Positions 1-53,761 of a DNA stretch of 53,761 nucleotides are shown in pieces. The first letter of the stretch is position 1; the number at the start of each line of letters is the position of its first letter. Source of the stretch: Clostridia bacterium (lineage in GTDB: Bacteria; Bacillota; Clostridia; Oscillospirales; QAMX01); the NCBI GenBank assembly GCA_017532825.1, contig JAFXIT010000007.1, positions 1 through 53,761 of the forward strand, in the 5' to 3' direction. The translations under genes were made by a program, and so were the position numbers. The notes beneath the pieces were generated by a model. That model had not been told where the DNA came from, searched no databases, and was given only the letters and a program-made list of their open reading frames with translations.

Positions 1-585
1 GATCTTACCTCTGATGCCGCCGAGGCCCTCCTGGATCAGCTGCTTGAGCGACCAGCCGGCGCAGTAGCCGGTGAGCATGGACAGGTCGTGGAGGTGGATG
101 TCACCCGAGCTGTGGGCGTTGGCGATCTCGTTGTCGTAGATCTCCGAGAGCCAGTAGTTGGCGGTGATGGCGCCCGAGTTGGAGAGGATAAGTCCGCCCA
201 CCGAGTAGGTGACGGTGGAGTTCTCCTTGACACGCCAGTCAAGCTCCTTGACGTAGTTGTCTACCAGCACCTTGTAGTCGAGGATAGTCGACTTCATGTT
301 GCGGATCTTCTCACGCTGCTTGCGGTAGAGAATGTAGCACTTTGCGACGTCGGCATAGCCTGCCTTGATAAGGACCGCTTCAACACTGTCCTGAATGTCC
401 TCAACGCTGACCTTGCCGTCCTTTATCTTGCTTTCATAGTCGGAGGTGACCATGAGAGCAAGCAGATCGATTATGTTGGGGTTGTACTGCTTATTGATGG
501 CGTCAAAGGCCTTGGTTATGGCCGAGGAGATCTTTGAAATGTTGAAATCGACTATCTGACCGTCTCTTTTGATTACTTCGTACAT
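1..585 (-). CDS. nrdD: Anaerobic ribonucleoside-triphosphate reductase, N-terminal part (cut by left edge)
   Basis: Class III ribonucleotide reductase, which makes dNTPs from NTPs in anaerobes using a glycyl radical. Only the N-terminal 195 residues are in the window. The protein begins MYEVIKRDGQIVDFN, a typical ATP-cone start, and continues into the region with NSGAITANYWLSE and IHLHDLSMLTGYCAG, which is characteristic of NrdD. The ATG at 585 has AGAGG 8 bases upstream; an ATG two codons earlier (591) is also possible. The gene is preceded by a strong promoter carrying NrdR-type boxes and by nrdG. The glycyl-radical C-terminus is outside the window, so completeness cannot be judged. Confidence 0.95.
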   Translation of the reverse strand, partial: MYEVIKRDGQIVDFNISKISSAITKAFDAINKQYNPNIIDLLALMVTSDYESKIKDGKVSVEDIQDSVEAVLIKAGYADVAKCYILYRKQREKIRNMKSTILDYKVLVDNYVKELDWRVKENSTVTYSVGGLILSNSGAITANYWLSEIYDNEIANAHSSGDIHLHDLSMLTGYCAGWSLKQLIQEGLGGIRGKI

Positions 586-629
586 ATTCATATACCTCTT
601 TTCCTTCTGTCTAATTGAAAAGCAGGAAT

Positions 630-658
630 ATCATACCACAAGATATAGTGCTTGTCAA
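630..658 (-). promoter_or_regulatory. Sigma-A promoter of nrdD
   Basis: Reading the minus strand, TTGACA (653-658) and TATGAT (630-635) are separated by exactly 17 bases. One NrdR-type box (636-651) fills almost the whole spacer, so bound NrdR would block RNA polymerase. The start codon lies about 45 bases downstream. Confidence 0.85.
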
Positions 659-714
659 TACGAAATATACAAGATATTGGAAAAAATTTTTCTTCCAGGC
701 ACAATATCTTGTGT
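636..714. promoter_or_regulatory. Three NrdR-type boxes upstream of nrdD
   Basis: The published NrdR box is close to ACACWATATATWGTGT. Box 1 (636-651, minus strand GCACTATATCTTGTGG) matches 13 of 16 positions. Box 3 (699-714, plus strand GCACAATATCTTGTGT) matches about 14. A degenerate middle copy (667-682, minus strand TTCCAATATCTTGTAT) matches about 11. Centre-to-centre distances are 31 and 32 bases, about three helical turns, the usual spacing for paired NrdR boxes. Boxes 1 and 3 are clear; box 2 is supported mainly by its position and its shared ATATCTTGT core. nrdR itself is not in the window. Confidence 0.8.
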
Positions 715-715
715 T

Positions 716-1408
716 TTACATCTCCCGAAGGGCGGCATTGGGGGCGGCTTGGCGCAAAATGGCGAGGTAACGCTCCATATCCTCACGGCTCGGAGCCGAA
801 AGTCCGGGGGAGACGATGTCTCCCGAGTCGGTGAAGCACTGCAAATACCAGGGCTGCCTGCCGCCGAAGGCCGAGGCCATACGCTCTATGGAGTCGTCCG
901 AATGAAGCTCGGAAACGACGGTGGTTCGAAATTCAAAGGGGACGGGACCCGCTTTCAGCAGCTCGGCGCTTTTAAAAACGGGCGTGAGATCAAACCCGGG
1001 GATGCCGACGGTCAGGGCATAGTCCTCGGGAGCGTTTTTTATATCCATGGCGACGTAGTTGCAAAGCCCGTTTGAGAGGATCTCTTCAAGCTTGTCGGGG
1101 AAGGTACCGTTGGTATCGAGCTTTACCGAAAGACCAAGGCTCTTGAGCTTCTCTAAAAGCTCGCATATATCCCCCTGCAAAAGAGGCTCGCCGCCGCTTA
1201 CGCATACCCCGTCGAGGATACCCGAGCGCTTTTTGAGATAGGAAAGGACCTCCTCAAGTGGGATAGGATCTACCTCTGCGAGCTTGGTTACCAGACTTGC
1301 GTTGTGGCAAAAGGGACAGCGGAGGTTGCAGCCTCCCGTAAACAGCGTCGCCGCCACCCTTCCCGGATAATCGGCAAGGGTCAGCTTCTGAAGGCCGTAT
1401 ATCTTCAT
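716..1408 (-). CDS. nrdG: Anaerobic ribonucleotide reductase-activating protein (NrdG2-type radical SAM)
   Basis: Radical SAM enzyme of 230 residues that installs the glycyl radical on NrdD. The [4Fe-4S]-binding CX3CX2C motif is GGCNLRCPFCHN (C27, C31, C34), followed by the glycine-rich SGGEPLL segment. Length and sequence fit the NrdG2 group (about 230 residues) better than the short enterobacterial NrdG (about 155). The start overlaps the stop of the upstream C_GCAxxG_C_C gene by 4 bases, so the two are probably translationally coupled. The stop lies directly against the distal NrdR box of nrdD, so nrdG and nrdD probably have separate promoters. Confidence 0.93.
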   Translation of the reverse strand: MKIYGLQKLTLADYPGRVAATLFTGGCNLRCPFCHNASLVTKLAEVDPIPLEEVLSYLKKRSGILDGVCVSGGEPLLQGDICELLEKLKSLGLSVKLDTNGTFPDKLEEILSNGLCNYVAMDIKNAPEDYALTVGIPGFDLTPVFKSAELLKAGPVPFEFRTTVVSELHSDDSIERMASAFGGRQPWYLQCFTDSGDIVSPGLSAPSREDMERYLAILRQAAPNAALREM

Positions 1409-1815
1409 AGCTTTTCCACCGCCATTGCGGCCGCCGAGCGCACAAGGTCCTCACAGCCCTTGCCGTGTCCGCTCTCGGTCTTTCCCTGAAGGGCGAGCAG
1501 CTCACGGCAGAGTATGGCGCCGTTGCGAGCTTTAAACTCCTCGGCAAGCTCACGCACGAGTGCGTAGTGCTCCTTTTTTGCATCGGGGTCGTCGGGAAGG
1601 GCGTAGCCGTGCTTGATACCTGCGACCATGAACAGGGCGCTTAGTGCGCCGCATACCTCTCTGAGCTGTCCCATACCTCCGCCAAAGGAGGATGCCAGCT
1701 TGAGGGCGGTCTCGCTGTCGATTCCGAGCTCGGGCGCAAAGGCGGCAAAGACCGCCTGAGCGCAGTTATATCCGCAGTGAAAGAGTTCTCCTGCTTTTTC
1801 TGCTTTGTTTTCCAT
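1405..1815 (-). CDS. C_GCAxxG_C_C family redox protein
   Basis: 136-residue protein of the C_GCAxxG_C_C family, a putative redox-active or metal-binding family common in anaerobes. It has the characteristic spaced cysteines: NCAQAVF near the N-terminus, the glycine-rich GGGMGQLREVCGA segment, and single cysteines in AILCREL and KGCEDL. The start is set by GGGTGATC a few bases before the ATG, and a clear promoter lies upstream. It is the first gene of the unit with nrdG. The link suggests electron or sulfur chemistry for the radical SAM activase, but this is inference; the family has no agreed function. Confidence 0.88.
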   Translation of the reverse strand: MENKAEKAGELFHCGYNCAQAVFAAFAPELGIDSETALKLASSFGGGMGQLREVCGALSALFMVAGIKHGYALPDDPDAKKEHYALVRELAEEFKARNGAILCRELLALQGKTESGHGKGCEDLVRSAAAMAVEKL

Positions 1816-1834
1816 AATTGATCACCCACCGAAA

Positions 1835-1863
1835 ATGATACTCTTTCGGAGGGGGCTTGTCAA
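1835..1863 (-). promoter_or_regulatory. Promoter of the C_GCAxxG_C_C-nrdG unit
   Basis: Minus-strand TTGACA (1858-1863) and TATCAT (1835-1840) with a 17-base spacer. The -35 and its upstream flank are identical over 17 bases (1855-1871) to the nrdD promoter flank at 650-666. Confidence 0.8.
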
Positions 1864-1883
1864 TACGAAATTTGATATTATTA

Positions 1884-1912
1884 TTGTAATGAGGCAGAAT
1901 ATATGGTATACT
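1884..1912 (+). promoter_or_regulatory. Promoter of the GH36-like gene
   Basis: TTGTAA (1884-1889) and TATACT (1907-1912) with a 17-base spacer. An upstream in-frame ATG at 1903 lies inside this promoter, which supports the start at 1945. Confidence 0.7.
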
Positions 1913-1944
1913 TTGGTAAACAACGGGCAAAGGAGATACAATAT

Positions 1945-3480
1945 ATGTACGGCATAGAACGCATTCCCGACAGCTACGAGATCCGCACAGAGGGCGAAAA
2001 CACCGACGCCGAGGTGCGCTTTGAGACGGGGGAGAGGGGACTTTCGGTCTACCTTACCGCAAAGCAGACAAGGCCGATATTTATAATGCTTCGCTGGAAT
2101 ATCAAAACGGACGAGGATACCCTCGTTCTGGGTGATGCTTGGGAGCGCTCATATGCCGACCTCGGATGGAGAAACCTCTCCTCCTACCGATTTATGCCAT
2201 GGTATTTCCTTGCAAGGAGCGGGGAGGATACCGTCGGCTACGGAGCCAAGACGGGGTGCAACAGCTTTGTAAGCTTTTCCTGCGACCGTGAAGGGATCGT
2301 CGCCTGGCTTGACGTCCGCTGCGGCGGCAGGGGAGTTGAGCTTGGCGGACGTGAGCTGCATGCGGCAACACTGATAAGCCGTGACTACGGCAAGGCTGAC
2401 CCCTTTGATGCACTCAAGGACTTCTGCCGAAGGATGTGCGATGCGCCGCTGATGCCGCCCTATCCCGTCTACGGCGGAAACAACTGGTACTACGCCTACG
2501 GCCGCTCCTCGGCAGAGGAGATACTCTCGGATGCCAGGCTGCAGGCGCATCTTTCGGAGGGACTTGAAAACCGCCCATTTATGGTCATTGACGACGGTTG
2601 GCAGATAAACGGCTGCTGCGGACCATGGGAGCCAAACGAGCGGTTTGGAGATATGGCAAGGCTCGCCTCTGATATAAAAGGGATGGACGTGCGCCCGGGT
2701 ATATGGGTCAGATTCCTTGAGGATAAGACCAAAGACTTTGGCGAGGATATGCGCATCGACCGAAAGGGCGAGAGACGCTACCTTGACCCATCCCGTCCCG
2801 AGGTGCTTGAGTATATATCCGAGACCGTACGAAGGATAAAGGGGTGGGGATACGAGCTTTTAAAGCACGATTTTACCACCTTTGATATGTTCGGATACTG
2901 GGGAAGGGAGCTCAACGGTGCAATCACCAAGCTCGGTGACTGGAGCTTTGCCGACAGGAGCCGTACCTCCGCAGAGATAGTCCTCGGGCTTTACCGCACT
3001 ATCCGTGAGGCGGCGGGGGATATGATAGTTATCGGCTGTAATACTATCTCACATCTCTGTGCGGGCCTTGTCGAGCTCAACCGCATAGGCGACGATACCA
3101 GCGGACTGGACTGGTGCCGCACCCGTGATTTCGGCGTAAACACCCTTGCCTTCCGCCTTGCACACCATGGCACATTCTACGCCGCCGACGCCGACTGTGT
3201 GGGAATACTCGGAAACAATATCCCATGGCATCTCAACGTTCAGTGGCTTGAGCTGCTTGCAAAGAGCGGCACACCGTTATTTGTATCCTGCCCCGATGGC
3301 GTACTTACCGAAGGACAGCTTGAGCAGATGAAGCAGGCCTATGCCCTTGCCTCAAAACAGGAAAACACCGCCCGACCGCTTGACTGGATGCATACCGACA
3401 TCCCCTCAAGATGGCTCATAGACGGTGTTGAAAGACGATTTGACTGGCAAAGCGGACATACGCCCCAGCTTATTTTATAA
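1945..3480 (+). CDS. Alpha-galactosidase-like glycoside hydrolase (GH36/GH27 clan)
   Basis: 511-residue TIM-barrel glycosidase. It shows the clan GH-D signatures in order: YGGNNWYYAYG (176-186), VIDDGW (214-219), LLKHDF with the likely nucleophile D309, and IGDDTSG with the likely acid/base Asp at 383-384. These fit retaining alpha-galactosidases and relatives. An N-terminal beta domain of about 165 residues precedes the barrel. There is no signal peptide, so it probably acts in the cytoplasm on imported oligosaccharides. AAAGGAG lies just before the ATG at 1945; the frame extends upstream to 1903 but that ATG is inside the promoter. It overlaps the convergent uracil-DNA glycosylase gene by 11 bases. 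Exact substrate is unknown. Confidence 0.82.
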   Translation: MYGIERIPDSYEIRTEGENTDAEVRFETGERGLSVYLTAKQTRPIFIMLRWNIKTDEDTLVLGDAWERSYADLGWRNLSSYRFMPWYFLARSGEDTVGYGAKTGCNSFVSFSCDREGIVAWLDVRCGGRGVELGGRELHAATLISRDYGKADPFDALKDFCRRMCDAPLMPPYPVYGGNNWYYAYGRSSAEEILSDARLQAHLSEGLENRPFMVIDDGWQINGCCGPWEPNERFGDMARLASDIKGMDVRPGIWVRFLEDKTKDFGEDMRIDRKGERRYLDPSRPEVLEYISETVRRIKGWGYELLKHDFTTFDMFGYWGRELNGAITKLGDWSFADRSRTSAEIVLGLYRTIREAAGDMIVIGCNTISHLCAGLVELNRIGDDTSGLDWCRTRDFGVNTLAFRLAHHGTFYAADADCVGILGNNIPWHLNVQWLELLAKSGTPLFVSCPDGVLTEGQLEQMKQAYALASKQENTARPLDWMHTDIPSRWLIDGVERRFDWQSGHTPQLIL

Positions 3481-4021
3481 GCTTGGACTCCTCCTCGATC
3501 ATGCGGAGGTCCTCAAAGGTGTCCCCACGCTTTGAGGGATCCCGAAGCAGGGCGGCAGGGTGGTAGATAGCGGTGATGCGGCGGCCGTTGTAGGTAAACC
3601 AATGGCCGTGCTCGGCGGTTATCTTGAAGTCCTTTTTAATAAGGTAGCCTGCGGCGATGCGCCCCAGACAGACGATCATCGCAGGGTCGATAAGCTCTAT
3701 CTGTGCATCCAGCCAGGGTGTGCAGGCTGTCTGCTCCTCGGGAGAGGGGTCACGGTTCTGCGGCGGACGGCACTTGACGATGTTTGCTATGTATATCTGA
3801 CTGCGGTCGATGCCGATGGAGGCAAGCATGGTGTCAAGAAGCTTGCCCGCACGTCCCACAAAGGGCTCGCCAAGTCTGTCCTCCTCCGCACCCGGGCCCT
3901 CGCCGACAAAGAGGATTCGTGCCTTTTTGTCGCCCACGCCGAAGACGTTTTTATTCCTTGTTTTATAAAGCTCACACTTTTTGCAGCTTTCACAGGCCTT
4001 TTCAAGCTCGTTCCAATCCAT
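3470..4021 (-). CDS. Type-4 (family 4) uracil-DNA glycosylase
   Basis: 183-residue DNA-repair enzyme that removes uracil from DNA. Motifs: four iron-sulfur cysteines (C10 and C13 in [15 protein letters not shown]; the last in EQTAC), the uracil-binding [20 protein letters not shown] segment, and IYHPAALLR near the C-terminus. The ATG at 4021 follows AAGGGTGATC; the frame stays open for another 77 codons upstream, but that stretch overlaps the divergent DUF951 gene and lacks family similarity. Family 4 enzymes carry a [4Fe-4S] cluster and are common in anaerobic Firmicutes. Confidence 0.93.
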
Positions 4022-4094
4022 TGAAAGATCACCCTTCCTTATATTTAAGTATACCCCAAGGAGGGCAGTGATGTCAAGTAAAGGAGTTTTTTGT

Positions 4095-4280
4095 ATGGAC
4101 ATACGCCCCGGAGATATATTGGAGATGAAGAAAAAGCACCCCTGCGGCTCCGACCGCTGGAGGGTCACCCGTGTGGGTATGGACTTCAAGCTCGTCTGCA
4201 TGGGCTGCGGACGGGAGATAATGGTCCCACGTTCCTCTGCCGAAAAAAGCATGAAAAAGCTTATAAGGGAAGAATGTTAA
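4095..4280 (+). CDS. DUF951 family protein
   Basis: 61-residue protein matching the small Firmicutes family DUF951: MDIRPGDILEMKKKHPCGS at the N-terminus and LVCMGCGREIMVPR in the middle. Three cysteines (HPCGS, CMGC) suggest metal binding. AAAGGAG lies 8 bases before the chosen ATG; an in-frame ATG at 4071 has no better site. It is divergent from the uracil-DNA glycosylase gene. Function is unknown in the family. Confidence 0.88.
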   Translation: MDIRPGDILEMKKKHPCGSDRWRVTRVGMDFKLVCMGCGREIMVPRSSAEKSMKKLIREEC

Positions 4281-4348
4281 CAAAAAATACATCTATCCCG
4301 CCCGCAAATGGTATATAATACGAAAAAAGGCACAAAGGAAAGATATAT

Positions 4349-5044
4349 ATGAGTCAAAAGAAGATCCTCATAGCCGAGGACGACCTCAACATACAGGACA
4401 TCCTCCGTCTCTATATGGAAAAGGAGGATTATCGGGTGTTTACCGCCTCCAACGGCAGTGAAGCTCTGCATAAATACCGTGAGGTGAAGCCCGACATCAT
4501 ACTGCTGGACATTATGATGCCCATCCTTGACGGACTTGAGGTCTGCAAGGAGATACGAAAGGAAAGCAACGTCCCCATAATCATGCTTACGGCCAGAGGG
4601 GAGACCGTCGACAGGGTGACGGGTCTTGAGCTGGGCGCAGACGACTATATCCCCAAGCCCTTTGAGATGAGAGAGGTGCTTGCAAGGGTGCGTGCGGTCA
4701 TGCGCAGGTACGAGCAAAAGCCCGCCGCCGAGGACTCAAAGCGTATATCCTACGACGGACTTGAGGTTGATATCGACGCCTACCGTGTCACCATCAGGGG
4801 GGTACCGGTGGATATGCCGCCGAAGGAGATAGAGATGCTTTACTTCTTTGGAAAGAACCCCAACCGAGTCTTTACCCGCAACCAGCTGCTTGACCAGGTC
4901 TGGGGCGTAGAATACTTCGGTGATACACGTACCATAGACGTGCATATAAAGCGTATGCGCGACCGCCTTGAGGGTGTCAGCGACAGGTGGTCGCTCAAGA
5001 CCGTCTGGGGCGTGGGATACAAGTTTGAGGTAGCGGACAGATAA
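4349..5044 (+). CDS. OmpR/PhoB-type response regulator
   Basis: 231 residues: an N-terminal receiver domain with the acidic pair EDD at 10-12, phospho-acceptor D54 (LLDIMMP) and the conserved lysine in YIPKPFE, then a C-terminal winged-helix DNA-binding domain ending in TVWGVGYKFE. It forms an operon with the histidine kinase 9 bases downstream and the HtrA-like gene. A -10 element TATAAT is at 4314-4319, but its -35 is poor, which may mean activator dependence or autoregulation (inference). Confidence 0.95.
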   Translation: MSQKKILIAEDDLNIQDILRLYMEKEDYRVFTASNGSEALHKYREVKPDIILLDIMMPILDGLEVCKEIRKESNVPIIMLTARGETVDRVTGLELGADDYIPKPFEMREVLARVRAVMRRYEQKPAAEDSKRISYDGLEVDIDAYRVTIRGVPVDMPPKEIEMLYFFGKNPNRVFTRNQLLDQVWGVEYFGDTRTIDVHIKRMRDRLEGVSDRWSLKTVWGVGYKFEVADR

Positions 5045-5053
5045 AAGGAGCGG

Positions 5054-6499
5054 ATGACATTGCGTAATATCGCAATGCAAAACTTCATAGTAACGGCGCT
5101 GACGATATTTATCTGCCTTATTCTTCTCTGCTCGCTGACGCTCGTTAGGATATACACCTACTCGGTAAACGAGCTTATCGATGACCTTAAGGGCGAATGC
5201 CGTACCGTTGCGCCCAGTGCGCTGATATGGATGAGAACTCCCTATAAGATGGACGACAGCGCTATCCTGAGCGCCCTTGACAGCCGTGCCTCGGAGCATA
5301 AGCAGCGGATAATGATAGCCGACAGCCGAGGCAACGTGATCTGTTATGCCGACGGAAACGAAAAGGGGACACAAAACGGCGGGACCCTTTCCCAAAGTCT
5401 CGTAGCCCGCATATCCGAGGGGGAGACGGTGCAGGAACTCGGAACACTCGGAGGATATTACGTCAACAAGCTGCTTAACGTCGCCTGCCCGATAACAGAT
5501 TCGGCGGGAAACGTGAGGGGAAGCGTGATAATTTCGACACCCATAAGCCGTGTTACCGAGCCCTTCCGTGCAATAATCGGAAGCATTCTCGGGGGACTTA
5601 TCTTCGTCCTGCTCGGCTCTTTTGCAATGATATATTACGTTTCCAAACGGCTTGCACGCCCCTTGAGCTCGATGTCGAGGGCGGCAAAGCGGTTTGCAAT
5701 GGGCGACTTTTCAGAGCGTGTAGAGGTCAGCGGTCCGTCGGAAATATCCGACCTTGCGGTGTCGTTTAACTATATGGCCGAGTCCATGGAGCAGCTTGAG
5801 TCTCTTCGAAGCGAGTTTATCGCAAACGTCTCCCACGAGCTAAAGACCCCCATGACGACTATTTCGGGGCTTGTAGACGGTATGCTCGACGGCACCATCC
5901 CCCCCGAAAGGACAGAGCATTATCTCGGTATCGTTTCGGGTGAGGTACAGCGGCTTTCAAGGCTTGTTACCAAGCTTCTTTTTGCGACTAAGCTGCAGTC
6001 GGGTGACCAAAGACTCAATATGACCAATATCGACATCTGCGAGATGGTGACCTCGACCCTGTTCTCAATGGAAAAGACCATCGAAGGAAAGAGTATGGAG
6101 GTCGGGATCGACTTTGAAAGCGATCGGATAAACGTCCTTGCCGACTGTGACGGGGTCTCTCAGGTGTTAAATAACCTCATAGATAACGCCGTCAAGTACG
6201 GAAACGAGGGCGGAAGGCTGACCGTTTCGGTATACAAAAAGGGCGAGCAGGCCTTTATATCGGTATTTAACACCGGAGTGGGTATAGAGGTCTCCGAGAT
6301 ACCCTATATCTTTGACAGATTTTACAAGGTGGACCGTTCCCGAGGTCTTGACAAAAACTCGACGGGGCTTGGACTGTATATAACCAAGTCCATCCTTTCG
6401 AGAATGGGTCAGGAGATCTCGGTCGAGAGCGAGTACGGAAGGTACGTGCGTTTCACCTTTACCCTGCCGCTTGCGAAAAATCCAATGCTTAAGGAGTAA
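5054..6499 (+). CDS. Sensor histidine kinase
   Basis: 481-residue membrane kinase partnering the response regulator. Order: transmembrane helix (about 11-33), extracellular sensor of about 135 residues, second helix (about 172-196), HAMP linker (about 197-250), HisKA with phospho-acceptor H261 (NVSHELKTP), then HATPase_c with the N box NNLIDNAVKYG, FDRFYKVDRSR and the G box STGLGLYITKS. All key catalytic elements are present. The extracytoplasmic part looks like a PAS-type fold (DSRGNVICYAD, then PITDSAGNVRGSVIIS), but the signal cannot be read from sequence. The gene is followed 5 bases later by the HtrA-like gene, which may be part of the same envelope response. Confidence 0.95.
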   Translation: MTLRNIAMQNFIVTALTIFICLILLCSLTLVRIYTYSVNELIDDLKGECRTVAPSALIWMRTPYKMDDSAILSALDSRASEHKQRIMIADSRGNVICYADGNEKGTQNGGTLSQSLVARISEGETVQELGTLGGYYVNKLLNVACPITDSAGNVRGSVIISTPISRVTEPFRAIIGSILGGLIFVLLGSFAMIYYVSKRLARPLSSMSRAAKRFAMGDFSERVEVSGPSEISDLAVSFNYMAESMEQLESLRSEFIANVSHELKTPMTTISGLVDGMLDGTIPPERTEHYLGIVSGEVQRLSRLVTKLLFATKLQSGDQRLNMTNIDICEMVTSTLFSMEKTIEGKSMEVGIDFESDRINVLADCDGVSQVLNNLIDNAVKYGNEGGRLTVSVYKKGEQAFISVFNTGVGIEVSEIPYIFDRFYKVDRSRGLDKNSTGLGLYITKSILSRMGQEISVESEYGRYVRFTFTLPLAKNPMLKE

Positions 6500-6504
6500 T
6501 AGCC

Positions 6505-7722
6505 GTGTCCCGATCGGAAGAAAAAAGTAAAAAAAACGGCCGCCTGAGCATGCTTTTCGTAATGGCGACCGTCTCGGCAGGCCTGCTTCTTGCGGTAATA
6601 ATTGCGGTAGGCGCCGTGCTGATAAGCGGAATTGCGATAGTGACCGATGACAGCGGCAAAACCACCGTCGTTTTCGGCGGAGGAGGAAAAAGCGATCCCT
6701 TTAAGCGTCCTGCGTCCACTCTGCCCCCGGAGATGGAGACATCGACGGGTCTTGTCATAGAGGATCCGCCTTCACCGAGCGTGAGCATCAATCCTACCGA
6801 AAACCCGGGCGAGCTGACCGTCTCGGAGATAGCCAAGACGGTAGGTCCTTCGGTAGTGGGTATCACCGTGATCAAAAACGGCCAAGGTCTGGTTGCATCG
6901 GGCGTTATACTCAGCACCAACGGATACATCGTCACGACTGCCGACAGTGTCATCGGCGCAAGCAAGATAAGCGTCATGCTTGACAACGGAGAAACCTACC
7001 CTGCGGAGCTGGTCGGCGCAGACAGACTTTCGGATATTGCGGTGATATGCATCGACGCAGACGGACTGGATGCGGCGACGTTTGGAAACTCCGATGCGGC
7101 GGAGGTGGGAGACCTTGCCGTTGCCATCGGTACTCCATACAGTCTTGGACTTATGGGAACGACCACTTCGGGTATAATCTCGGCTATAAACCGTGACATC
7201 ATAATCGAGGGACGGGTCATGAGCCTGCTGCGGACCGACGCCTACATTGCAAACGGTTGCGCCGGAGGGGCGATAGTAAACCGCTTCGGGCAGGTCATAG
7301 GCATAATTTCCGAGTCGCTAAACGGCGTGTTTGACGGTATCGGCTTTGCCGTGCCGATGAACACAGCCAAGCCTATCATAGAGGACATTATTGAGGGTAG
7401 GCTCGAGCGAAGTCTGTCCCTTGGACTGACGGGCCGCTTTATCGACCAAAAGCTTGCAGATAACCTCTCGGTTCCGCAGGGACTGTACGTCTACGCCGTG
7501 TGGACGGGGAGCGACGCCTTTGAAAAGGGCATACGTACGGGCGACGTTGTCGTTGCCATGGACGGGGTGGAGATAACCGACCTTGCGGTGTATGACTATC
7601 TTCGGTCACAGCACAAGGCAGGGGAGAGCGCTCTGATAAGGGTGTATCGGGACGAAGCCCCCTACGATAGCTCACCGGGAGAGTATTTTGAGCTTGAGGT
7701 AAGGCTTGGATATATCAACTGA
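6505..7722 (+). CDS. Membrane-anchored HtrA/DegP-like protein with a degenerate catalytic triad (pseudoprotease)
   Basis: 405-residue S1C-family protein: short cytoplasmic tail, one transmembrane helix (about 16-44), a linker rich in Pro/Ser/Thr, a trypsin-like domain (about 108-290) and a C-terminal PDZ domain (about 305-400). Aligned to HtrA motifs, GYVVTNNHVV becomes GYIVTTADSV (catalytic His is D147), the Asp is kept (SDIAV, D177), and GNSGGP becomes GCAGGA (catalytic Ser is A253). Two of three catalytic residues are therefore missing while the fold-forming residues, the oxyanion-loop glycines and the PDZ domain are kept. It probably binds peptides rather than cleaving them. The start is GTG at 6505 with AAGGAG 8 bases upstream. 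It sits at the end of a two-component operon and ends at a strong terminator. Confidence 0.9.
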   Translation: MSRSEEKSKKNGRLSMLFVMATVSAGLLLAVIIAVGAVLISGIAIVTDDSGKTTVVFGGGGKSDPFKRPASTLPPEMETSTGLVIEDPPSPSVSINPTENPGELTVSEIAKTVGPSVVGITVIKNGQGLVASGVILSTNGYIVTTADSVIGASKISVMLDNGETYPAELVGADRLSDIAVICIDADGLDAATFGNSDAAEVGDLAVAIGTPYSLGLMGTTTSGIISAINRDIIIEGRVMSLLRTDAYIANGCAGGAIVNRFGQVIGIISESLNGVFDGIGFAVPMNTAKPIIEDIIEGRLERSLSLGLTGRFIDQKLADNLSVPQGLYVYAVWTGSDAFEKGIRTGDVVVAMDGVEITDLAVYDYLRSQHKAGESALIRVYRDEAPYDSSPGEYFELEVRLGYIN

Positions 7723-7724
7723 AA

Positions 7725-7754
7725 AAAAGGCTCTGTCACAAGACAGAGCCTTTT
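7725..7754. terminator. Bidirectional intrinsic terminator between the HtrA-like gene and beta-helix gene 1
   Basis: Perfect 13-bp stem AAAAGGCTCTGTC / GACAGAGCCTTTT with an ACAA loop. T-rich and A-rich flanks allow it to serve both converging transcripts. Confidence 0.9.
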
Positions 7755-7757
7755 GCT

Positions 7758-8870
7758 TTAGTTTATTTTAAAGACCTTTGGGTCGGGCCACCAGCGCTTG
7801 TTATCACCGATGACACCGCCGATGTTCTCCGAGAGGACGACCTCTCTTGTGTTGCCGAGGTCGACGATGTTTTGCTGCTTTGAGCCGCAGTCCATGATGT
7901 TGCTTCGGATAATGATGCTCTGGACGTTTTTGTAGACGATACCGAATTCGGGGCTTATAACACCGCCGGGAGCATCGTCCTCACCGCAGCCGAAGGTATT
8001 TCCCGTGATGACCCAGTTTACGCAGTGGTCAAGGTATATGTGGCTGCTGTGATGGATGTCTTCAAAGCCATCACCGTGGGGCTTGCCGGAGCGACGGAAT
8101 ACGTTGCCTGTGACGGTGACGTTGAAGAGCATGGCGTTTTTACCGATGACCGCCTTGATGGCGGGGCCTCCGCTGCGGTCAAAGCAGTTGCCGGTGATGT
8201 TGATGGAGTCTCCGTTGGCCTCCGAGGCGAAGATAAATCCGCCGCCCCTGTTCCATTCGACACGGTTGCCGGTCATGGTCACGGAGGCAAGGCATTGACC
8301 GCTTCTGAATCCGCCGTTGCCGTTGCCGGAAAGCTGATTGTCAAGGACGAAGGCATCCCAGCCGTCCATATAAAGTCCTGCGCCTCGGTTTCCCATAAGC
8401 AGACAGTGACGGACTATATAGCACCACACCCGTGACAGATGCACACCGTCGCCGGTGAAGCTGCTTATACGGCAGTTGTCGATAGTGGGGGAGTCCTCCT
8501 TGCCGCCGCCGTTGTGGCGTTCCCATTCGAGCTTTACGCCGTGGACGTTGTTTCCAAGTCCTCTGCCGTTGAGGCAGATGTCCTTGATGGTGCATCCGAA
8601 GCCTCCCGTAATATCTACAAGGCAGTCGGCCTCGGGATCGTTGAGTAGGATGACCGAGCCGCGGTCGGCACTGTATACCCACGCCGCCATTCCCTGCAGG
8701 GTGACCCCTTCACCGAGGTGAAAGCTTCCCGAGCAGTATACTCCGGGAGGGACCATAATAACACCCTGGACCTCTGCGGCGGCGGCCGCCGCGGCACGTA
8801 TGGCTTCGGTGGAATCTGTTACACCGTCGCCGATTGCGCCGAATTCCGTAATGTCAAATACGTTTTTCAT
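7758..8870 (-). CDS. Right-handed parallel beta-helix protein (pectate lyase/GH28-like), copy 1
   Basis: 370 residues. The N-terminal FDITEFGAIGDGVTDST segment is typical of the pectate lyase-like/GH28-related beta-helix superfamily, followed by many repeats ending in NCRI, TGN and GN turns that form helix coils. There is no signal peptide, so it probably acts on imported sugars or is exported another way. It is a tandem duplicate of the next gene upstream (about three-quarters identical by eye) and the last gene of an operon with the second copy, the rlmL-like gene and trmL. The catalytic residues cannot be assigned, so lyase versus hydrolase versus non-catalytic is open. Confidence 0.8.
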   Translation of the reverse strand: MKNVFDITEFGAIGDGVTDSTEAIRAAAAAAAEVQGVIMVPPGVYCSGSFHLGEGVTLQGMAAWVYSADRGSVILLNDPEADCLVDITGGFGCTIKDICLNGRGLGNNVHGVKLEWERHNGGGKEDSPTIDNCRISSFTGDGVHLSRVWCYIVRHCLLMGNRGAGLYMDGWDAFVLDNQLSGNGNGGFRSGQCLASVTMTGNRVEWNRGGGFIFASEANGDSINITGNCFDRSGGPAIKAVIGKNAMLFNVTVTGNVFRRSGKPHGDGFEDIHHSSHIYLDHCVNWVITGNTFGCGEDDAPGGVISPEFGIVYKNVQSIIIRSNIMDCGSKQQNIVDLGNTREVVLSENIGGVIGDNKRWWPDPKVFKIN

Positions 8871-8906
8871 AAAATAGTCCTCCTTGTGTTATGTCGGGTG
8901 CATGTC

Positions 8907-10019
8907 TTAGGATATGTGCCAGAACTCGGATGAGGGCCACCAGCGCTTGTTTTCTCCAAGCGTGTTGCCGATATTCTCCGAGATAACGATGTCCTTGGTG
9001 TTGCCAAGGTCGATCGTATTTTGCTGTTTTGCACCGCTGTTCATAATGTTTTTGCTGATCATTATACTTTCACAGTTTCCGTATGCTATACCGAATTCCG
9101 GACGGATCATATTCGCCTCGGGGTCGTGATCTCCGCAGCAGAAGGTATTGCCGGTAATGACCCAGTTGATGCAGTGCTCAAGGTAGATATGACTACTGTA
9201 GTACGGATTTTCAAAGCCGTTGCCGTTGTGTTTGCCGGAACGGCGGAAGGTGTTGCCGGTGACGGTCACGTTAAAGAGCATAGCGGTATCACCGATGACA
9301 GCCTTGATGGCGGGGCCGCCACAGTCGTCAAAGAAGTTGCCGTTGATGTTTACCGAGTCACCGTTGCACTTGGAGGCAAATATAACTCCGCCGATACCGT
9401 TCCATTCGATGCGGTTGCCGGTCATGGTCACGGCCGCAAGGCACTGGCCGCACCTGATGCCGCCGCCTGCATTGGCGGCAAACCAGTTGTCGAGGATGAA
9501 GGCGTCCCAACCGTCCATATAGAGTCCCGCACCGGAGTTGGCGAATATCATGCAGTGGCGTACGGAGTAACACCAGACTCTTGAAAAGTGCAGGCCGTTG
9601 CCGGTAAAGTTGCCTATGCGGCAGTTGTCAACCGTCGGGGTGTCTTCTTCGCCGCCACCGTTGTGGCGTTCCCATTCGAGCTTTACGCCGTGGATGTTTT
9701 TTCCCAGACTTCTGCCATTGAGACAGATGTCCTTGATGGCACAGCCAAATCCGCCGGTGATGTCGACCAGACAGTCGGCTTCGGGGTCGTTAAGGACTAT
9801 GACCGAGCCACGGTCCGAACGGTAGGACCATGCCGCCATACCCTGCAGGGTAACGCCCTCACCAAGATGAAAGCTTCCCGAGCAGTATACACCGGGGGGT
9901 ACCATTATCACTCCGTGAACCTCTGCGGCGGCGGCCGCCGCGGCACGTATGGCTTCGGTAGAATCGGTCACACCGTCGCCTACCGCTCCGAATTCCGTAA
10001 TGTCAAATACGTTTTTCAT
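8907..10019 (-). CDS. Right-handed parallel beta-helix protein (pectate lyase/GH28-like), copy 2
   Basis: 370 residues, the same length as the downstream copy and alike throughout, with the same start (MKNVFDITEFGA) and end (ENKRWWP). Differences cluster in the predicted loops (for example WVYSADRGSV against WSYRSDRGSV, and the 'GNG' and 'HYC' turns), suggesting diverged binding surfaces. It overlaps the upstream rlmL-like gene by 4 bases (ATGA). The gap to copy 1 is only 36 bases. Both copies belong to the superfamily of glycan-acting parallel beta-helices, but the substrate is not visible. Confidence 0.8.
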   Translation of the reverse strand: MKNVFDITEFGAVGDGVTDSTEAIRAAAAAAAEVHGVIMVPPGVYCSGSFHLGEGVTLQGMAAWSYRSDRGSVIVLNDPEADCLVDITGGFGCAIKDICLNGRSLGKNIHGVKLEWERHNGGGEEDTPTVDNCRIGNFTGNGLHFSRVWCYSVRHCMIFANSGAGLYMDGWDAFILDNWFAANAGGGIRCGQCLAAVTMTGNRIEWNGIGGVIFASKCNGDSVNINGNFFDDCGGPAIKAVIGDTAMLFNVTVTGNTFRRSGKHNGNGFENPYYSSHIYLEHCINWVITGNTFCCGDHDPEANMIRPEFGIAYGNCESIMISKNIMNSGAKQQNTIDLGNTKDIVISENIGNTLGENKRWWPSSEFWHIS

Positions 10020-11125
10020 TTGGACAGGCCTCCTTTATAGTACATATAAAGATCGCACTTTATCATACCGTTGTAGAGCTTGCGTTTTTTGTCGGCACGG
10101 CGGCCGAAATGCTTTTCAAACTGCTCGTCGGGGCTGATGATATAGCTTCCCGTTTGGATGCGTTTTCCAAGCAGCTTGTAAAGCTCACGGGCTTGGTCTA
10201 CCTCGCCCAGCCTTTCGCCGTAGGGCGGGTTGGTGATGACGATGCCGCTTTGTGGCATATCCGCATTTGCAAGGTCGCAGCGTGTAAGGCGTATGCGCTC
10301 GGCAAAGCCCGCCCTTGCGGCGTTTTCCTTTGCTATACGTATGGCCTCGGGGTCGATGTCACTTCCGAATATCTCGCCCTCAAAGGGACCTATCTGCTCC
10401 TTTGCCTCACGGCGCAGTCGCAGGGTGGTCTGACGGTCAAAGCCGGCAAAGCTCTCAACTGCAAACCTCCTTGCAAGGCCGGGTGCGGTGTTGGATGCAA
10501 GCAGAGCCGCCTCGATAAGTATGGTACCCGAGCCGCACATCGGGTCGCAGAGCGGACGGTCGCCCCGCCTTTTTGAAAGGTAGACCATCGCCGCCGCAAG
10601 GGTCTCCCGTATGGGTGCGGCTGTGGCCTCGGTGCGGTAGCCCCGCTTGTAAAGCGGCGCACCGGTGGTGTCGATAGTCAACGAGCAGATATCGTTTAAT
10701 ATGTTGAAGGATAGCTGGTATTTCGCTCCGTCCTCGGGAAGGGAGGTGACAGCGTGAGACTTCATAAGACGGTCGGCGGCGGCCTTGTTTATGATGCGCT
10801 GACAGTCGGGGATGCTTGCAAGCTGAGAGCGTACCGAATGCCCCTTGACGGGGAAGGCGCCGTGGGGGTCGATGACCGACTCCAGAGGGCAGGCGCTGAC
10901 GCCCTGATAAAGCTCCTCAAAGGTGCGGGCGGGGAACTCGCCTATGAGTATACCGACCCTTTCGCCGCAGCGAAGCCAGAGGTTTGCCCTGACAGCCTCG
11001 TCAAGTCCGCCCGAAAACAGTACCCTGCCGTTTTCGGCCGAGACGTCGGCAAATTCCAACCGACGTAGCTCGTCGGCGACGATACCCTCAAGTCCGAAAA
11101 GGACGGGGACACAAAGTCTGAACAT
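10016..11125 (-). CDS. RlmL/YpsC-like 23S rRNA (guanine-N2) methyltransferase
   Basis: 369-residue class I RNA methyltransferase with an N-terminal THUMP-type RNA-binding region (about 1-160, LNILNDICSLTIDTTG) and a methyltransferase domain with the SAM motif DPMCGSGTILIEAALLA and the catalytic TNPPYGERLG. The NPPY motif fits N2-guanine methylation of rRNA (RlmL/RlmK-type, YpsC in Bacillus). The ATG at 11125 follows AAGGAGA; an upstream ATG at 11215 overlaps trmL. It sits between trmL (11 bases upstream) and the beta-helix pair. Confidence 0.88.
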   Translation of the reverse strand: MFRLCVPVLFGLEGIVADELRRLEFADVSAENGRVLFSGGLDEAVRANLWLRCGERVGILIGEFPARTFEELYQGVSACPLESVIDPHGAFPVKGHSVRSQLASIPDCQRIINKAAADRLMKSHAVTSLPEDGAKYQLSFNILNDICSLTIDTTGAPLYKRGYRTEATAAPIRETLAAAMVYLSKRRGDRPLCDPMCGSGTILIEAALLASNTAPGLARRFAVESFAGFDRQTTLRLRREAKEQIGPFEGEIFGSDIDPEAIRIAKENAARAGFAERIRLTRCDLANADMPQSGIVITNPPYGERLGEVDQARELYKLLGKRIQTGSYIISPDEQFEKHFGRRADKKRKLYNGMIKCDLYMYYKGGLSK

Positions 11126-11136
11126 CGGAAATCTCC

Positions 11137-11598
11137 TTAAATAAGATCTGGAAAGCCCTGCTGTCTGAGCGCTTCGTAGGCGACGACGGCAACGGCGTTC
11201 GAAAGGTTGAGACACCGTGCCTGGGATATCTGCGGGATGCGGACGGTGTCGGAGGAATATTTCTCAAGAAGTGAAGAAGGAAGACCTGCCGTCTCCTTGC
11301 CGAAAAGCAGGTGAACTCCGTCGGGATAGTCTGCCGAGGTGTGGCTGTGAAGCCCCTTGCTGGAGGCAAGGCGCATAACTGCACCCTCGTTTTTAGAGAG
11401 GTAGTCCTCAAGCGAATCATAATAGGTAATGTCCAAAAGATGCCAGTAATCCAGACCCGCACGCTTAAGCTTTGCGTCGTCTATCTTAAAGCCCATCGGG
11501 CCGACAAGATGAAGCCTTGAGCCCGTGACAGCACAGGTACGTGCTACGTTACCGGTATTCTGGGGTATTTGGGGCTCTACCAAAACGATATTGACCAC
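11137..11598 (-). CDS. trmL: tRNA (cytidine/uridine-34 2'-O)-methyltransferase TrmL
   Basis: 153-residue SPOUT-family enzyme that 2'-O-methylates the wobble base of certain leucine tRNAs. It has the N-terminal VEPQIPQNTGNVART motif, the central LLFGKETAGLP and C-terminal RCLNLSNAVAVVAYEALRQ motifs that form the SPOUT knot. The length is standard. The start is GTG (11596-11598) with AAAGGAGAT upstream. A -10 TATAAT-like element (11628-11633) lies 30 bases upstream, making this the first gene of the unit with the rlmL-like and beta-helix genes. Confidence 0.93.
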   Translation of the reverse strand: MVNIVLVEPQIPQNTGNVARTCAVTGSRLHLVGPMGFKIDDAKLKRAGLDYWHLLDITYYDSLEDYLSKNEGAVMRLASSKGLHSHTSADYPDGVHLLFGKETAGLPSSLLEKYSSDTVRIPQISQARCLNLSNAVAVVAYEALRQQGFPDLI

Positions 11599-11739
11599 GG
11601 CCTATCTCCTTTCGTGAAGATAGATACATTATATCAAAAAAACTGGCAAAAATATACACAAAAGAGTGTCTTTTCAAGGCCCTCTAATCCGTAATAATGC
11701 CGAAAGAAAATTCTGGGTAGTAAAAACTTAAATAAAGAG

Positions 11740-11768
11740 TTGATTTTTTTGCAAAAATGGTATATAAT
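11740..11768 (+). promoter_or_regulatory. pgk promoter
   Basis: TTGATT (11740-11745) and TATAAT (11763-11768) with a 17-base spacer, 35 bases before the pgk start. Upstream A/T tracts could help recruit polymerase to this highly expressed gene pair. Confidence 0.8.
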
Positions 11769-11803
11769 TCACTGGTATCAAAAATCTGGAAGGAGAAAAT
11801 AAA

Positions 11804-12997
11804 ATGACCTACAATAAGAAAAACGTAGAAAACATCTGCGTATCCGGCAAAAAAGTCCTTGTCCGTTGTGACTTTAACGTCCCTCAGGATGCTGATAAGA
11901 ACATAACCGACGACAAGAGGATCCGCGAATCCCTGCCCACTATAAAGTACCTCTCCGAAAACGGCGCAAAGGTCATCCTCTGCTCCCACCTCGGCCGTCC
12001 CAAGGGACAGTTCAACCTCAAGTACAGCCTCGCTCCTGTAGCCGAGAGACTCTCCAAGCTCCTGGGCAAGCCTGTTGCCTTTGCCACCGACGTCATCGGT
12101 GACGACGCCAAGGCCAAGGCCGCCGCTCTTAACGACGGCGAGATCCTCCTGCTTGAGAACGTCCGCTTCCACGCCGAAGAGGAGAAGAACGATCCCGCAT
12201 TTGCCAAGGCTCTTGCAGATCTCGCCGAGATCTACGTCAACGATGCCTTCGGTACCGCCCACCGTGCCCACGCCTCCACCGCAGGCGTAGCCGACTATCT
12301 GCCCGCAGTCTGCGGCTACCTCATCGGCAAGGAGATCGGCGTCATGGGTAAGGCCCTGAACGATCCCAAGCGTCCCTTCGTCGCCATCCTCGGCGGAGCA
12401 AAGGTCTCCGACAAGATCGGCGTTATCAATAACCTCCTTGAAAAGGTCGACACCCTCATCATCGGCGGCGGTATGGCCTACACCTTCGTCAAGGCCATGG
12501 GCGGCAACATCGGCACCTCCCTTTGCGAGGCCGACAAGCTTGACTATGCCAAGGAAATGATCGACAAGGCCGCTGCCAAGGGCGTCAACTTCCTTCTCCC
12601 CATCGACACCGTCATCGCCGACAAGTTCGATGCCAACGCCAATACCGATATCTGCCTGACCAAGAACATCCCCGACGATTGGATGGGTCTGGACATCGGT
12701 CCCAAGACCGTTGAATCCTTCTCCAACGCACTTAAGAACGCCGGTACCGTCGTATGGAACGGCCCGATGGGCGTTTTTGAGATGGAAGCCTTTGCCAAGG
12801 GCACCGAGTCCGTTGCCAAGGCCATTGCCGAAAGCGGCGCCATCTCCATCATCGGCGGCGGCGACAGCGCTGCTGCAGTCGAAAAGCTCGGCTATGCCGA
12901 CAAGATGACCCACATTTCCACCGGCGGCGGCGCCTCTCTGGAATTCCTGGAAGGCCTTGAGCTCCCCGGAATCGCCTGCCTGGCTGACAAAGAGTAA
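11804..12997 (+). CDS. pgk: Phosphoglycerate kinase
   Basis: 397 residues, typical for bacterial Pgk. It begins with the conserved [10 protein letters not shown] segment and contains [52 protein letters not shown], and the C-terminal [13 protein letters not shown] nucleotide-binding motif. It interconverts 1,3-bisphosphoglycerate and 3-phosphoglycerate. GGAAGGAG lies just before the ATG. Third codon positions are strongly C-ended (ATC, GCC, AAC), unlike nearby genes, as expected for very high expression. tpiA follows 12 bases downstream. Confidence 0.98.
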
Positions 12998-13009
12998 GGA
13001 GAAGTCAAG

Positions 13010-13780
13010 ATGAACAGAAGATACCGTAAGACCATCATCGCCGGCAACTGGAAGATGAACAAGACTCCCAAGGAGGCCCGTGCCCTTGTTGAGGAGCTCC
13101 GCCCCCTTATCGCCAAGGCCAAGTGGTGCACCACCGTCCTTTGCGTTCCCTTCGTAGACATCAGCGCCGCCCTCAAGGCCACCCGTGCTACCAAGATAGC
13201 CATCGGTGCCCAGAACCTCTACTACGAGCCCGCAGGCGCCTACACCGGCGAGGTCTCTGCCTCCATGCTGGCTGAAATGGGCGTTAAGTACGTCATAGTC
13301 GGCCACAGCGAGCGCCGCGCTCTCTTCGGAGATACCGACGTTATCGTCAACAAGAAGGTCCACGCCGCCCTCAACGCCGGCCTCAAGCCCATCATCTGCG
13401 TTGGTGAGTCCCTTGAAGAGCGTGAGCAGGACGTTACCGCCGAGGTCATCCGCAAGCAGGTCAAGATCGCCCTTATGGGCGTCACCGCCGACCAGATCCG
13501 CAAGCTGGTCATCGCCTACGAGCCCATCTGGGCCATCGGCACCGGTAAGACCGCTACCGTCGAACAGGCCGGCGCAGTCTGCACCCTCATCCGTGACACC
13601 GTCAGAGAGCTCTTCGGCGCCCGTGCCGCACGTTCCCTGACCATCCAGTACGGCGGCTCCATGAACGAGAAAAACGCCGCTGCTCTTCTCGCAGAGCTCA
13701 ACATCGACGGCGGACTTATAGGCGGAGCTTCGCTCAAGCCCGAGTCCTTCAAGGCCATCGTTGACGCCGCAAACCAGTAA
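13010..13780 (+). CDS. tpiA: Triosephosphate isomerase
   Basis: 256-residue TIM barrel. The catalytic residues are present: K15 in AGNWKMNK, H99 in VGHSERR, and E171 in AYEPIWAIGTGK. The phosphate-gripper YGGSMNEKNA segment is also present. It shares the highly biased C-ending codons of pgk and lies 12 bases downstream of it. A strong terminator follows. Confidence 0.98.
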   Translation: MNRRYRKTIIAGNWKMNKTPKEARALVEELRPLIAKAKWCTTVLCVPFVDISAALKATRATKIAIGAQNLYYEPAGAYTGEVSASMLAEMGVKYVIVGHSERRALFGDTDVIVNKKVHAALNAGLKPIICVGESLEEREQDVTAEVIRKQVKIALMGVTADQIRKLVIAYEPIWAIGTGKTATVEQAGAVCTLIRDTVRELFGARAARSLTIQYGGSMNEKNAAALLAELNIDGGLIGGASLKPESFKAIVDAANQ

Positions 13781-13794
13781 GCAAAATGCAATGA

Positions 13795-13836
13795 GTCCCG
13801 TCCCTCCGTCCTTGCGAAGGGACGGGACATTTTTTC
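13795..13836 (+). terminator. Terminator of pgk-tpiA
   Basis: Perfect 11-bp stem GTCCCGTCCCT (13795-13805) / AGGGACGGGAC (13818-13828), then ATTTTTTC. Confidence 0.9.
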
Positions 13837-13869
13837 TCCCATATATCTCTACGCCCGAAAGGAGCTCGC

Positions 13870-15873
13870 ATGAGAAAGTTTTCCGAGGTCTCGGTATTGC
13901 ATCGGGACGCTATTGTTTCCTCGCAAGACCTCATATTTTACAGATCCGCCCCTAAAGCCCTTGAGACCGAGCTTGAGCTTCGCGGGAACACACCCCTGTC
14001 GCTCACGGTCTTAAACGAGGGTAGGCAGCTCCTGCCCGAGCTGTCGCTTCTGCGATTTGGTGACGGCAGGGTACAGATCGATCCGCAGGTGTTTTCAGAC
14101 TGTGAAGACAATACCTATGCCGTCGTTGTGATACGCTTTTCGCACGGTCAGTCCGCAAAGATCCCCGTGTTTATCGAAGCAAACGGGATACCGACCGAGC
14201 AAAGGTTGTTTCCCCTCGAAAATGAGGACGTTTCCTTTTATAATTTTCCCAACGGACGGTCGTTTGGCCCCTTCGAGGAGGACGGCAGTCTGCCGCTCCA
14301 CTACGACTTTACTGCGAAAAATTACGGTGAGACCGCACGTCTTAAGTTTAACCAACCCCGTCAGATAAATATTCCCAATGCAAAAAGCCTCCGGGTCACC
14401 ATTAAGGGTGACGGCTCATATCAGATGCTGTCAATAAAGTTCAATAACGGATACAACAGCGGTACATACTCCGAAAATAAGATAGTTATCGATTTTGACG
14501 ACGTCAGAACGGTCGATTTTGTACTCCCGACGGATGCAATACTCCCCCTGAACGTCAGTGACGTGGTGCGTGTCAGCTATACACCCGGCTGTAAGAGCAG
14601 AAGCGGCAGTCTCATCCTTTACGACGTGACGGTAACCTCAAAGGCGCCAAAGGAGTTTGTATACTCGCCGCCTCCGAGCTTTCCTCTTTTTCCCCGATAC
14701 GAGCGCCCCGAGCTTCCGCTCGGAAGGTCTGCCTTCGTAACGGGTACACCCTCCCGTGTCATTCGGACGGTGACGGAAGACCCTGCACACTCGGCGGCCT
14801 TTTCCTGCGCTGTTTCGGAGGGTGAATACGCCCTTGAATACCGTGTTGCGGGTACGGAGGAATATACCCTTGTAAAGCCCGTCTGTGAGGATGGCTTTGA
14901 GGAAGAGGGAAAGACGAGAGTTCCGATCCGTTACCACAAGTTTTATCTCTTCGGCCTTCAGGCCGATACCGAGTACGAATATCGTATCGGTGAGGAGGTG
15001 GGCGGTACCTTCCGTACCTTCCCCGAGGCTCCGCAGGAATTTTGCGCTATGTTCCTTGCGGATGCACAGCTGGGCAGCGATCTGGAATATTACGGTCGCT
15101 ACCGCCGTGTTATAGAACGTGAGATAGATATGACCTCCGAGCCGAGGTTTATAATGACACTTGGCGATATGGTCAAGGACTGCTACGGCTGCGCGGAATT
15201 TTCACGCCTTTGCGAAGCGGCAGGGGAGTATTTCCGCGAGATACCCATTGCCCCTACGATAGGAAACCACGAGCGTGATGTAAACCGAGGGTTTGCGGAG
15301 TATCTGCGAAGATTTGCCCTCCCCGAGGGTGCAGAGTCAAAACACGGCGGCAAGGATTACGCATTCACCGTGGGTGATTACACCTTCTTCTCGGTAAACG
15401 CCGTTTGCACACCTCTTGATAAGGACAATCTTGCGGGGCTGGAGCGGGAGCTTAAGGAGTGTACCTCCAGGTGGAAGATAGTTTTCCTTCACTGTTCTCC
15501 CTATACCGGACAGGGCTCGGTAGATCACTACCGCACCGATCTTGCACCGATACTTGAGAGGGGCGGGGTGGACGTCGTGTTTTCGGGACACGCCCACATC
15601 TACGTCAGAGCGTCGGTATGGGAGGACAAGTCAGTCGCTCCCGAGGATGGAATCGCCTACTTTACCATGGGCTCGACCGGCCGCAGACTGTTCTTAAACG
15701 ACCGCCGATTCTGGCAGGACTACGTCTGGGGCGACAACGAGGACGAGCGCACTGCACCCGACGGTATGTCGGATCAGACCTGCGCCGTGGCACGCTTTAC
15801 CCCCGATATGATAGAGCTCACCGTCGAGACCATTTCGGGCAAGGACGTAGACCGTGTGGTAATAAGGAAATAG
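13870..15873 (+). CDS. Metallophosphoesterase with N-terminal beta-sandwich domains
   Basis: 667 residues. The C-terminal third is a purple acid phosphatase-like metallophosphoesterase: LADAQLG (about 397), LGDMVKD (about 431), IGNHERD (about 466), LHCSPY and FSGHAH (about 574). The N-terminal 380 residues look like beta-sandwich/fibronectin-like domains (for example YALEYRVAGTEEYTL), typical of these enzymes. There is no signal peptide or sortase motif, so the compartment is uncertain. AAAGGAG precedes the ATG. Substrate is unknown; nucleotides and phosphosugars are options. Confidence 0.8.
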   Translation: MRKFSEVSVLHRDAIVSSQDLIFYRSAPKALETELELRGNTPLSLTVLNEGRQLLPELSLLRFGDGRVQIDPQVFSDCEDNTYAVVVIRFSHGQSAKIPVFIEANGIPTEQRLFPLENEDVSFYNFPNGRSFGPFEEDGSLPLHYDFTAKNYGETARLKFNQPRQINIPNAKSLRVTIKGDGSYQMLSIKFNNGYNSGTYSENKIVIDFDDVRTVDFVLPTDAILPLNVSDVVRVSYTPGCKSRSGSLILYDVTVTSKAPKEFVYSPPPSFPLFPRYERPELPLGRSAFVTGTPSRVIRTVTEDPAHSAAFSCAVSEGEYALEYRVAGTEEYTLVKPVCEDGFEEEGKTRVPIRYHKFYLFGLQADTEYEYRIGEEVGGTFRTFPEAPQEFCAMFLADAQLGSDLEYYGRYRRVIEREIDMTSEPRFIMTLGDMVKDCYGCAEFSRLCEAAGEYFREIPIAPTIGNHERDVNRGFAEYLRRFALPEGAESKHGGKDYAFTVGDYTFFSVNAVCTPLDKDNLAGLERELKECTSRWKIVFLHCSPYTGQGSVDHYRTDLAPILERGGVDVVFSGHAHIYVRASVWEDKSVAPEDGIAYFTMGSTGRRLFLNDRRFWQDYVWGDNEDERTAPDGMSDQTCAVARFTPDMIELTVETISGKDVDRVVIRK

Positions 15874-15879
15874 TGCTAA

Positions 15880-15916
15880 AAAACACGGATGTGAGATATT
15901 CTTACATCCGTGTTTT
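15880..15916. terminator. Bidirectional terminator between the metallophosphoesterase and XRE genes
   Basis: Perfect 13-bp stem AAAACACGGATGT / ACATCCGTGTTTT with an 11-base loop, between converging genes. Confidence 0.88.
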
Positions 15917-15921
15917 GATAT

Positions 15922-16746
15922 CTACCCCAGAAAGGGCACCGTCCTGCAGTGAGCGGTATAGCTATATGAGCCCTTGTAGAAAAATTCGTGTGCCATGAGC
16001 ATAAGCGCAACGGTCATATGCTTTGGATTTGAAAAGTAAAGAGTGCGCCGCTCGCCGTTGAGCTCAAGCTCCTTTTTGCTTGCAAGGTCGAGCTCGAGAA
16101 GCTCCTGCATTACCTTTTCCAGCCTGTCTCCGTCGATCCCGCAGACGCTCGCAAGCAGCTCTGCCTCAAAGACGTAGTCCGGTCGGTTTCGGTGGATAAA
16201 TATTACCGCACGCATAGTATCGGGGCTGGAGAGAAGCAAAAAGAGCTTTCGAGCCTCTTCTCCGTCACCGATGACCTCGCCAAAGCAGTTTTCGTATTGC
16301 GGAAACAAGGCGAAAAAGGGTGCTTGGCCGTTTGAAACGTGGGTAAAGCCGTTATCATCCAAAACGTAAGACGAGCTGAGGCACTGCTTGAGCTCGTCGG
16401 GATCGTACAGGGTGTCCGGTTCGTCTGCGTGGCCGAAATATCCTTTTTCGATCTGCCAACAGATCTCTCGTGCAAGATGGAGCCGGTCTTTTCCTTTGGA
16501 ATTACCTATCAGCCTTGTGATACGGGAGGAGACGTCTGCCATTGTAACCTTTCTGTTGTCAAATAGGGTATCAAGGGAGGCGTCGAGAACCTGTGCAAGG
16601 GGAGTCAGAAGTGCTCCGTCGGGATAGGTGTCGCTGTTTTCCCACTTGGACACGGCTTGCGCCGAAACACCGAGCTTGAGTGCTAACTGCTCTTGCGTCA
16701 GCCCCTTTTCAAGACGCAACTTTTTTATGTTCTGCGACAGACTCAT
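15922..16746 (-). CDS. XRE-family regulator, second gene of a tandem pair
   Basis: 274 residues: N-terminal Cro/CI-type helix-turn-helix (about 5-60, LTQEQLALKLGVSAQAVSKWE) and a C-terminal region of about 200 residues. The C-terminal part (IFIHRNRPDYVFEAELLASVCGID, then ELELDLASKK and RRTLYFSNP) resembles a winged-helix fold, and the same order of elements occurs in the upstream paralog. The start overlaps the upstream gene by 4 bases. The regulated genes are unknown. Confidence 0.85.
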   Translation of the reverse strand: MSLSQNIKKLRLEKGLTQEQLALKLGVSAQAVSKWENSDTYPDGALLTPLAQVLDASLDTLFDNRKVTMADVSSRITRLIGNSKGKDRLHLAREICWQIEKGYFGHADEPDTLYDPDELKQCLSSSYVLDDNGFTHVSNGQAPFFALFPQYENCFGEVIGDGEEARKLFLLLSSPDTMRAVIFIHRNRPDYVFEAELLASVCGIDGDRLEKVMQELLELDLASKKELELNGERRTLYFSNPKHMTVALMLMAHEFFYKGSYSYTAHCRTVPFLG

Positions 16747-17609
16747 TTGCCGTTACCTCCTATCATCTTACAATTTTCGGCAAAGTTATAGTGGTAATGT
16801 TTGAACCCGGACATCCGTTCAAAGGCGAGGGATATTAGGGATAAGATCAGACCGTCGCCGTAGGATCGGTATATCCTCTGCTTTCCCGAGAGCAGATGGG
16901 CTGTAAGCTTGTCGCATATCTCAAGCTCGCAGCACATATCCAGTATCTGCGTGGATTTTAAGAGCGAAGCTCCCGTGTTTTTTGCAATGTAGTCGGCAGT
17001 GAAGCTCTCCGAACAGTCCCGAGTGTGGATAAAGGCGAGGATCTTGAGGGCATCGGTGTCGGAGAGGAAGGCAAACAGCTTGGTTATATTCTCCTGCTTT
17101 TTTTCATCAAAGAGCCATGCAAAATCCGATCTGTTTCTGAGTTGTACAACGGCGAGGTTGACGTCGTCGTTGCTTGCAGTGAAGCCAAACACGTCAGAGT
17201 ATGAGATCTGGTTGCGATGGGGGGTGTCTGTGTTTGGGAGTGCGGCGGGACTTTCGGGAGTGCTCGGCTTGGATATGCCTGCCGATCTGCAGGCGGCGGG
17301 AAAGATCGCCTCTGCAAGATCGAATATCCTAAGCCCGATCTCGGAGCGGTCGTTAAGCCCCTTGAACTCGTCTGCAATGATGCGGCTTGTGTCCGCTTTC
17401 CCGTTTTCAAGGCCGAGAAGGCGGTCGACGGTGACGTCATAGTACCTTGAAAGGGCTATAAGCATATCAATATCGGGGGCGGATGCACCCGTTTCCCATT
17501 TGGAAACGGTCTTGTTTGACACCGACAGTGCAAGCGCAACGTCCTCCTGTGTCACACCCTTTTCCGCCCTGAGCTCGGTCAGCTTGGCGGATATATCGTA
17601 TTTACACAT
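16743..17609 (-). CDS. XRE-family regulator, first gene of a tandem pair
   Basis: 288 residues with an N-terminal HTH (about 8-62, VTQEDVALALSVSNKTVSKWE), then a linker of about 90 residues and a C-terminal winged-helix-like part (LAFIHTRDCSESFTADYIAKN, CCELEICDKL, QRIYRSYGDG) paralogous to the downstream protein. AGGTGAAAAC precedes the ATG. A strong promoter lies 50 bases upstream. The coupled expression suggests a heteromer or sequential duplication. Confidence 0.85.
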   Translation of the reverse strand: MCKYDISAKLTELRAEKGVTQEDVALALSVSNKTVSKWETGASAPDIDMLIALSRYYDVTVDRLLGLENGKADTSRIIADEFKGLNDRSEIGLRIFDLAEAIFPAACRSAGISKPSTPESPAALPNTDTPHRNQISYSDVFGFTASNDDVNLAVVQLRNRSDFAWLFDEKKQENITKLFAFLSDTDALKILAFIHTRDCSESFTADYIAKNTGASLLKSTQILDMCCELEICDKLTAHLLSGKQRIYRSYGDGLILSLISLAFERMSGFKHYHYNFAENCKMIGGNGK

Positions 17610-17661
17610 GTTTTCACCTCAAAAAATCTTAAAAGATCAGAGCCTCGAGCCTCTTGTTTGC

Positions 17662-17690
17662 ATTATACTTGAAACTGACGGTAGAGTCAA
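17662..17690 (-). promoter_or_regulatory. Promoter of the tandem XRE genes
   Basis: TTGACT (17685-17690) and TATAAT (17662-17667) on the minus strand with a 17-base spacer, 53 bases before the first start codon. The long AT-rich leader and the HTH products make autoregulation plausible. Confidence 0.8.
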
Positions 17691-17746
17691 CATACCAAAT
17701 ATTTATATTTTCTCTGTTTTGGAGAATTTATGAGGTGGACACAAAT

Positions 17747-17778
17747 AAAGGTGCACCGCAATTCTGCGGTGCACCTTT
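17747..17778 (-). terminator. Terminator downstream of the sortase gene
   Basis: Perfect 14-bp stem AAAGGTGCACCGCA / TGCGGTGCACCTTT with an ATTC loop, immediately downstream of the sortase stop, followed on the minus strand by ATTTGT. Confidence 0.88.
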
Positions 17779-17780
17779 GC

Positions 17781-18725
17781 TTATTCGGTTATCAGTCTGC
17801 CGTGGATAACGATTCGCTCGTTTTCGTCACGGCGGTTGTTTGTGCAGGTAGAGAGTGTGACCGTTAGGTCGTCCTCGGTCGGGACGACGCCGGTATCAAA
17901 GAGGGAGTTTTCAAGCGCCATATCGAGATATTTTGCATACCCCTCGGAGGTCGGGAATATCACGGTGAAGGTGTCGCCGTAGGCATCCGTTTTGTAGACG
18001 GAGTATATCTCGTATTTCAGCGTTCCGTCCCGTGTCATTATACAGAAGTAGGGGTGAGCACGGGTGTAGTCGGCATCGGCATAGCGCATAAGCGCACCGA
18101 ACATAACACCGTAGTTGAGGTTGTGTCCGTAGATGATGGTGTTGCGGTCGGTGAACTTAGGCGAGTTGCGGTAGTCTGCAAATATCGCACCGCCCGAGCC
18201 CTTGGTCACGCCGTCGTAGAGGGTGGTCACGTATTTCTGGTTATCGGTCGACTGCAGCAGGGGAAAGCTGATGGTGGTGTCGTATGCCCATATCCAGCCG
18301 ATTATCTCGGGGTTTGAGCGCTGCATGGCGTTCCAGTTGAGCTTAAACTGCGGCCAGATGGACTCGGTAGTCTGTGCCGTTGTCTGCGGCGGAAGGGTAG
18401 TAGTCTGCGCCGACGAGGTCTGAGCTTCGGTGGTGGACTGCTCGGTACCCGAAGGGGAGGTCTCGGTAGAGGCCTGGGTGGTCTGGGCGGTGGTTGTGTC
18501 AGTCGTTTGGGAGGTCTGCGAGGTAGACCCACCGGGGGTAGTCGGGGGCGCTTGAGTGGAGGAGGCAGTAGTTTCAAATATCAGAAAATCGTTTTGAGCC
18601 TGCTTGTTTGAGTCGTTTACGGCTTTCCTTATACGGTATGGCTCTGTGATCTTCCAGACCGAAAAGACCATTATAACAAGCAGAACTGCCGCAATGGCGA
18701 GCCTGATCCATTTGTTTTTCAGCAC
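17781..18725 (-). CDS. Class B sortase with an extended Thr/Ser-rich linker
   Basis: 314 residues: an N-terminal membrane helix (about 9-26), a low-complexity Thr/Ser/Gln/Pro linker (about 52-122), then a sortase domain. The catalytic triad is H201 (IIYGHNL), C294 (TLSTCTNN) and R304 (ENERIVIHGRL), with spacing typical of class B. Sortases attach sorting-signal proteins to the cell wall or pilin-like surface structures. The linker may span the peptidoglycan. The start is GTG (18723-18725) right after the rlmI stop, preceded by GAGGTGG. No LPXTG-type substrate is seen in the window, so it probably serves genes elsewhere. Confidence 0.9.
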   Translation of the reverse strand: MLKNKWIRLAIAAVLLVIMVFSVWKITEPYRIRKAVNDSNKQAQNDFLIFETTASSTQAPPTTPGGSTSQTSQTTDTTTAQTTQASTETSPSGTEQSTTEAQTSSAQTTTLPPQTTAQTTESIWPQFKLNWNAMQRSNPEIIGWIWAYDTTISFPLLQSTDNQKYVTTLYDGVTKGSGGAIFADYRNSPKFTDRNTIIYGHNLNYGVMFGALMRYADADYTRAHPYFCIMTRDGTLKYEIYSVYKTDAYGDTFTVIFPTSEGYAKYLDMALENSLFDTGVVPTEDDLTVTLSTCTNNRRDENERIVIHGRLITE

Positions 18726-19913
18726 TTACACCACCTCGAAAATGTAAAACTTAAGGTAACTTGTCTCGGGTACGCCCCAAAGGATGGGATGGTCACAGGC
18801 CTGCTGACGTGCCTCAAGCTGTAAAAGGCTGACGTTTGCATCCTTGGCGGCACGTCTGAGCATGGCAACGAAGAGCTCGTCCTCCATAAAATGCGAGCAG
18901 GAGCAGGTCGCAAGCAAGCCGCCTCTGGGAAGAAGCTTCATTGCACGGTAGTTTATCTCCCTGTAGCCTCGCTCGGCACTGTCGACGGTCTTGCGGGACT
19001 TGGTAAAGGCGGGAGGGTCTAGTATAATGAAGTCGTAGGGGTGTCCCTCGATCTTGGGGAGCAGGTCAAAGACGTCCGTCTGTATAAAATCTACCGCAAG
19101 CCCGTTGCGCTCGGCGTTTGCACGGGCAAGAGCAAGGGCGTCAGCCGAGATATCTGCGGCGGTAACGCTTGCCGCACCGCCCAGAGCGGCGTTGAGGGCA
19201 AACGATCCCGTGTGTGTAAAGCAGTCAAGCACACGTCTGCCCTTGGCATATCGTGCAACGGCGGCACGGTTGTACTTTTGGTCGAGAAAGAAGCCCGTTT
19301 TCTGGCCGTTTTCAACGTCGACGGCGTAGTAAACGCCGTTTTCGCATATCTCCGTAAGGGTCGAAAGCCCTTCCTTGCGGCAGTACCAGCCCTTTCCCTG
19401 CTCCAGGCCTTCAAGCTCACGGAGCTTGACGTCGTTCCGCTCGAAGATGCCATTTATACCGGGAATGACCTTCAAAAGCAGGGGAAATATGATATCCTTC
19501 CGCTTCTCTATGCCGTAGGACATGACCTGGGTCACGAGAATGTCGTTGTATTTATCCACCGTAAGCCCCGGAAAGCCGTCGGCTTCTCCGAAGATCACAC
19601 GGCAGGCAGAGACGTCGTCCATCACCGTCTGACGCAGATTCCATGCGTATCCGATACGTCGCTCGAAAAATCCCTCGTCAAAGCTGTCGTTTGCATTCCT
19701 TGAGAGGATGCGGAGGGCTATCTTGGAATGCAGACTGTACATCGCCGTGCCGAGGTAGCTTCCCTTCTCGGATATAACGTCGACAAGACCTCCGTTTTCG
19801 GGAACGGGGGAAAGCTCGGTGATCTCGGCGGCGTATACCCACGGATGTCCGCCTTCGAGCGCACGCTGGGCTTTTTTTGTGACCTTGGCAACGGGATAGA
19901 TACGCTGTTTCAT
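18726..19913 (-). CDS. rlmI: RlmI-type 23S rRNA (cytosine-C5) methyltransferase
   Basis: 395 residues of the RlmI/YccW family that methylates a cytosine of 23S rRNA. Elements: an N-terminal PUA-like region (GHPWVYAAEI), an EEHD-like central region, the SAM-binding CFTHTGSFALNAALGG segment and the catalytic DPPAFTKSR motif. The family is often annotated as class I SAM-dependent rRNA methyltransferase. AAAAGGAG precedes the ATG. Sortase follows directly. Confidence 0.92.
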   Translation of the reverse strand: MKQRIYPVAKVTKKAQRALEGGHPWVYAAEITELSPVPENGGLVDVISEKGSYLGTAMYSLHSKIALRILSRNANDSFDEGFFERRIGYAWNLRQTVMDDVSACRVIFGEADGFPGLTVDKYNDILVTQVMSYGIEKRKDIIFPLLLKVIPGINGIFERNDVKLRELEGLEQGKGWYCRKEGLSTLTEICENGVYYAVDVENGQKTGFFLDQKYNRAAVARYAKGRRVLDCFTHTGSFALNAALGGAASVTAADISADALALARANAERNGLAVDFIQTDVFDLLPKIEGHPYDFIILDPPAFTKSRKTVDSAERGYREINYRAMKLLPRGGLLATCSCSHFMEDELFVAMLRRAAKDANVSLLQLEARQQACDHPILWGVPETSYLKFYIFEVV

Positions 19914-19994
19914 ACGTTTGCTCCTTTTAAAGGGGTGCTTATCTGTGTAAAGAGTATCGCTTTACACGGATAAAACGGCAACTTTACTATAAAT

Positions 19995-20023
19995 ATTTTA
20001 TCCCAGAGGGAGGAAAAAGTCAA
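19995..20023 (-). promoter_or_regulatory. Promoter of rlmI-sortase
   Basis: Minus-strand TTGACT (20018-20023) and TAAAAT (19995-20000) with a 17-base spacer. Confidence 0.65.
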
Positions 20024-20049
20024 TAACAAAAAAATTTCGTGTAAAAGTA

Positions 20050-20078
20050 TTGTTCCCCGTAACAAAATATAGTAAAAT
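20050..20078 (+). promoter_or_regulatory. Promoter of the DUF5685 operon
   Basis: TTGTTC (20050-20055) and TAAAAT (20073-20078) with a 17-base spacer; a TATAAT at 20078-20083 overlaps it. The divergent rlmI promoter shares the same intergenic region. Confidence 0.6.
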
Positions 20079-20109
20079 ATAATATAGAATGTATTCAAGG
20101 GGGCAGGGA

Positions 20110-20982
20110 ATGTACGGATACGTCAGGCCGTTCAGGCCGGAGCTGAAGGTTCGCGAGTTTGAGCTTTATAAAACTACATATTGCGGACTGTGTCACGCCT
20201 TGAAGGAAAACTACGGATTCCTTGCCCGTTTTGCGGTCAGCTACGATATGACCCTGCTTGCCATGGCCCTTTCGAAGGGAACGCAGACCGCCTGTCGGCA
20301 CAAGCGCTGTGCGGCGTCGCCGTTTAGGAAAAAATGTGTGGCGGCATCATCGCCCGAGCTTGATGCCGTTGCGGGACTGACGGTGATACTTGCCTGGTTC
20401 AAGCTTTGCGACGAGGTAGCAGACGGCGGCTTTTTTAAGGCCTTTGGTGCAAGAGTACTTAAGCTCCTTATGCGGAGAAGGTACAAAAAGGCTGCCGCAG
20501 CCTTTCCCGAATTTAACGCCCTTGCAAAAAGAGAGCTTGAAAGACTTGCCCTCTTTGAGAAAAACGCCGAGCCGTCGATAGATGCGGTTGCCGACTGCTT
20601 TGCCCTGATAACCGCAGGCTTTTCTGTCTGTGAGGAGGACGCACCGAGGGCGAGGATACTGCGAGAGATCTTCTACCACGTCGGGCGTGCGGTCTACATA
20701 CTCGATGCGGCAGACGATTACCCCCGTGACGTTGAAAAGAATGCCTACAACCCCATACACCTGCGCTTTGACACCGATTCAGCCGAGCTTACCGCAGAGA
20801 TAAAGGAGCGCATACGTGAGACGGTCGAGCAGTCGCTTGCAAGTGCGGCAGCGGCGGGTGAGCTGCTTGAGCAAAACGAATTTACCCCGATCATTTTAAA
20901 CATACTCTATCTCGGTATGCCCTCTGTAATAAACGAGGTGCTTTCGGGAACGGACAAAAAGCGCAACGGGCGCGTAATATGA
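20110..20982 (+). CDS. DUF5685 family protein
   Basis: 290 residues matching DUF5685. It carries the N-terminal segment ELYKTTYCGLCHALKENYG with a CX2C pair, and a second Cys-rich patch (ACRHKRCAASPFRKKC); these may bind metal or iron-sulfur (inference). No transmembrane helix is obvious. A GGGGGCAGGGA site precedes the ATG at 20110; an in-frame ATG at 20089 is upstream of it. It is the first of a three-gene unit with a J-domain protein (15 bases downstream) and a membrane protein. Function unknown. Confidence 0.85.
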   Translation: MYGYVRPFRPELKVREFELYKTTYCGLCHALKENYGFLARFAVSYDMTLLAMALSKGTQTACRHKRCAASPFRKKCVAASSPELDAVAGLTVILAWFKLCDEVADGGFFKAFGARVLKLLMRRRYKKAAAAFPEFNALAKRELERLALFEKNAEPSIDAVADCFALITAGFSVCEEDAPRARILREIFYHVGRAVYILDAADDYPRDVEKNAYNPIHLRFDTDSAELTAEIKERIRETVEQSLASAAAAGELLEQNEFTPIILNILYLGMPSVINEVLSGTDKKRNGRVI

Positions 20983-20997
20983 TTTTGGAGAAGAAAC

Positions 20998-21594
20998 ATG
21001 GATCCTTACAAAGTACTTGGCGTAAGCCGCAATGCAAGCGATGAGGAGATCAGAGCCGCTCACCGTGCTCTTGCAAAGAAATACCATCCCGACAACTACG
21101 TAAACAATCCCCTTGCCGACCTTGCCGCAGAGAAGATGAAGGAGATAAACGCCGCATACGAGCAGATACAAAACGAGCGTGCGGGCAGACAGACTAACTC
21201 CGGAAGCTACGGCGGGGATTACAACGACAACGGGTCCTCCTCAAAGTATGCTGCCGTACGCAACTTCATTGCCTACGGCGACCTTGACGCTGCCGAGCGG
21301 CTGCTCAACGAGCAGGAGGACCACGACGCTGAGTGGTACTTCCTCAAGGGAAGCGTCTGCTTCAGACGGGGCTGGATGGATGCCGCAGAGGATAATTTTG
21401 CCAGGGCCACCGAGATGGACCCCTCCAACCGTGAGTATGCTGCGGCATACGACCGTATGTCCCACCGTCGGACGGTATACCACGAGCGGGGCGGATATGA
21501 CAACGAAATGTCCTTTTGTACCTGCTGCAACAACCTTATCTGTGCCGACTGCTGCTGCGAATGCATGGGCGGCGACCTGATACCCTGCTGTTAG
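20998..21594 (+). CDS. J-domain protein with a Cys-rich tail
   Basis: 198 residues. The N-terminal 65 residues are a DnaJ J-domain with the HPD motif (KKYHPDNY) that stimulates Hsp70 (DnaK). The middle includes a tetratricopeptide-like helical part ([35 protein letters not shown]). The last 25 residues are extremely Cys-rich (CTCC, CADCCC, CMGG, ending CC), with at least nine cysteines. It lacks the G/F region and zinc-finger of true DnaJ. It lies between DUF5685 and a small membrane protein, with only 1 base between its stop and the next start. Confidence 0.9.
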
Positions 21595-21595
21595 T

Positions 21596-22096
21596 ATGAA
21601 GGACGTAAAGAAGCTCACCCTTGCGGCAGTTCTTACGGCGGTCGCCTGCGGTGTTATATTTGCGGGGGGACTGATCCCTACGGGCAGACTTGCCGTTGCG
21701 GCGGTCGCCTGTCTGGCCATTACCGCCGTCTGCATCGAATGCGGAAAGCTGTACGGACTGCTTGCCTACGTGGCATCTGCGGTGATCGTACTTCTCCTTG
21801 CTCCCTCCAAGCCGGTTGCATGTGTATACGCCGTGTTTTTCGGACTTTACCCGATAGTAAAGGCGGTAGCCGAGGGAGTAAAGAGCCGTGTTTGGGAACA
21901 TACTATCAAGGTCGGATTTACAACGGTTGCATACTGGCTTTTGGTACTCGGAGCAAGACTCTTCTTTGAGTTTGAGCCGAAGATAGAGATAGTCTTACCG
22001 TTTTGGATCGCTTGCTGTGTGGTTGCAATGATATTTGACGTTGCGCTTTCACAGCTGATAAGCTTTTATATTTCAAGAATAAGCCGCAGACGGTAG
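21596..22096 (+). CDS. Small integral membrane protein, function unknown
   Basis: 166 residues with about five predicted transmembrane helices (about 8-26, 33-50, 55-75, 106-125, 135-160) and a short basic C-terminus. No family is recognised with confidence. It is the last gene of the DUF5685/J-domain unit and is followed by a terminator. Joint expression suggests the three products act together, possibly at the membrane, but nothing in its sequence shows how. Confidence 0.75.
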   Translation: MKDVKKLTLAAVLTAVACGVIFAGGLIPTGRLAVAAVACLAITAVCIECGKLYGLLAYVASAVIVLLLAPSKPVACVYAVFFGLYPIVKAVAEGVKSRVWEHTIKVGFTTVAYWLLVLGARLFFEFEPKIEIVLPFWIACCVVAMIFDVALSQLISFYISRISRRR

Positions 22097-22107
22097 TCTG
22101 CAAAATA

Positions 22108-22141
22108 AAAATTCCAAGGACTTATCGGTCCTTGGAATTTT
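22108..22141 (+). terminator. Terminator after the DUF5685/J-domain/membrane unit
   Basis: Perfect 14-bp stem AAAATTCCAAGGAC / GTCCTTGGAATTTT with a 6-base loop. Confidence 0.88.
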
Positions 22142-22142
22142 A

Positions 22143-22219
22143 TGGCACGCCCGGGCGGATTCGAACCGCCGGCCTTCCGCTTAGGAGGCGGACGCTCTAT
22201 CCAGCTGAGCTACGGGCGC
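22143..22219 (-). tRNA. tRNA-Arg, anticodon CCT
   Basis: 77 nt including an encoded CCA end. The acceptor stem is GCGCCCG / CGGGCGT. The anticodon stem CCGC / GCGG encloses the loop CTCCTAA, so the anticodon is CCT, which reads AGG. The TPsiC arm contains GGTTCGAATCC. A promoter is directly upstream. Confidence 0.95.
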
Positions 22220-22230
22220 TTGTGCAATAT

Positions 22231-22259
22231 ATTTTAATACAAATAAGGTGTAATGTCAA
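22231..22259 (-). promoter_or_regulatory. tRNA-Arg promoter
   Basis: Minus-strand TTGACA (22254-22259) and TAAAAT (22231-22236) with a 17-base spacer, starting about 11 bases before the mature tRNA. Confidence 0.8.
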
Positions 22260-22295
22260 TCCTTTGGGGAGATAATATTTTCGTAAGGAGCGCTG

Positions 22296-23174
22296 ATGAC
22301 CGTGCGACTGTTAAATAAAAATGAGCTGAATAAATGGCTTAGGCGTATGCCGGTGCTGTTGCTTGGTTCGGCTGTCTACGCTTTTTCGGTAACGATGTTT
22401 ATAAACCACGCCGACCTTATGATGGGCGGTGCGACCGGTCTTTCCATAGTTATCAACCGCCTGACGGGATTTCCTGTCGGTATTATGGTCATCGCCATGA
22501 ACCTGCCGCTCTTTATCGTGGGCGCCAAGGATATGGGGCGGGACTTCCTTATCGGTTCGCTTATAGGGATGATCGCATCATCCCTGCTGATAGATGCCTT
22601 TGAATACCTTCCCCAGATACACGGTCTGCGGGAAGAGAGACTTCTTGCGGCAGGTGTCGGCGGCGCACTCTGCGGTGCGGGTATCGGACTTGTGATGTCT
22701 GCGGGTGGAAGCACCGGCGGTACCGATATCGTGGCATTGCTTATCGGCAAGCGTGTCCAGAGCGTATCGGTTGGCAGGTGGATACTGATAACCGATATAA
22801 TCATAATCCTTGCCGGCGCCGTGATACTGCAGGACTATATGGCGGCAATATATTCCGCCGTTTCGATGTATATCTCGACCACCGCCGTCGACGGAGTTCT
22901 CTACGGCGCCAATATGTCGGTCGTTGCGATGATCGTGACCAAAAAGGCAAAGCTTCTTGCCTCATCCATCCTAAAGGACATAAACAGAGGTGTGACCGTA
23001 CTCAACGCCAGAGGCGGTTATACCGGCGAGGAGCAGAGCGTACTGATGTGCGCCGTCGGCAGACGTCAGCTCGTCGCACTCAAGAGGGTTGTCAGGCAGA
23101 CCGACCCTGATGCGTTTGTCATAGTCAGCGAAGCAAAGGAGATAGTCGGTAACGGCTTTAAGGAGACCATATAA
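22296..23174 (+). CDS. YitT family membrane protein (DUF2179 C-terminal domain)
   Basis: 292 residues with about five or six transmembrane helices in the first 205 and a cytoplasmic DUF2179 domain after them (RGVTVLNARGGYTGEEQSVLMCAVGRRQL). The conserved motifs GGATGLSIVIN and GGSTGGTDIVALL are present. YitT proteins are widespread in Firmicutes with uncertain transport function. AAGGAG lies 5 bases before the ATG. The first PH-domain gene follows 21 bases later. Confidence 0.9.
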   Translation: MTVRLLNKNELNKWLRRMPVLLLGSAVYAFSVTMFINHADLMMGGATGLSIVINRLTGFPVGIMVIAMNLPLFIVGAKDMGRDFLIGSLIGMIASSLLIDAFEYLPQIHGLREERLLAAGVGGALCGAGIGLVMSAGGSTGGTDIVALLIGKRVQSVSVGRWILITDIIIILAGAVILQDYMAAIYSAVSMYISTTAVDGVLYGANMSVVAMIVTKKAKLLASSILKDINRGVTVLNARGGYTGEEQSVLMCAVGRRQLVALKRVVRQTDPDAFVIVSEAKEIVGNGFKETI

Positions 23175-23195
23175 AGCCGTTGCTGCGGCTTGTAA

Positions 23196-23633
23196 ATGAT
23201 AAAGAAAGAAATATTTTCACCGGGCAGACGTATGTCTGCAATATGGCAGATACGCCTTGCGGCAGTGGCGGCAACGGCCATTTCCGTCGGAGTAGAGCTG
23301 CTTGAGTACTCCGTTCCGCTGGGCATTGCCATATCTGTTGCGGCGGTAGCGGCGTTTGGTTTTGTCGGCGGCCTTTACCTACCTGCCTATATGCGAAGAC
23401 TCTCATACTCACTTGAGCGGGGCAGGCTTACGGTGGTAAAGGGCGTGTTTACCGTCAAAAGGAGCATGCTTGAGCTGTCACTTGCGAGTGCCGTGTCGGT
23501 TCGGTCAACCCCTCTCATGCGGCTTTTGGGGGTGCGGAGACTATGCGTTTTTTATCCGAAAGGACGTATTACCATTCCCGCTCTGGCACAGACCGAGGCC
23601 GCAAGCCTTGCGCTGGAAGTCCACCGCAGATGA
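23196..23633 (+). CDS. Bacterial PH-domain membrane protein (YdbS-like)
   Basis: 145 residues: two transmembrane helices (about 19-36, 40-61), then a bacterial PH domain (about 70-140; YSLERGRLTVVKGVFTVKRS, IPALAQTEAASLALEV). This fits the small partner of YdbS/YdbT pairs, which are membrane proteins of poorly known function. The ribosome-binding site is weak (only a short purine stretch). It overlaps the next gene by 4 bases. Confidence 0.82.
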   Translation: MIKKEIFSPGRRMSAIWQIRLAAVAATAISVGVELLEYSVPLGIAISVAAVAAFGFVGGLYLPAYMRRLSYSLERGRLTVVKGVFTVKRSMLELSLASAVSVRSTPLMRLLGVRRLCVFYPKGRITIPALAQTEAASLALEVHRR

Positions 23634-24490
23634 GATTTCACCCGATCGCCGTGTTCGGATCGGTCAGAAAGCTTATTTTACCCATCGTTCTGCCGATCGT
23701 ACATGCAGTTCTTTTCAATAAAGGTGATCGCCTCTACGGGGTATGGATAGACCTGCTGATATTTGTATCGGCCATAGTGCTGGCGCTTCTCCGCCTTAAA
23801 AAAAGTCGTATTTCATTAGAGCCTGACAGTATAACCGTGTTTGACGGTGTACTTTTTTGCTCGAGGGACTGCTTTTTGCGGGACGAAATAGATGAAATAA
23901 CCGTGTCAAGCGGTTTGCTTTACAGACTCATTGGGGCGGTAAAAGCAGATATACGGCTCTGCGGAGCACGAAAAAAGCTTGTAATCCACCGAAAAGACGC
24001 CCATAAGCTGTTTTATCCGGGTGTAATGCGTATATACGGACATCTGTCTGCCGATGCCTACGGTCTGACGGCGTTTGTTCTGACCGCTCTAACCTTCGTC
24101 GGGGAAATAGTCGGACGTGACATCAGAGCGGATCTTGCACGAGGTCTTATATCCGCATTTGCGGGAGTGCTTGGCCTTGCAGGCCTACTTGGGATAGGGT
24201 ATATTATTCTTTGGTATGACACGTCTGCCCGCTTTTCCTCGGCAGATACCGACGGTCGGACGGTATGGCTGACCTGGATACGCCTGCGAGAGCTTCGCCT
24301 TGCGGAGCTGCCGGCAAAAAACATACACGCCGTGACGTTGTCGCAAAGCCTTTTTCAGAGGCTTAGGGGAAGCTGCAGTATGAGAATAACCACGGTCTGC
24401 TCAAGGCATATCATCAGAGGCCTTTCATTTGAGGGGGCGGAGCGTGTTTTAGGAGAATTGGGATGGACGAAAGACAGATCTATTATATGA
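23630..24490 (+). CDS. Bacterial PH-domain membrane protein (YdbT-like)
   Basis: 286 residues with two transmembrane helix pairs (about 16-55 and 140-195) and two bacterial PH domains (about 58-118 and 215-275; SRISLEPDSITVFDGVLF, and the C-terminal LPAKNIHAVTLSQSLFQRLRG). YdbT has two or three repeats and partners with YdbS, matching the upstream gene. An in-frame ATG at 23543 lies inside the upstream gene; the ATGA overlap at 23630 is the better start. tadA overlaps its 3' end by 28 bases. Confidence 0.82.
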   Translation: MRFHPIAVFGSVRKLILPIVLPIVHAVLFNKGDRLYGVWIDLLIFVSAIVLALLRLKKSRISLEPDSITVFDGVLFCSRDCFLRDEIDEITVSSGLLYRLIGAVKADIRLCGARKKLVIHRKDAHKLFYPGVMRIYGHLSADAYGLTAFVLTALTFVGEIVGRDIRADLARGLISAFAGVLGLAGLLGIGYIILWYDTSARFSSADTDGRTVWLTWIRLRELRLAELPAKNIHAVTLSQSLFQRLRGSCSMRITTVCSRHIIRGLSFEGAERVLGELGWTKDRSII

Positions 24491-24930
24491 ATCAGGCCTT
24501 GATGCTTGCAAGGCGTGCCCAAAGGCGGGGAGAGGTACCCGTCGGGTGTGTCATAGTCCGCAAGGGCAGGATCATTGCACGCTCGTCTAACCGCCGTGAG
24601 GCGGGAAAAAACGCCCTGTACCATGCCGAGTTGCTTGCCATTGACAAGGCCTGCCGCCGCCTTGGCGGGTGGAGGCTTTGGGATTGCGAGCTCTACGTAA
24701 CGCTTGAGCCCTGCGCTATGTGTGCGGGAGCGATAATAAACGCAAGGATCCCCAAGGTATTTTTCGGAGCAGGTGATGACCGAAACGGCGCAATGGGCTC
24801 GGCCGTCGAGATGCAAAAAAGACAAAACTCCTTCCTGCCCGAGGTCACGGGCGGCGTTCTCGGAGGCGAATGCGCCGAGGTACTTACTTCATTCTTCAGA
24901 AATATGAGAAAAAAGCACGCCCGTGGTTAG
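24463..24930 (+). CDS. tadA: tRNA adenosine(34) deaminase
   Basis: 155-residue zinc deaminase making inosine at the wobble position of tRNA-Arg. The HAE motif (YHAEL, H54, E56) and PCAMCAGA (C84, C87) are intact and lie in the usual order. AGGAG precedes the ATG 8 bases upstream. The start lies inside the 3' end of the PH-domain gene. A strong terminator overlaps its end. Confidence 0.95.
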   Translation: MDERQIYYMNQALMLARRAQRRGEVPVGCVIVRKGRIIARSSNRREAGKNALYHAELLAIDKACRRLGGWRLWDCELYVTLEPCAMCAGAIINARIPKVFFGAGDDRNGAMGSAVEMQKRQNSFLPEVTGGVLGGECAEVLTSFFRNMRKKHARG

Positions 24931-24944
24931 GATGGGCGTGCTTT
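24912..24944 (+). terminator. Terminator at the tadA end
   Basis: Perfect 11-bp stem AAAGCACGCCC (24912-24922) / GGGCGTGCTTT (24934-24944) with an 11-base loop, overlapping the last codons of tadA. Confidence 0.85.
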
Positions 24945-24969
24945 GATTTTGCCGTTAAGTCAGCGGTAG

Positions 24970-25725
24970 TTATAGGGAAAAGATGCGCTCGGCGTTTTTG
25001 CGCAGAATGTTTTCCTTGTCCTTCTGTGAGATGCGGCTTAAAAGTATCCGACCTTTTTGGAAGGCGCAAGAATAGGTATCCGTTCCAAAGAGGATCTTTT
25101 CCGAGCCGATCGTTTCTACGGCGTACTCTATGACGTTATTTTGGGTGCTTGCGTTTCCGGAGGTATCAACGTAGACATTTTCGGCGGCAAGAACGGCGTT
25201 CACATGATCTTTATTTGCAAGGTGGGCAATGATCAGCTTCATATTCTCGTATCTGCCCGCAATAGACGCTATGGATACGTTTTCTCTTTTGTCGTCCTCT
25301 GCGGGATGGGTCAGTACGACGGTATTGAGCTCGTTTGCAAAGGAGAAGATATCGTCTCCGTACTTGACAAGTGAATATCCGTGCAGACCCGGGTGCAGCT
25401 TTATGCCAAGTGTCTTTTTACTTTTGAGCAGCTTTTCTGCCTGCTTGTAGGTCTGCGGTTTACGCGGGTCTACAACGACCCACTGATAGAACCAATCCTC
25501 GGTTTGGGAGATCTTTGCAAGACGCTCGTTTTCTTCCTCTATCACTCGATCGGTCTCTACAGCGGCAAACGTACCGGCAAAGGCTGTTTTATGGACTCCC
25601 ATCTGCCGATGCTCGTCTCTGAGAAAGTCAATGCTTATTTTGTAGGTGTCACTTGAACCGCGATCAAGCAGGGAGCCTGCATCGCAATGACAGTGTATAT
25701 CGATCGCCGGAATATCTTTGATCAT
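24970..25725 (-). CDS. Amidohydrolase family (TatD/amidohydrolase-2-like)
   Basis: 251-residue TIM-barrel metal-dependent hydrolase. It starts with the HxH metal motif AIDIHCHCDAG, and contains GIKLHPGLHGY, VLTHPAEDD, LIIAHLANKDH and the last catalytic Asp in ILFGTDTYSCAF. Substrate is unknown. AAAGGG lies 8 bases before the ATG at 25725; the frame continues 53 codons upstream into a region with a promoter. It is alone on the minus strand here, convergent with tadA. Confidence 0.82.
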   Translation of the reverse strand: MIKDIPAIDIHCHCDAGSLLDRGSSDTYKISIDFLRDEHRQMGVHKTAFAGTFAAVETDRVIEEENERLAKISQTEDWFYQWVVVDPRKPQTYKQAEKLLKSKKTLGIKLHPGLHGYSLVKYGDDIFSFANELNTVVLTHPAEDDKRENVSIASIAGRYENMKLIIAHLANKDHVNAVLAAENVYVDTSGNASTQNNVIEYAVETIGSEKILFGTDTYSCAFQKGRILLSRISQKDKENILRKNAERIFSL

Positions 25726-25781
25726 TTTCAAGACCCTTTCTTTACCGTAATAGCAGGTGCAAGGCAGGATACACTGCCGAA

Positions 25782-25810
25782 AGTATATCACAGGCCGATG
25801 CTCTTTGCAA
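25782..25810 (-). promoter_or_regulatory. Promoter of the amidohydrolase gene
   Basis: Minus-strand TTGCAA (25805-25810) and TATACT (25782-25787) with a 17-base spacer. Confidence 0.7.
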
Positions 25811-25831
25811 CAGGTAATAAGGAAAACAAAA

Positions 25832-25862
25832 CACGCAGGCACTAAATAAAAGTGCCTGCGTG
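25832..25862 (-). terminator. Terminator downstream of the small ORF and ABC transporter genes
   Basis: Perfect 12-bp stem CACGCAGGCACT / AGTGCCTGCGTG with a 7-base loop, followed on the minus strand by TTTTGTTTT. Confidence 0.88.
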
Positions 25863-25867
25863 AGCTT

Positions 25868-26038
25868 TTAGAGGTCGTCAACATCCTGCGTGGGGACGGA
25901 GTCGGGAGTCCACGGCGGTATTGGAGTACCCGTATAGCTTCCGCCGGGATCGGTGTTGCTCTGCATGGGATCGACGGATTTACGCTTTTTCGCCTTGGAG
26001 CGGGGGAGGGTCGATTCCTTTTTCTTCTTTTCGTTCAT
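25868..26038 (-). CDS. Small hydrophilic protein, function unknown
   Basis: 56 residues: a highly basic N-terminus (MNEKKKKEST, KAKKRKSVDP) and an acidic, Pro/Gly-rich C-terminus (DPGGSYTGTPIPPW, ending QDVDDL). Translation support: GAGGTGATC lies 8 bases before the ATG. It is 46 bases downstream of the permease stop with a terminator right after, so it ends the ABC-transporter transcript. I recall similar DPxGSYTGxP...DDL tails in small uncharacterised Firmicutes proteins, but have no comparison to confirm this. It is too short to place with certainty. Confidence 0.65.
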   Translation of the reverse strand: MNEKKKKESTLPRSKAKKRKSVDPMQSNTDPGGSYTGTPIPPWTPDSVPTQDVDDL

Positions 26039-26084
26039 AAAGATCACCTCGGTGACAGTATGCCCGAAAATGTGAGAAATATCA

Positions 26085-26957
26085 CTAACCCTTGATGCTT
26101 CCCGTAAGAATACCGTTTACAAAGTGCTTCTGTGCAAATATAAATACAAGGCAGACTACTGCGCTGACCATAAGGGTTGCTGCCATGAGAAGATTCCAGC
26201 GTATCTCCGATTCGTTGCGGAAGTTGGTAAGTGCTATCTGGACGGTCTTCATAGCGTCGCCCTGGGTGATGACCAAGGGCCAGGTGTACTCGTTCCAGGT
26301 ACCCGCAAACTTCAGCACCGCAAGGGATGCAAGCACCGGTTTTCCTAACGGAAGGTAGATGCTGATAAAGGTCCTGAAGCGGCCGCAGCCGTCTATCAGA
26401 GCCGCATCGTCGAGCTCACGTGGGAAGGAGACGAAGTACTGTCTGCACAGAAAAACTCCAAAGGAGCCCGCAATAAAGGGGATTATCAGTCCCGAATAGG
26501 TGTTGATAAGTCCCGAGCCGCCCTGCCCGAGGATATCGTTTCCGCCTGCAAGGGGCACCGAACGGATGAGGCTGACTACGGGGATCATAGTGACCTGCGG
26601 AGGTATCATCATGCCTGCGAGGATGAGCACGAAGAGAAAATTCTTAAAGCGGAAGTTAAGTCTTGCAAAGACGTACCCCGACATGGAGTTTATTATAAGA
26701 CTGATGACAACGACTATGACTGTAACGAAGGTCGAATTGAAAAAATACTGTCCCCATGAGCCCGTCTGCAAAGCGATCTTGTAGTTTTCCCAAGCTGCGA
26801 CATCGGGGAGAAGGGAGGGATCGGGTGAGCGTATCTCGCTCATTGTCTTGAGTGAGAAAAAGAACATAACGGCAAAGGGGAAGAGTATTGCCGCCACGAT
26901 CAGTGCAATAAGCAGCCAAGAGAGGACCTTTCCGAGGATATGAAGAGATTTTTTCAT
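26085..26957 (-). CDS. Carbohydrate ABC transporter permease (MalG-like)
   Basis: 290 residues with about six transmembrane helices and the typical EAA loop (RELDDAALIDGCGRFRTFISIYLPLGKP). This fits the second membrane subunit of binding-protein-dependent sugar importers of the CUT1 class. AGGAGG precedes the ATG, 12 bases after the upstream permease gene. No ATP-binding subunit is in the window; Firmicutes often use one shared MsmX-type ATPase. Confidence 0.93.
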   Translation of the reverse strand: MKKSLHILGKVLSWLLIALIVAAILFPFAVMFFFSLKTMSEIRSPDPSLLPDVAAWENYKIALQTGSWGQYFFNSTFVTVIVVVISLIINSMSGYVFARLNFRFKNFLFVLILAGMMIPPQVTMIPVVSLIRSVPLAGGNDILGQGGSGLINTYSGLIIPFIAGSFGVFLCRQYFVSFPRELDDAALIDGCGRFRTFISIYLPLGKPVLASLAVLKFAGTWNEYTWPLVITQGDAMKTVQIALTNFRNESEIRWNLLMAATLMVSAVVCLVFIFAQKHFVNGILTGSIKG

Positions 26958-26969
26958 CTTTGTATCCTC

Positions 26970-27887
26970 CTATTTGTCCTCACTGCGGCGCTTGAACAGC
27001 AGCAGGTTTATAACGGTCATAATGAAGATTATCCCAAAGAGGACTACGGCTATGGCCGAGGCGTAGCCCATGCGGAAGTCTTCAAAAGCTCTGCGGTATA
27101 TCTGGAGCACGACGGTCGTGGTGGAGGTCATAGGACCGCCCTGGGTCATTATCTGAACCTGCTCAAAGGTCTTAAAGGCCTCAATGCAGTTTGTTATCAG
27201 CACAAAAAAGGTGACGGGAGCTATCTGCGGAAGGGTGATGCTTATGTGACGGCGGAGGGTTGATGCTCCGTCGACCTCGGCGGCCTCGTAAAGCTCGGTG
27301 GGGATGTTCTGCAGGCCCGAAAGGTAGATTATCATACAGTAGCCGAGGTTTTTCCAGATGTTTATAAATATCAGCGAGGGGAGGGCAAGCTCGGGATCGT
27401 TGAGCCAGGTGGGAAGTGTGGACACACCGAGCTCGATGAGAAGCTTGTTTATATAGCCCGTGGTGGGGTCAAGGAGAAAGAGCCATACCATCGAAACGGC
27501 GACCATACTGGTGGCGTAGGGGAGTATAAGAACGGTCCTTGCGGCCTTTACCATGCGGCTGCGCTTGTTGAGCATTACGGATATCACAAGTCCAAGACCG
27601 GTGAGGAATATAACGCTGAAAAAGGCGTAGACGACGGTGTTTTTAAGGGATGCCAAGAACCACTCGTCGGAGAAGAGCTGGATGTAGTTTTTGAGTCCCA
27701 CAAAGTCGTGCTTGGGGCCGAAGTTGTAGTTAGTCAGACTGTAAATGAAGTTCTGGACGAGAGGATAGATAACAAAAAGCGCAAAAAAGATAAGGAAGGG
27801 CAGCAGCATAAGCCATGCCGAGAGGGTCTCGCCCCGTCTGACATTGCTTACTGCCGTATGGCGATGTCCTCGGACGATCCTGCTCAT
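26970..27887 (-). CDS. Carbohydrate ABC transporter permease (MalF/UgpA-like)
   Basis: 305 residues, about six transmembrane helices, EAA loop ELYEAAEVDGASTLRRHISITLPQI. This is the first membrane subunit of the same CUT1 importer. Its N-terminus (about 25 residues, RIVRGHRHTAVS...) is cytoplasmic. The ribosome-binding site (AGGAAGG) is 12 bases upstream, somewhat far. Confidence 0.93.
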   Translation of the reverse strand: MSRIVRGHRHTAVSNVRRGETLSAWLMLLPFLIFFALFVIYPLVQNFIYSLTNYNFGPKHDFVGLKNYIQLFSDEWFLASLKNTVVYAFFSVIFLTGLGLVISVMLNKRSRMVKAARTVLILPYATSMVAVSMVWLFLLDPTTGYINKLLIELGVSTLPTWLNDPELALPSLIFINIWKNLGYCMIIYLSGLQNIPTELYEAAEVDGASTLRRHISITLPQIAPVTFFVLITNCIEAFKTFEQVQIMTQGGPMTSTTTVVLQIYRRAFEDFRMGYASAIAVVLFGIIFIMTVINLLLFKRRSEDK

Positions 27888-27932
27888 AGGGCTGCTGCAC
27901 CTTCCTTAAGTTATTTTGCGGTAGAGATTAAG

Positions 27933-29171
27933 TTATTTTGCGTTGGCGATCTCCTGCTCAAGCTTGGTCTGAGCCTGGGCAAGGGCGGTGGCGGGGTCTG
28001 CACCGTTCTGTACAGCCTGCACCATCTCGTTGCGGACGGTCTGGAACATGGTCGACCAGGTGGTAACCGGCATTCCGATGCCGTTTTCAACGTACTTGAT
28101 GCGGATGTCGTTGAAGGGCTTGAGGGTAGCATACTCATCCGAGACCGACTTGAGAACGGCCTGGGCGTCGGTGTCCTGAGCTCTCTTCATAACGATCGCT
28201 TCGGAGACGGCGTAGGTGATAAAGTCAAATGCTTCCTTGACGTTCTTGCAGTCCTTGCCGACGAAAAGCAGACGGCAGCCGCTGAAGGTCATTGCGGGAT
28301 TGTCACCGTTTGCGGGGGGCATTGCAAGGGCGATCTTGTCGGCGTACTCGGGATCGGAGAACATCGGCGAGAGCTTTACGTTGTCGATAAAGGTCATTGC
28401 GGCGTTACCGGTCATGAAGGGGTTTGTCTCGTTGCTGTTGTAGGGGATGGAATACTCGTTGAGCCTGGACATGAACTCGAGGGCCTCAAGGTTTTCGGGG
28501 GTGTTGATGGTGGGATTGCCGTTCTCATCGGCAAAGCGTCCGCCGTTGCAGAAGGAGAGGATGTCGTACTCAACGAGGTTGCCGCCTGCGGTGGGGAAGG
28601 CAAAGCCTGCCTGAACGGTGTGACCGTTTTCAACGACGGTCAGCCTTTCGGCGTAGTCAAGCAGCTCTTCCCAGGTGGTGGGGGGAGCGTCGATGCCGGC
28701 TTGGGCAAAGAGGTCGGTGCGGTAGGCGAAAACGTAGGAGGTGGGCATGTAGGCTACGCCGTAGGTGTGTCCTTCATAGGTGGCGAAGTCCTGGAGCATG
28801 TCGATCATATCGTCCGCCTGCTCCCAGGTCTGCATATACTCGTCCAGGGGGAGGTAGTGGCCGGCTTCTACGCGGCTGGCGATGGAAAGGATGCCGTGGC
28901 CGATGATGTCGGGACCGGAATTGGAGGAGAACAGGGAGGTAAGCTTGGTGTCCATGGCGTTGCCGATGGCGGCGTCGTCATACTCGATCTTGATGCCGGG
29001 GTTGGCGGCCTCGTAGGACTCAATGACTTCAAGCCAGAAATTCTTTTCAGCCTCGTCATTACCCAGTCTCAGGAAGGTAAGGGTCACTGTTCCGTCGTCC
29101 TTTGCACAGCCGCAAAAGAGGCCAAGCAGCATAACTGCGACGAGAACGATACCGATAAGTCTTTTTTTCAT
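27933..29171 (-). CDS. Sugar-binding lipoprotein of the ABC transporter
   Basis: 412 residues. A short signal peptide ends in a Cys cluster (LLGLFCGCAK), most likely lipidated at C22. The mature part is an extracellular solute-binding protein of family 1: FLRLGNDEAEKNFWLEVIESYEAANPGIKIEYDD, DIIGHGILSI, and GNAAMTFIDN. It delivers an oligosaccharide to the two permeases downstream. AAAGGAG precedes the ATG. The sugar specificity cannot be read. Confidence 0.94.
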   Translation of the reverse strand: MKKRLIGIVLVAVMLLGLFCGCAKDDGTVTLTFLRLGNDEAEKNFWLEVIESYEAANPGIKIEYDDAAIGNAMDTKLTSLFSSNSGPDIIGHGILSIASRVEAGHYLPLDEYMQTWEQADDMIDMLQDFATYEGHTYGVAYMPTSYVFAYRTDLFAQAGIDAPPTTWEELLDYAERLTVVENGHTVQAGFAFPTAGGNLVEYDILSFCNGGRFADENGNPTINTPENLEALEFMSRLNEYSIPYNSNETNPFMTGNAAMTFIDNVKLSPMFSDPEYADKIALAMPPANGDNPAMTFSGCRLLFVGKDCKNVKEAFDFITYAVSEAIVMKRAQDTDAQAVLKSVSDEYATLKPFNDIRIKYVENGIGMPVTTWSTMFQTVRNEMVQAVQNGADPATALAQAQTKLEQEIANAK

Positions 29172-29203
29172 AGTATTGATCGCTCCTTTTGATTTTGAAG
29201 TAG

Positions 29204-29241
29204 CTTGGGTCTATTATAAACCCAAGAGAAAAAAACTTCAA
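29204..29241 (-). promoter_or_regulatory. Promoter and palindromic operator of the ABC-transporter operon
   Basis: Minus-strand TTGAAG (29236-29241) and TATAAT (29213-29218) with a 17-base spacer. A perfect inverted repeat, CTTGGGT (29204-29210) / ACCCAAG (29220-29226) with 9 bases between, spans the -10. Such a location suggests a repressor site (LacI- or GntR-like would fit, inference); no regulator gene is adjacent. Confidence 0.75.
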
Positions 29242-29440
29242 GCATGTTTGCCTTTTAGAAGGTCGGAAAAAGGAAAGTATTTGCGGAAATTGTTAATTTC
29301 GGGACGGAATATATCAATTTGCCTCGGCACGGGATTTTTATTCGAAGGAAATTTTGACTGTAAGAGGAAAATATAGGGCGGTTTTAGGCACAAACGGAAA
29401 CATATTGCAATTTTAGTGTGACAATATACGGATTAAAGTA
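29242..29440. other. AT-rich leader with no recognised gene
   Basis: About 200 bases between the ABC promoter and the terminator of the corrinoid operon. No supported coding frame or structured RNA was seen. It is rich in A/T runs and may include activator sites. Confidence 0.5.
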
Positions 29441-29469
29441 AACGGAGGCCGTTTTAAACGGTCTCCGTT
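29441..29469 (-). terminator. Terminator of the corrinoid/DUF2284 unit
   Basis: 11-bp stem AACGGAGGCCG / CGGTCTCCGTT with one G-U pair and a 7-base loop, just past the DUF2284 stop. The T run is weak, so termination may be partial. Confidence 0.7.
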
Positions 29470-29474
29470 ATGCT

Positions 29475-30026
29475 TTACAGATCAAAAAACACTCCGCCGA
29501 AATAGGTCACGGTGTTCTGTCCGTTTATATACTTCATTCCGGATGCCTTTGCAAGCTCGGAAACGTTGATGCCGTGAGCCTCAAGGGAGGCCATGGCACG
29601 CTCGGGGAAACGGCAGGGAAGATCGTCTGCCTTTGCACAGACGTGACATAGCCTGCATCCGCCCGCAGAGAGGTGAAGCGGCCGCAGGAGCGGTTGGTCG
29701 GAGAGCTCGTTGCGAAGGGCAAAGCCGAGCTCGGCGTGTCTGACGGAGGCGGCTTCCATCCCTTCAATATCAAAGCTATCCTCAAGTTCGCTCACCGTCT
29801 GGTAGACCAGAACGTAGCCATAGGAGCGTATCAGCTCCATAAGCTCGTCTATCTCGCCTACGTGGGGCGGACAGGTCCAGTTCCTTCCGTATGCTCCGCA
29901 GAGGTTTGCTTTGCACATATCCCGAAAGGAGGCGTCAAGTGTGACCTCCGAAACGGGAATAACTGCGGCCTTGTATGCGCCAAGCGACAGAGCTCGCTCG
30001 CTTAAGGACTCAAAAAGCCCGTTCAT
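29475..30026 (-). CDS. DUF2284 family metal-binding protein
   Basis: 183 residues of DUF2284, annotated as predicted metal-binding protein. Cysteines: C38, C43 and C52 (CKANLCGAYGRNWTCPP) and C124, C127, C130, C138 (CRLCHVCAKADDLPC), the latter spaced like a ferredoxin [4Fe-4S] ligand set. The start overlaps the upstream corrinoid-protein stop by 4 bases (30023-30026), so both are coupled. DUF2284 genes are often found near corrinoid methyltransferases. A role as electron donor for reactivating Co(II) corrinoid is attractive but is inference. Confidence 0.88.
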   Translation of the reverse strand: MNGLFESLSERALSLGAYKAAVIPVSEVTLDASFRDMCKANLCGAYGRNWTCPPHVGEIDELMELIRSYGYVLVYQTVSELEDSFDIEGMEAASVRHAELGFALRNELSDQPLLRPLHLSAGGCRLCHVCAKADDLPCRFPERAMASLEAHGINVSELAKASGMKYINGQNTVTYFGGVFFDL

Positions 30027-30661
30027 ACTCCTGCGCAGAGCTTGATGGCCATATCGGCGGCACTTGCGGCGTCGGAGGTGTAAGCATCGGCGCCGATCTG
30101 GGCACGGTAGTCGTCGGTGACGGGTGCGCCGCCTATCATGATCTTTACCTTGTCACGGATGCCTGCGGCCTCGGCGGCCTTTACGACGTCGGCCATAACG
30201 CCCATGGTGGTGGTAAGAAGCGCCGAGCAGCAGATGACCTGGCAACCCTGCTCAATGGCGGTGTTTACGTAGGTCTCGGGGGAGACGTCGGTGCCGAGGT
30301 CGATGACCTCAAGACCCTTGCCCTCCATCATCATCTTGACGAGGTTCTTGCCGATATCGTGCAGGTCGCCCTGGACTGTGCCGATACAGACCTTGCCCGT
30401 AGCCTTGACGCCCTGGGCAACGAGGAGGGGCTTGAGTACCTGGGAGCCCATGTTCATGGCTCTTGCGGCGATAAGCACCTCGGGAACGTAGACTTCGTTG
30501 TTCTTGAACTTTTCACCGACGACGTTCATTCCTGCGATGAGACCCTCGTTGAGGATGTCGGTAGCCGCAATACCGTCGCTGACAGCCTTTTCAACAAGCT
30601 CCTTTACGACCTTTGCCTTGCCCTTTTGGAGGTTTTCAGAGATTTCGTTAAGTATGCTCAT
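30023..30661 (-). CDS. Corrinoid (B12-binding) methyltransfer protein
   Basis: 212 residues. The N-terminal four-helix cap domain (about 1-88) and the C-terminal Rossmann B12-binding domain have the signature GDLHDIGKN, with axial H101 (DxHxxG). The downstream GGAPV and SDAASAA complete the pocket. This is the type that shuttles methyl groups in methylamine/methanol/methoxylated-aromatic systems (MtbC/MtaC/MtvC). AAGGAG precedes the ATG. It is 24 bases downstream of a UroD-family gene and is overlapped by DUF2284. Confidence 0.95.
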   Translation of the reverse strand: MSILNEISENLQKGKAKVVKELVEKAVSDGIAATDILNEGLIAGMNVVGEKFKNNEVYVPEVLIAARAMNMGSQVLKPLLVAQGVKATGKVCIGTVQGDLHDIGKNLVKMMMEGKGLEVIDLGTDVSPETYVNTAIEQGCQVICCSALLTTTMGVMADVVKAAEAAGIRDKVKIMIGGAPVTDDYRAQIGADAYTSDAASAADMAIKLCAGV

Positions 30662-30685
30662 AATATCGCTCCTTATCGTTGTACT

Positions 30686-31723
30686 TTAATTATATCTGCG
30701 CATTTTGCGCCAAATGTCGAGTATCATATCGTAGCGATGGGGGGGCATTCCCTTGAAGGGAACGTTGCTGGTTGCGAATATGTATCCGCCGCCCTCTCCG
30801 CCATAGGTAAGACAGTACTCTGCGCTATGGCGTACCTCGTCGTCGGTGCCGGTCTGCAGGGCCGCACAGTGTACGTTTCCGCAAAGAGCCACCTTATCGC
30901 CGTAGAGCCGCTTGACCTCACGGATGTCCACCCCTGCCATCGGGTCAAGGGAGTGCAGGGCGTGGGGGCCTGCGGATACCAGTGAGTCTATTATCGGCAT
31001 GATGTTGCCGTCGGTGTGCTTTATGACGTAGAGACCGTCCTCCCTTGATTCCTTGCATATCTTTGTAAGGAAGGGGGTGATAAAGGTGTCAAACATTTCG
31101 GGTGAGAGGAAGGGCCCGGAATTGTAGCAGTAGTCGTCGCAGAGAAGCATGACGTCGACCCCTGCCTGGTGCTGGCGCTTGTTGCGCTCAACGGCCTCGT
31201 AGGCCATTCGCTCTGCCTGGGCTATGACCTCCTCGGGCTCGTCGGCGATGCGGTAGGCAAATCCGTACATATCGGTACCCGAGGGGATGGAGTAGGTGCC
31301 GTCGCCGTGACAGCCGAAAAGGCGGGTGTCGCCGAAATGCTCGCGAAGGCGTTTGCGGAAAAACTTAGTAACGGGATAGTCGGGCTCCCACCAGCCGGGG
31401 CTGTATACGGGGATGATGTAGTAGTCAAGACCGGGTCTCGAATCCTTTTCGGGATCGCCCGATATTGCGGCGCCTCCGATGTCGTAGGCCGTACCGCTTC
31501 CGTATACTCTTGCGTACTTGTCGGCAAGGTCGTAGGAGCGTTTTTCGATCTCTGCAAGGGAAAGCTTGCAGGACTGATCGTGTTCAAGCAGGGGATCCTC
31601 TCTTGATATGCCGAACAGCTCCTCCCAGAGGAAGAAATCCAACTCAAAGGTCGGTATCTCGTCGGGCTTACCGAGAGTCAGTGCCGTTTTGGCACGTTCG
31701 GCGGGTGTCCAGATCTTCGCCAT
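30686..31723 (-). CDS. UroD-family methyltransferase-like protein, copy 1
   Basis: 345 residues, UroD/MtaA/MtbA superfamily. These proteins either decarboxylate uroporphyrinogen or transfer methyl groups with a corrinoid partner; the neighbouring corrinoid protein supports the latter. Features include VIKHTDGNIMP (H236), VALCGNVHCA and EYCLTYGGEGGGYIF at the C-terminus. The HxC zinc motif of classic CoM methyltransferases (MtaA/MtbA) is replaced by HTDG, so the chemistry may differ. The ribosome-binding site AGGTAGG is weak. 10 bases separate it from the upstream UroD copy. Confidence 0.88.
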   Translation of the reverse strand: MAKIWTPAERAKTALTLGKPDEIPTFELDFFLWEELFGISREDPLLEHDQSCKLSLAEIEKRSYDLADKYARVYGSGTAYDIGGAAISGDPEKDSRPGLDYYIIPVYSPGWWEPDYPVTKFFRKRLREHFGDTRLFGCHGDGTYSIPSGTDMYGFAYRIADEPEEVIAQAERMAYEAVERNKRQHQAGVDVMLLCDDYCYNSGPFLSPEMFDTFITPFLTKICKESREDGLYVIKHTDGNIMPIIDSLVSAGPHALHSLDPMAGVDIREVKRLYGDKVALCGNVHCAALQTGTDDEVRHSAEYCLTYGGEGGGYIFATSNVPFKGMPPHRYDMILDIWRKMRRYN

Positions 31724-31733
31724 AGAAAATCGC

Positions 31734-32849
31734 CTACCTTATTTTCTTTATTTCCTCAGCATAGTGCTGAACAAGCTCGAATTTCGACCCGGGCATAAGA
31801 CGGTGGTCGGGACAGGGAATAAATCCGCCCTGTGCGCTCAAGCGCTTGAGGCGTTCTATCTCGGCATCGACGGCGGCCTTGTCACGGCGGAATGCCGTCT
31901 TGTCCATACCGCCCACACCCAGCATCCCCCTGCCGTACTTGGCTCTGGCGGGCTCAAACTGGTCACCCCAGACGCCTATTTCGATGGGGAACATGGTGTT
32001 TACCCCGTTTTCAAACCAGATGGGGAGGAGCTTCTCCGTCACACCGTCGCAGTCGAGTGATATAACGTCTATGCCGTAGCGGTGGCAGAGGTCGCAGCGC
32101 TTTTTGTAGTGCTTGGCGCAGAGGGACTCGAATATCTCCGGGGAGACCAGAGGTCCGTTTTTAAAGCAGATATCCTCCCAGAAGTGGGCAAAGTCAAATC
32201 TTGCACCCGTGGCAAGCACCGCCTCGGCGCATTTGTACTGCATCTCGGCATAGCAATCGACTATATCCGCAAAGAGCTCCTCGTCCTCGTCGTATATCAG
32301 ATAGCTCATGCCGATGACCGATACCATACTGCGAATGTCGCCCAACACACTTCCAAGGTGCAGACCTACGGGAATATCCTTGGGACGGGTGTCGTTGAAG
32401 CTTTTGAAGTATTCGATATCTACCCTTTCGGGGAAATATTGCATCTTTGGCTTATAGAGTGTTTCGAAGGCCTCTCTGTCCTTGAGTAGATAGTCGTCCT
32501 CCGAGGGAATGGAGTTACGCCCCGGCTTTTCACGCTGTATAAGGCCTGCGCCGTTTAGGGTGCGGCGGCTCCCGTCGGGAAATTCTTGGAGCACCTTATA
32601 CTCAAATTCGGGACTGAGGCCAAGCCTTGGACCGACTGTGTTTAACCAGTTAAAGTCCCAGCCTATTATCCTGTCAAGCTCACGGTCGGCAGCATTACCG
32701 TCGCCCCAGCTGCGGGCAAGCTCAGCGGAGATCTTGCCCTGCTCTGCCCACTCCAAAAGAAGCTCCGGCCAATATCCGAAGTGTACTGCGGGAAAACGGT
32801 CTACGGGTTGGTAGTGAAGGATATTTATCGCACGTTCACGGTTTGTCAT
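31734..32849 (-). CDS. UroD-family methyltransferase-like protein, copy 2
   Basis: 371 residues starting at the ATG at 32849, with GGAGG about 11 bases upstream; an ATG 6 codons earlier is also open. Typical UroD-like N-terminus (TNRERAINILHYQPVDRFP) and C-terminus (GGFIPCPDHRLMPG). The site corresponding to HTDG is SLDCDG, and a second Cys lies in PCPDH; together with a His these could form a Zn site (inference). It is first in a unit with its own promoter, followed by copy 1, the corrinoid protein and DUF2284. Confidence 0.88.
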   Translation of the reverse strand: MTNRERAINILHYQPVDRFPAVHFGYWPELLLEWAEQGKISAELARSWGDGNAADRELDRIIGWDFNWLNTVGPRLGLSPEFEYKVLQEFPDGSRRTLNGAGLIQREKPGRNSIPSEDDYLLKDREAFETLYKPKMQYFPERVDIEYFKSFNDTRPKDIPVGLHLGSVLGDIRSMVSVIGMSYLIYDEDEELFADIVDCYAEMQYKCAEAVLATGARFDFAHFWEDICFKNGPLVSPEIFESLCAKHYKKRCDLCHRYGIDVISLDCDGVTEKLLPIWFENGVNTMFPIEIGVWGDQFEPARAKYGRGMLGVGGMDKTAFRRDKAAVDAEIERLKRLSAQGGFIPCPDHRLMPGSKFELVQHYAEEIKKIR

Positions 32850-32881
32850 CCCTGTCGCCCCCTCCAAAATGTTCTTTTACA

Positions 32882-32910
32882 ATGATAACATAACGTTTGC
32901 TCGATTGCAA
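32882..32910 (-). promoter_or_regulatory. Promoter of the UroD-corrinoid unit
   Basis: Minus-strand TTGCAA (32905-32910) and TATCAT (32882-32887) with a 17-base spacer, 30-odd bases before UroD copy 2. This splits the gene string into two transcription units. Confidence 0.7.
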
Positions 32911-32918
32911 CAGAAATT

Positions 32919-33758
32919 TTATTCGGAGCGGGGAATAACGCTAATGGCTCTGCCTTCAAATATCTCCGAAGCGTTTGTAACGAAGTCTTCAAAGGTAAGC
33001 TCACGCACCCTTGAGATCTTTTTTGTATCTGTAAGCCCGAGCTCGTAGAGCCATGCTCCGTTGTAGCCGTGCTCTGTGAGGGCGTTGTATACGCTCTGCC
33101 AATCTATCGTACCCTCACCCGGCAGCCAGTGCTTTTCGTCGGTAAAATCGTAGTCGGAGACGTGAAGGGTGACTATGCGATCGGCAAGCTTTTCTATAAA
33201 GCCGAGGTGATCCTCCTTGAGGAGGTGATTGGTGTCAAAGCAGACCCGCAGGCGGCTGTCCGCCGAGAGAAGCTGCAACATCTCCTCGGAGCAGTTGCCA
33301 AGACAGCTTCTCGGAAGGTCCTCCACGGCGATGACACTGCCGCATTCTGCGGCGGTCTGTGCCAAAGCGGCAAGCGAGCGCATCGACTGTTCAAGCTCGT
33401 ACTTTCGTGCGTCGGGGGTAAGCCCCTTGGGTTCACTGCTTGGGTGGGCTATGAATTTATCTATGCCGATGGCGGAGACCCTTTTTATCCGCTCCTGCCA
33501 CAGTGCGACCGATCTTTTGCGCATATCCTCGTCGGCAGAGGCAATATCCAGAGTCGACAGTCCGCCAAAGGGCAGATGGTAGGACCAAAGCTCTACACCG
33601 TACCGTTTGGCAAGGAGCGCTATCCGATCGAGGTCGAGGGAAGGATGCTCGGAGAACGGGCGGGAGACCTCAACGTATTTTATACCGACGGCCGAAAGCT
33701 TTTCAAAGGATTCCTCCTCAAGAGGAAAGCCGCAGGACGAAAGACCTATTTCCGGCAT
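32919..33758 (-). CDS. Sugar phosphate isomerase/epimerase-like TIM barrel
   Basis: 279 residues of the xylose-isomerase-like TIM-barrel superfamily (AP endonuclease 2 fold). Metal-binding residues are seen in FIAHPSSEP, VAVEDLPRS (Glu), FDTNHLLKEDH, LHVSDYD and LPGEGTIDW. Enzymes of this family isomerise or epimerise sugars or ketoses. GGAGG precedes the ATG. It lies 28 bases downstream of UroD copy 3. Confidence 0.85.
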   Translation of the reverse strand: MPEIGLSSCGFPLEEESFEKLSAVGIKYVEVSRPFSEHPSLDLDRIALLAKRYGVELWSYHLPFGGLSTLDIASADEDMRKRSVALWQERIKRVSAIGIDKFIAHPSSEPKGLTPDARKYELEQSMRSLAALAQTAAECGSVIAVEDLPRSCLGNCSEEMLQLLSADSRLRVCFDTNHLLKEDHLGFIEKLADRIVTLHVSDYDFTDEKHWLPGEGTIDWQSVYNALTEHGYNGAWLYELGLTDTKKISRVRELTFEDFVTNASEIFEGRAISVIPRSE

Positions 33759-33786
33759 ATGTAAAACCTCCTTGTGTTTTGCAGGG

Positions 33787-34935
33787 TCAATATCTGCCGT
33801 AGTTTTGTATGGCGGCCATGACGGTTCGCATGCTTGTAAGGAGCGAGCCGTTGTTTATCGAGCCTGCAGTCTTAAGGTTAAGTCCCCGCAGGTCGTTTTC
33901 CTTGGCGGCCTCGCAGTCTCGGCGCACCTCGGCGATTATATCGGCCTCGACGTTTCTCATAAAGGTAAATGGCGCAAGCTGACCGTCGATCCTCGTCCTT
34001 GGCATATACCTTCGTATCTCTCCTACGGTCACGGTAGGGCCGAAGTTACAGCCGGTGAGGTCAAAGTCGGCAAGAAGCGGGATAAGATGCCCCATTGCCG
34101 AGTCGGAGTGCTGATAGCGGTCGTCCTCGGGACGGGGTGCGGTGCGCTCAAATACCCTTTTAAGTACACGGTATCCGAAGGCCTTGTACATTTCGGGGGT
34201 CATGAGGTTGGAATCGTCGTCGGCAAAGGAAAAGCCGTGCTCAAAGTCGGCATCGGTGTGACCCGACTCCTTTATAAACAGGTCGACGTAGGCAAGCACC
34301 GTGTCGGTTATGGCGTCTGCAAAGCGGGTGAAGAGCTCCTCATCGTCGTAGTACAAAAACAACAGATCCTCAACGCCGAATACCGAGGTCGCAAGGGTGA
34401 CGGGTCCCCGTATGCCCTTAAACTGTGCAGGGCGGCGGCCGTAAAGCTCGTAGACCGCCTTACAGCGGCTGTCCCAGTCGGGCGGAAGCACAAAGGAACG
34501 GAAGGCCTCGGGGTCGGATACCAGCGCCTCCACCTCGGTAAGCTTCTTTTTCAGCCCGTCAACGTCGGGGATAGAGCCCTTGAGCCAGGTGGTGTTTCCG
34601 TCGAAGACGTATTCTCCGCCGAATATCTCACCTATCTGTCTGAAGGCGGGAATGGTGACCTTGGGAGCAAGCTCGGGCGGGAGGGGTTTGTTTTCTGCAA
34701 GCAGGGGACGCCCTACGATCTTTACCGCCTTTTCGTTGTAGCGGCAGTTGAGCTCGTAGCGCCTTTGGGGAGGGGTGTAGCCCCAGGGCTGACCTTCCTC
34801 GCCAAGCTCGGCAAATACACACTCGTCGCTCATCCGTATCCCAAGGGCGACCTGGGGAGCGGACTTTGAAAAGCAGTTTTCCCCGTGGGAGAGCTCCTCG
34901 TCCTTCCAAAACTGTTCGATATCCAACTCTAACAT
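33787..34935 (-). CDS. UroD-family methyltransferase-like protein, copy 3
   Basis: 382 residues, longest of the four UroD-like proteins. The fold is recognised from VTLATSVFGVEDLLFLYYDDEE and the histidine motif YQHSDSAMGHLIP. The N-terminal 70 residues (PQVALGIRMSDECV) are unusual. HSDS replaces the HTDG of copies 1 and 4. The start has CGGAGG upstream. It follows the GH78-like gene by 24 bases. Substrate unknown. Confidence 0.85.
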   Translation of the reverse strand: MLELDIEQFWKDEELSHGENCFSKSAPQVALGIRMSDECVFAELGEEGQPWGYTPPQRRYELNCRYNEKAVKIVGRPLLAENKPLPPELAPKVTIPAFRQIGEIFGGEYVFDGNTTWLKGSIPDVDGLKKKLTEVEALVSDPEAFRSFVLPPDWDSRCKAVYELYGRRPAQFKGIRGPVTLATSVFGVEDLLFLYYDDEELFTRFADAITDTVLAYVDLFIKESGHTDADFEHGFSFADDDSNLMTPEMYKAFGYRVLKRVFERTAPRPEDDRYQHSDSAMGHLIPLLADFDLTGCNFGPTVTVGEIRRYMPRTRIDGQLAPFTFMRNVEADIIAEVRRDCEAAKENDLRGLNLKTAGSINNGSLLTSMRTVMAAIQNYGRY

Positions 34936-34959
34936 AGACCTACCTCCGTTTGCTTTGAC

Positions 34960-36828
34960 TCACGAATCGGCTAAAAGGCGGTAGTAGTATATCGGCAGTG
35001 CGCTCCAGCCGTGGCAGAGGCTTCCCGCATCGTTGAAGGCGGATGCACCGTCGATGGTCTCCCAGAAGGAGGTCGCACCCTTTCCGAGCATATAGCCGTA
35101 TTTTTCCCTGATGTCGTTTAGAACGTAGTCCCTGCCATTTTCGTCACGGAGAAGCAGTGCATCGTAGACGTAGGCAAGCATGGAAAGGGTGGCAGGGATG
35201 AGGGTGTTGTCGTTCTTGAGGGCTTCGAGGGTGCGCTCATCACCCAGCCCGATAAGCAGTGCAAAGGCGTTTCCAAGCTGAGAGCTGCGCTCGGGCGCAA
35301 GGGTGGAAAGGGAGAAAAGACCGCTTTCGGGATTGAAAAATTCCCTCTTTATTGCCGCCTTTATCGCATCGGTGTCGACGCCGAAGTCGACGCCCTCCAT
35401 TTCACAAAGCTCCTTAAAGCGCTCTGCCGAGTAAACGAAGGCACAGCTTATGATAAGATGGAACTGCTTTTGTGGTGTGCGGTCACGCCCCGAAAGGGAG
35501 CCGCTGCTGCCATCGGTCCACTCGTAGAAGTTCCAATAGGGCGCTTCAAATTCGGCAATAAGCCCGTTTTCTTCTATGCGGGAGCGGAAGTTTTCCATAA
35601 TGGCGAGCATTCTTCCCATGACCTCGGGGAGAATGGTCCTGTCACCTGTGTGTTTTACGTATTCCCACACAGCCACGGGGTACATCACCGAGAAAAAGGG
35701 GATAGCAGGCGTGTTTACGGCGGGGTAGGTCAGCTCCAAAAGCCCGTCGGGTCTGGCTCCCTTGGAGATGAAGACGAGATTTGCCCGCTGGAACTCGGTC
35801 TGCTCAAAGGCGTAGTAGCCGCAGAGCATCTGGTTTCTGGAGTCAAGGACGTAGAGGGCCTGCTCACGCCAGGGACAGTCCTCATAGTGAAGGTTCATAC
35901 AAAGCCTGAGGGTGCGGACACAGGTGTCGTATATCGCTCTGTCAAGCCCCTCAAGCTCGGTCGGCTTTTCCGTCAGAGGGTAGAGCAGGGGAATAAGACC
36001 TATCGAAAGCACCTCGACACCCTCTGGGAGGATGGCATGGAGATACCTCGATGCGACCTTGATAAAATACTGGGTAAATTCGCTCTCACCCTCGCAGACC
36101 TCAAAGTCAAGGGAGAAATCCCTGCTGCCGATGATGTGGCGGACCTCGCCGCTTTCCATATGCTCGCTGTAGGTGACCTTAAATTCGCAGGGGGAGGCGG
36201 CTTTGACCCTTATGCGGAGGTAGCCCGACTCCTCACGTCCGAGGTCGTATACTCCCTCCTTGCCCTCGACGGGGAGAGCGGGGATAAACTGCCCAAGCTC
36301 GGCCTTTTTTACCGGTCGGGGGAGGATGTTTCGTGTCTTGTCGATGACGGTGCAGGGGTGCTTGTCGGATTTTACGCCGCAACACATTCCCGAGGTAAGT
36401 CCGAGCTGCGGGGTTATCCATCTGTCCTGATGCTGAATATAGCGGTGGTCGGGACAGGCAAGGGTAGCCTCACTGCTGCAGAGAGCGGTCTTACCGTCAA
36501 TATCAAGGGTGTAGATCACACCCGGGCCGTCGTTGATGTGGGTCGCACTGTTGACTCCCTCGTAGCGCACCGTCAGAGAAAAGCTGTTTTCGCCCTGCTT
36601 ACACAGAGGGGTTATGTCAAGCTCGTCGCAGTACTTTTCAAAGGGGTAGCCTGCAAACTGTCCCTGCCCTGCAAGAACGCCGTTTACAAATAGGACGTAA
36701 TCGGTCTCGGCGGCAATGCTGAAGACTGCCTTTTCGCCCTCATAGGCAAAGCCTTCCTCAAAAAGAGCGTATTCGTTGACCTCGGGAGAGGAATTTATCC
36801 AGATCCATTTGGCGCTTGGGTTAATCAT
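34960..36828 (-). CDS. GH78-like alpha-L-rhamnosidase homolog with variant active site
   Basis: 622 residues. N-terminal beta-sandwich parts (YVLFVNGVLAGQGQFAGYP) and an (alpha/alpha)6 barrel. Canonical GH78 has DCPQRDERxGWxGD; this protein has DCPWREQALYVLDSRNQ, so the usual second acidic residue is Gln and the following block is changed. The WE motif near the C-terminus (ATSFWETIDG) is kept. It probably hydrolyses a related sugar rather than a standard rhamnoside. No signal peptide is present, so it is cytoplasmic. It lies in the operon between the beta-helix gene and UroD copy 3. Confidence 0.8.
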   Translation of the reverse strand: MINPSAKWIWINSSPEVNEYALFEEGFAYEGEKAVFSIAAETDYVLFVNGVLAGQGQFAGYPFEKYCDELDITPLCKQGENSFSLTVRYEGVNSATHINDGPGVIYTLDIDGKTALCSSEATLACPDHRYIQHQDRWITPQLGLTSGMCCGVKSDKHPCTVIDKTRNILPRPVKKAELGQFIPALPVEGKEGVYDLGREESGYLRIRVKAASPCEFKVTYSEHMESGEVRHIIGSRDFSLDFEVCEGESEFTQYFIKVASRYLHAILPEGVEVLSIGLIPLLYPLTEKPTELEGLDRAIYDTCVRTLRLCMNLHYEDCPWREQALYVLDSRNQMLCGYYAFEQTEFQRANLVFISKGARPDGLLELTYPAVNTPAIPFFSVMYPVAVWEYVKHTGDRTILPEVMGRMLAIMENFRSRIEENGLIAEFEAPYWNFYEWTDGSSGSLSGRDRTPQKQFHLIISCAFVYSAERFKELCEMEGVDFGVDTDAIKAAIKREFFNPESGLFSLSTLAPERSSQLGNAFALLIGLGDERTLEALKNDNTLIPATLSMLAYVYDALLLRDENGRDYVLNDIREKYGYMLGKGATSFWETIDGASAFNDAGSLCHGWSALPIYYYRLLADS

Positions 36829-36860
36829 ATCAATACCGACCTTTTTCTTTTTTATTTGTT

Positions 36861-38453
36861 TTACCGACCGTATTCCTGCGTTATAGGGAGGGATACGTTG
36901 ATGCAGTCCTTACAGACGATCGCCTCGCCGCCGACGGAGATATCGTTTCGCTCCAGGAGCAGTCCGTCGACGTTTTGGGCGTATATGCCGTGATCTGCGG
37001 ACGGACAGTCAATGTAGTTGTCGGATATGGTGACGTTGCGGATGCTCTGCCCCTTTGGATCTCGGCAGTCAGCCTTGACGAGTATACCGATGCCGCAGTC
37101 GACGATCCTGTTGCGGCGGATAACGACGTTGGCAGGAGAGACGCCCTCGTACCAATAGCTCTCTGCAGCGACCTCAATGCCTGCAAGGGGGATGTTGCGG
37201 AAGACGTTTCCCTCGATGAGCACCTCTCTGCTCTTGATCAAAAAGCCGCGGGCGAAGTGCTTTTCGCAATAGCACCCGACCATTTCAAGCCTTGGAAGTC
37301 TCGTAACGTCGGCAAGCACGAGCCTTTCGGTGTTCTCGGGAAGCGGATGGTCAAGCACCACCCTGCAGCACCACTCTTCGGGGTTGGGATAGGCCTCCGT
37401 TACTCGGAAGCTGTCGACGGTTCGGAGGGTATCCAGCTCGGTCAGCTCTAAAATGTCGCCCGGATCGGGGTAGTCAAGGCTTTGAGCGTGGGTACCGTCG
37501 GGGGTGTTTTCACGGATGGTACAGATACGGTCGGATTCTCTTGCGATTATGTCCTGAAAATATGCGTGGATATTGGCCGAATCGTCGCCCTGCCCGTCAA
37601 AACGGCAGTTTTCGTAGCGGAGCAGACCCTTCATGGAGGTAAAGTGTGTAGCGTCGGAGTTGGTTGCCCAATGATGCCCCGGCGATGGGATGACCGACAG
37701 CCCCGAAAGGGTCACCTCTTCGCTTCGGTTTCCTACGATGCCCATTCCGGGCTGGGAGTGTATCGTCACGTCCTTGATAAGGACGTTTTTTGCCCTCTCG
37801 ATGAGTATGGCGGGGCGTGAATGCCCCGTATGTACGTTGTAGTATTCAAAGCCGACCTTGATGCCTGCACCGTGGGGGATGAGCATAGTGATACGGTGGG
37901 GGTCGACGTATTTCGCATTGCGGACCTGCGGGCGGTGCATGCGGTCGTTTGAAACGTCGAAAAACCCGTGGCGGGTGTTCAAAGGCGTTCCGAGTTCAAT
38001 GGGACAATCACCGTCCAGCTCTGCGGTACATACGCACATACCCTCTGCATCGGGTGGGGAGACCTCGGTAACTATACCCCTGGAGTAGGGTTTTCGGAGG
38101 TGGTCGATCGTCAGACCGCATATCTCAACGTCCTCGCAGTCAACAACCGACAGCGGCTCCATAAACCCGTCTACCAGCAGCTTGACGCCATAGGCTATGA
38201 TCCTGCTGCCCTTTTGCCCTGCAAGGGATATTCCTCGGGTGTATTCGTATTTCGGAGAGAACATTACCCTTTGAGGGACATCTCCGTACTCTCCCGACAT
38301 CACCGCACGCTGTGCCCTGCAGGCTCGCTCGTCGGTCAAAATATATGTTCCGGGCTCAACGGTAAGGGTAGTGCCGGGATTGTCCTTGAGGTATTTCATT
38401 GCACAGGCAAAGGAGCTCATAACGTCTCCCTGCCAAAACTCGGAAAAATTCAT
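36861..38453 (-). CDS. Right-handed parallel beta-helix glycosidase (GH110-like)
   Basis: 530 residues. Repeated beta-helix coils (VVIRRNRIVDCGIG, VTISDNYIDC) follow an N-terminal region with TTLTVEPGTYIL. The block SDATHFTSMKGLLRYENC and FDGQGDDSANIH resembles GH110 alpha-1,3-galactosidases, which contain an Asp pair there. Assignment to GH110 is by memory of the motif. No signal peptide is seen. GGAGG precedes the ATG. It is 37 bases downstream of the FAD oxidoreductase. Confidence 0.7.
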   Translation of the reverse strand: MNFSEFWQGDVMSSFACAMKYLKDNPGTTLTVEPGTYILTDERACRAQRAVMSGEYGDVPQRVMFSPKYEYTRGISLAGQKGSRIIAYGVKLLVDGFMEPLSVVDCEDVEICGLTIDHLRKPYSRGIVTEVSPPDAEGMCVCTAELDGDCPIELGTPLNTRHGFFDVSNDRMHRPQVRNAKYVDPHRITMLIPHGAGIKVGFEYYNVHTGHSRPAILIERAKNVLIKDVTIHSQPGMGIVGNRSEEVTLSGLSVIPSPGHHWATNSDATHFTSMKGLLRYENCRFDGQGDDSANIHAYFQDIIARESDRICTIRENTPDGTHAQSLDYPDPGDILELTELDTLRTVDSFRVTEAYPNPEEWCCRVVLDHPLPENTERLVLADVTRLPRLEMVGCYCEKHFARGFLIKSREVLIEGNVFRNIPLAGIEVAAESYWYEGVSPANVVIRRNRIVDCGIGILVKADCRDPKGQSIRNVTISDNYIDCPSADHGIYAQNVDGLLLERNDISVGGEAIVCKDCINVSLPITQEYGR

Positions 38454-38490
38454 AAAGCTACCTCCGTAGTCGGATCACGGCATATCGCCG

Positions 38491-39741
38491 TTATATGCCT
38501 ATAAAGGCGTTGTTTGCCTTGAGTGTGTCCTGAAGCTTTTTCACCGAGATCTCTCTGACGGAAACGCCGTCCTTGACGGCTATACCTGCGGCAACACCTG
38601 CCGCCTCGCCGATGGAGCATACCGTCGGCATGATGCGGTACGAGGCCTGGGCGCCGTGGTCGGAGGAGATGCACCTGCCTGCCACAAGGACGTTTGAGAC
38701 ACCCTTGGGTATGAGACAGCGGTAGGGGATGGTATAATAGGTACCCTCTTCAAAATTGTAGATGCTTGTACCCGTACCCTCGGGATTGTGTATGTCGATG
38801 GCGTAGTTGCAGGCGGCGATCGCATCCTCAAACTTGGTCGTCGCAAGACAGTCCTTTTCGGTCAGAAGGTACTCGCCCACGATCATTCGGCTCTCCCTTA
38901 CGCCTATCTCGGGGGCGGTCATCATCAGAAAGCTGTTTTCAAGACCGTCGGCGTGTTTTTTCATAAACTCGTATATCTCTCTTACCTGCTTGCGTGCGAT
39001 GATCTCGGCCCGGGTAAGGTCGACTGGGTCGGTGGGATCCTTTTTGACCACGCGTGTTGTGTTGAAGTGGAGGACGTTTGGAACGGGCGTTTTGAATACG
39101 AGTATATTTTCTCGCGGGTTGATAAGCTCTCCTGCCGCAAGGCTTTCTGCGTGGGCACGGGCAAGCTCGGGTCTGCTTTTCCAGAATCTTTCAACGTCGA
39201 CGTTGCCAAGGCGGAAGCAGAGGGTCATGGGCTGACATAGACGGTCGGGATCTCGACCCAGAACGGTAGGACAGCCCGCAAGGTATGCAAGCTGTGCATC
39301 GCCCGTAGCGTCGATGAAAAGGTCCGCCTCAAGGTCGATAACTCCCGCCCTGGTTGCAAGCGAGACGGAATCGATGCGCCCGTTGGTGACGTTGGTCTTG
39401 AATAGGTAGGAGTGGAAAAGGAGGTCTACGCCGTATTCCTCTGCCATATCGTTGAGGAGGAACTTCAGCTCCTCTTCAAGAAACTTATGGCGGTCGGCAG
39501 AGCCGCTTTTCGCCAGTCCTTGGAGTATATCGGTAAAGAGACCTGCCGAGAGGTCGACCTCCTTACCGTCTATTTTCGCAGAAAAACGCATGAATGGATG
39601 CACCAGAGCGTTGACTGCGGCACCGCCAAGGCAGTTAGACTTGTCAACGATGATGACGCTTGCGCCCTCTCTTGCGGCGGCAAATGCGGCGGCAGCTCCT
39701 GCAAATCCTCCGCCGATAACAGCAACGTCATATTTTTTCAT
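38491..39741 (-). CDS. FAD-dependent oxidoreductase, copy 1
   Basis: 416 residues with an N-terminal Rossmann dinucleotide motif (VAVIGGGFAGAAAAFAAAREG) and a C-terminal FAD-binding part (YRCLIPKGVSNVLVAGRCISSDHGAQA). It belongs to the PF12831-type FAD oxidoreductase group that often appears in glycan clusters. It has no signal peptide. The likely reaction is oxidation of a sugar or intermediate, but nothing in the sequence names the substrate. AAGGAG precedes the ATG. Confidence 0.85.
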   Translation of the reverse strand: MKKYDVAVIGGGFAGAAAAFAAAREGASVIIVDKSNCLGGAAVNALVHPFMRFSAKIDGKEVDLSAGLFTDILQGLAKSGSADRHKFLEEELKFLLNDMAEEYGVDLLFHSYLFKTNVTNGRIDSVSLATRAGVIDLEADLFIDATGDAQLAYLAGCPTVLGRDPDRLCQPMTLCFRLGNVDVERFWKSRPELARAHAESLAAGELINPRENILVFKTPVPNVLHFNTTRVVKKDPTDPVDLTRAEIIARKQVREIYEFMKKHADGLENSFLMMTAPEIGVRESRMIVGEYLLTEKDCLATTKFEDAIAACNYAIDIHNPEGTGTSIYNFEEGTYYTIPYRCLIPKGVSNVLVAGRCISSDHGAQASYRIMPTVCSIGEAAGVAAGIAVKDGVSVREISVKKLQDTLKANNAFIGI

Positions 39742-39765
39742 AACGGTGTCTCCTTTTTATTGGCG

Positions 39766-41184
39766 TCAAAGCTCAAAGCAGTATATATTTCCGTAGCTCC
39801 AGTTATATTCGCTTGCGTTGTGGCGGTCAAAGGTCAGCCAGAAATATCTCTTTCGGCTTCCGAGCGTCAGCGGTATTACCGTTCCCCAACCCCTAAAGCC
39901 TCCGTCGGGATAGTTAAATCGGGCGGTGTGCATTCCGTCCTTTCCGTATATGCGGTAGTCGGACGTCGCTCCGCCTCCGTTGCCGCAGACAAAAAGCAGC
40001 TCTCCCTCGGCTTTGACAAACGAGCCGCCCGTCTCCGAGCCCTCAACACCCTTGCCGATATACTTAAATCCGTTCAAGGGCTCGTCCGATTCGAAAAATA
40101 CGTAGGAATAGTGGTGTATGCTCGGGTCCATACGGCACACTGCCAAAAGCCATTTGCCGCGGGTTTCATCGTATATAAGGTCGGGATCCTCGTCCCCTCT
40201 GAAGCCTGCAAAGGCGGTTATGTCCTGATCGGGTGTCGCCTTATCCATTATTTTTACGTCGACGATATTGATACCGAACCTCGGATCTCCCTCGAAGGAG
40301 GCCCTTGCAAGGATGTGGGCGTGCTCAAAGGTGCTCAGCCATACAAGCCAGCGCTTTTGGTTACGGTCGTATATTATCACCGAAGCGAGGTAGTTGTGCC
40401 ATTTCTCGTCTCCGCAGTCGTAAAAAACCGCACCGCTCATCGAAAATTCCGCAGTTCCGGGTACCCAGGAAAATACACCCTGAAACGCCCCCTGCTGCAT
40501 ACGCACCGAGGCGGTGAGATATACCCGTCCTTCTTGGTATACTGCCTCGCCGTTTTCGTACTTTATCGGACGGATATCGGCGATAGAAACGCCGTTATCA
40601 AGGTAGGAAAGAACTGCCTTTACGATGACCGGACCCGAGGCCGAAAGGTAGGCGTATCCGTTTGAAAAAGAGGAATACAGGTTTGACTCCCTAAAGCTCT
40701 CGGCATAAAACGTGCAAAGAAATTCCGGCTTGCCGTTTAGCTTAAAGTAGACGTCAAACGCTCCAAGACGGCAGCTGATGACGAGTGTGAATTCGGAGGA
40801 GACAAAGTCGGGAAGCTCCCTGCTTTGCAGCTGCTCATCGCATGAGAATTTCACCTCTCCGCCGCAGATCGAGATAACTGCCTCGGTATCGGGAAGACGA
40901 AAGCCGATGCCGACCTCGCCGCCGTCGGTGTGCGCACGCAATTCGTAGGTCGCAAAGGGAAAAAACTGACAAAACAGCCTTTTTACACTCCCTTTTTCCA
41001 CCGTGTAGAGATTGTTTTCGACACGTTCGGTGCAATCGTCGCTTTTTTGCAATATGGGATACATATCGCCTCGGTCGTCGGTAACGAAATCCTTTGTAAA
41101 GGTCATTTCGCCGAGACGGAGCTTTAGGTCTTTGTACATCGAAAATGCGAATCTGCGCTTGAATTCGGATGCAAGCAGTTCCAT
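39766..41184 (-). CDS. Beta-propeller glycoside hydrolase-like protein (GH43/GH117-type)
   Basis: 472 residues. The first about 210 residues look like a beta-sandwich (YELRAHTDGGEVGIGFRLP). The second half has five-bladed beta-propeller signatures: FSWVPGTAEFSMSGAV, DEDPDLIYDETRGKWLLAVCR, then ETGGSFVKAEGELLFVCGNGG. The catalytic triad of GH43 cannot be fully placed. GGAGGTG precedes the ATG at 41184. It is the first gene of the long glycosidase/UroD operon that starts at the promoter at 41.25 kb. Confidence 0.6.
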   Translation of the reverse strand: MELLASEFKRRFAFSMYKDLKLRLGEMTFTKDFVTDDRGDMYPILQKSDDCTERVENNLYTVEKGSVKRLFCQFFPFATYELRAHTDGGEVGIGFRLPDTEAVISICGGEVKFSCDEQLQSRELPDFVSSEFTLVISCRLGAFDVYFKLNGKPEFLCTFYAESFRESNLYSSFSNGYAYLSASGPVIVKAVLSYLDNGVSIADIRPIKYENGEAVYQEGRVYLTASVRMQQGAFQGVFSWVPGTAEFSMSGAVFYDCGDEKWHNYLASVIIYDRNQKRWLVWLSTFEHAHILARASFEGDPRFGINIVDVKIMDKATPDQDITAFAGFRGDEDPDLIYDETRGKWLLAVCRMDPSIHHYSYVFFESDEPLNGFKYIGKGVEGSETGGSFVKAEGELLFVCGNGGGATSDYRIYGKDGMHTARFNYPDGGFRGWGTVIPLTLGSRKRYFWLTFDRHNASEYNWSYGNIYCFEL

Positions 41185-41230
41185 AGTATTCCACCTCCAA
41201 AGGAAATGGGAAGCACATCCCATTTTTTAG

Positions 41231-41259
41231 ATTATAACATTATTTCGGAATGCTTTCAA
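41231..41259 (-). promoter_or_regulatory. Promoter of the glycosidase-UroD operon
   Basis: Minus-strand TTGAAA (41254-41259) and TATAAT (41231-41236) with a 17-base spacer, 46 bases before the first start codon. Confidence 0.8.
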
Positions 41260-41264
41260 CCAAT

Positions 41265-41295
41265 ATATTCCGCCGAGAATATAATATCGGAATAT
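41265..41295. promoter_or_regulatory. Inverted repeat upstream of the 41.25-kb promoter
   Basis: ATATTCCG (41265-41272) and CGGAATAT (41288-41295) form a perfect inverted repeat with 15 bases between, placed just upstream of the -35. A third CGGAAT copy is at 41246-41251. The arrangement fits an activator site (for example AraC/LacI-like), but no regulator is nearby. Confidence 0.55.
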
Positions 41296-41311
41296 TTTCG
41301 TTGCATAGAAG

Positions 41312-41344
41312 AAAAAAGAGAAACCTTCAAGGCTTCTCTTTTTT
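41312..41344 (-). terminator. Terminator of UroD copy 4 transcript
   Basis: AAAAAAGAGAAACC / GGCTTCTCTTTTTT with one A-C mismatch and a 5-base loop, right after the UroD stop. Confidence 0.8.
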
Positions 41345-41348
41345 GATA

Positions 41349-42314
41349 CTAACCCTTGTAGTGTCTGTACTTTTCGGCGGCTTCAAGAAGTGCCGCAATA
41401 TTTTCAAGGGGTATACCGTGGTCGAATTCAATGTTAATGCCGAGGCCGCCCTGGGGAAGGTAGAGAGCCTCTATGCAATCCCTGACGTGGTCAAATATCT
41501 GTGACCTTGTGGCAAAGGGGAACATCTGGCGGTCAAGATCGAGGTTGATGGGGATCACCTGCTCCTCGCGGCAGACCCTGACGAGATTGTCAAGACCGTT
41601 TGCTCGGAACTGGGGATTTATCATGTCTACACCGCACTCAACAAGGTCGGGCATTATCTCGTAGATACAGCCGTCGGTGTGCATATAGATAAGCATGGAG
41701 GGATCGTAGGCCTTTACCATACCGTAAAGCTTGCGGTAGCAGGGCTTGAGATACTTTCTCCAGCGCTCCGGACCGATGGCAAGTCCCGTCTGCATTCCCA
41801 GATCGTCTCCAAAGGAAAACATCGTTTTCATACGGGGAAGGGTGGCGGCGACCTGGTAGATGTTGTACTCAAGTACCTTATCGATAAGAGTGTCTATGGC
41901 CTCGCCCTCTTCGGCGAAATAGACCATCGCATCCTCAAATCCGCACAGATCGAGAAGCCTCAGATACATAAAGCCGTGCTCAAGTATGCCCTCTCTGTTG
42001 GGCGGGATCTTGAGGGAGAATATGTCCTCCTCGCACTTGATGGGGTGCTGCTTGACCATCGAGTCAGCGCCCTCTACCTCGTTTTCCCAGACACAGCCCC
42101 ACTCGTCGGGGTGCTTTCCCCTGCGGTAACGGATGGGGAGGTTTTCTCTTAAATGTGCAAGATCGACCTGCATGCCGTTAAAGAACTGGGGGTATTGGTC
42201 GATAAGCTTCTGAAGCTCGCTTCCGTACTTAAACCAGGCTGAGGGAAGGATGTAAAACGAAACGGGGATGGTATCGGGATATTCCATTCGTATTGCAGTT
42301 GTAATGTCTGACAT
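41349..42314 (-). CDS. UroD-family methyltransferase-like protein, copy 4
   Basis: 321 residues, UroD superfamily: MHTDGCIYEIMPDLVECGVDMINPQ, NLDLDRQMFP and the C-terminal GGLGINIEFDHGIPLENI. It shares HTDG with copy 1. Its own promoter (42365-42393) and terminator make it a monocistronic unit next to the glycyl-radical pair. Its substrate is unknown. Confidence 0.87.
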   Translation of the reverse strand: MSDITTAIRMEYPDTIPVSFYILPSAWFKYGSELQKLIDQYPQFFNGMQVDLAHLRENLPIRYRRGKHPDEWGCVWENEVEGADSMVKQHPIKCEEDIFSLKIPPNREGILEHGFMYLRLLDLCGFEDAMVYFAEEGEAIDTLIDKVLEYNIYQVAATLPRMKTMFSFGDDLGMQTGLAIGPERWRKYLKPCYRKLYGMVKAYDPSMLIYMHTDGCIYEIMPDLVECGVDMINPQFRANGLDNLVRVCREEQVIPINLDLDRQMFPFATRSQIFDHVRDCIEALYLPQGGLGINIEFDHGIPLENIAALLEAAEKYRHYKG

Positions 42315-42364
42315 AAACCGCTCCTTTCCGACCGCAGGCGGCCGATAACCTATCGTATGATTTG

Positions 42365-42393
42365 ATTATATCCTAACAGACCGAGTATTTCAA
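42365..42393 (-). promoter_or_regulatory. Promoter of UroD copy 4
   Basis: Minus-strand TTGAAA (42388-42393) and TATAAT (42365-42370) with a 17-base spacer. Confidence 0.75.
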
Positions 42394-42399
42394 TGCATA

Positions 42400-43311
42400 T
42401 CAAAAGTTTTTTGCCGTGGAAACGATATTTACACCCTTTTCGCAGAGGACCTCTCTTGCAAGCTCAAGCTCCGAGGCCGAGGGGATCCAATCGGTACGCC
42501 CGTTATCCCTGCCGCCCAAAAACGTCGCCTTGGAGCCGCCGTAGGCATGGTAGGGGATAAGCTCCACTCCCTTTGTATGCTTAAGTCCAAGGGAGAGGTC
42601 GGCAAGACGGAGATAGTGATCCCTTTCGGTGTTCACTCCGCTTACCAGTATCGAGCGGATGACCGTAGGCACGCCCGCAGCATCGGCGGTCCTGAGGTTT
42701 TGAATTATCTTTTCGTTGGATACCCCCGTATATCTGCGGTGCCGCTCGGGGTCTGTATCCTTGATATCCCACAAAAACAGATCGACGTAGGCAGATGCCG
42801 CCGTCAGAAGGTCGGTATCTGCGTATCCGCAGGTCTCAACTACGGTTGTCAAGTTATTCGCTTTACAGGCCTTGAGGAGGGGTAAGACCTCCTTTTGCAT
42901 CAAAGGCTCGCCGCCGGACAGGGTCACTCCGCCGTTTTGTCCGTAGAAGGCACGGTCCTTTTCGACCTCGGAGAGGATCTGTTCAACGGTCATCTCCCTG
43001 CCGCAGACCTCAAGCGCACCCGTAGGGCAGTTGTCCGTACAGGAAAAGCAGGAACGGCAGATGCTTCGGTCGATGAGGTGGGAGCTTGATACAGTATGTG
43101 CTTGGTTGCGGCAGACCTCGGCACAGCTTTGGCAGAGGATGCACTTGTTTTCGTAGAAGAGGAGCTCGGATGCGGCTTTTTGGGTCTCGGGATTGTGGCA
43201 CCATTCACACCGAAGGGGGCATCCCTTCAAGAAGACGGTAGTGCGGACGCCCGGACCGTCGTGCATACAAAAGCGCTGTATCTCGGTCACTCTTAGCTTA
43301 ACGGTGCTCAT
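42400..43311 (-). CDS. Glycyl-radical enzyme activating protein (radical SAM)
   Basis: 303 residues. The radical SAM motif is LKGCPLRCEWCHNPE (CX3CX2C). Between it and the core are two ferredoxin-like clusters (CILCQSCAEVC and CRSCFSCTDNCPTGA), the usual layout of glycyl-radical activases. SGGEPLMQKE is the SAM-binding GGE segment. It activates the enzyme encoded directly upstream, with which it overlaps by 14 bases. Confidence 0.95.
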   Translation of the reverse strand: MSTVKLRVTEIQRFCMHDGPGVRTTVFLKGCPLRCEWCHNPETQKAASELLFYENKCILCQSCAEVCRNQAHTVSSSHLIDRSICRSCFSCTDNCPTGALEVCGREMTVEQILSEVEKDRAFYGQNGGVTLSGGEPLMQKEVLPLLKACKANNLTTVVETCGYADTDLLTAASAYVDLFLWDIKDTDPERHRRYTGVSNEKIIQNLRTADAAGVPTVIRSILVSGVNTERDHYLRLADLSLGLKHTKGVELIPYHAYGGSKATFLGGRDNGRTDWIPSASELELAREVLCEKGVNIVSTAKNF

Positions 43312-45421
43312 TTTGTGCGATCACCATATCCTGCCATTCCTTGCAAAGGGTAACAAATCTTGCGTTCCAGCCCGACACACGCACAGAGAGGGTCTGATAA
43401 TCCTCGGGGTGCTCCTGTGCCATGCGAAGCAGCTCTGCATCGACTACGTCCGGCTGCATAAAGAAGCCGCCAAGGGCAACAAAGCCGCGTATGAGAGCAA
43501 CAAGAGCCGCTATGCCGTCCTCGCCCTCGACGCTTGAGGGGAGAAGACGGATGTCAAGGGCCGCACCCGTTGCAAGCTTGGAAAGGTCTGCCTTGCAGTA
43601 GGAACGGATAATTGCCGTTGCGCCCGCCCTGTCGGTGTTGGGGGTGGGAGATGCGTTTGCCGCAAGCACCTCGCCTTGCTTTCTGCCGTGAGGTGCGGCA
43701 AGACGGTGGGGAGCCCACTCAAGCTGTCTGCCGAATGTGCTGACACCGCCGGGAAAGCGGAAGCCGCATCTGCCGCTGAAGGAGGTGCAGATGTCTGCAA
43801 AGTCGGAAAGAAGCCTTACGGCGATGGAGTCGACCTCGTCGTTGTCGTTTCCGTAGTAGACGTAGCGGTTGAGAGCGTAGGCTCTGAGAGCCTCGGCACC
43901 CTCCCAGTTGTTTCTGAGTATCTCAAAAAGCTCGGAAAGGGTCACCTTTTTCTCTTCGTATACCAGCTTTTTTATGGCGTAGAGGGCGTTTACGGTGTCG
44001 GCAAGTCCGCCGATATGAGGGGATGTTACGGTGTAGGTGGGTCCACCTTCGTGGTAGGAAGCACCCTTTTGTATACAGCCCCGTTCAAACAGGGACACCA
44101 CGGTGCAGGGTATCTGCGGGTACCACTTGAGCGGCTCTTCACGGGATTCAAGGCAGCCAAGTCTGCCGTTGACGATGGCCTCGATGTGGGCCCGCAGTCT
44201 TTCTATGTAGGCCTGATAAAGCTCCTCAAAGTCGCCGTAAACGGCATCGGTTTGATAGTTATCCAGGGTGTTCATCTGCAGAAGGTATAATGAGTCAAAG
44301 GGAACGTAGCAAAAGTTGGTCTCTCCGGGGATCTGTACCTCCCAGCAGCCGTCGTTTGCAAACCTTCTTGCATCACGCTCGGCATATCCCTCCATTGCAA
44401 GAGCCTTGAGGATCAGATCCTCGTTGTAGACCGCAAGGATGCCGCCGCCCTGGCGCATTACCTCTGCCACCCTGCGTAAAAGCTGCTCGTCGGTGTTTGA
44501 GTTGACCCTTACGGTGGTGGGGAAATCGCTGATGCCAAGCTCCTCGAGAACGTCAAGGACGAGGTAGGTTACCTCGTTTGTTACCTCGTTTCCGTCCTCG
44601 TCAATGCCCGCAAGGAGAATGTTTTGGTAGTGCTGGGCATCTCCGCTGCCGATGAATTTGCCGTTTACCCATTCACAGCCCTTTATAAAGAAGTGTGCCA
44701 ATATCTCACGGGCATCGTCAAGAGTGATCGTGCCCTTTTTAAGGTCTGCCTTGAGAAGGTCCCCGAACAACCAGTCGATACGGCCTATTCCCGGCCAGTT
44801 TCCGCACAGACGGACGAATGCGAACGTAAACCAAATACTTTGCACAGCCTCGTAAAAGCTTGATGCCGGCTCAAAGGGGACTCTTTTGAGGTTTTCATAG
44901 TTGTCCTTGTACTTCGGAAGCTCCTTTAGAGCCTCAAGATAACGTCGGTGCCAGAGCTTGAATGCGTCAAGACAGCAAAGACAGCTTTTTAAAAAGGGTT
45001 CCTTTTCGGTGCCCTTGTATTTTTCATAAGAAGCCTCGGCGTCCTTTACTATTGCGTTGACTCCTTTTTTAACGACCGTTTCAAAATCGATGGTAAGATG
45101 GCTGATGCTCGAAAAGACGGGATGGCCGTCGTAGGTCGCAGGGATCTGGTGATGAATACCAAGTCCGAGCGTTGCCGCACCGCTGATGCGCTCGTCCTCG
45201 CAGATGCGGATGGGAGCCTCGGCGGCGATCCGTTGGATGGCAAGGTCGTGTTTTTGAATGGTAGAAAGGTCTTCAAAGCCCTCAATACCGTCAAGGATAA
45301 CGGCGTTTGTCTTTAAGGTATCCAGACCGTACTTTCGTCCCAGAGAATCGTAAGCAAACCTTCTGGTACTGTCGGACAAACGAATGGGGCGCTTGCCTCC
45401 GTTTTGTGCGTAAAATTCCAT
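43298..45421 (-). CDS. Glycyl-radical enzyme of unassigned class (dehydratase/lyase-like)
   Basis: 707 residues starting at the ATG at 45421 with GGGAGG upstream. The glycyl-radical loop near the C-terminus is RVSGWNARF (G684). The thiyl site is NDGCWE (C359, E361), a Cys-x-Glu pair as in glycerol/propanediol dehydratase, choline lyase and hydroxyproline dehydratase, rather than the Cys-Cys of pyruvate formate-lyase. It is shorter than those enzymes (about 780-850 residues). The substrate is not identified. Its neighbours are rhamnosidases and corrinoid genes, so sugar-derived diols or a methoxyl-containing intermediate are possible. Confidence 0.93.
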   Translation of the reverse strand: MEFYAQNGGKRPIRLSDSTRRFAYDSLGRKYGLDTLKTNAVILDGIEGFEDLSTIQKHDLAIQRIAAEAPIRICEDERISGAATLGLGIHHQIPATYDGHPVFSSISHLTIDFETVVKKGVNAIVKDAEASYEKYKGTEKEPFLKSCLCCLDAFKLWHRRYLEALKELPKYKDNYENLKRVPFEPASSFYEAVQSIWFTFAFVRLCGNWPGIGRIDWLFGDLLKADLKKGTITLDDAREILAHFFIKGCEWVNGKFIGSGDAQHYQNILLAGIDEDGNEVTNEVTYLVLDVLEELGISDFPTTVRVNSNTDEQLLRRVAEVMRQGGGILAVYNEDLILKALAMEGYAERDARRFANDGCWEVQIPGETNFCYVPFDSLYLLQMNTLDNYQTDAVYGDFEELYQAYIERLRAHIEAIVNGRLGCLESREEPLKWYPQIPCTVVSLFERGCIQKGASYHEGGPTYTVTSPHIGGLADTVNALYAIKKLVYEEKKVTLSELFEILRNNWEGAEALRAYALNRYVYYGNDNDEVDSIAVRLLSDFADICTSFSGRCGFRFPGGVSTFGRQLEWAPHRLAAPHGRKQGEVLAANASPTPNTDRAGATAIIRSYCKADLSKLATGAALDIRLLPSSVEGEDGIAALVALIRGFVALGGFFMQPDVVDAELLRMAQEHPEDYQTLSVRVSGWNARFVTLCKEWQDMVIAQNEHR

Positions 45422-45443
45422 ACCAACGCCTCCCTGTAAGAGT

Positions 45444-45472
45444 ATTATACAGAAAGAAATCGGGAATTTCAA
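45444..45472 (-). promoter_or_regulatory. Promoter of the glycyl-radical operon
   Basis: Minus-strand TTGAAA (45467-45472) and TATAAT (45444-45449) with a 17-base spacer. Confidence 0.8.
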
Positions 45473-45527
45473 CCGAAAATTTTACTTCTTTTTCGTATAA
45501 CAGGTTAAAACTCCGTCGCCGCCGAGG

Positions 45528-45556
45528 TTGACAGAGCGTATGTCGGGTGGTATACT
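45528..45556 (+). promoter_or_regulatory. Promoter of the deacetylase-like gene
   Basis: TTGACA (45528-45533) and TATACT (45551-45556) with a 17-base spacer. The two divergent promoters share this 160-base region. Confidence 0.8.
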
Positions 45557-45584
45557 GTGAAAAACACCTTTCGGAGGGATAGCG

Positions 45585-46562
45585 ATGAAAACACCTATCA
45601 GTTGGCTCATTGACGATCCGGCTCCCGTAATATCGGTATATCACGAGCACGCAGAGTCGCGTTTTACCGAGGACGGCCGTCCTCTTGCGGCGACCTATTC
45701 CAACGAACTGCTCTTTGAGTTTTGCGATATCATAGAAAGGCGCGGGATCCGCGGCAAGTTCAGCGTAGTTCCCATGCCCGGCAACAAGGGAGACATCGTC
45801 AACGGACTTGAGGGCATCGACGATGCAGAGCTGAAGGAATGGCTTGATTGCGTTAAGAGCCGTGTAATGCCTGCTTTTTCGGTCGGTCCCGAAATGCTGT
45901 CACACCACAAAGCGGTAGACCTTGAAAGCGGTAAGGCGCTTTCGATGAGTGAACGTCACTGGGCGATGACCCAGGACAGAACGACCTTCGTGCCCTACAT
46001 ATCAAAGGCGCTTTCCCTTTTGAAGGAGGTCGGAATGCACTCTATCGGGGTTACCTCCCCCTGGGATTTCGGCATCGAGGTCGAGGACGAGTACCAGCAC
46101 TCCATTTCCGTCTCGGTAGAACGGGTGAGCGGAAGCAAAAAAGCCTGGTTTTTCCTTCGTGACGTCGTAGACAAGCCCAACGCAAAGCCATGGGTCGCAC
46201 TTGAGGAGGACGGCAGGACTCTGGTGTCCATCCCTGCGACCACCAGAGAGCACATCTGGCAGACGATTGACACTCCCCGTACCGACAGAGAATACGTCTG
46301 CTCTATCGCAGACGGTCTGATAAGCGAGGACGGTAAGAGCGGCGAGATAATACGCATACTTGAGACCGGCGGATATCCCATCATAATATGCCATTGGCAG
46401 AGCCTCATGTCCAACGGTCTGGGAACCGGTCTTAAGGTGATGGACGAGGTCGGCAGACGTGTAGCGGAAAATCTTTCGGACAGAGTAGAGTGGATGAACT
46501 TTGAGGAGATAACCGATATGGTAGTGGCCGACAAGGCCGCATACCCCAAGCCGAAGTTTTAG
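45585..46562 (+). CDS. Polysaccharide deacetylase-like (glycoside hydrolase/deacetylase superfamily) protein
   Basis: 325 residues with an N-terminal SWLIDDPAPVISVYHEHAE and GIRGKFSVVPMPGNKGD, resembling the beta/alpha barrel of deacetylase/glycosidase superfamily proteins. The Asp pair and following His residues (YHEH, GPEMLSHHKA) could hold a metal. No signal peptide is present. It is the only plus-strand gene of the island. A specific activity cannot be named. Confidence 0.6.
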   Translation: MKTPISWLIDDPAPVISVYHEHAESRFTEDGRPLAATYSNELLFEFCDIIERRGIRGKFSVVPMPGNKGDIVNGLEGIDDAELKEWLDCVKSRVMPAFSVGPEMLSHHKAVDLESGKALSMSERHWAMTQDRTTFVPYISKALSLLKEVGMHSIGVTSPWDFGIEVEDEYQHSISVSVERVSGSKKAWFFLRDVVDKPNAKPWVALEEDGRTLVSIPATTREHIWQTIDTPRTDREYVCSIADGLISEDGKSGEIIRILETGGYPIIICHWQSLMSNGLGTGLKVMDEVGRRVAENLSDRVEWMNFEEITDMVVADKAAYPKPKF

Positions 46563-46583
46563 TAAAGACCCGGTCAAGGCGAT

Positions 46584-46622
46584 AAAAACGGCTGTACAGA
46601 AGCTTTCTGTACAGCCGTTTTT
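46584..46622. terminator. Bidirectional terminator between the deacetylase-like and FAD genes
   Basis: Perfect 17-bp or longer stem AAAACGGCTGTACAGAA / TTCTGTACAGCCGTTTT with a 3-base loop, between convergent genes. Confidence 0.9.
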
Positions 46623-46636
46623 GGTTGCTTGCTTTT

Positions 46637-48421
46637 TTAGCAGAAGTCAAAGGATATCAGATTGGTCTCGTCGCTTTCTCCCCAGTTGTCAAGGATCTGA
46701 AGCTTCAGAGAGGTCACAGCCAGGTCAAGGGGAAGGTGATGTGACCTTTTTATGTTGTTTTCACTGCGAAGAAGCTCGATCTCCCTGCCGTCGACGATTG
46801 CACTGAGACGGAAGGAGCGGCAGAGCGTCTTTGGCAGATACATTTGCGGGCTGTCAAGCCGTACGTTTGCTCTTGTAACGTGCTCATTCTCGCAGGGGTC
46901 TTCTGAGGGCAGAGTTACCCTGTCAAGGTCGCTGTCAAATACTATGTGTACCGACTTGAGAGAGACCTCGCTGTCGAATACGTATTCGACAGATTCGCCG
47001 TTTGGCACGAGACATCCGCAGCTTTCGGTGCCGTATATCCGATTTGCTCTGTCCTCACCCGACCAAAGACTGCAGTCTCCACCCTTGAGGGTCGAGCTTT
47101 GGCACAGAGGGGAGATGTTTCTTTTGAAGTGGGGGAGGAAGCAGTCGTCATCCATAAGCAGCGACTGGAGCTCGCCGATGCGGCTTAAATATACGTCGTG
47201 CGGAGCAAGCCTCTCCTTGGCGGCGATAGAAGCCGCTGTGCCGATTGCCTGCCCCAACAGTCCGCAGGTCGCCATAACGCGTATACTGCTCATGGCCATA
47301 TGGGTCATGCTTATGTTTCGGCCTGCGAAAAACAGATTGTCAACGTTTGAGGAATACAAGGCTCGGTAGGGAATTGAGTAGGGTGCAGGCGTTTTAAAGT
47401 CGGTATTGGGGGTTCCTCTGTGGTAATATCCGGCAGGATAATGGTCGTCAAGCGGCCAGCCGCCGAAGGCTACTGTGTCGGGGAAGACCACGTTGTCGGA
47501 TATGTCACGCTGGGAGATGACGTATTCACCCTTCATCCGCCTTGATTCACGCTTGCCGGGAAGGAAGCCCAGGAATTCCAGATCCCAATTTTCCGCATCG
47601 CATTTTCCGCTGTTTTTTATATAGTCCCATGCGCCAAGGGCGAGGGGGACGAGCTTGTACTTGGTATCCTCGGCATTGTCTATTGTATTTTCCGTTCCGC
47701 CCAGCTCCAGATACCAAAAGTTTTCGGAGCGAGAGTGAATATTCATAGGACGGTTTTCCACATCACTGTCAGAAAGCTTGGTGATAAGCTCCGAGGGGAT
47801 AAAGCGAACGGGTCGGTGGGTCTCACGTCCCTGGATAAGGCAGCTCATGCCCATGACCATATCGTCGCTTACCTTTACGTGGGTGTCCTCGCCGTAGATA
47901 TCGGCGGATTCTCTGCCGTACATAAACTCGGCATCGCTCAGGGGCGCCAGGATGCTGTCACCCGAGCAGTCGGCAAAGTAGCCTGCATCGACCCTTACAA
48001 ACTGCTGGGTCGTCATGGTGTAGCCCTTGACCGACGTTATCCTCTTGGTCCTGCCGTGAGAAAAGCTGCCTTCCTCAACGTCGGCATCCATACAGGTGGT
48101 GTTGAGAAGCAGGGTGATGTTTTGCTCACGCCTTACAAAATCAAGGAGGATAGAGTCCCATATATAGAAATTCTTGGTAGGATTTCTGTACAGGCTCTCA
48201 AGCATTATTTCTTCTATGATACCGGTCTCACGGTTGTTTTTTCCGTGCGCTCCGCATATCCACATACGTATTTCGGAAGATGCGTTTCCGCCAAGCACCG
48301 GACGCTCGTGCATAAGCACGACCTTTATTCCGTGGCGGGCTGCGGCGATAGCGGTGCATATCCCCGAAATTCCTCCGCCGACGACACAGAGGTCGGCCGA
48401 CAGTGTTTTTTCCTTAAGCAT
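46637..48421 (-). CDS. FAD-dependent oxidoreductase with a C-terminal sugar-binding-like domain, copy 2
   Basis: 594 residues. The N-terminal part has the FAD motif LCVVGGGISGICTAIAAARHG and the GNASSEIRMWICGAHG block; the FAD-binding part ends near 435 (NLFFAGRNISMTHMAMSS). The last about 150 residues (SLWSGEDRANRIYGTES, SVHIVFDSDLDRV) look like a discoidin/galactose-binding beta-sandwich, an unusual fusion. The gene follows the GH78 rhamnosidase in a two-gene unit; GGAGG precedes the ATG. Confidence 0.85.
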   Translation of the reverse strand: MLKEKTLSADLCVVGGGISGICTAIAAARHGIKVVLMHERPVLGGNASSEIRMWICGAHGKNNRETGIIEEIMLESLYRNPTKNFYIWDSILLDFVRREQNITLLLNTTCMDADVEEGSFSHGRTKRITSVKGYTMTTQQFVRVDAGYFADCSGDSILAPLSDAEFMYGRESADIYGEDTHVKVSDDMVMGMSCLIQGRETHRPVRFIPSELITKLSDSDVENRPMNIHSRSENFWYLELGGTENTIDNAEDTKYKLVPLALGAWDYIKNSGKCDAENWDLEFLGFLPGKRESRRMKGEYVISQRDISDNVVFPDTVAFGGWPLDDHYPAGYYHRGTPNTDFKTPAPYSIPYRALYSSNVDNLFFAGRNISMTHMAMSSIRVMATCGLLGQAIGTAASIAAKERLAPHDVYLSRIGELQSLLMDDDCFLPHFKRNISPLCQSSTLKGGDCSLWSGEDRANRIYGTESCGCLVPNGESVEYVFDSEVSLKSVHIVFDSDLDRVTLPSEDPCENEHVTRANVRLDSPQMYLPKTLCRSFRLSAIVDGREIELLRSENNIKRSHHLPLDLAVTSLKLQILDNWGESDETNLISFDFC

Positions 48422-48472
48422 ATCAGTACCTCCAAAAAGGTTTATCAGACGTCGGGACCGTTGACGTACATA

Positions 48473-50602
48473 TTAGAAGGTATACCTGCCCGGCTCAAGG
48501 TCGTATTTCCTGCCGTCGATGACCGCCGTGGATCTTACGGGTGTTTCGATCTCGTAGACGGCCTTGCCGTCCTCGTGACGCCAACCCGACCTGATGGTAC
48601 CCTGCTTTGTGTCAAGCTCGGCACGGAACCAGTCTATTTCGTCTGTGGCTACGGGTGCAAAGTGTACCTGCTCAAAGCCCGGGTGATCTTCAACCGTTTG
48701 AATTCCCGCCATTGCGCCGTAGAGCCAGTCTCCTACCGAGCCGTAAGCATAGTGGTTAAAGGAGTTCATATCGGTAGACCATACCCTGCCGTCGGGCATT
48801 ATGCCGTCCCAATGCTCCCACATGGTGGTGGCACCCTTGGTGATGGGATAGAACCACGAGGGATATTCCTTCCGTAACAGCAGCTTGTATGCAAGCTCGC
48901 TGTAACCGTTTTGACTGAGGGCGTGAAGGATGTAAGGCGTGCCGACAAATCCCGTCTGTATCTTGTCGCCGTCGTCGTGGATCATCTGCACAAGAGACGC
49001 CGCAACGGCCTCTTTTTGGTCGGTCAGGTCGAAGTAGAGGGTCAGGATGTGCTCGGTCTGGGTCTTGAAGTTATCCTTGAACTCTTCAATGTAAGCATTG
49101 CGGACCTTTTTGTAGTGCTCCTTGTAGCGCTCGACGTCCTTGCCGAGAATATCGCCTATCTTGCAGAGGATATTGGTGGAGTGGGCGTGGAATGCCGAGG
49201 CGATGAGGTCGTCTCTGGTTGCACCCTTGTAGCTGCCGTAGGGCGCCTTGAGCTCAAGCCAGTCGCCGTAGTGATCGCCGCCAAACCACAGATTTTCCTT
49301 GGTGGTAGTCGAGATGACGTAATCTACCCATTTTTTGATGGGCAGGAACATATTCTCAAGGATGTCCTTGTTGCCGTAGGTCAGATACATCTGCCAGGGG
49401 CAGATGGCAATGGCGTCCGCCCAGGCCGCACTGATGCGGGTGGGCTTTGTATAGGGTACCACCCCGGGAACACCGCCGCTTTCATACTGATTCAGCGCCA
49501 TATCGCCAAGCCACTTGTCAAAAAATCTTTCAACGTCGTAGTTGTAGGAGGCCGTCCTTACGAATACCTGTGCATCTCCGAGCCAACCCATTCTCTCGTC
49601 ACGCTGGGGACAGTCGGTGGGGATGTCGAGGAAGTTGCTCTTCTGCCCCCAAATGATGTTGTGGTAAAGCTGGTTGAGCATGGGATCGGAGCTTTCGATC
49701 CTGCCGGTGCGCTTAAGGTCGCTGTGTACGACAACAGCGCAGAAGTTTTCGGGAAGTATCTCGCCGGGGTAGCTGTTTACACGGACGTATCTGAATCCGT
49801 AGAAGGTGAGGGTGGGCATAAAGGTCTGAAGACCCTCTCGGCAGGTATATTCGTATTTACACTTGGCAACACGGTAGTTGTCATTGTAAAAATTGCCGTC
49901 CATGAGTATCTCGCCGAAGGAAAGGGATACCCTGTCGCCTGCGGTGGCGTTGACGGTAAATTCCACCGCACCGACCATGTTCTGCCCGAAGTCGAGCACG
50001 GTCTCACCCTTGGGGGTGCGGATGATCTCACGGGGGTAGAGCCGCTCCTGTGCGGTCACCTTTTCGCCGATCTGGGGGATAAGCAGGGAAGTGTCGTTAT
50101 TGGGATCGAGAGTCGGCTTGAGGTCAAACTGCGGCTCGATTCTCGCATCGTACTCAAAACCGTTGTATATCTCGCAGTAGGTAAGTCCGCTCTCGGAGGC
50201 CTCCCAGTCGGTGTCGGTCAGGTAAACGTCGGTGGTTCCGTCGCTGTATTCAACGGTAAGCTCGGCAATGAGTGCAGATATCTTGCCCTCGTTGTCACCC
50301 CACCATTCTCTGATACCGCCGCTGTACCAGCCGCAGGCTACCTGAACGGTAAGGGTATTTTCCCTGCACAGAAGTGCGGTGACGTCATATTCCTGGAACT
50401 GTATACGGTCGTCATAGGAGGTAAAACCGGGCGCAAGAATAAAATCTCCCACACGGTTGCCGTTGAGATGCGCCTCGTAAACACCCTTGGCGGATATCTT
50501 TAAGGTTGCTTTCGATAGGTTTTCTTTGACTGAAAACTGTTTTCTAAACAGGGGACAGTTGTTTTTTAAAGATTCTACTCTGATCCAATTGGCGTTTTTC
50601 AT
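48473..50602 (-). CDS. GH78 alpha-L-rhamnosidase
   Basis: 709 residues. It contains an N-terminal beta-sandwich (VYEAHLNGNRVGDFILAPGFTSYDDR), a Bac_rhamnosid domain and the active-site block DIPTDCPQRDERMGWLGDAQ with the conserved acids, plus the C-terminal GATTMWEHWDGIMPDG. It removes terminal alpha-L-rhamnose. No signal peptide is present, so it acts inside the cell. It is shorter than most GH78 proteins (about 900-1100 residues), lacking one N-terminal domain. A promoter is upstream. Confidence 0.93.
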   Translation of the reverse strand: MKNANWIRVESLKNNCPLFRKQFSVKENLSKATLKISAKGVYEAHLNGNRVGDFILAPGFTSYDDRIQFQEYDVTALLCRENTLTVQVACGWYSGGIREWWGDNEGKISALIAELTVEYSDGTTDVYLTDTDWEASESGLTYCEIYNGFEYDARIEPQFDLKPTLDPNNDTSLLIPQIGEKVTAQERLYPREIIRTPKGETVLDFGQNMVGAVEFTVNATAGDRVSLSFGEILMDGNFYNDNYRVAKCKYEYTCREGLQTFMPTLTFYGFRYVRVNSYPGEILPENFCAVVVHSDLKRTGRIESSDPMLNQLYHNIIWGQKSNFLDIPTDCPQRDERMGWLGDAQVFVRTASYNYDVERFFDKWLGDMALNQYESGGVPGVVPYTKPTRISAAWADAIAICPWQMYLTYGNKDILENMFLPIKKWVDYVISTTTKENLWFGGDHYGDWLELKAPYGSYKGATRDDLIASAFHAHSTNILCKIGDILGKDVERYKEHYKKVRNAYIEEFKDNFKTQTEHILTLYFDLTDQKEAVAASLVQMIHDDGDKIQTGFVGTPYILHALSQNGYSELAYKLLLRKEYPSWFYPITKGATTMWEHWDGIMPDGRVWSTDMNSFNHYAYGSVGDWLYGAMAGIQTVEDHPGFEQVHFAPVATDEIDWFRAELDTKQGTIRSGWRHEDGKAVYEIETPVRSTAVIDGRKYDLEPGRYTF

Positions 50603-50633
50603 ATCGATCCCTCTTTACTGAAGTGGTGAAATA

Positions 50634-50662
50634 ATTTTAACACAAAACATACCGCCGTTCAA
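50634..50662 (-). promoter_or_regulatory. Promoter of the rhamnosidase/FAD operon
   Basis: Minus-strand TTGAAC (50657-50662) and TAAAAT (50634-50639) with a 17-base spacer. An inverted repeat TACCGC (50650-50655) / GCGGTA (50669-50674) flanks the -35 and may be an operator. Confidence 0.7.
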
Positions 50663-50735
50663 CCTGTTGCGGTAAGTTTATTGCACAATGCATTACGACC
50701 GGGCAATCGACGATACGGCAGCATACTCGGATGGC

Positions 50736-52727
50736 CTAAGGCTGTTTGTGTTCGATCACCGTGTTGTTATGGGCGGGAAGCCGGAATTCTGCTTCCCATT
50801 GCGAGGGTAAGGCAGGATTTATAAGGACCCTTTCATTTTTATCCTGCAACAGCATCATACGAAGAGCAATAGAATTACTTGAGCCGTGGCATTGGTCGGG
50901 AGTCCAGTCAAAGTTGGGTCCGAAGAAGGCGTCAAAATAGTAATCTTCCGCTTTTCTTCTGAAATTCTCGGGCAATTCTTTTTCGCACTGTTCCTTATTT
51001 AACAGCAAAGCAGCCTGGATCAGGTTTTGCGACCAACCGTTATTAAACCTGTTGCTTCTTTGAGCGTAGGTATCACTGACCATTTGCGGGAGCGATTGGG
51101 TGCTGTGAAAAATAAAGTACGGGAAAACAGAGTATAGCTCGGGATTTTCTACGTTGCACGCCTCGTCGACGTGTCTTTTTTCGCATGGAGCCAGGACCAA
51201 CCGACCGTCTTTTATTTCTGTTGGAAGCTCGGGAATCGCTTCGGGCGCAATAACGGTATTGTACCCCAGAGCGAGAAGTCTTTCGGTGATTACCGTTAAG
51301 GCGGCAACATCGGGGGCGTCGTTGTCAACGTCCCACCATGTTTCAAGGGCGGAAACGTGAGAAAGGTGTATTTTTCCGTCCTTAATTTCAAACCTGTTTC
51401 TGAAGAAAACCAGAACCTCCTTAATAAAGGGATAACAGATGCTGTTGAAATAATCCTTTTGGCCCGAGTATGAAAGAAACTCGAGCATCATAAACGACAA
51501 TTCCAGCATTCCGTTAAAATGATTTGATACGTACGGGTTTTTAGGTCCGTAATCTTCGGAGTTTTCCTGAGAAAAATGGTAGTCGCTGTCGGCAAAGGTT
51601 CCGTTGACCGTGAAGGTTTCCGGCACCATTGCGCCATCAATATGATAACGCGAGTATGCGTTTTCTTTAAATGCGGGTAGGCGTGAATTTAGGAAATTGA
51701 ATAAGACCTTCATTCCCTCAAAATCACCCGAATAGAGCATGTTCCAATAGATCAGCCTTGTGTTCTGGATCCAGTAGTCACCTGCCCAGTTCCTGAAATC
51801 ATAATCCTCTTCCTTGCCGTCGGCACCCGAAACGGAAAAAATAGAACCGTTAAACTTGATGGGAAGCCTGCCGCGGTTTGCGCAGCCTGACATATATTTT
51901 TGCAGGGTGTAAAGCTTACAGACGTCCTTTGCGTCCTTATTCCCGGATAGGCGGATATAATGCTCACCGAAATAATTGGTCCAATACCGCCTGTTTGCCA
52001 AAAGATATGTTTCAAAGCGGTCCTCTTTTGCGGCCGTTTCCGCACCGTGCTTTACAGTGGTTGCAAGCGATAGGGGATCGTTTACGGTATCGCTTTCAAC
52101 GTTAATATAAAGAGTGTTTCCGTCGTCATTGCTCTCAAAGGAATATGCAAAGCAATTTCCCTTTATGTAATCACGCAGTTGTCTTAAATGCTGGTTTTTT
52201 TGAGTGTATTCCACGTATGACCATTCATTAAAGTGGTAGACCGTATTGGGGGCAAAAATGACGTCCGCACTTTCGTACAGATCAAAAGGACAGGAGCTGT
52301 ATCTTGCGGACTGGTCTGCGGGGTCGTGCTTATAAAGCTTGTCACGCCAAACGATCGGTTCTGCGTGCATTTGAATATCTTCTGCGGACCGGAGCCTTGC
52401 GGCAAGCAAAGAGGTATCTCTGAACGCTGCAATTTGGACCCGGGCAATACTGTTTTTAACGGTAACACTGCCGTCGGACAGATCAAGAAGGGTGTCGGGC
52501 TCTTCGTTTAGGAATATCGGTGTGCTGAATTTGAGCTTGATCAAACCCACCTTTAAAAGTCTGCCGAGTTCACTTATCGCATCGGTTTTTGAAATAAGTA
52601 GGTTTATATTTCCCTCTTTGTCTGCCCAAACGTTGGCACCTATGTCCCCGTTGCCGATCGGGAAGCTTTCGGTTTTTGATTTGCACAATCCTTTTTTTAC
52701 GGTGTTATACACAGTTACGTCAAACAT
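50736..52727 (-). CDS. DUF5703/GH95-like protein
   Basis: 663 residues from the ATG at 52727 (GGGTGAT 4 bases upstream; a GTG at 52736 is also open). The N-terminus SFPIGNGDIGANVWADKEGNINLLISKTDA is the DUF5703 signature, a domain linked to GH95-type alpha-L-fucosidase/galactosidase proteins. The rest is an (alpha/alpha)6 barrel (YWIQNTRLIYWNMLYSGD, NNGWSQNLIQAALL). No signal peptide. Activity on fucosyl or galactosyl residues is likely but not certain. Confidence 0.78.
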   Translation of the reverse strand: MFDVTVYNTVKKGLCKSKTESFPIGNGDIGANVWADKEGNINLLISKTDAISELGRLLKVGLIKLKFSTPIFLNEEPDTLLDLSDGSVTVKNSIARVQIAAFRDTSLLAARLRSAEDIQMHAEPIVWRDKLYKHDPADQSARYSSCPFDLYESADVIFAPNTVYHFNEWSYVEYTQKNQHLRQLRDYIKGNCFAYSFESNDDGNTLYINVESDTVNDPLSLATTVKHGAETAAKEDRFETYLLANRRYWTNYFGEHYIRLSGNKDAKDVCKLYTLQKYMSGCANRGRLPIKFNGSIFSVSGADGKEEDYDFRNWAGDYWIQNTRLIYWNMLYSGDFEGMKVLFNFLNSRLPAFKENAYSRYHIDGAMVPETFTVNGTFADSDYHFSQENSEDYGPKNPYVSNHFNGMLELSFMMLEFLSYSGQKDYFNSICYPFIKEVLVFFRNRFEIKDGKIHLSHVSALETWWDVDNDAPDVAALTVITERLLALGYNTVIAPEAIPELPTEIKDGRLVLAPCEKRHVDEACNVENPELYSVFPYFIFHSTQSLPQMVSDTYAQRSNRFNNGWSQNLIQAALLLNKEQCEKELPENFRRKAEDYYFDAFFGPNFDWTPDQCHGSSNSIALRMMLLQDKNERVLINPALPSQWEAEFRLPAHNNTVIEHKQP

Positions 52728-52809
52728 AATTATCACCCGTTTTAAAAATAATGAACATCACGTATAACCGCTGTTTTTAAATCGTAAGAAGATTTGGTTT
52801 GTTTGGTTC

Positions 52810-52838
52810 ATTATATTATAAAATCGCAGTTTTTTCAA
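52810..52838 (-). promoter_or_regulatory. Promoter of the DUF5703 gene
   Basis: Minus-strand TTGAAA (52833-52838) and TATAAT (52810-52815) with a 17-base spacer. Confidence 0.7.
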
Positions 52839-52934
52839 CCTGATATTACCTTGGATTTTAGCTTGAGTACTCACGGGGCAACCATTCAGGCTGCCATTGG
52901 CTACCGCAGCCTCAAATCCCGCAGTAATAATAGA
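52839..52934. other. GC-rich patch inside an AT-rich intergenic region
   Basis: The stretch 52861-52925 is notably GC-rich compared with its flanks. Both strands are open in one frame for about 30 codons but have no supported start, so this may be a gene remnant. I see no recognisable gene in it. Confidence 0.4.
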
Positions 52935-52966
52935 AAAAACAGCACCCCTAAAAGGGATGCTGTTTT
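52935..52966 (-). terminator. Terminator of the right-edge methyltransferase gene
   Basis: AAAACAGCACCCCT / AGGGATGCTGTTTT with one mismatch and a 3-base loop, just beyond the methyltransferase stop at 52996. Confidence 0.7.
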
Positions 52967-52995
52967 ACTAGTGGCAAGTTGCACCGAAAAAGATA

Positions 52996-53761
52996 TCAGT
53001 TACTTTTCACAAAATACAATATCCTGTCTGTCCAACAATCATTTTCATCAAGCGGATATAGATCGTCTTTGGATATTTTTCCTTTTCTCGAAGAAATTAT
53101 ATCTCCGTCAAGGTAAGCAAATCCCACTTTCTCACAAAAAGCAATAAAGGTTTCAAACGATGCCCATATTTCACCTTTTGAACTTAGATGCTCATAAGTT
53201 TTGCACCCGTGTTCAAAAAACATTTCTATGAGTGCCAAACGTCCTCCAGGTTTTAAGCATCGATAAACTTCCTGTATCAATGATGCATAATTATCAACAT
53301 TATTAAGCAGATTGCCGCTGAATATATCAACACTTGCTTCTTTCAATGGAAGGTTTTGATCTAAATCTATATCAAACACATAAAAATTATTTTTATTGCA
53401 CGCTTTGGAGTGCGCGCAGATAACTGTAGGACAAGCATCGGTTGCAATAAATAAATCATCTTCTGTCAAGTTATCCAACATTGCCGAAAAGTACCCCGAT
53501 GGTCCGCTTGCGAGATCGATCTTTACTCCTTGTACATTTGAAATAAAATCTATAAATCGTTTTTTGGTTGGGTTTGAAGTCGTTATCTGTTTTTGCAATT
53601 TGTAATTTCGGGGCATATTTAGTTTTATGTTGCCTTGTGTAAAATGCCCTTCTAATTGTTTTGACCACCAAGGACGATCAGAATCGTGTAAAATAAAATG
53701 TATAATGTTTTCCTGAATTGTATATGGCGTATCATCATTAATTATTGAAAAAACATTTAAC
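52996..53761 (-). CDS. Class I SAM-dependent methyltransferase, C-terminal part (cut by right edge)
   Basis: The last about 206 residues form a methyltransferase: motif I in VKIDLASGPSGYFSAM, the acidic LFIATDA, DIFSGNLLNN and LKPGGRLALIEMFF. An ATG at 53614-53616 would give a complete protein, but the frame stays open to the window edge and the upstream 48 codons read as protein-like sequence (for example NIIHFILHDSDRPWWSKQL), so the real start is probably outside. AT-rich codons differ from the neighbours. The substrate (protein, RNA or small molecule) is not known. Confidence 0.75.
   Translation of the reverse strand, partial: LNVFSIINDDTPYTIQENIIHFILHDSDRPWWSKQLEGHFTQGNIKLNMPRNYKLQKQITTSNPTKKRFIDFISNVQGVKIDLASGPSGYFSAMLDNLTEDDLFIATDACPTVICAHSKACNKNNFYVFDIDLDQNLPLKEASVDIFSGNLLNNVDNYASLIQEVYRCLKPGGRLALIEMFFEHGCKTYEHLSSKGEIWASFETFIAFCEKVGFAYLDGDIISSRKGKISKDDLYPLDENDCWTDRILYFVKSN

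What the first reader, a model, noticed from the sequence alone, without database searches (positions are those of the whole stretch)
6505..7722. HtrA-like pseudoprotease in a two-component operon
Seen: His replaced by D147 and Ser replaced by A253, while Asp177, the fold, the membrane anchor and PDZ domain are kept; the gene is directly after a histidine kinase. Known: HtrA proteins use a His-Asp-Ser triad. Inference: it may bind misfolded proteins as a sensor or regulator for the kinase.
Basis: partly seen in the sequence, partly recalled or inferred. Interest (0 to 1): 0.6.

Follow-up and report, generated by a model that had tools for sequence, protein, structure and literature searches.

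The report
Dead HtrA protease beside sensor kinase
In a small group of uncultured Clostridia (the two named ones are classed as Clostridiales/Oscillospiraceae), the membrane protein made next to a sensor kinase looks like the quality-control protease HtrA but has kept its shape while losing its cutting residues, so it most likely binds misfolded proteins or tunes the kinase rather than cutting anything.

Summary
The ORF at 6505-7722 is a single-TM, trypsin-like + PDZ HtrA homologue with His147→Asp and Ser253→Ala; Asp177 is kept. It lies 5 nt after a WalK/PhoR-like histidine kinase in a response regulator–kinase–HtrA operon. It is neither a sequencing error nor a single-strain mutation: the orthologous operon in two species of another genus carries Glu147/Ala253, and the three sequences form one well-supported clade (100/99). 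It is also not general. The twelve other family operons and all 81 nearest homologues examined elsewhere in the order keep His-Asp-Ser, so the active protease is ancestral and the triad was lost once. Conserved positions lost in all three dead copies cluster at the active site (6/11 versus 4/61, p=0.0005). The fold, PDZ core and sensor arginine (R230) are kept. The frame stays open and constrained at the protein level, although the protease domain evolves faster. Best reading: a non-proteolytic, membrane-anchored HtrA that binds unfolded envelope proteins and so buffers or tunes the linked kinase. Engineered HtrA(S260A) of B. subtilis is a direct precedent. HtrA pseudoproteases are known (MamO), so this is a new variant of a known kind. 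Contact with the kinase is inferred, not shown.

The parts
4095..4280 (+). DUF951 small protein, upstream neighbour
   Evidence: Pfam PF06107, 2e-28; by eye the same CxxCGRE-type sequence precedes the regulator in the g4, g7 and g10 loci
4349..5044 (+). OmpR/PhoB-type response regulator of the operon
   Evidence: Response_reg + Trans_reg_C; orthologue precedes the kinase in 14 other family loci
5054..6499 (+). Sensor histidine kinase, WalK/PhoR-like, two TM helices, extracellular alpha/beta domain, HAMP-HisKA-HATPase
   Evidence: Pfam; best NCBIfam score WalK, below its cut-off; best PDB fold hit a WalK-YycH model; SHELKTP motif and ATPase motifs intact
6505..7722 (+). HtrA-like pseudoprotease, 405 aa
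6541..6627 (+). Predicted single TM anchor (residues 13-41)
   Evidence: helix in model m997275c5eb36; hydrophobic stretch in sequence
6820..7398 (+). Trypsin-like domain (about residues 106-298)
   Evidence: Trypsin_2/Trypsin matches, HtrA fold
6943..6945 (+). Catalytic His position, Asp147 (GAC); Glu in the two g10 species
   Evidence: alignment
7033..7035 (+). Catalytic Asp position, Asp177 retained
   Evidence: alignment
7192..7194 (+). Arg230, aligned with the loop-3 sensor arginine of DegP/DegS, retained
   Evidence: invariant in 41-sequence alignment A3; equivalence to DegP R187 is from own knowledge
7261..7263 (+). Catalytic Ser position, Ala253 (GCC); Ala in all three pseudoproteases
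   Evidence: alignment
7417..7704 (+). PDZ domain (about residues 305-400), binding-loop Gly307 kept
   Evidence: PDZ_2; G307 invariant in A3

Best explanation
An HtrA that was an active quality-control protease in a response regulator-kinase-HtrA envelope-stress operon lost its catalytic centre once, in the common ancestor of this genus and a sister genus, and was kept as a non-proteolytic protein. It is predicted to sit in the membrane by one helix, face outside, and bind unfolded or exposed segments of secreted proteins through its PDZ domain and the former substrate cleft. It would hold them without cutting, and by doing so lower or tune the signal reaching the neighbouring kinase. Shown here: loss of both catalytic residues, retention of the fold, PDZ and sensor arginine, operon linkage, single origin, an intact constrained frame. 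Inferred: outward topology, client binding, co-regulation by the neighbouring regulator, effect on the kinase.
For: Triad state DDA here, EDA in two other species, HDS in all other family operons and in 81/81 nearest homologues elsewhere in the order. Single clade, 100/99, nested among active orthologues. Losses concentrated at the active site, with R230, the PDZ glycines and D177 kept. Frames intact, with codon positions 1 and 2 (0.56-0.71 identity) far more conserved than position 3 (0.33-0.44) among the three. Kinase directly upstream in 14 other family loci and 59/81 order loci. Precedents: B. subtilis HtrA S260A gives less htrA-promoter (CssRS) stress signal than wild-type HtrA and better fitness (PMC10715036); inactive HtrA has chaperone-like activity (same paper; DegP S210A complementation and a C. 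jejuni case cited in PMC6387919).
Against: No expression, binding or phenotype data. The protease domain evolves faster than in active sisters (mean distance to outgroups 1.87-2.35 versus 1.21-1.45) while the kinase core does not, which partly fits loss of constraint. Only three species carry the dead form. In B. anthracis the S255A form fails to rescue stress resistance (PMC6387919), so dead HtrA is not always useful. The kinase has its own extracellular domain and may need no partner.
Confidence: 0.5

Rival explanations
1. Kinase co-sensor: the dead HtrA physically contacts the kinase through the membrane or extracellular parts and switches it when a client binds, playing the part that the membrane-anchored YycH/YycI proteins play for WalK.
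For: Operon with a WalK-like kinase; single TM anchor; in S. aureus YycH/YycI are accessory membrane proteins of WalK (PMC7355866); retained allosteric arginine R230 and PDZ.
Against: No contact evidence. Active HtrA sits in the same operon slot in most relatives, so the linkage predates loss of activity and does not by itself argue for a sensor role. No pseudoprotease-specific jump in the kinase sensor branch was evident.
Confidence: 0.25
2. Partner of an active HtrA paralogue: the dead subunit joins or activates an active HtrA, as MamO activates MamE.
For: This genome has two other trypsin-like proteins with intact triads (C49, C31), and G018 has an active one. In magnetotactic bacteria active/dead pairs arose repeatedly (PMC4794232).
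Against: G019 (92% complete) encodes no other Trypsin_2 protein. The paralogues are distant (34-36% identity) and not co-operonic.
Confidence: 0.12
3. Relaxed remnant: the operon no longer needs HtrA proteolysis in this lineage and the gene is slowly decaying.
For: Faster protease-domain evolution in the three species; further loop degeneration in G019 (TAEFAGA).
Against: Intact frames in three species of two genera, strong codon-position constraint, kept PDZ and sensor arginine, kept start-stop coupling to the kinase in the g10 species, acidic residue kept at position 147 in all three.
Confidence: 0.12
4. Assembly or sequencing artefact in a metagenome bin.
For: The window and the two named relatives are metagenome-assembled.
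Against: Independent assemblies (SVLY01, JAEERN01) show the same class of changes at several neighbouring codons, all in open frames.
Confidence: 0.01

Closest known systems
HtrA/DegP/DegQ/DegS family (MEROPS S1C; NCBIfam TIGR02037, Pfam Trypsin_2 + PDZ_2)
   Same: Trypsin-like fold, one PDZ, N-terminal membrane anchor, loop-3 arginine, catalytic Asp
   Different: His and Ser of the triad replaced, N145, N249, N252 of the active-site loops also lost; all NCBIfam scores below their cut-offs
MamO pseudoprotease of magnetotactic bacteria (and inactive MamE copies)
   Same: An HtrA-family member that lost the triad and was kept; a nonglycine residue at chymotrypsin position 193 also occurs in the G019 orthologue
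   Different: Not a magnetosome protein; different residues lost (MamO has a Thr at the Ser position, a Trp and a Glu in loop L1); independent origin; in a two-component operon
CssRS-HtrA/HtrB secretion-stress system of Bacillus
   Same: Two-component system genetically linked to a membrane-anchored HtrA; the S260A engineered HtrA resembles the natural form here
   Different: There HtrA is an active protease; here the operon copy is dead by nature; kinase scores best to WalK, not shown to be CssS
WalRK (YycFG) operon with YycH/YycI and a downstream htrA in Bacilli
   Same: WalK-like kinase, OmpR-type regulator, HtrA gene in the neighbourhood
   Different: No YycH/YycI genes between kinase and htrA here; kinase below the WalK cut-off and no cytoplasmic PAS domain reported by Pfam

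Membership tests
HtrA/Deg serine protease family (by descent) | Trypsin-like domain followed by PDZ domain | tested here: met
   Trypsin_2 and PDZ_2 above curated cut-offs; HtrA fold
HtrA/Deg serine protease family (by descent) | Phylogenetic placement among HtrA orthologues | tested here: met
   Nested among active orthologues, 100/100 clade; same operon
HtrA/Deg serine protease (as enzyme) | His-Asp-Ser catalytic triad | tested here: not met
   Asp-Asp-Ala
HtrA/Deg serine protease (as enzyme) | Proteolytic activity | not testable with these tools
   needs purified protein
HtrA/Deg serine protease (as enzyme) | Curated equivalog/subfamily cut-offs (TIGR02037, NF047968 and others) | tested here: not met
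   201.1 of 416.2 and 200.6 of 470 bits; an active sister (L032) also falls short, 276 of 416
MamO-type pseudoprotease | Membership of the MamO family | tested here: not met
   NCBIfam MamO 73 of 800 bits
MamO-type pseudoprotease | Transition-metal binding by a surface di-histidine | not tested
   No coordinates in hand and no metal assay; an acidic residue at 147 beside D177 is noted only
CssRS/HtrA secretion-stress system | HtrA linked to a two-component system | tested here: met
CssRS/HtrA secretion-stress system | Regulator controls htrA in response to misfolded exported protein | not testable with these tools
   needs transcription data
WalK sensor kinase | NCBIfam WalK cut-off | tested here: not met
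   255.7 of 725 bits, though it is the best-scoring family

The most novel reading that the evidence does not exclude
A natural 'dead protease' sensor: the catalytically inactive HtrA is the unfolded-protein-binding subunit of the kinase complex, so the kinase reads client occupancy of HtrA instead of HtrA cutting clients. The conserved acidic residue that replaced the catalytic His could additionally form a new ligand or metal site with Asp177.
Probability: 0.22. Interest if true: 0.65.

Novelty: new variant of a known kind. Interest (0 to 1): 0.45.

Why it matters
HtrA is a dual protease and chaperone, and how far the non-cutting function suffices, and whether HtrA feeds back on the kinase it is encoded with, is unsettled in Gram-positive bacteria. 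Here evolution has made the S-to-A type mutant that laboratories make by hand and kept it in the kinase operon across two genera, beside closely related species with the active form. That gives a natural paired comparison for separating the proteolytic from the non-proteolytic role.

Tried and rejected
Artefact or strain-only mutation: rejected, same class of change in two independently assembled species. General loss in the order: rejected, 81 of 81 nearest homologues elsewhere keep the triad. Replacement nucleophile Cys252: rejected, Phe in both relatives. Several independent losses: not needed, one clade. Obligate partner of an active paralogue: weakened by G019, which has no other Trypsin_2 protein. 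The genome-contig scan with the three dead sequences found only the two known relatives; the other full-length hits keep the His and Ser, and the rest are split HtrA genes. A search for a regulator-binding site upstream of the operon was not carried beyond reading the sequences. Synonymous distances are saturated between these species, so no formal dN/dS was computed; codon-position identity was used instead. No paper on a natural pseudo-HtrA beside a kinase was found in the open-access library, which is not proof that none exists.

Full report
What is there. The ORF 6505-7722 (+) encodes 405 aa starting with GTG. Pfam finds Trypsin_2 at 131-267 and PDZ_2 at 317-385, and phmmer against the PDB finds DegQ/DegP first. 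An AlphaFold2 model from a 41-sequence alignment has mean pLDDT 85.9, with a helix at residues 13-41 (the anchor), a trypsin-like domain and a PDZ domain. Foldseek places it with DegP/DegQ. The catalytic positions read Asp147, Asp177, Ala253. The motifs TNxHV and NPGNSGG have become TTADS and ANGCAGG.

Neighbourhood. A DUF951 gene (4095-4280), an OmpR/PhoB-type regulator (4349-5044) and a histidine kinase (5054-6499) precede it on the same strand; the kinase stop and the HtrA start are 5 nt apart. The kinase is complete (SHELKTP and ATPase motifs). It scores best to WalK but below that family's cut-off, and its best PDB fold match is a WalK-YycH model. Its own extracellular part is predicted as a helix plus a five-strand alpha/beta domain, so it could sense something without HtrA.

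Is the loss real and how old is it? The family to which this genome belongs was searched with the protein (21 genomes). The regulator-kinase-HtrA operon is present in 14 other family loci. Twelve of these keep His-Asp-Ser. Elsewhere in the order, 81 of the nearest homologues were fetched and all 81 keep the triad; in 59 of them a kinase of this type lies directly upstream, a lower bound because some loci end early. In a maximum-likelihood tree the three dead sequences form one clade (100/99) inside a clade with active g4 and g7 orthologues (100/100). The simplest history is an ancient operon with an active protease and one loss of catalysis.

Is the dead form maintained? Reading frames are open in all three species and, in the two g10 species, the HtrA start overlaps the kinase stop. 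Among the three, identity at codon positions 1 and 2 is 0.56-0.71 against 0.33-0.44 at position 3, so the protein sequence has been under constraint. Among positions conserved in at least 85% of active relatives, those lost in all three dead proteins are G131, N145, H147, V148, N249, N252, S253, K271, E277 and I283. Of the active-site motif positions 6 of 11 are lost, against 4 of 61 others (Fisher p = 0.0005). R230, D177 and the PDZ glycines are kept. The replacement of His is always acidic (D, E, E) and that of Ser always Ala. In G019 the oxyanion glycine is also gone (Glu), as in MamO. On the other side, the protease domain has evolved faster than in active sisters while the kinase core has not, as expected once catalysis no longer constrains it, but also compatible with slow decay.

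How it most likely works. Inference, from established HtrA biology: HtrA proteins bind unfolded proteins and C-terminal segments by the PDZ domain and cleft, and the non-cutting activity alone can help. In B. subtilis an engineered S260A HtrA lowered the CssRS-dependent htrA promoter response relative to wild-type HtrA under AmyQ stress and improved fitness (PMC10715036). In B. anthracis the equivalent S255A form did not rescue stress resistance (PMC6387919), so the outcome depends on the system. I commit to a non-proteolytic holdase or client-binding protein that buffers or tunes the linked kinase (0.5). Direct contact with the kinase, as YycH/YycI do with WalK, is the chief rival (0.25). Partnership with an active paralogue, the MamO-MamE way, is less likely because G019 has no other Trypsin_2 protein, though that genome is only 92% complete. 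Decay is possible (0.12).

Known or new. HtrA pseudoproteases are known from magnetotactic bacteria (MamO and inactive MamE copies; PMC4794232), and linkage of htrA to two-component systems is known in Bacilli and others (review PMC12826053). I found no report of a natural dead HtrA fixed as the third gene of a two-component operon (open-access library only). It is a member of the HtrA family by descent, not a member of the HtrA enzymes by its active site. I file it as a new variant of a known kind.

Limits. The three dead forms come from draft metagenome bins; only three species carry them; topology, client binding, regulation and kinase contact are untested; the equivalence of R230 to DegP R187 is from general knowledge.

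Noticed in passing
L081 203-1379, L082 5385-6579, L083 5382-6558; also L097-L099, L103, L105, L108, L119, L123: Candidate programmed +1 frameshift in an htrA of a genus of small-genome uncultured Clostridia: 8 of 32 species-level genes carry the same single extra base (intact CCN ATT GGN TTT GAA, split CCN ATT CGG NTT TGA), so that the first frame ends at NTT TGA, much like the prfB site, and the Ser/PDZ half follows in +1. Both halves stay conserved (75-94% aa identity) and the state changes at least 5 times on a quick tree that is weakly supported in places.
   Followed up: partly
L095 (genome G018, contig C32:3474-3962, minus strand): A second degenerate trypsin-like membrane protein in one pseudoprotease-bearing genome: the His motif reads TNASVC and the Ser motif ASARGG; it has a C-terminal TM segment and no PDZ was seen.
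   Followed up: no
window 7758-8870 and 8907-10019 (minus strand): Two adjacent, closely similar 370-aa proteins that look like parallel beta-helix (pectate-lyase-like) proteins, probably a tandem duplication; a related gene also lies directly downstream of the htrA operon in G011 (L037 4996-6426).
   Followed up: no
window 4095-4280: A DUF951 small protein precedes the operon; by eye the same kind of sequence lies upstream of the regulator in the g4, g7 and g10 loci too.
   Followed up: partly
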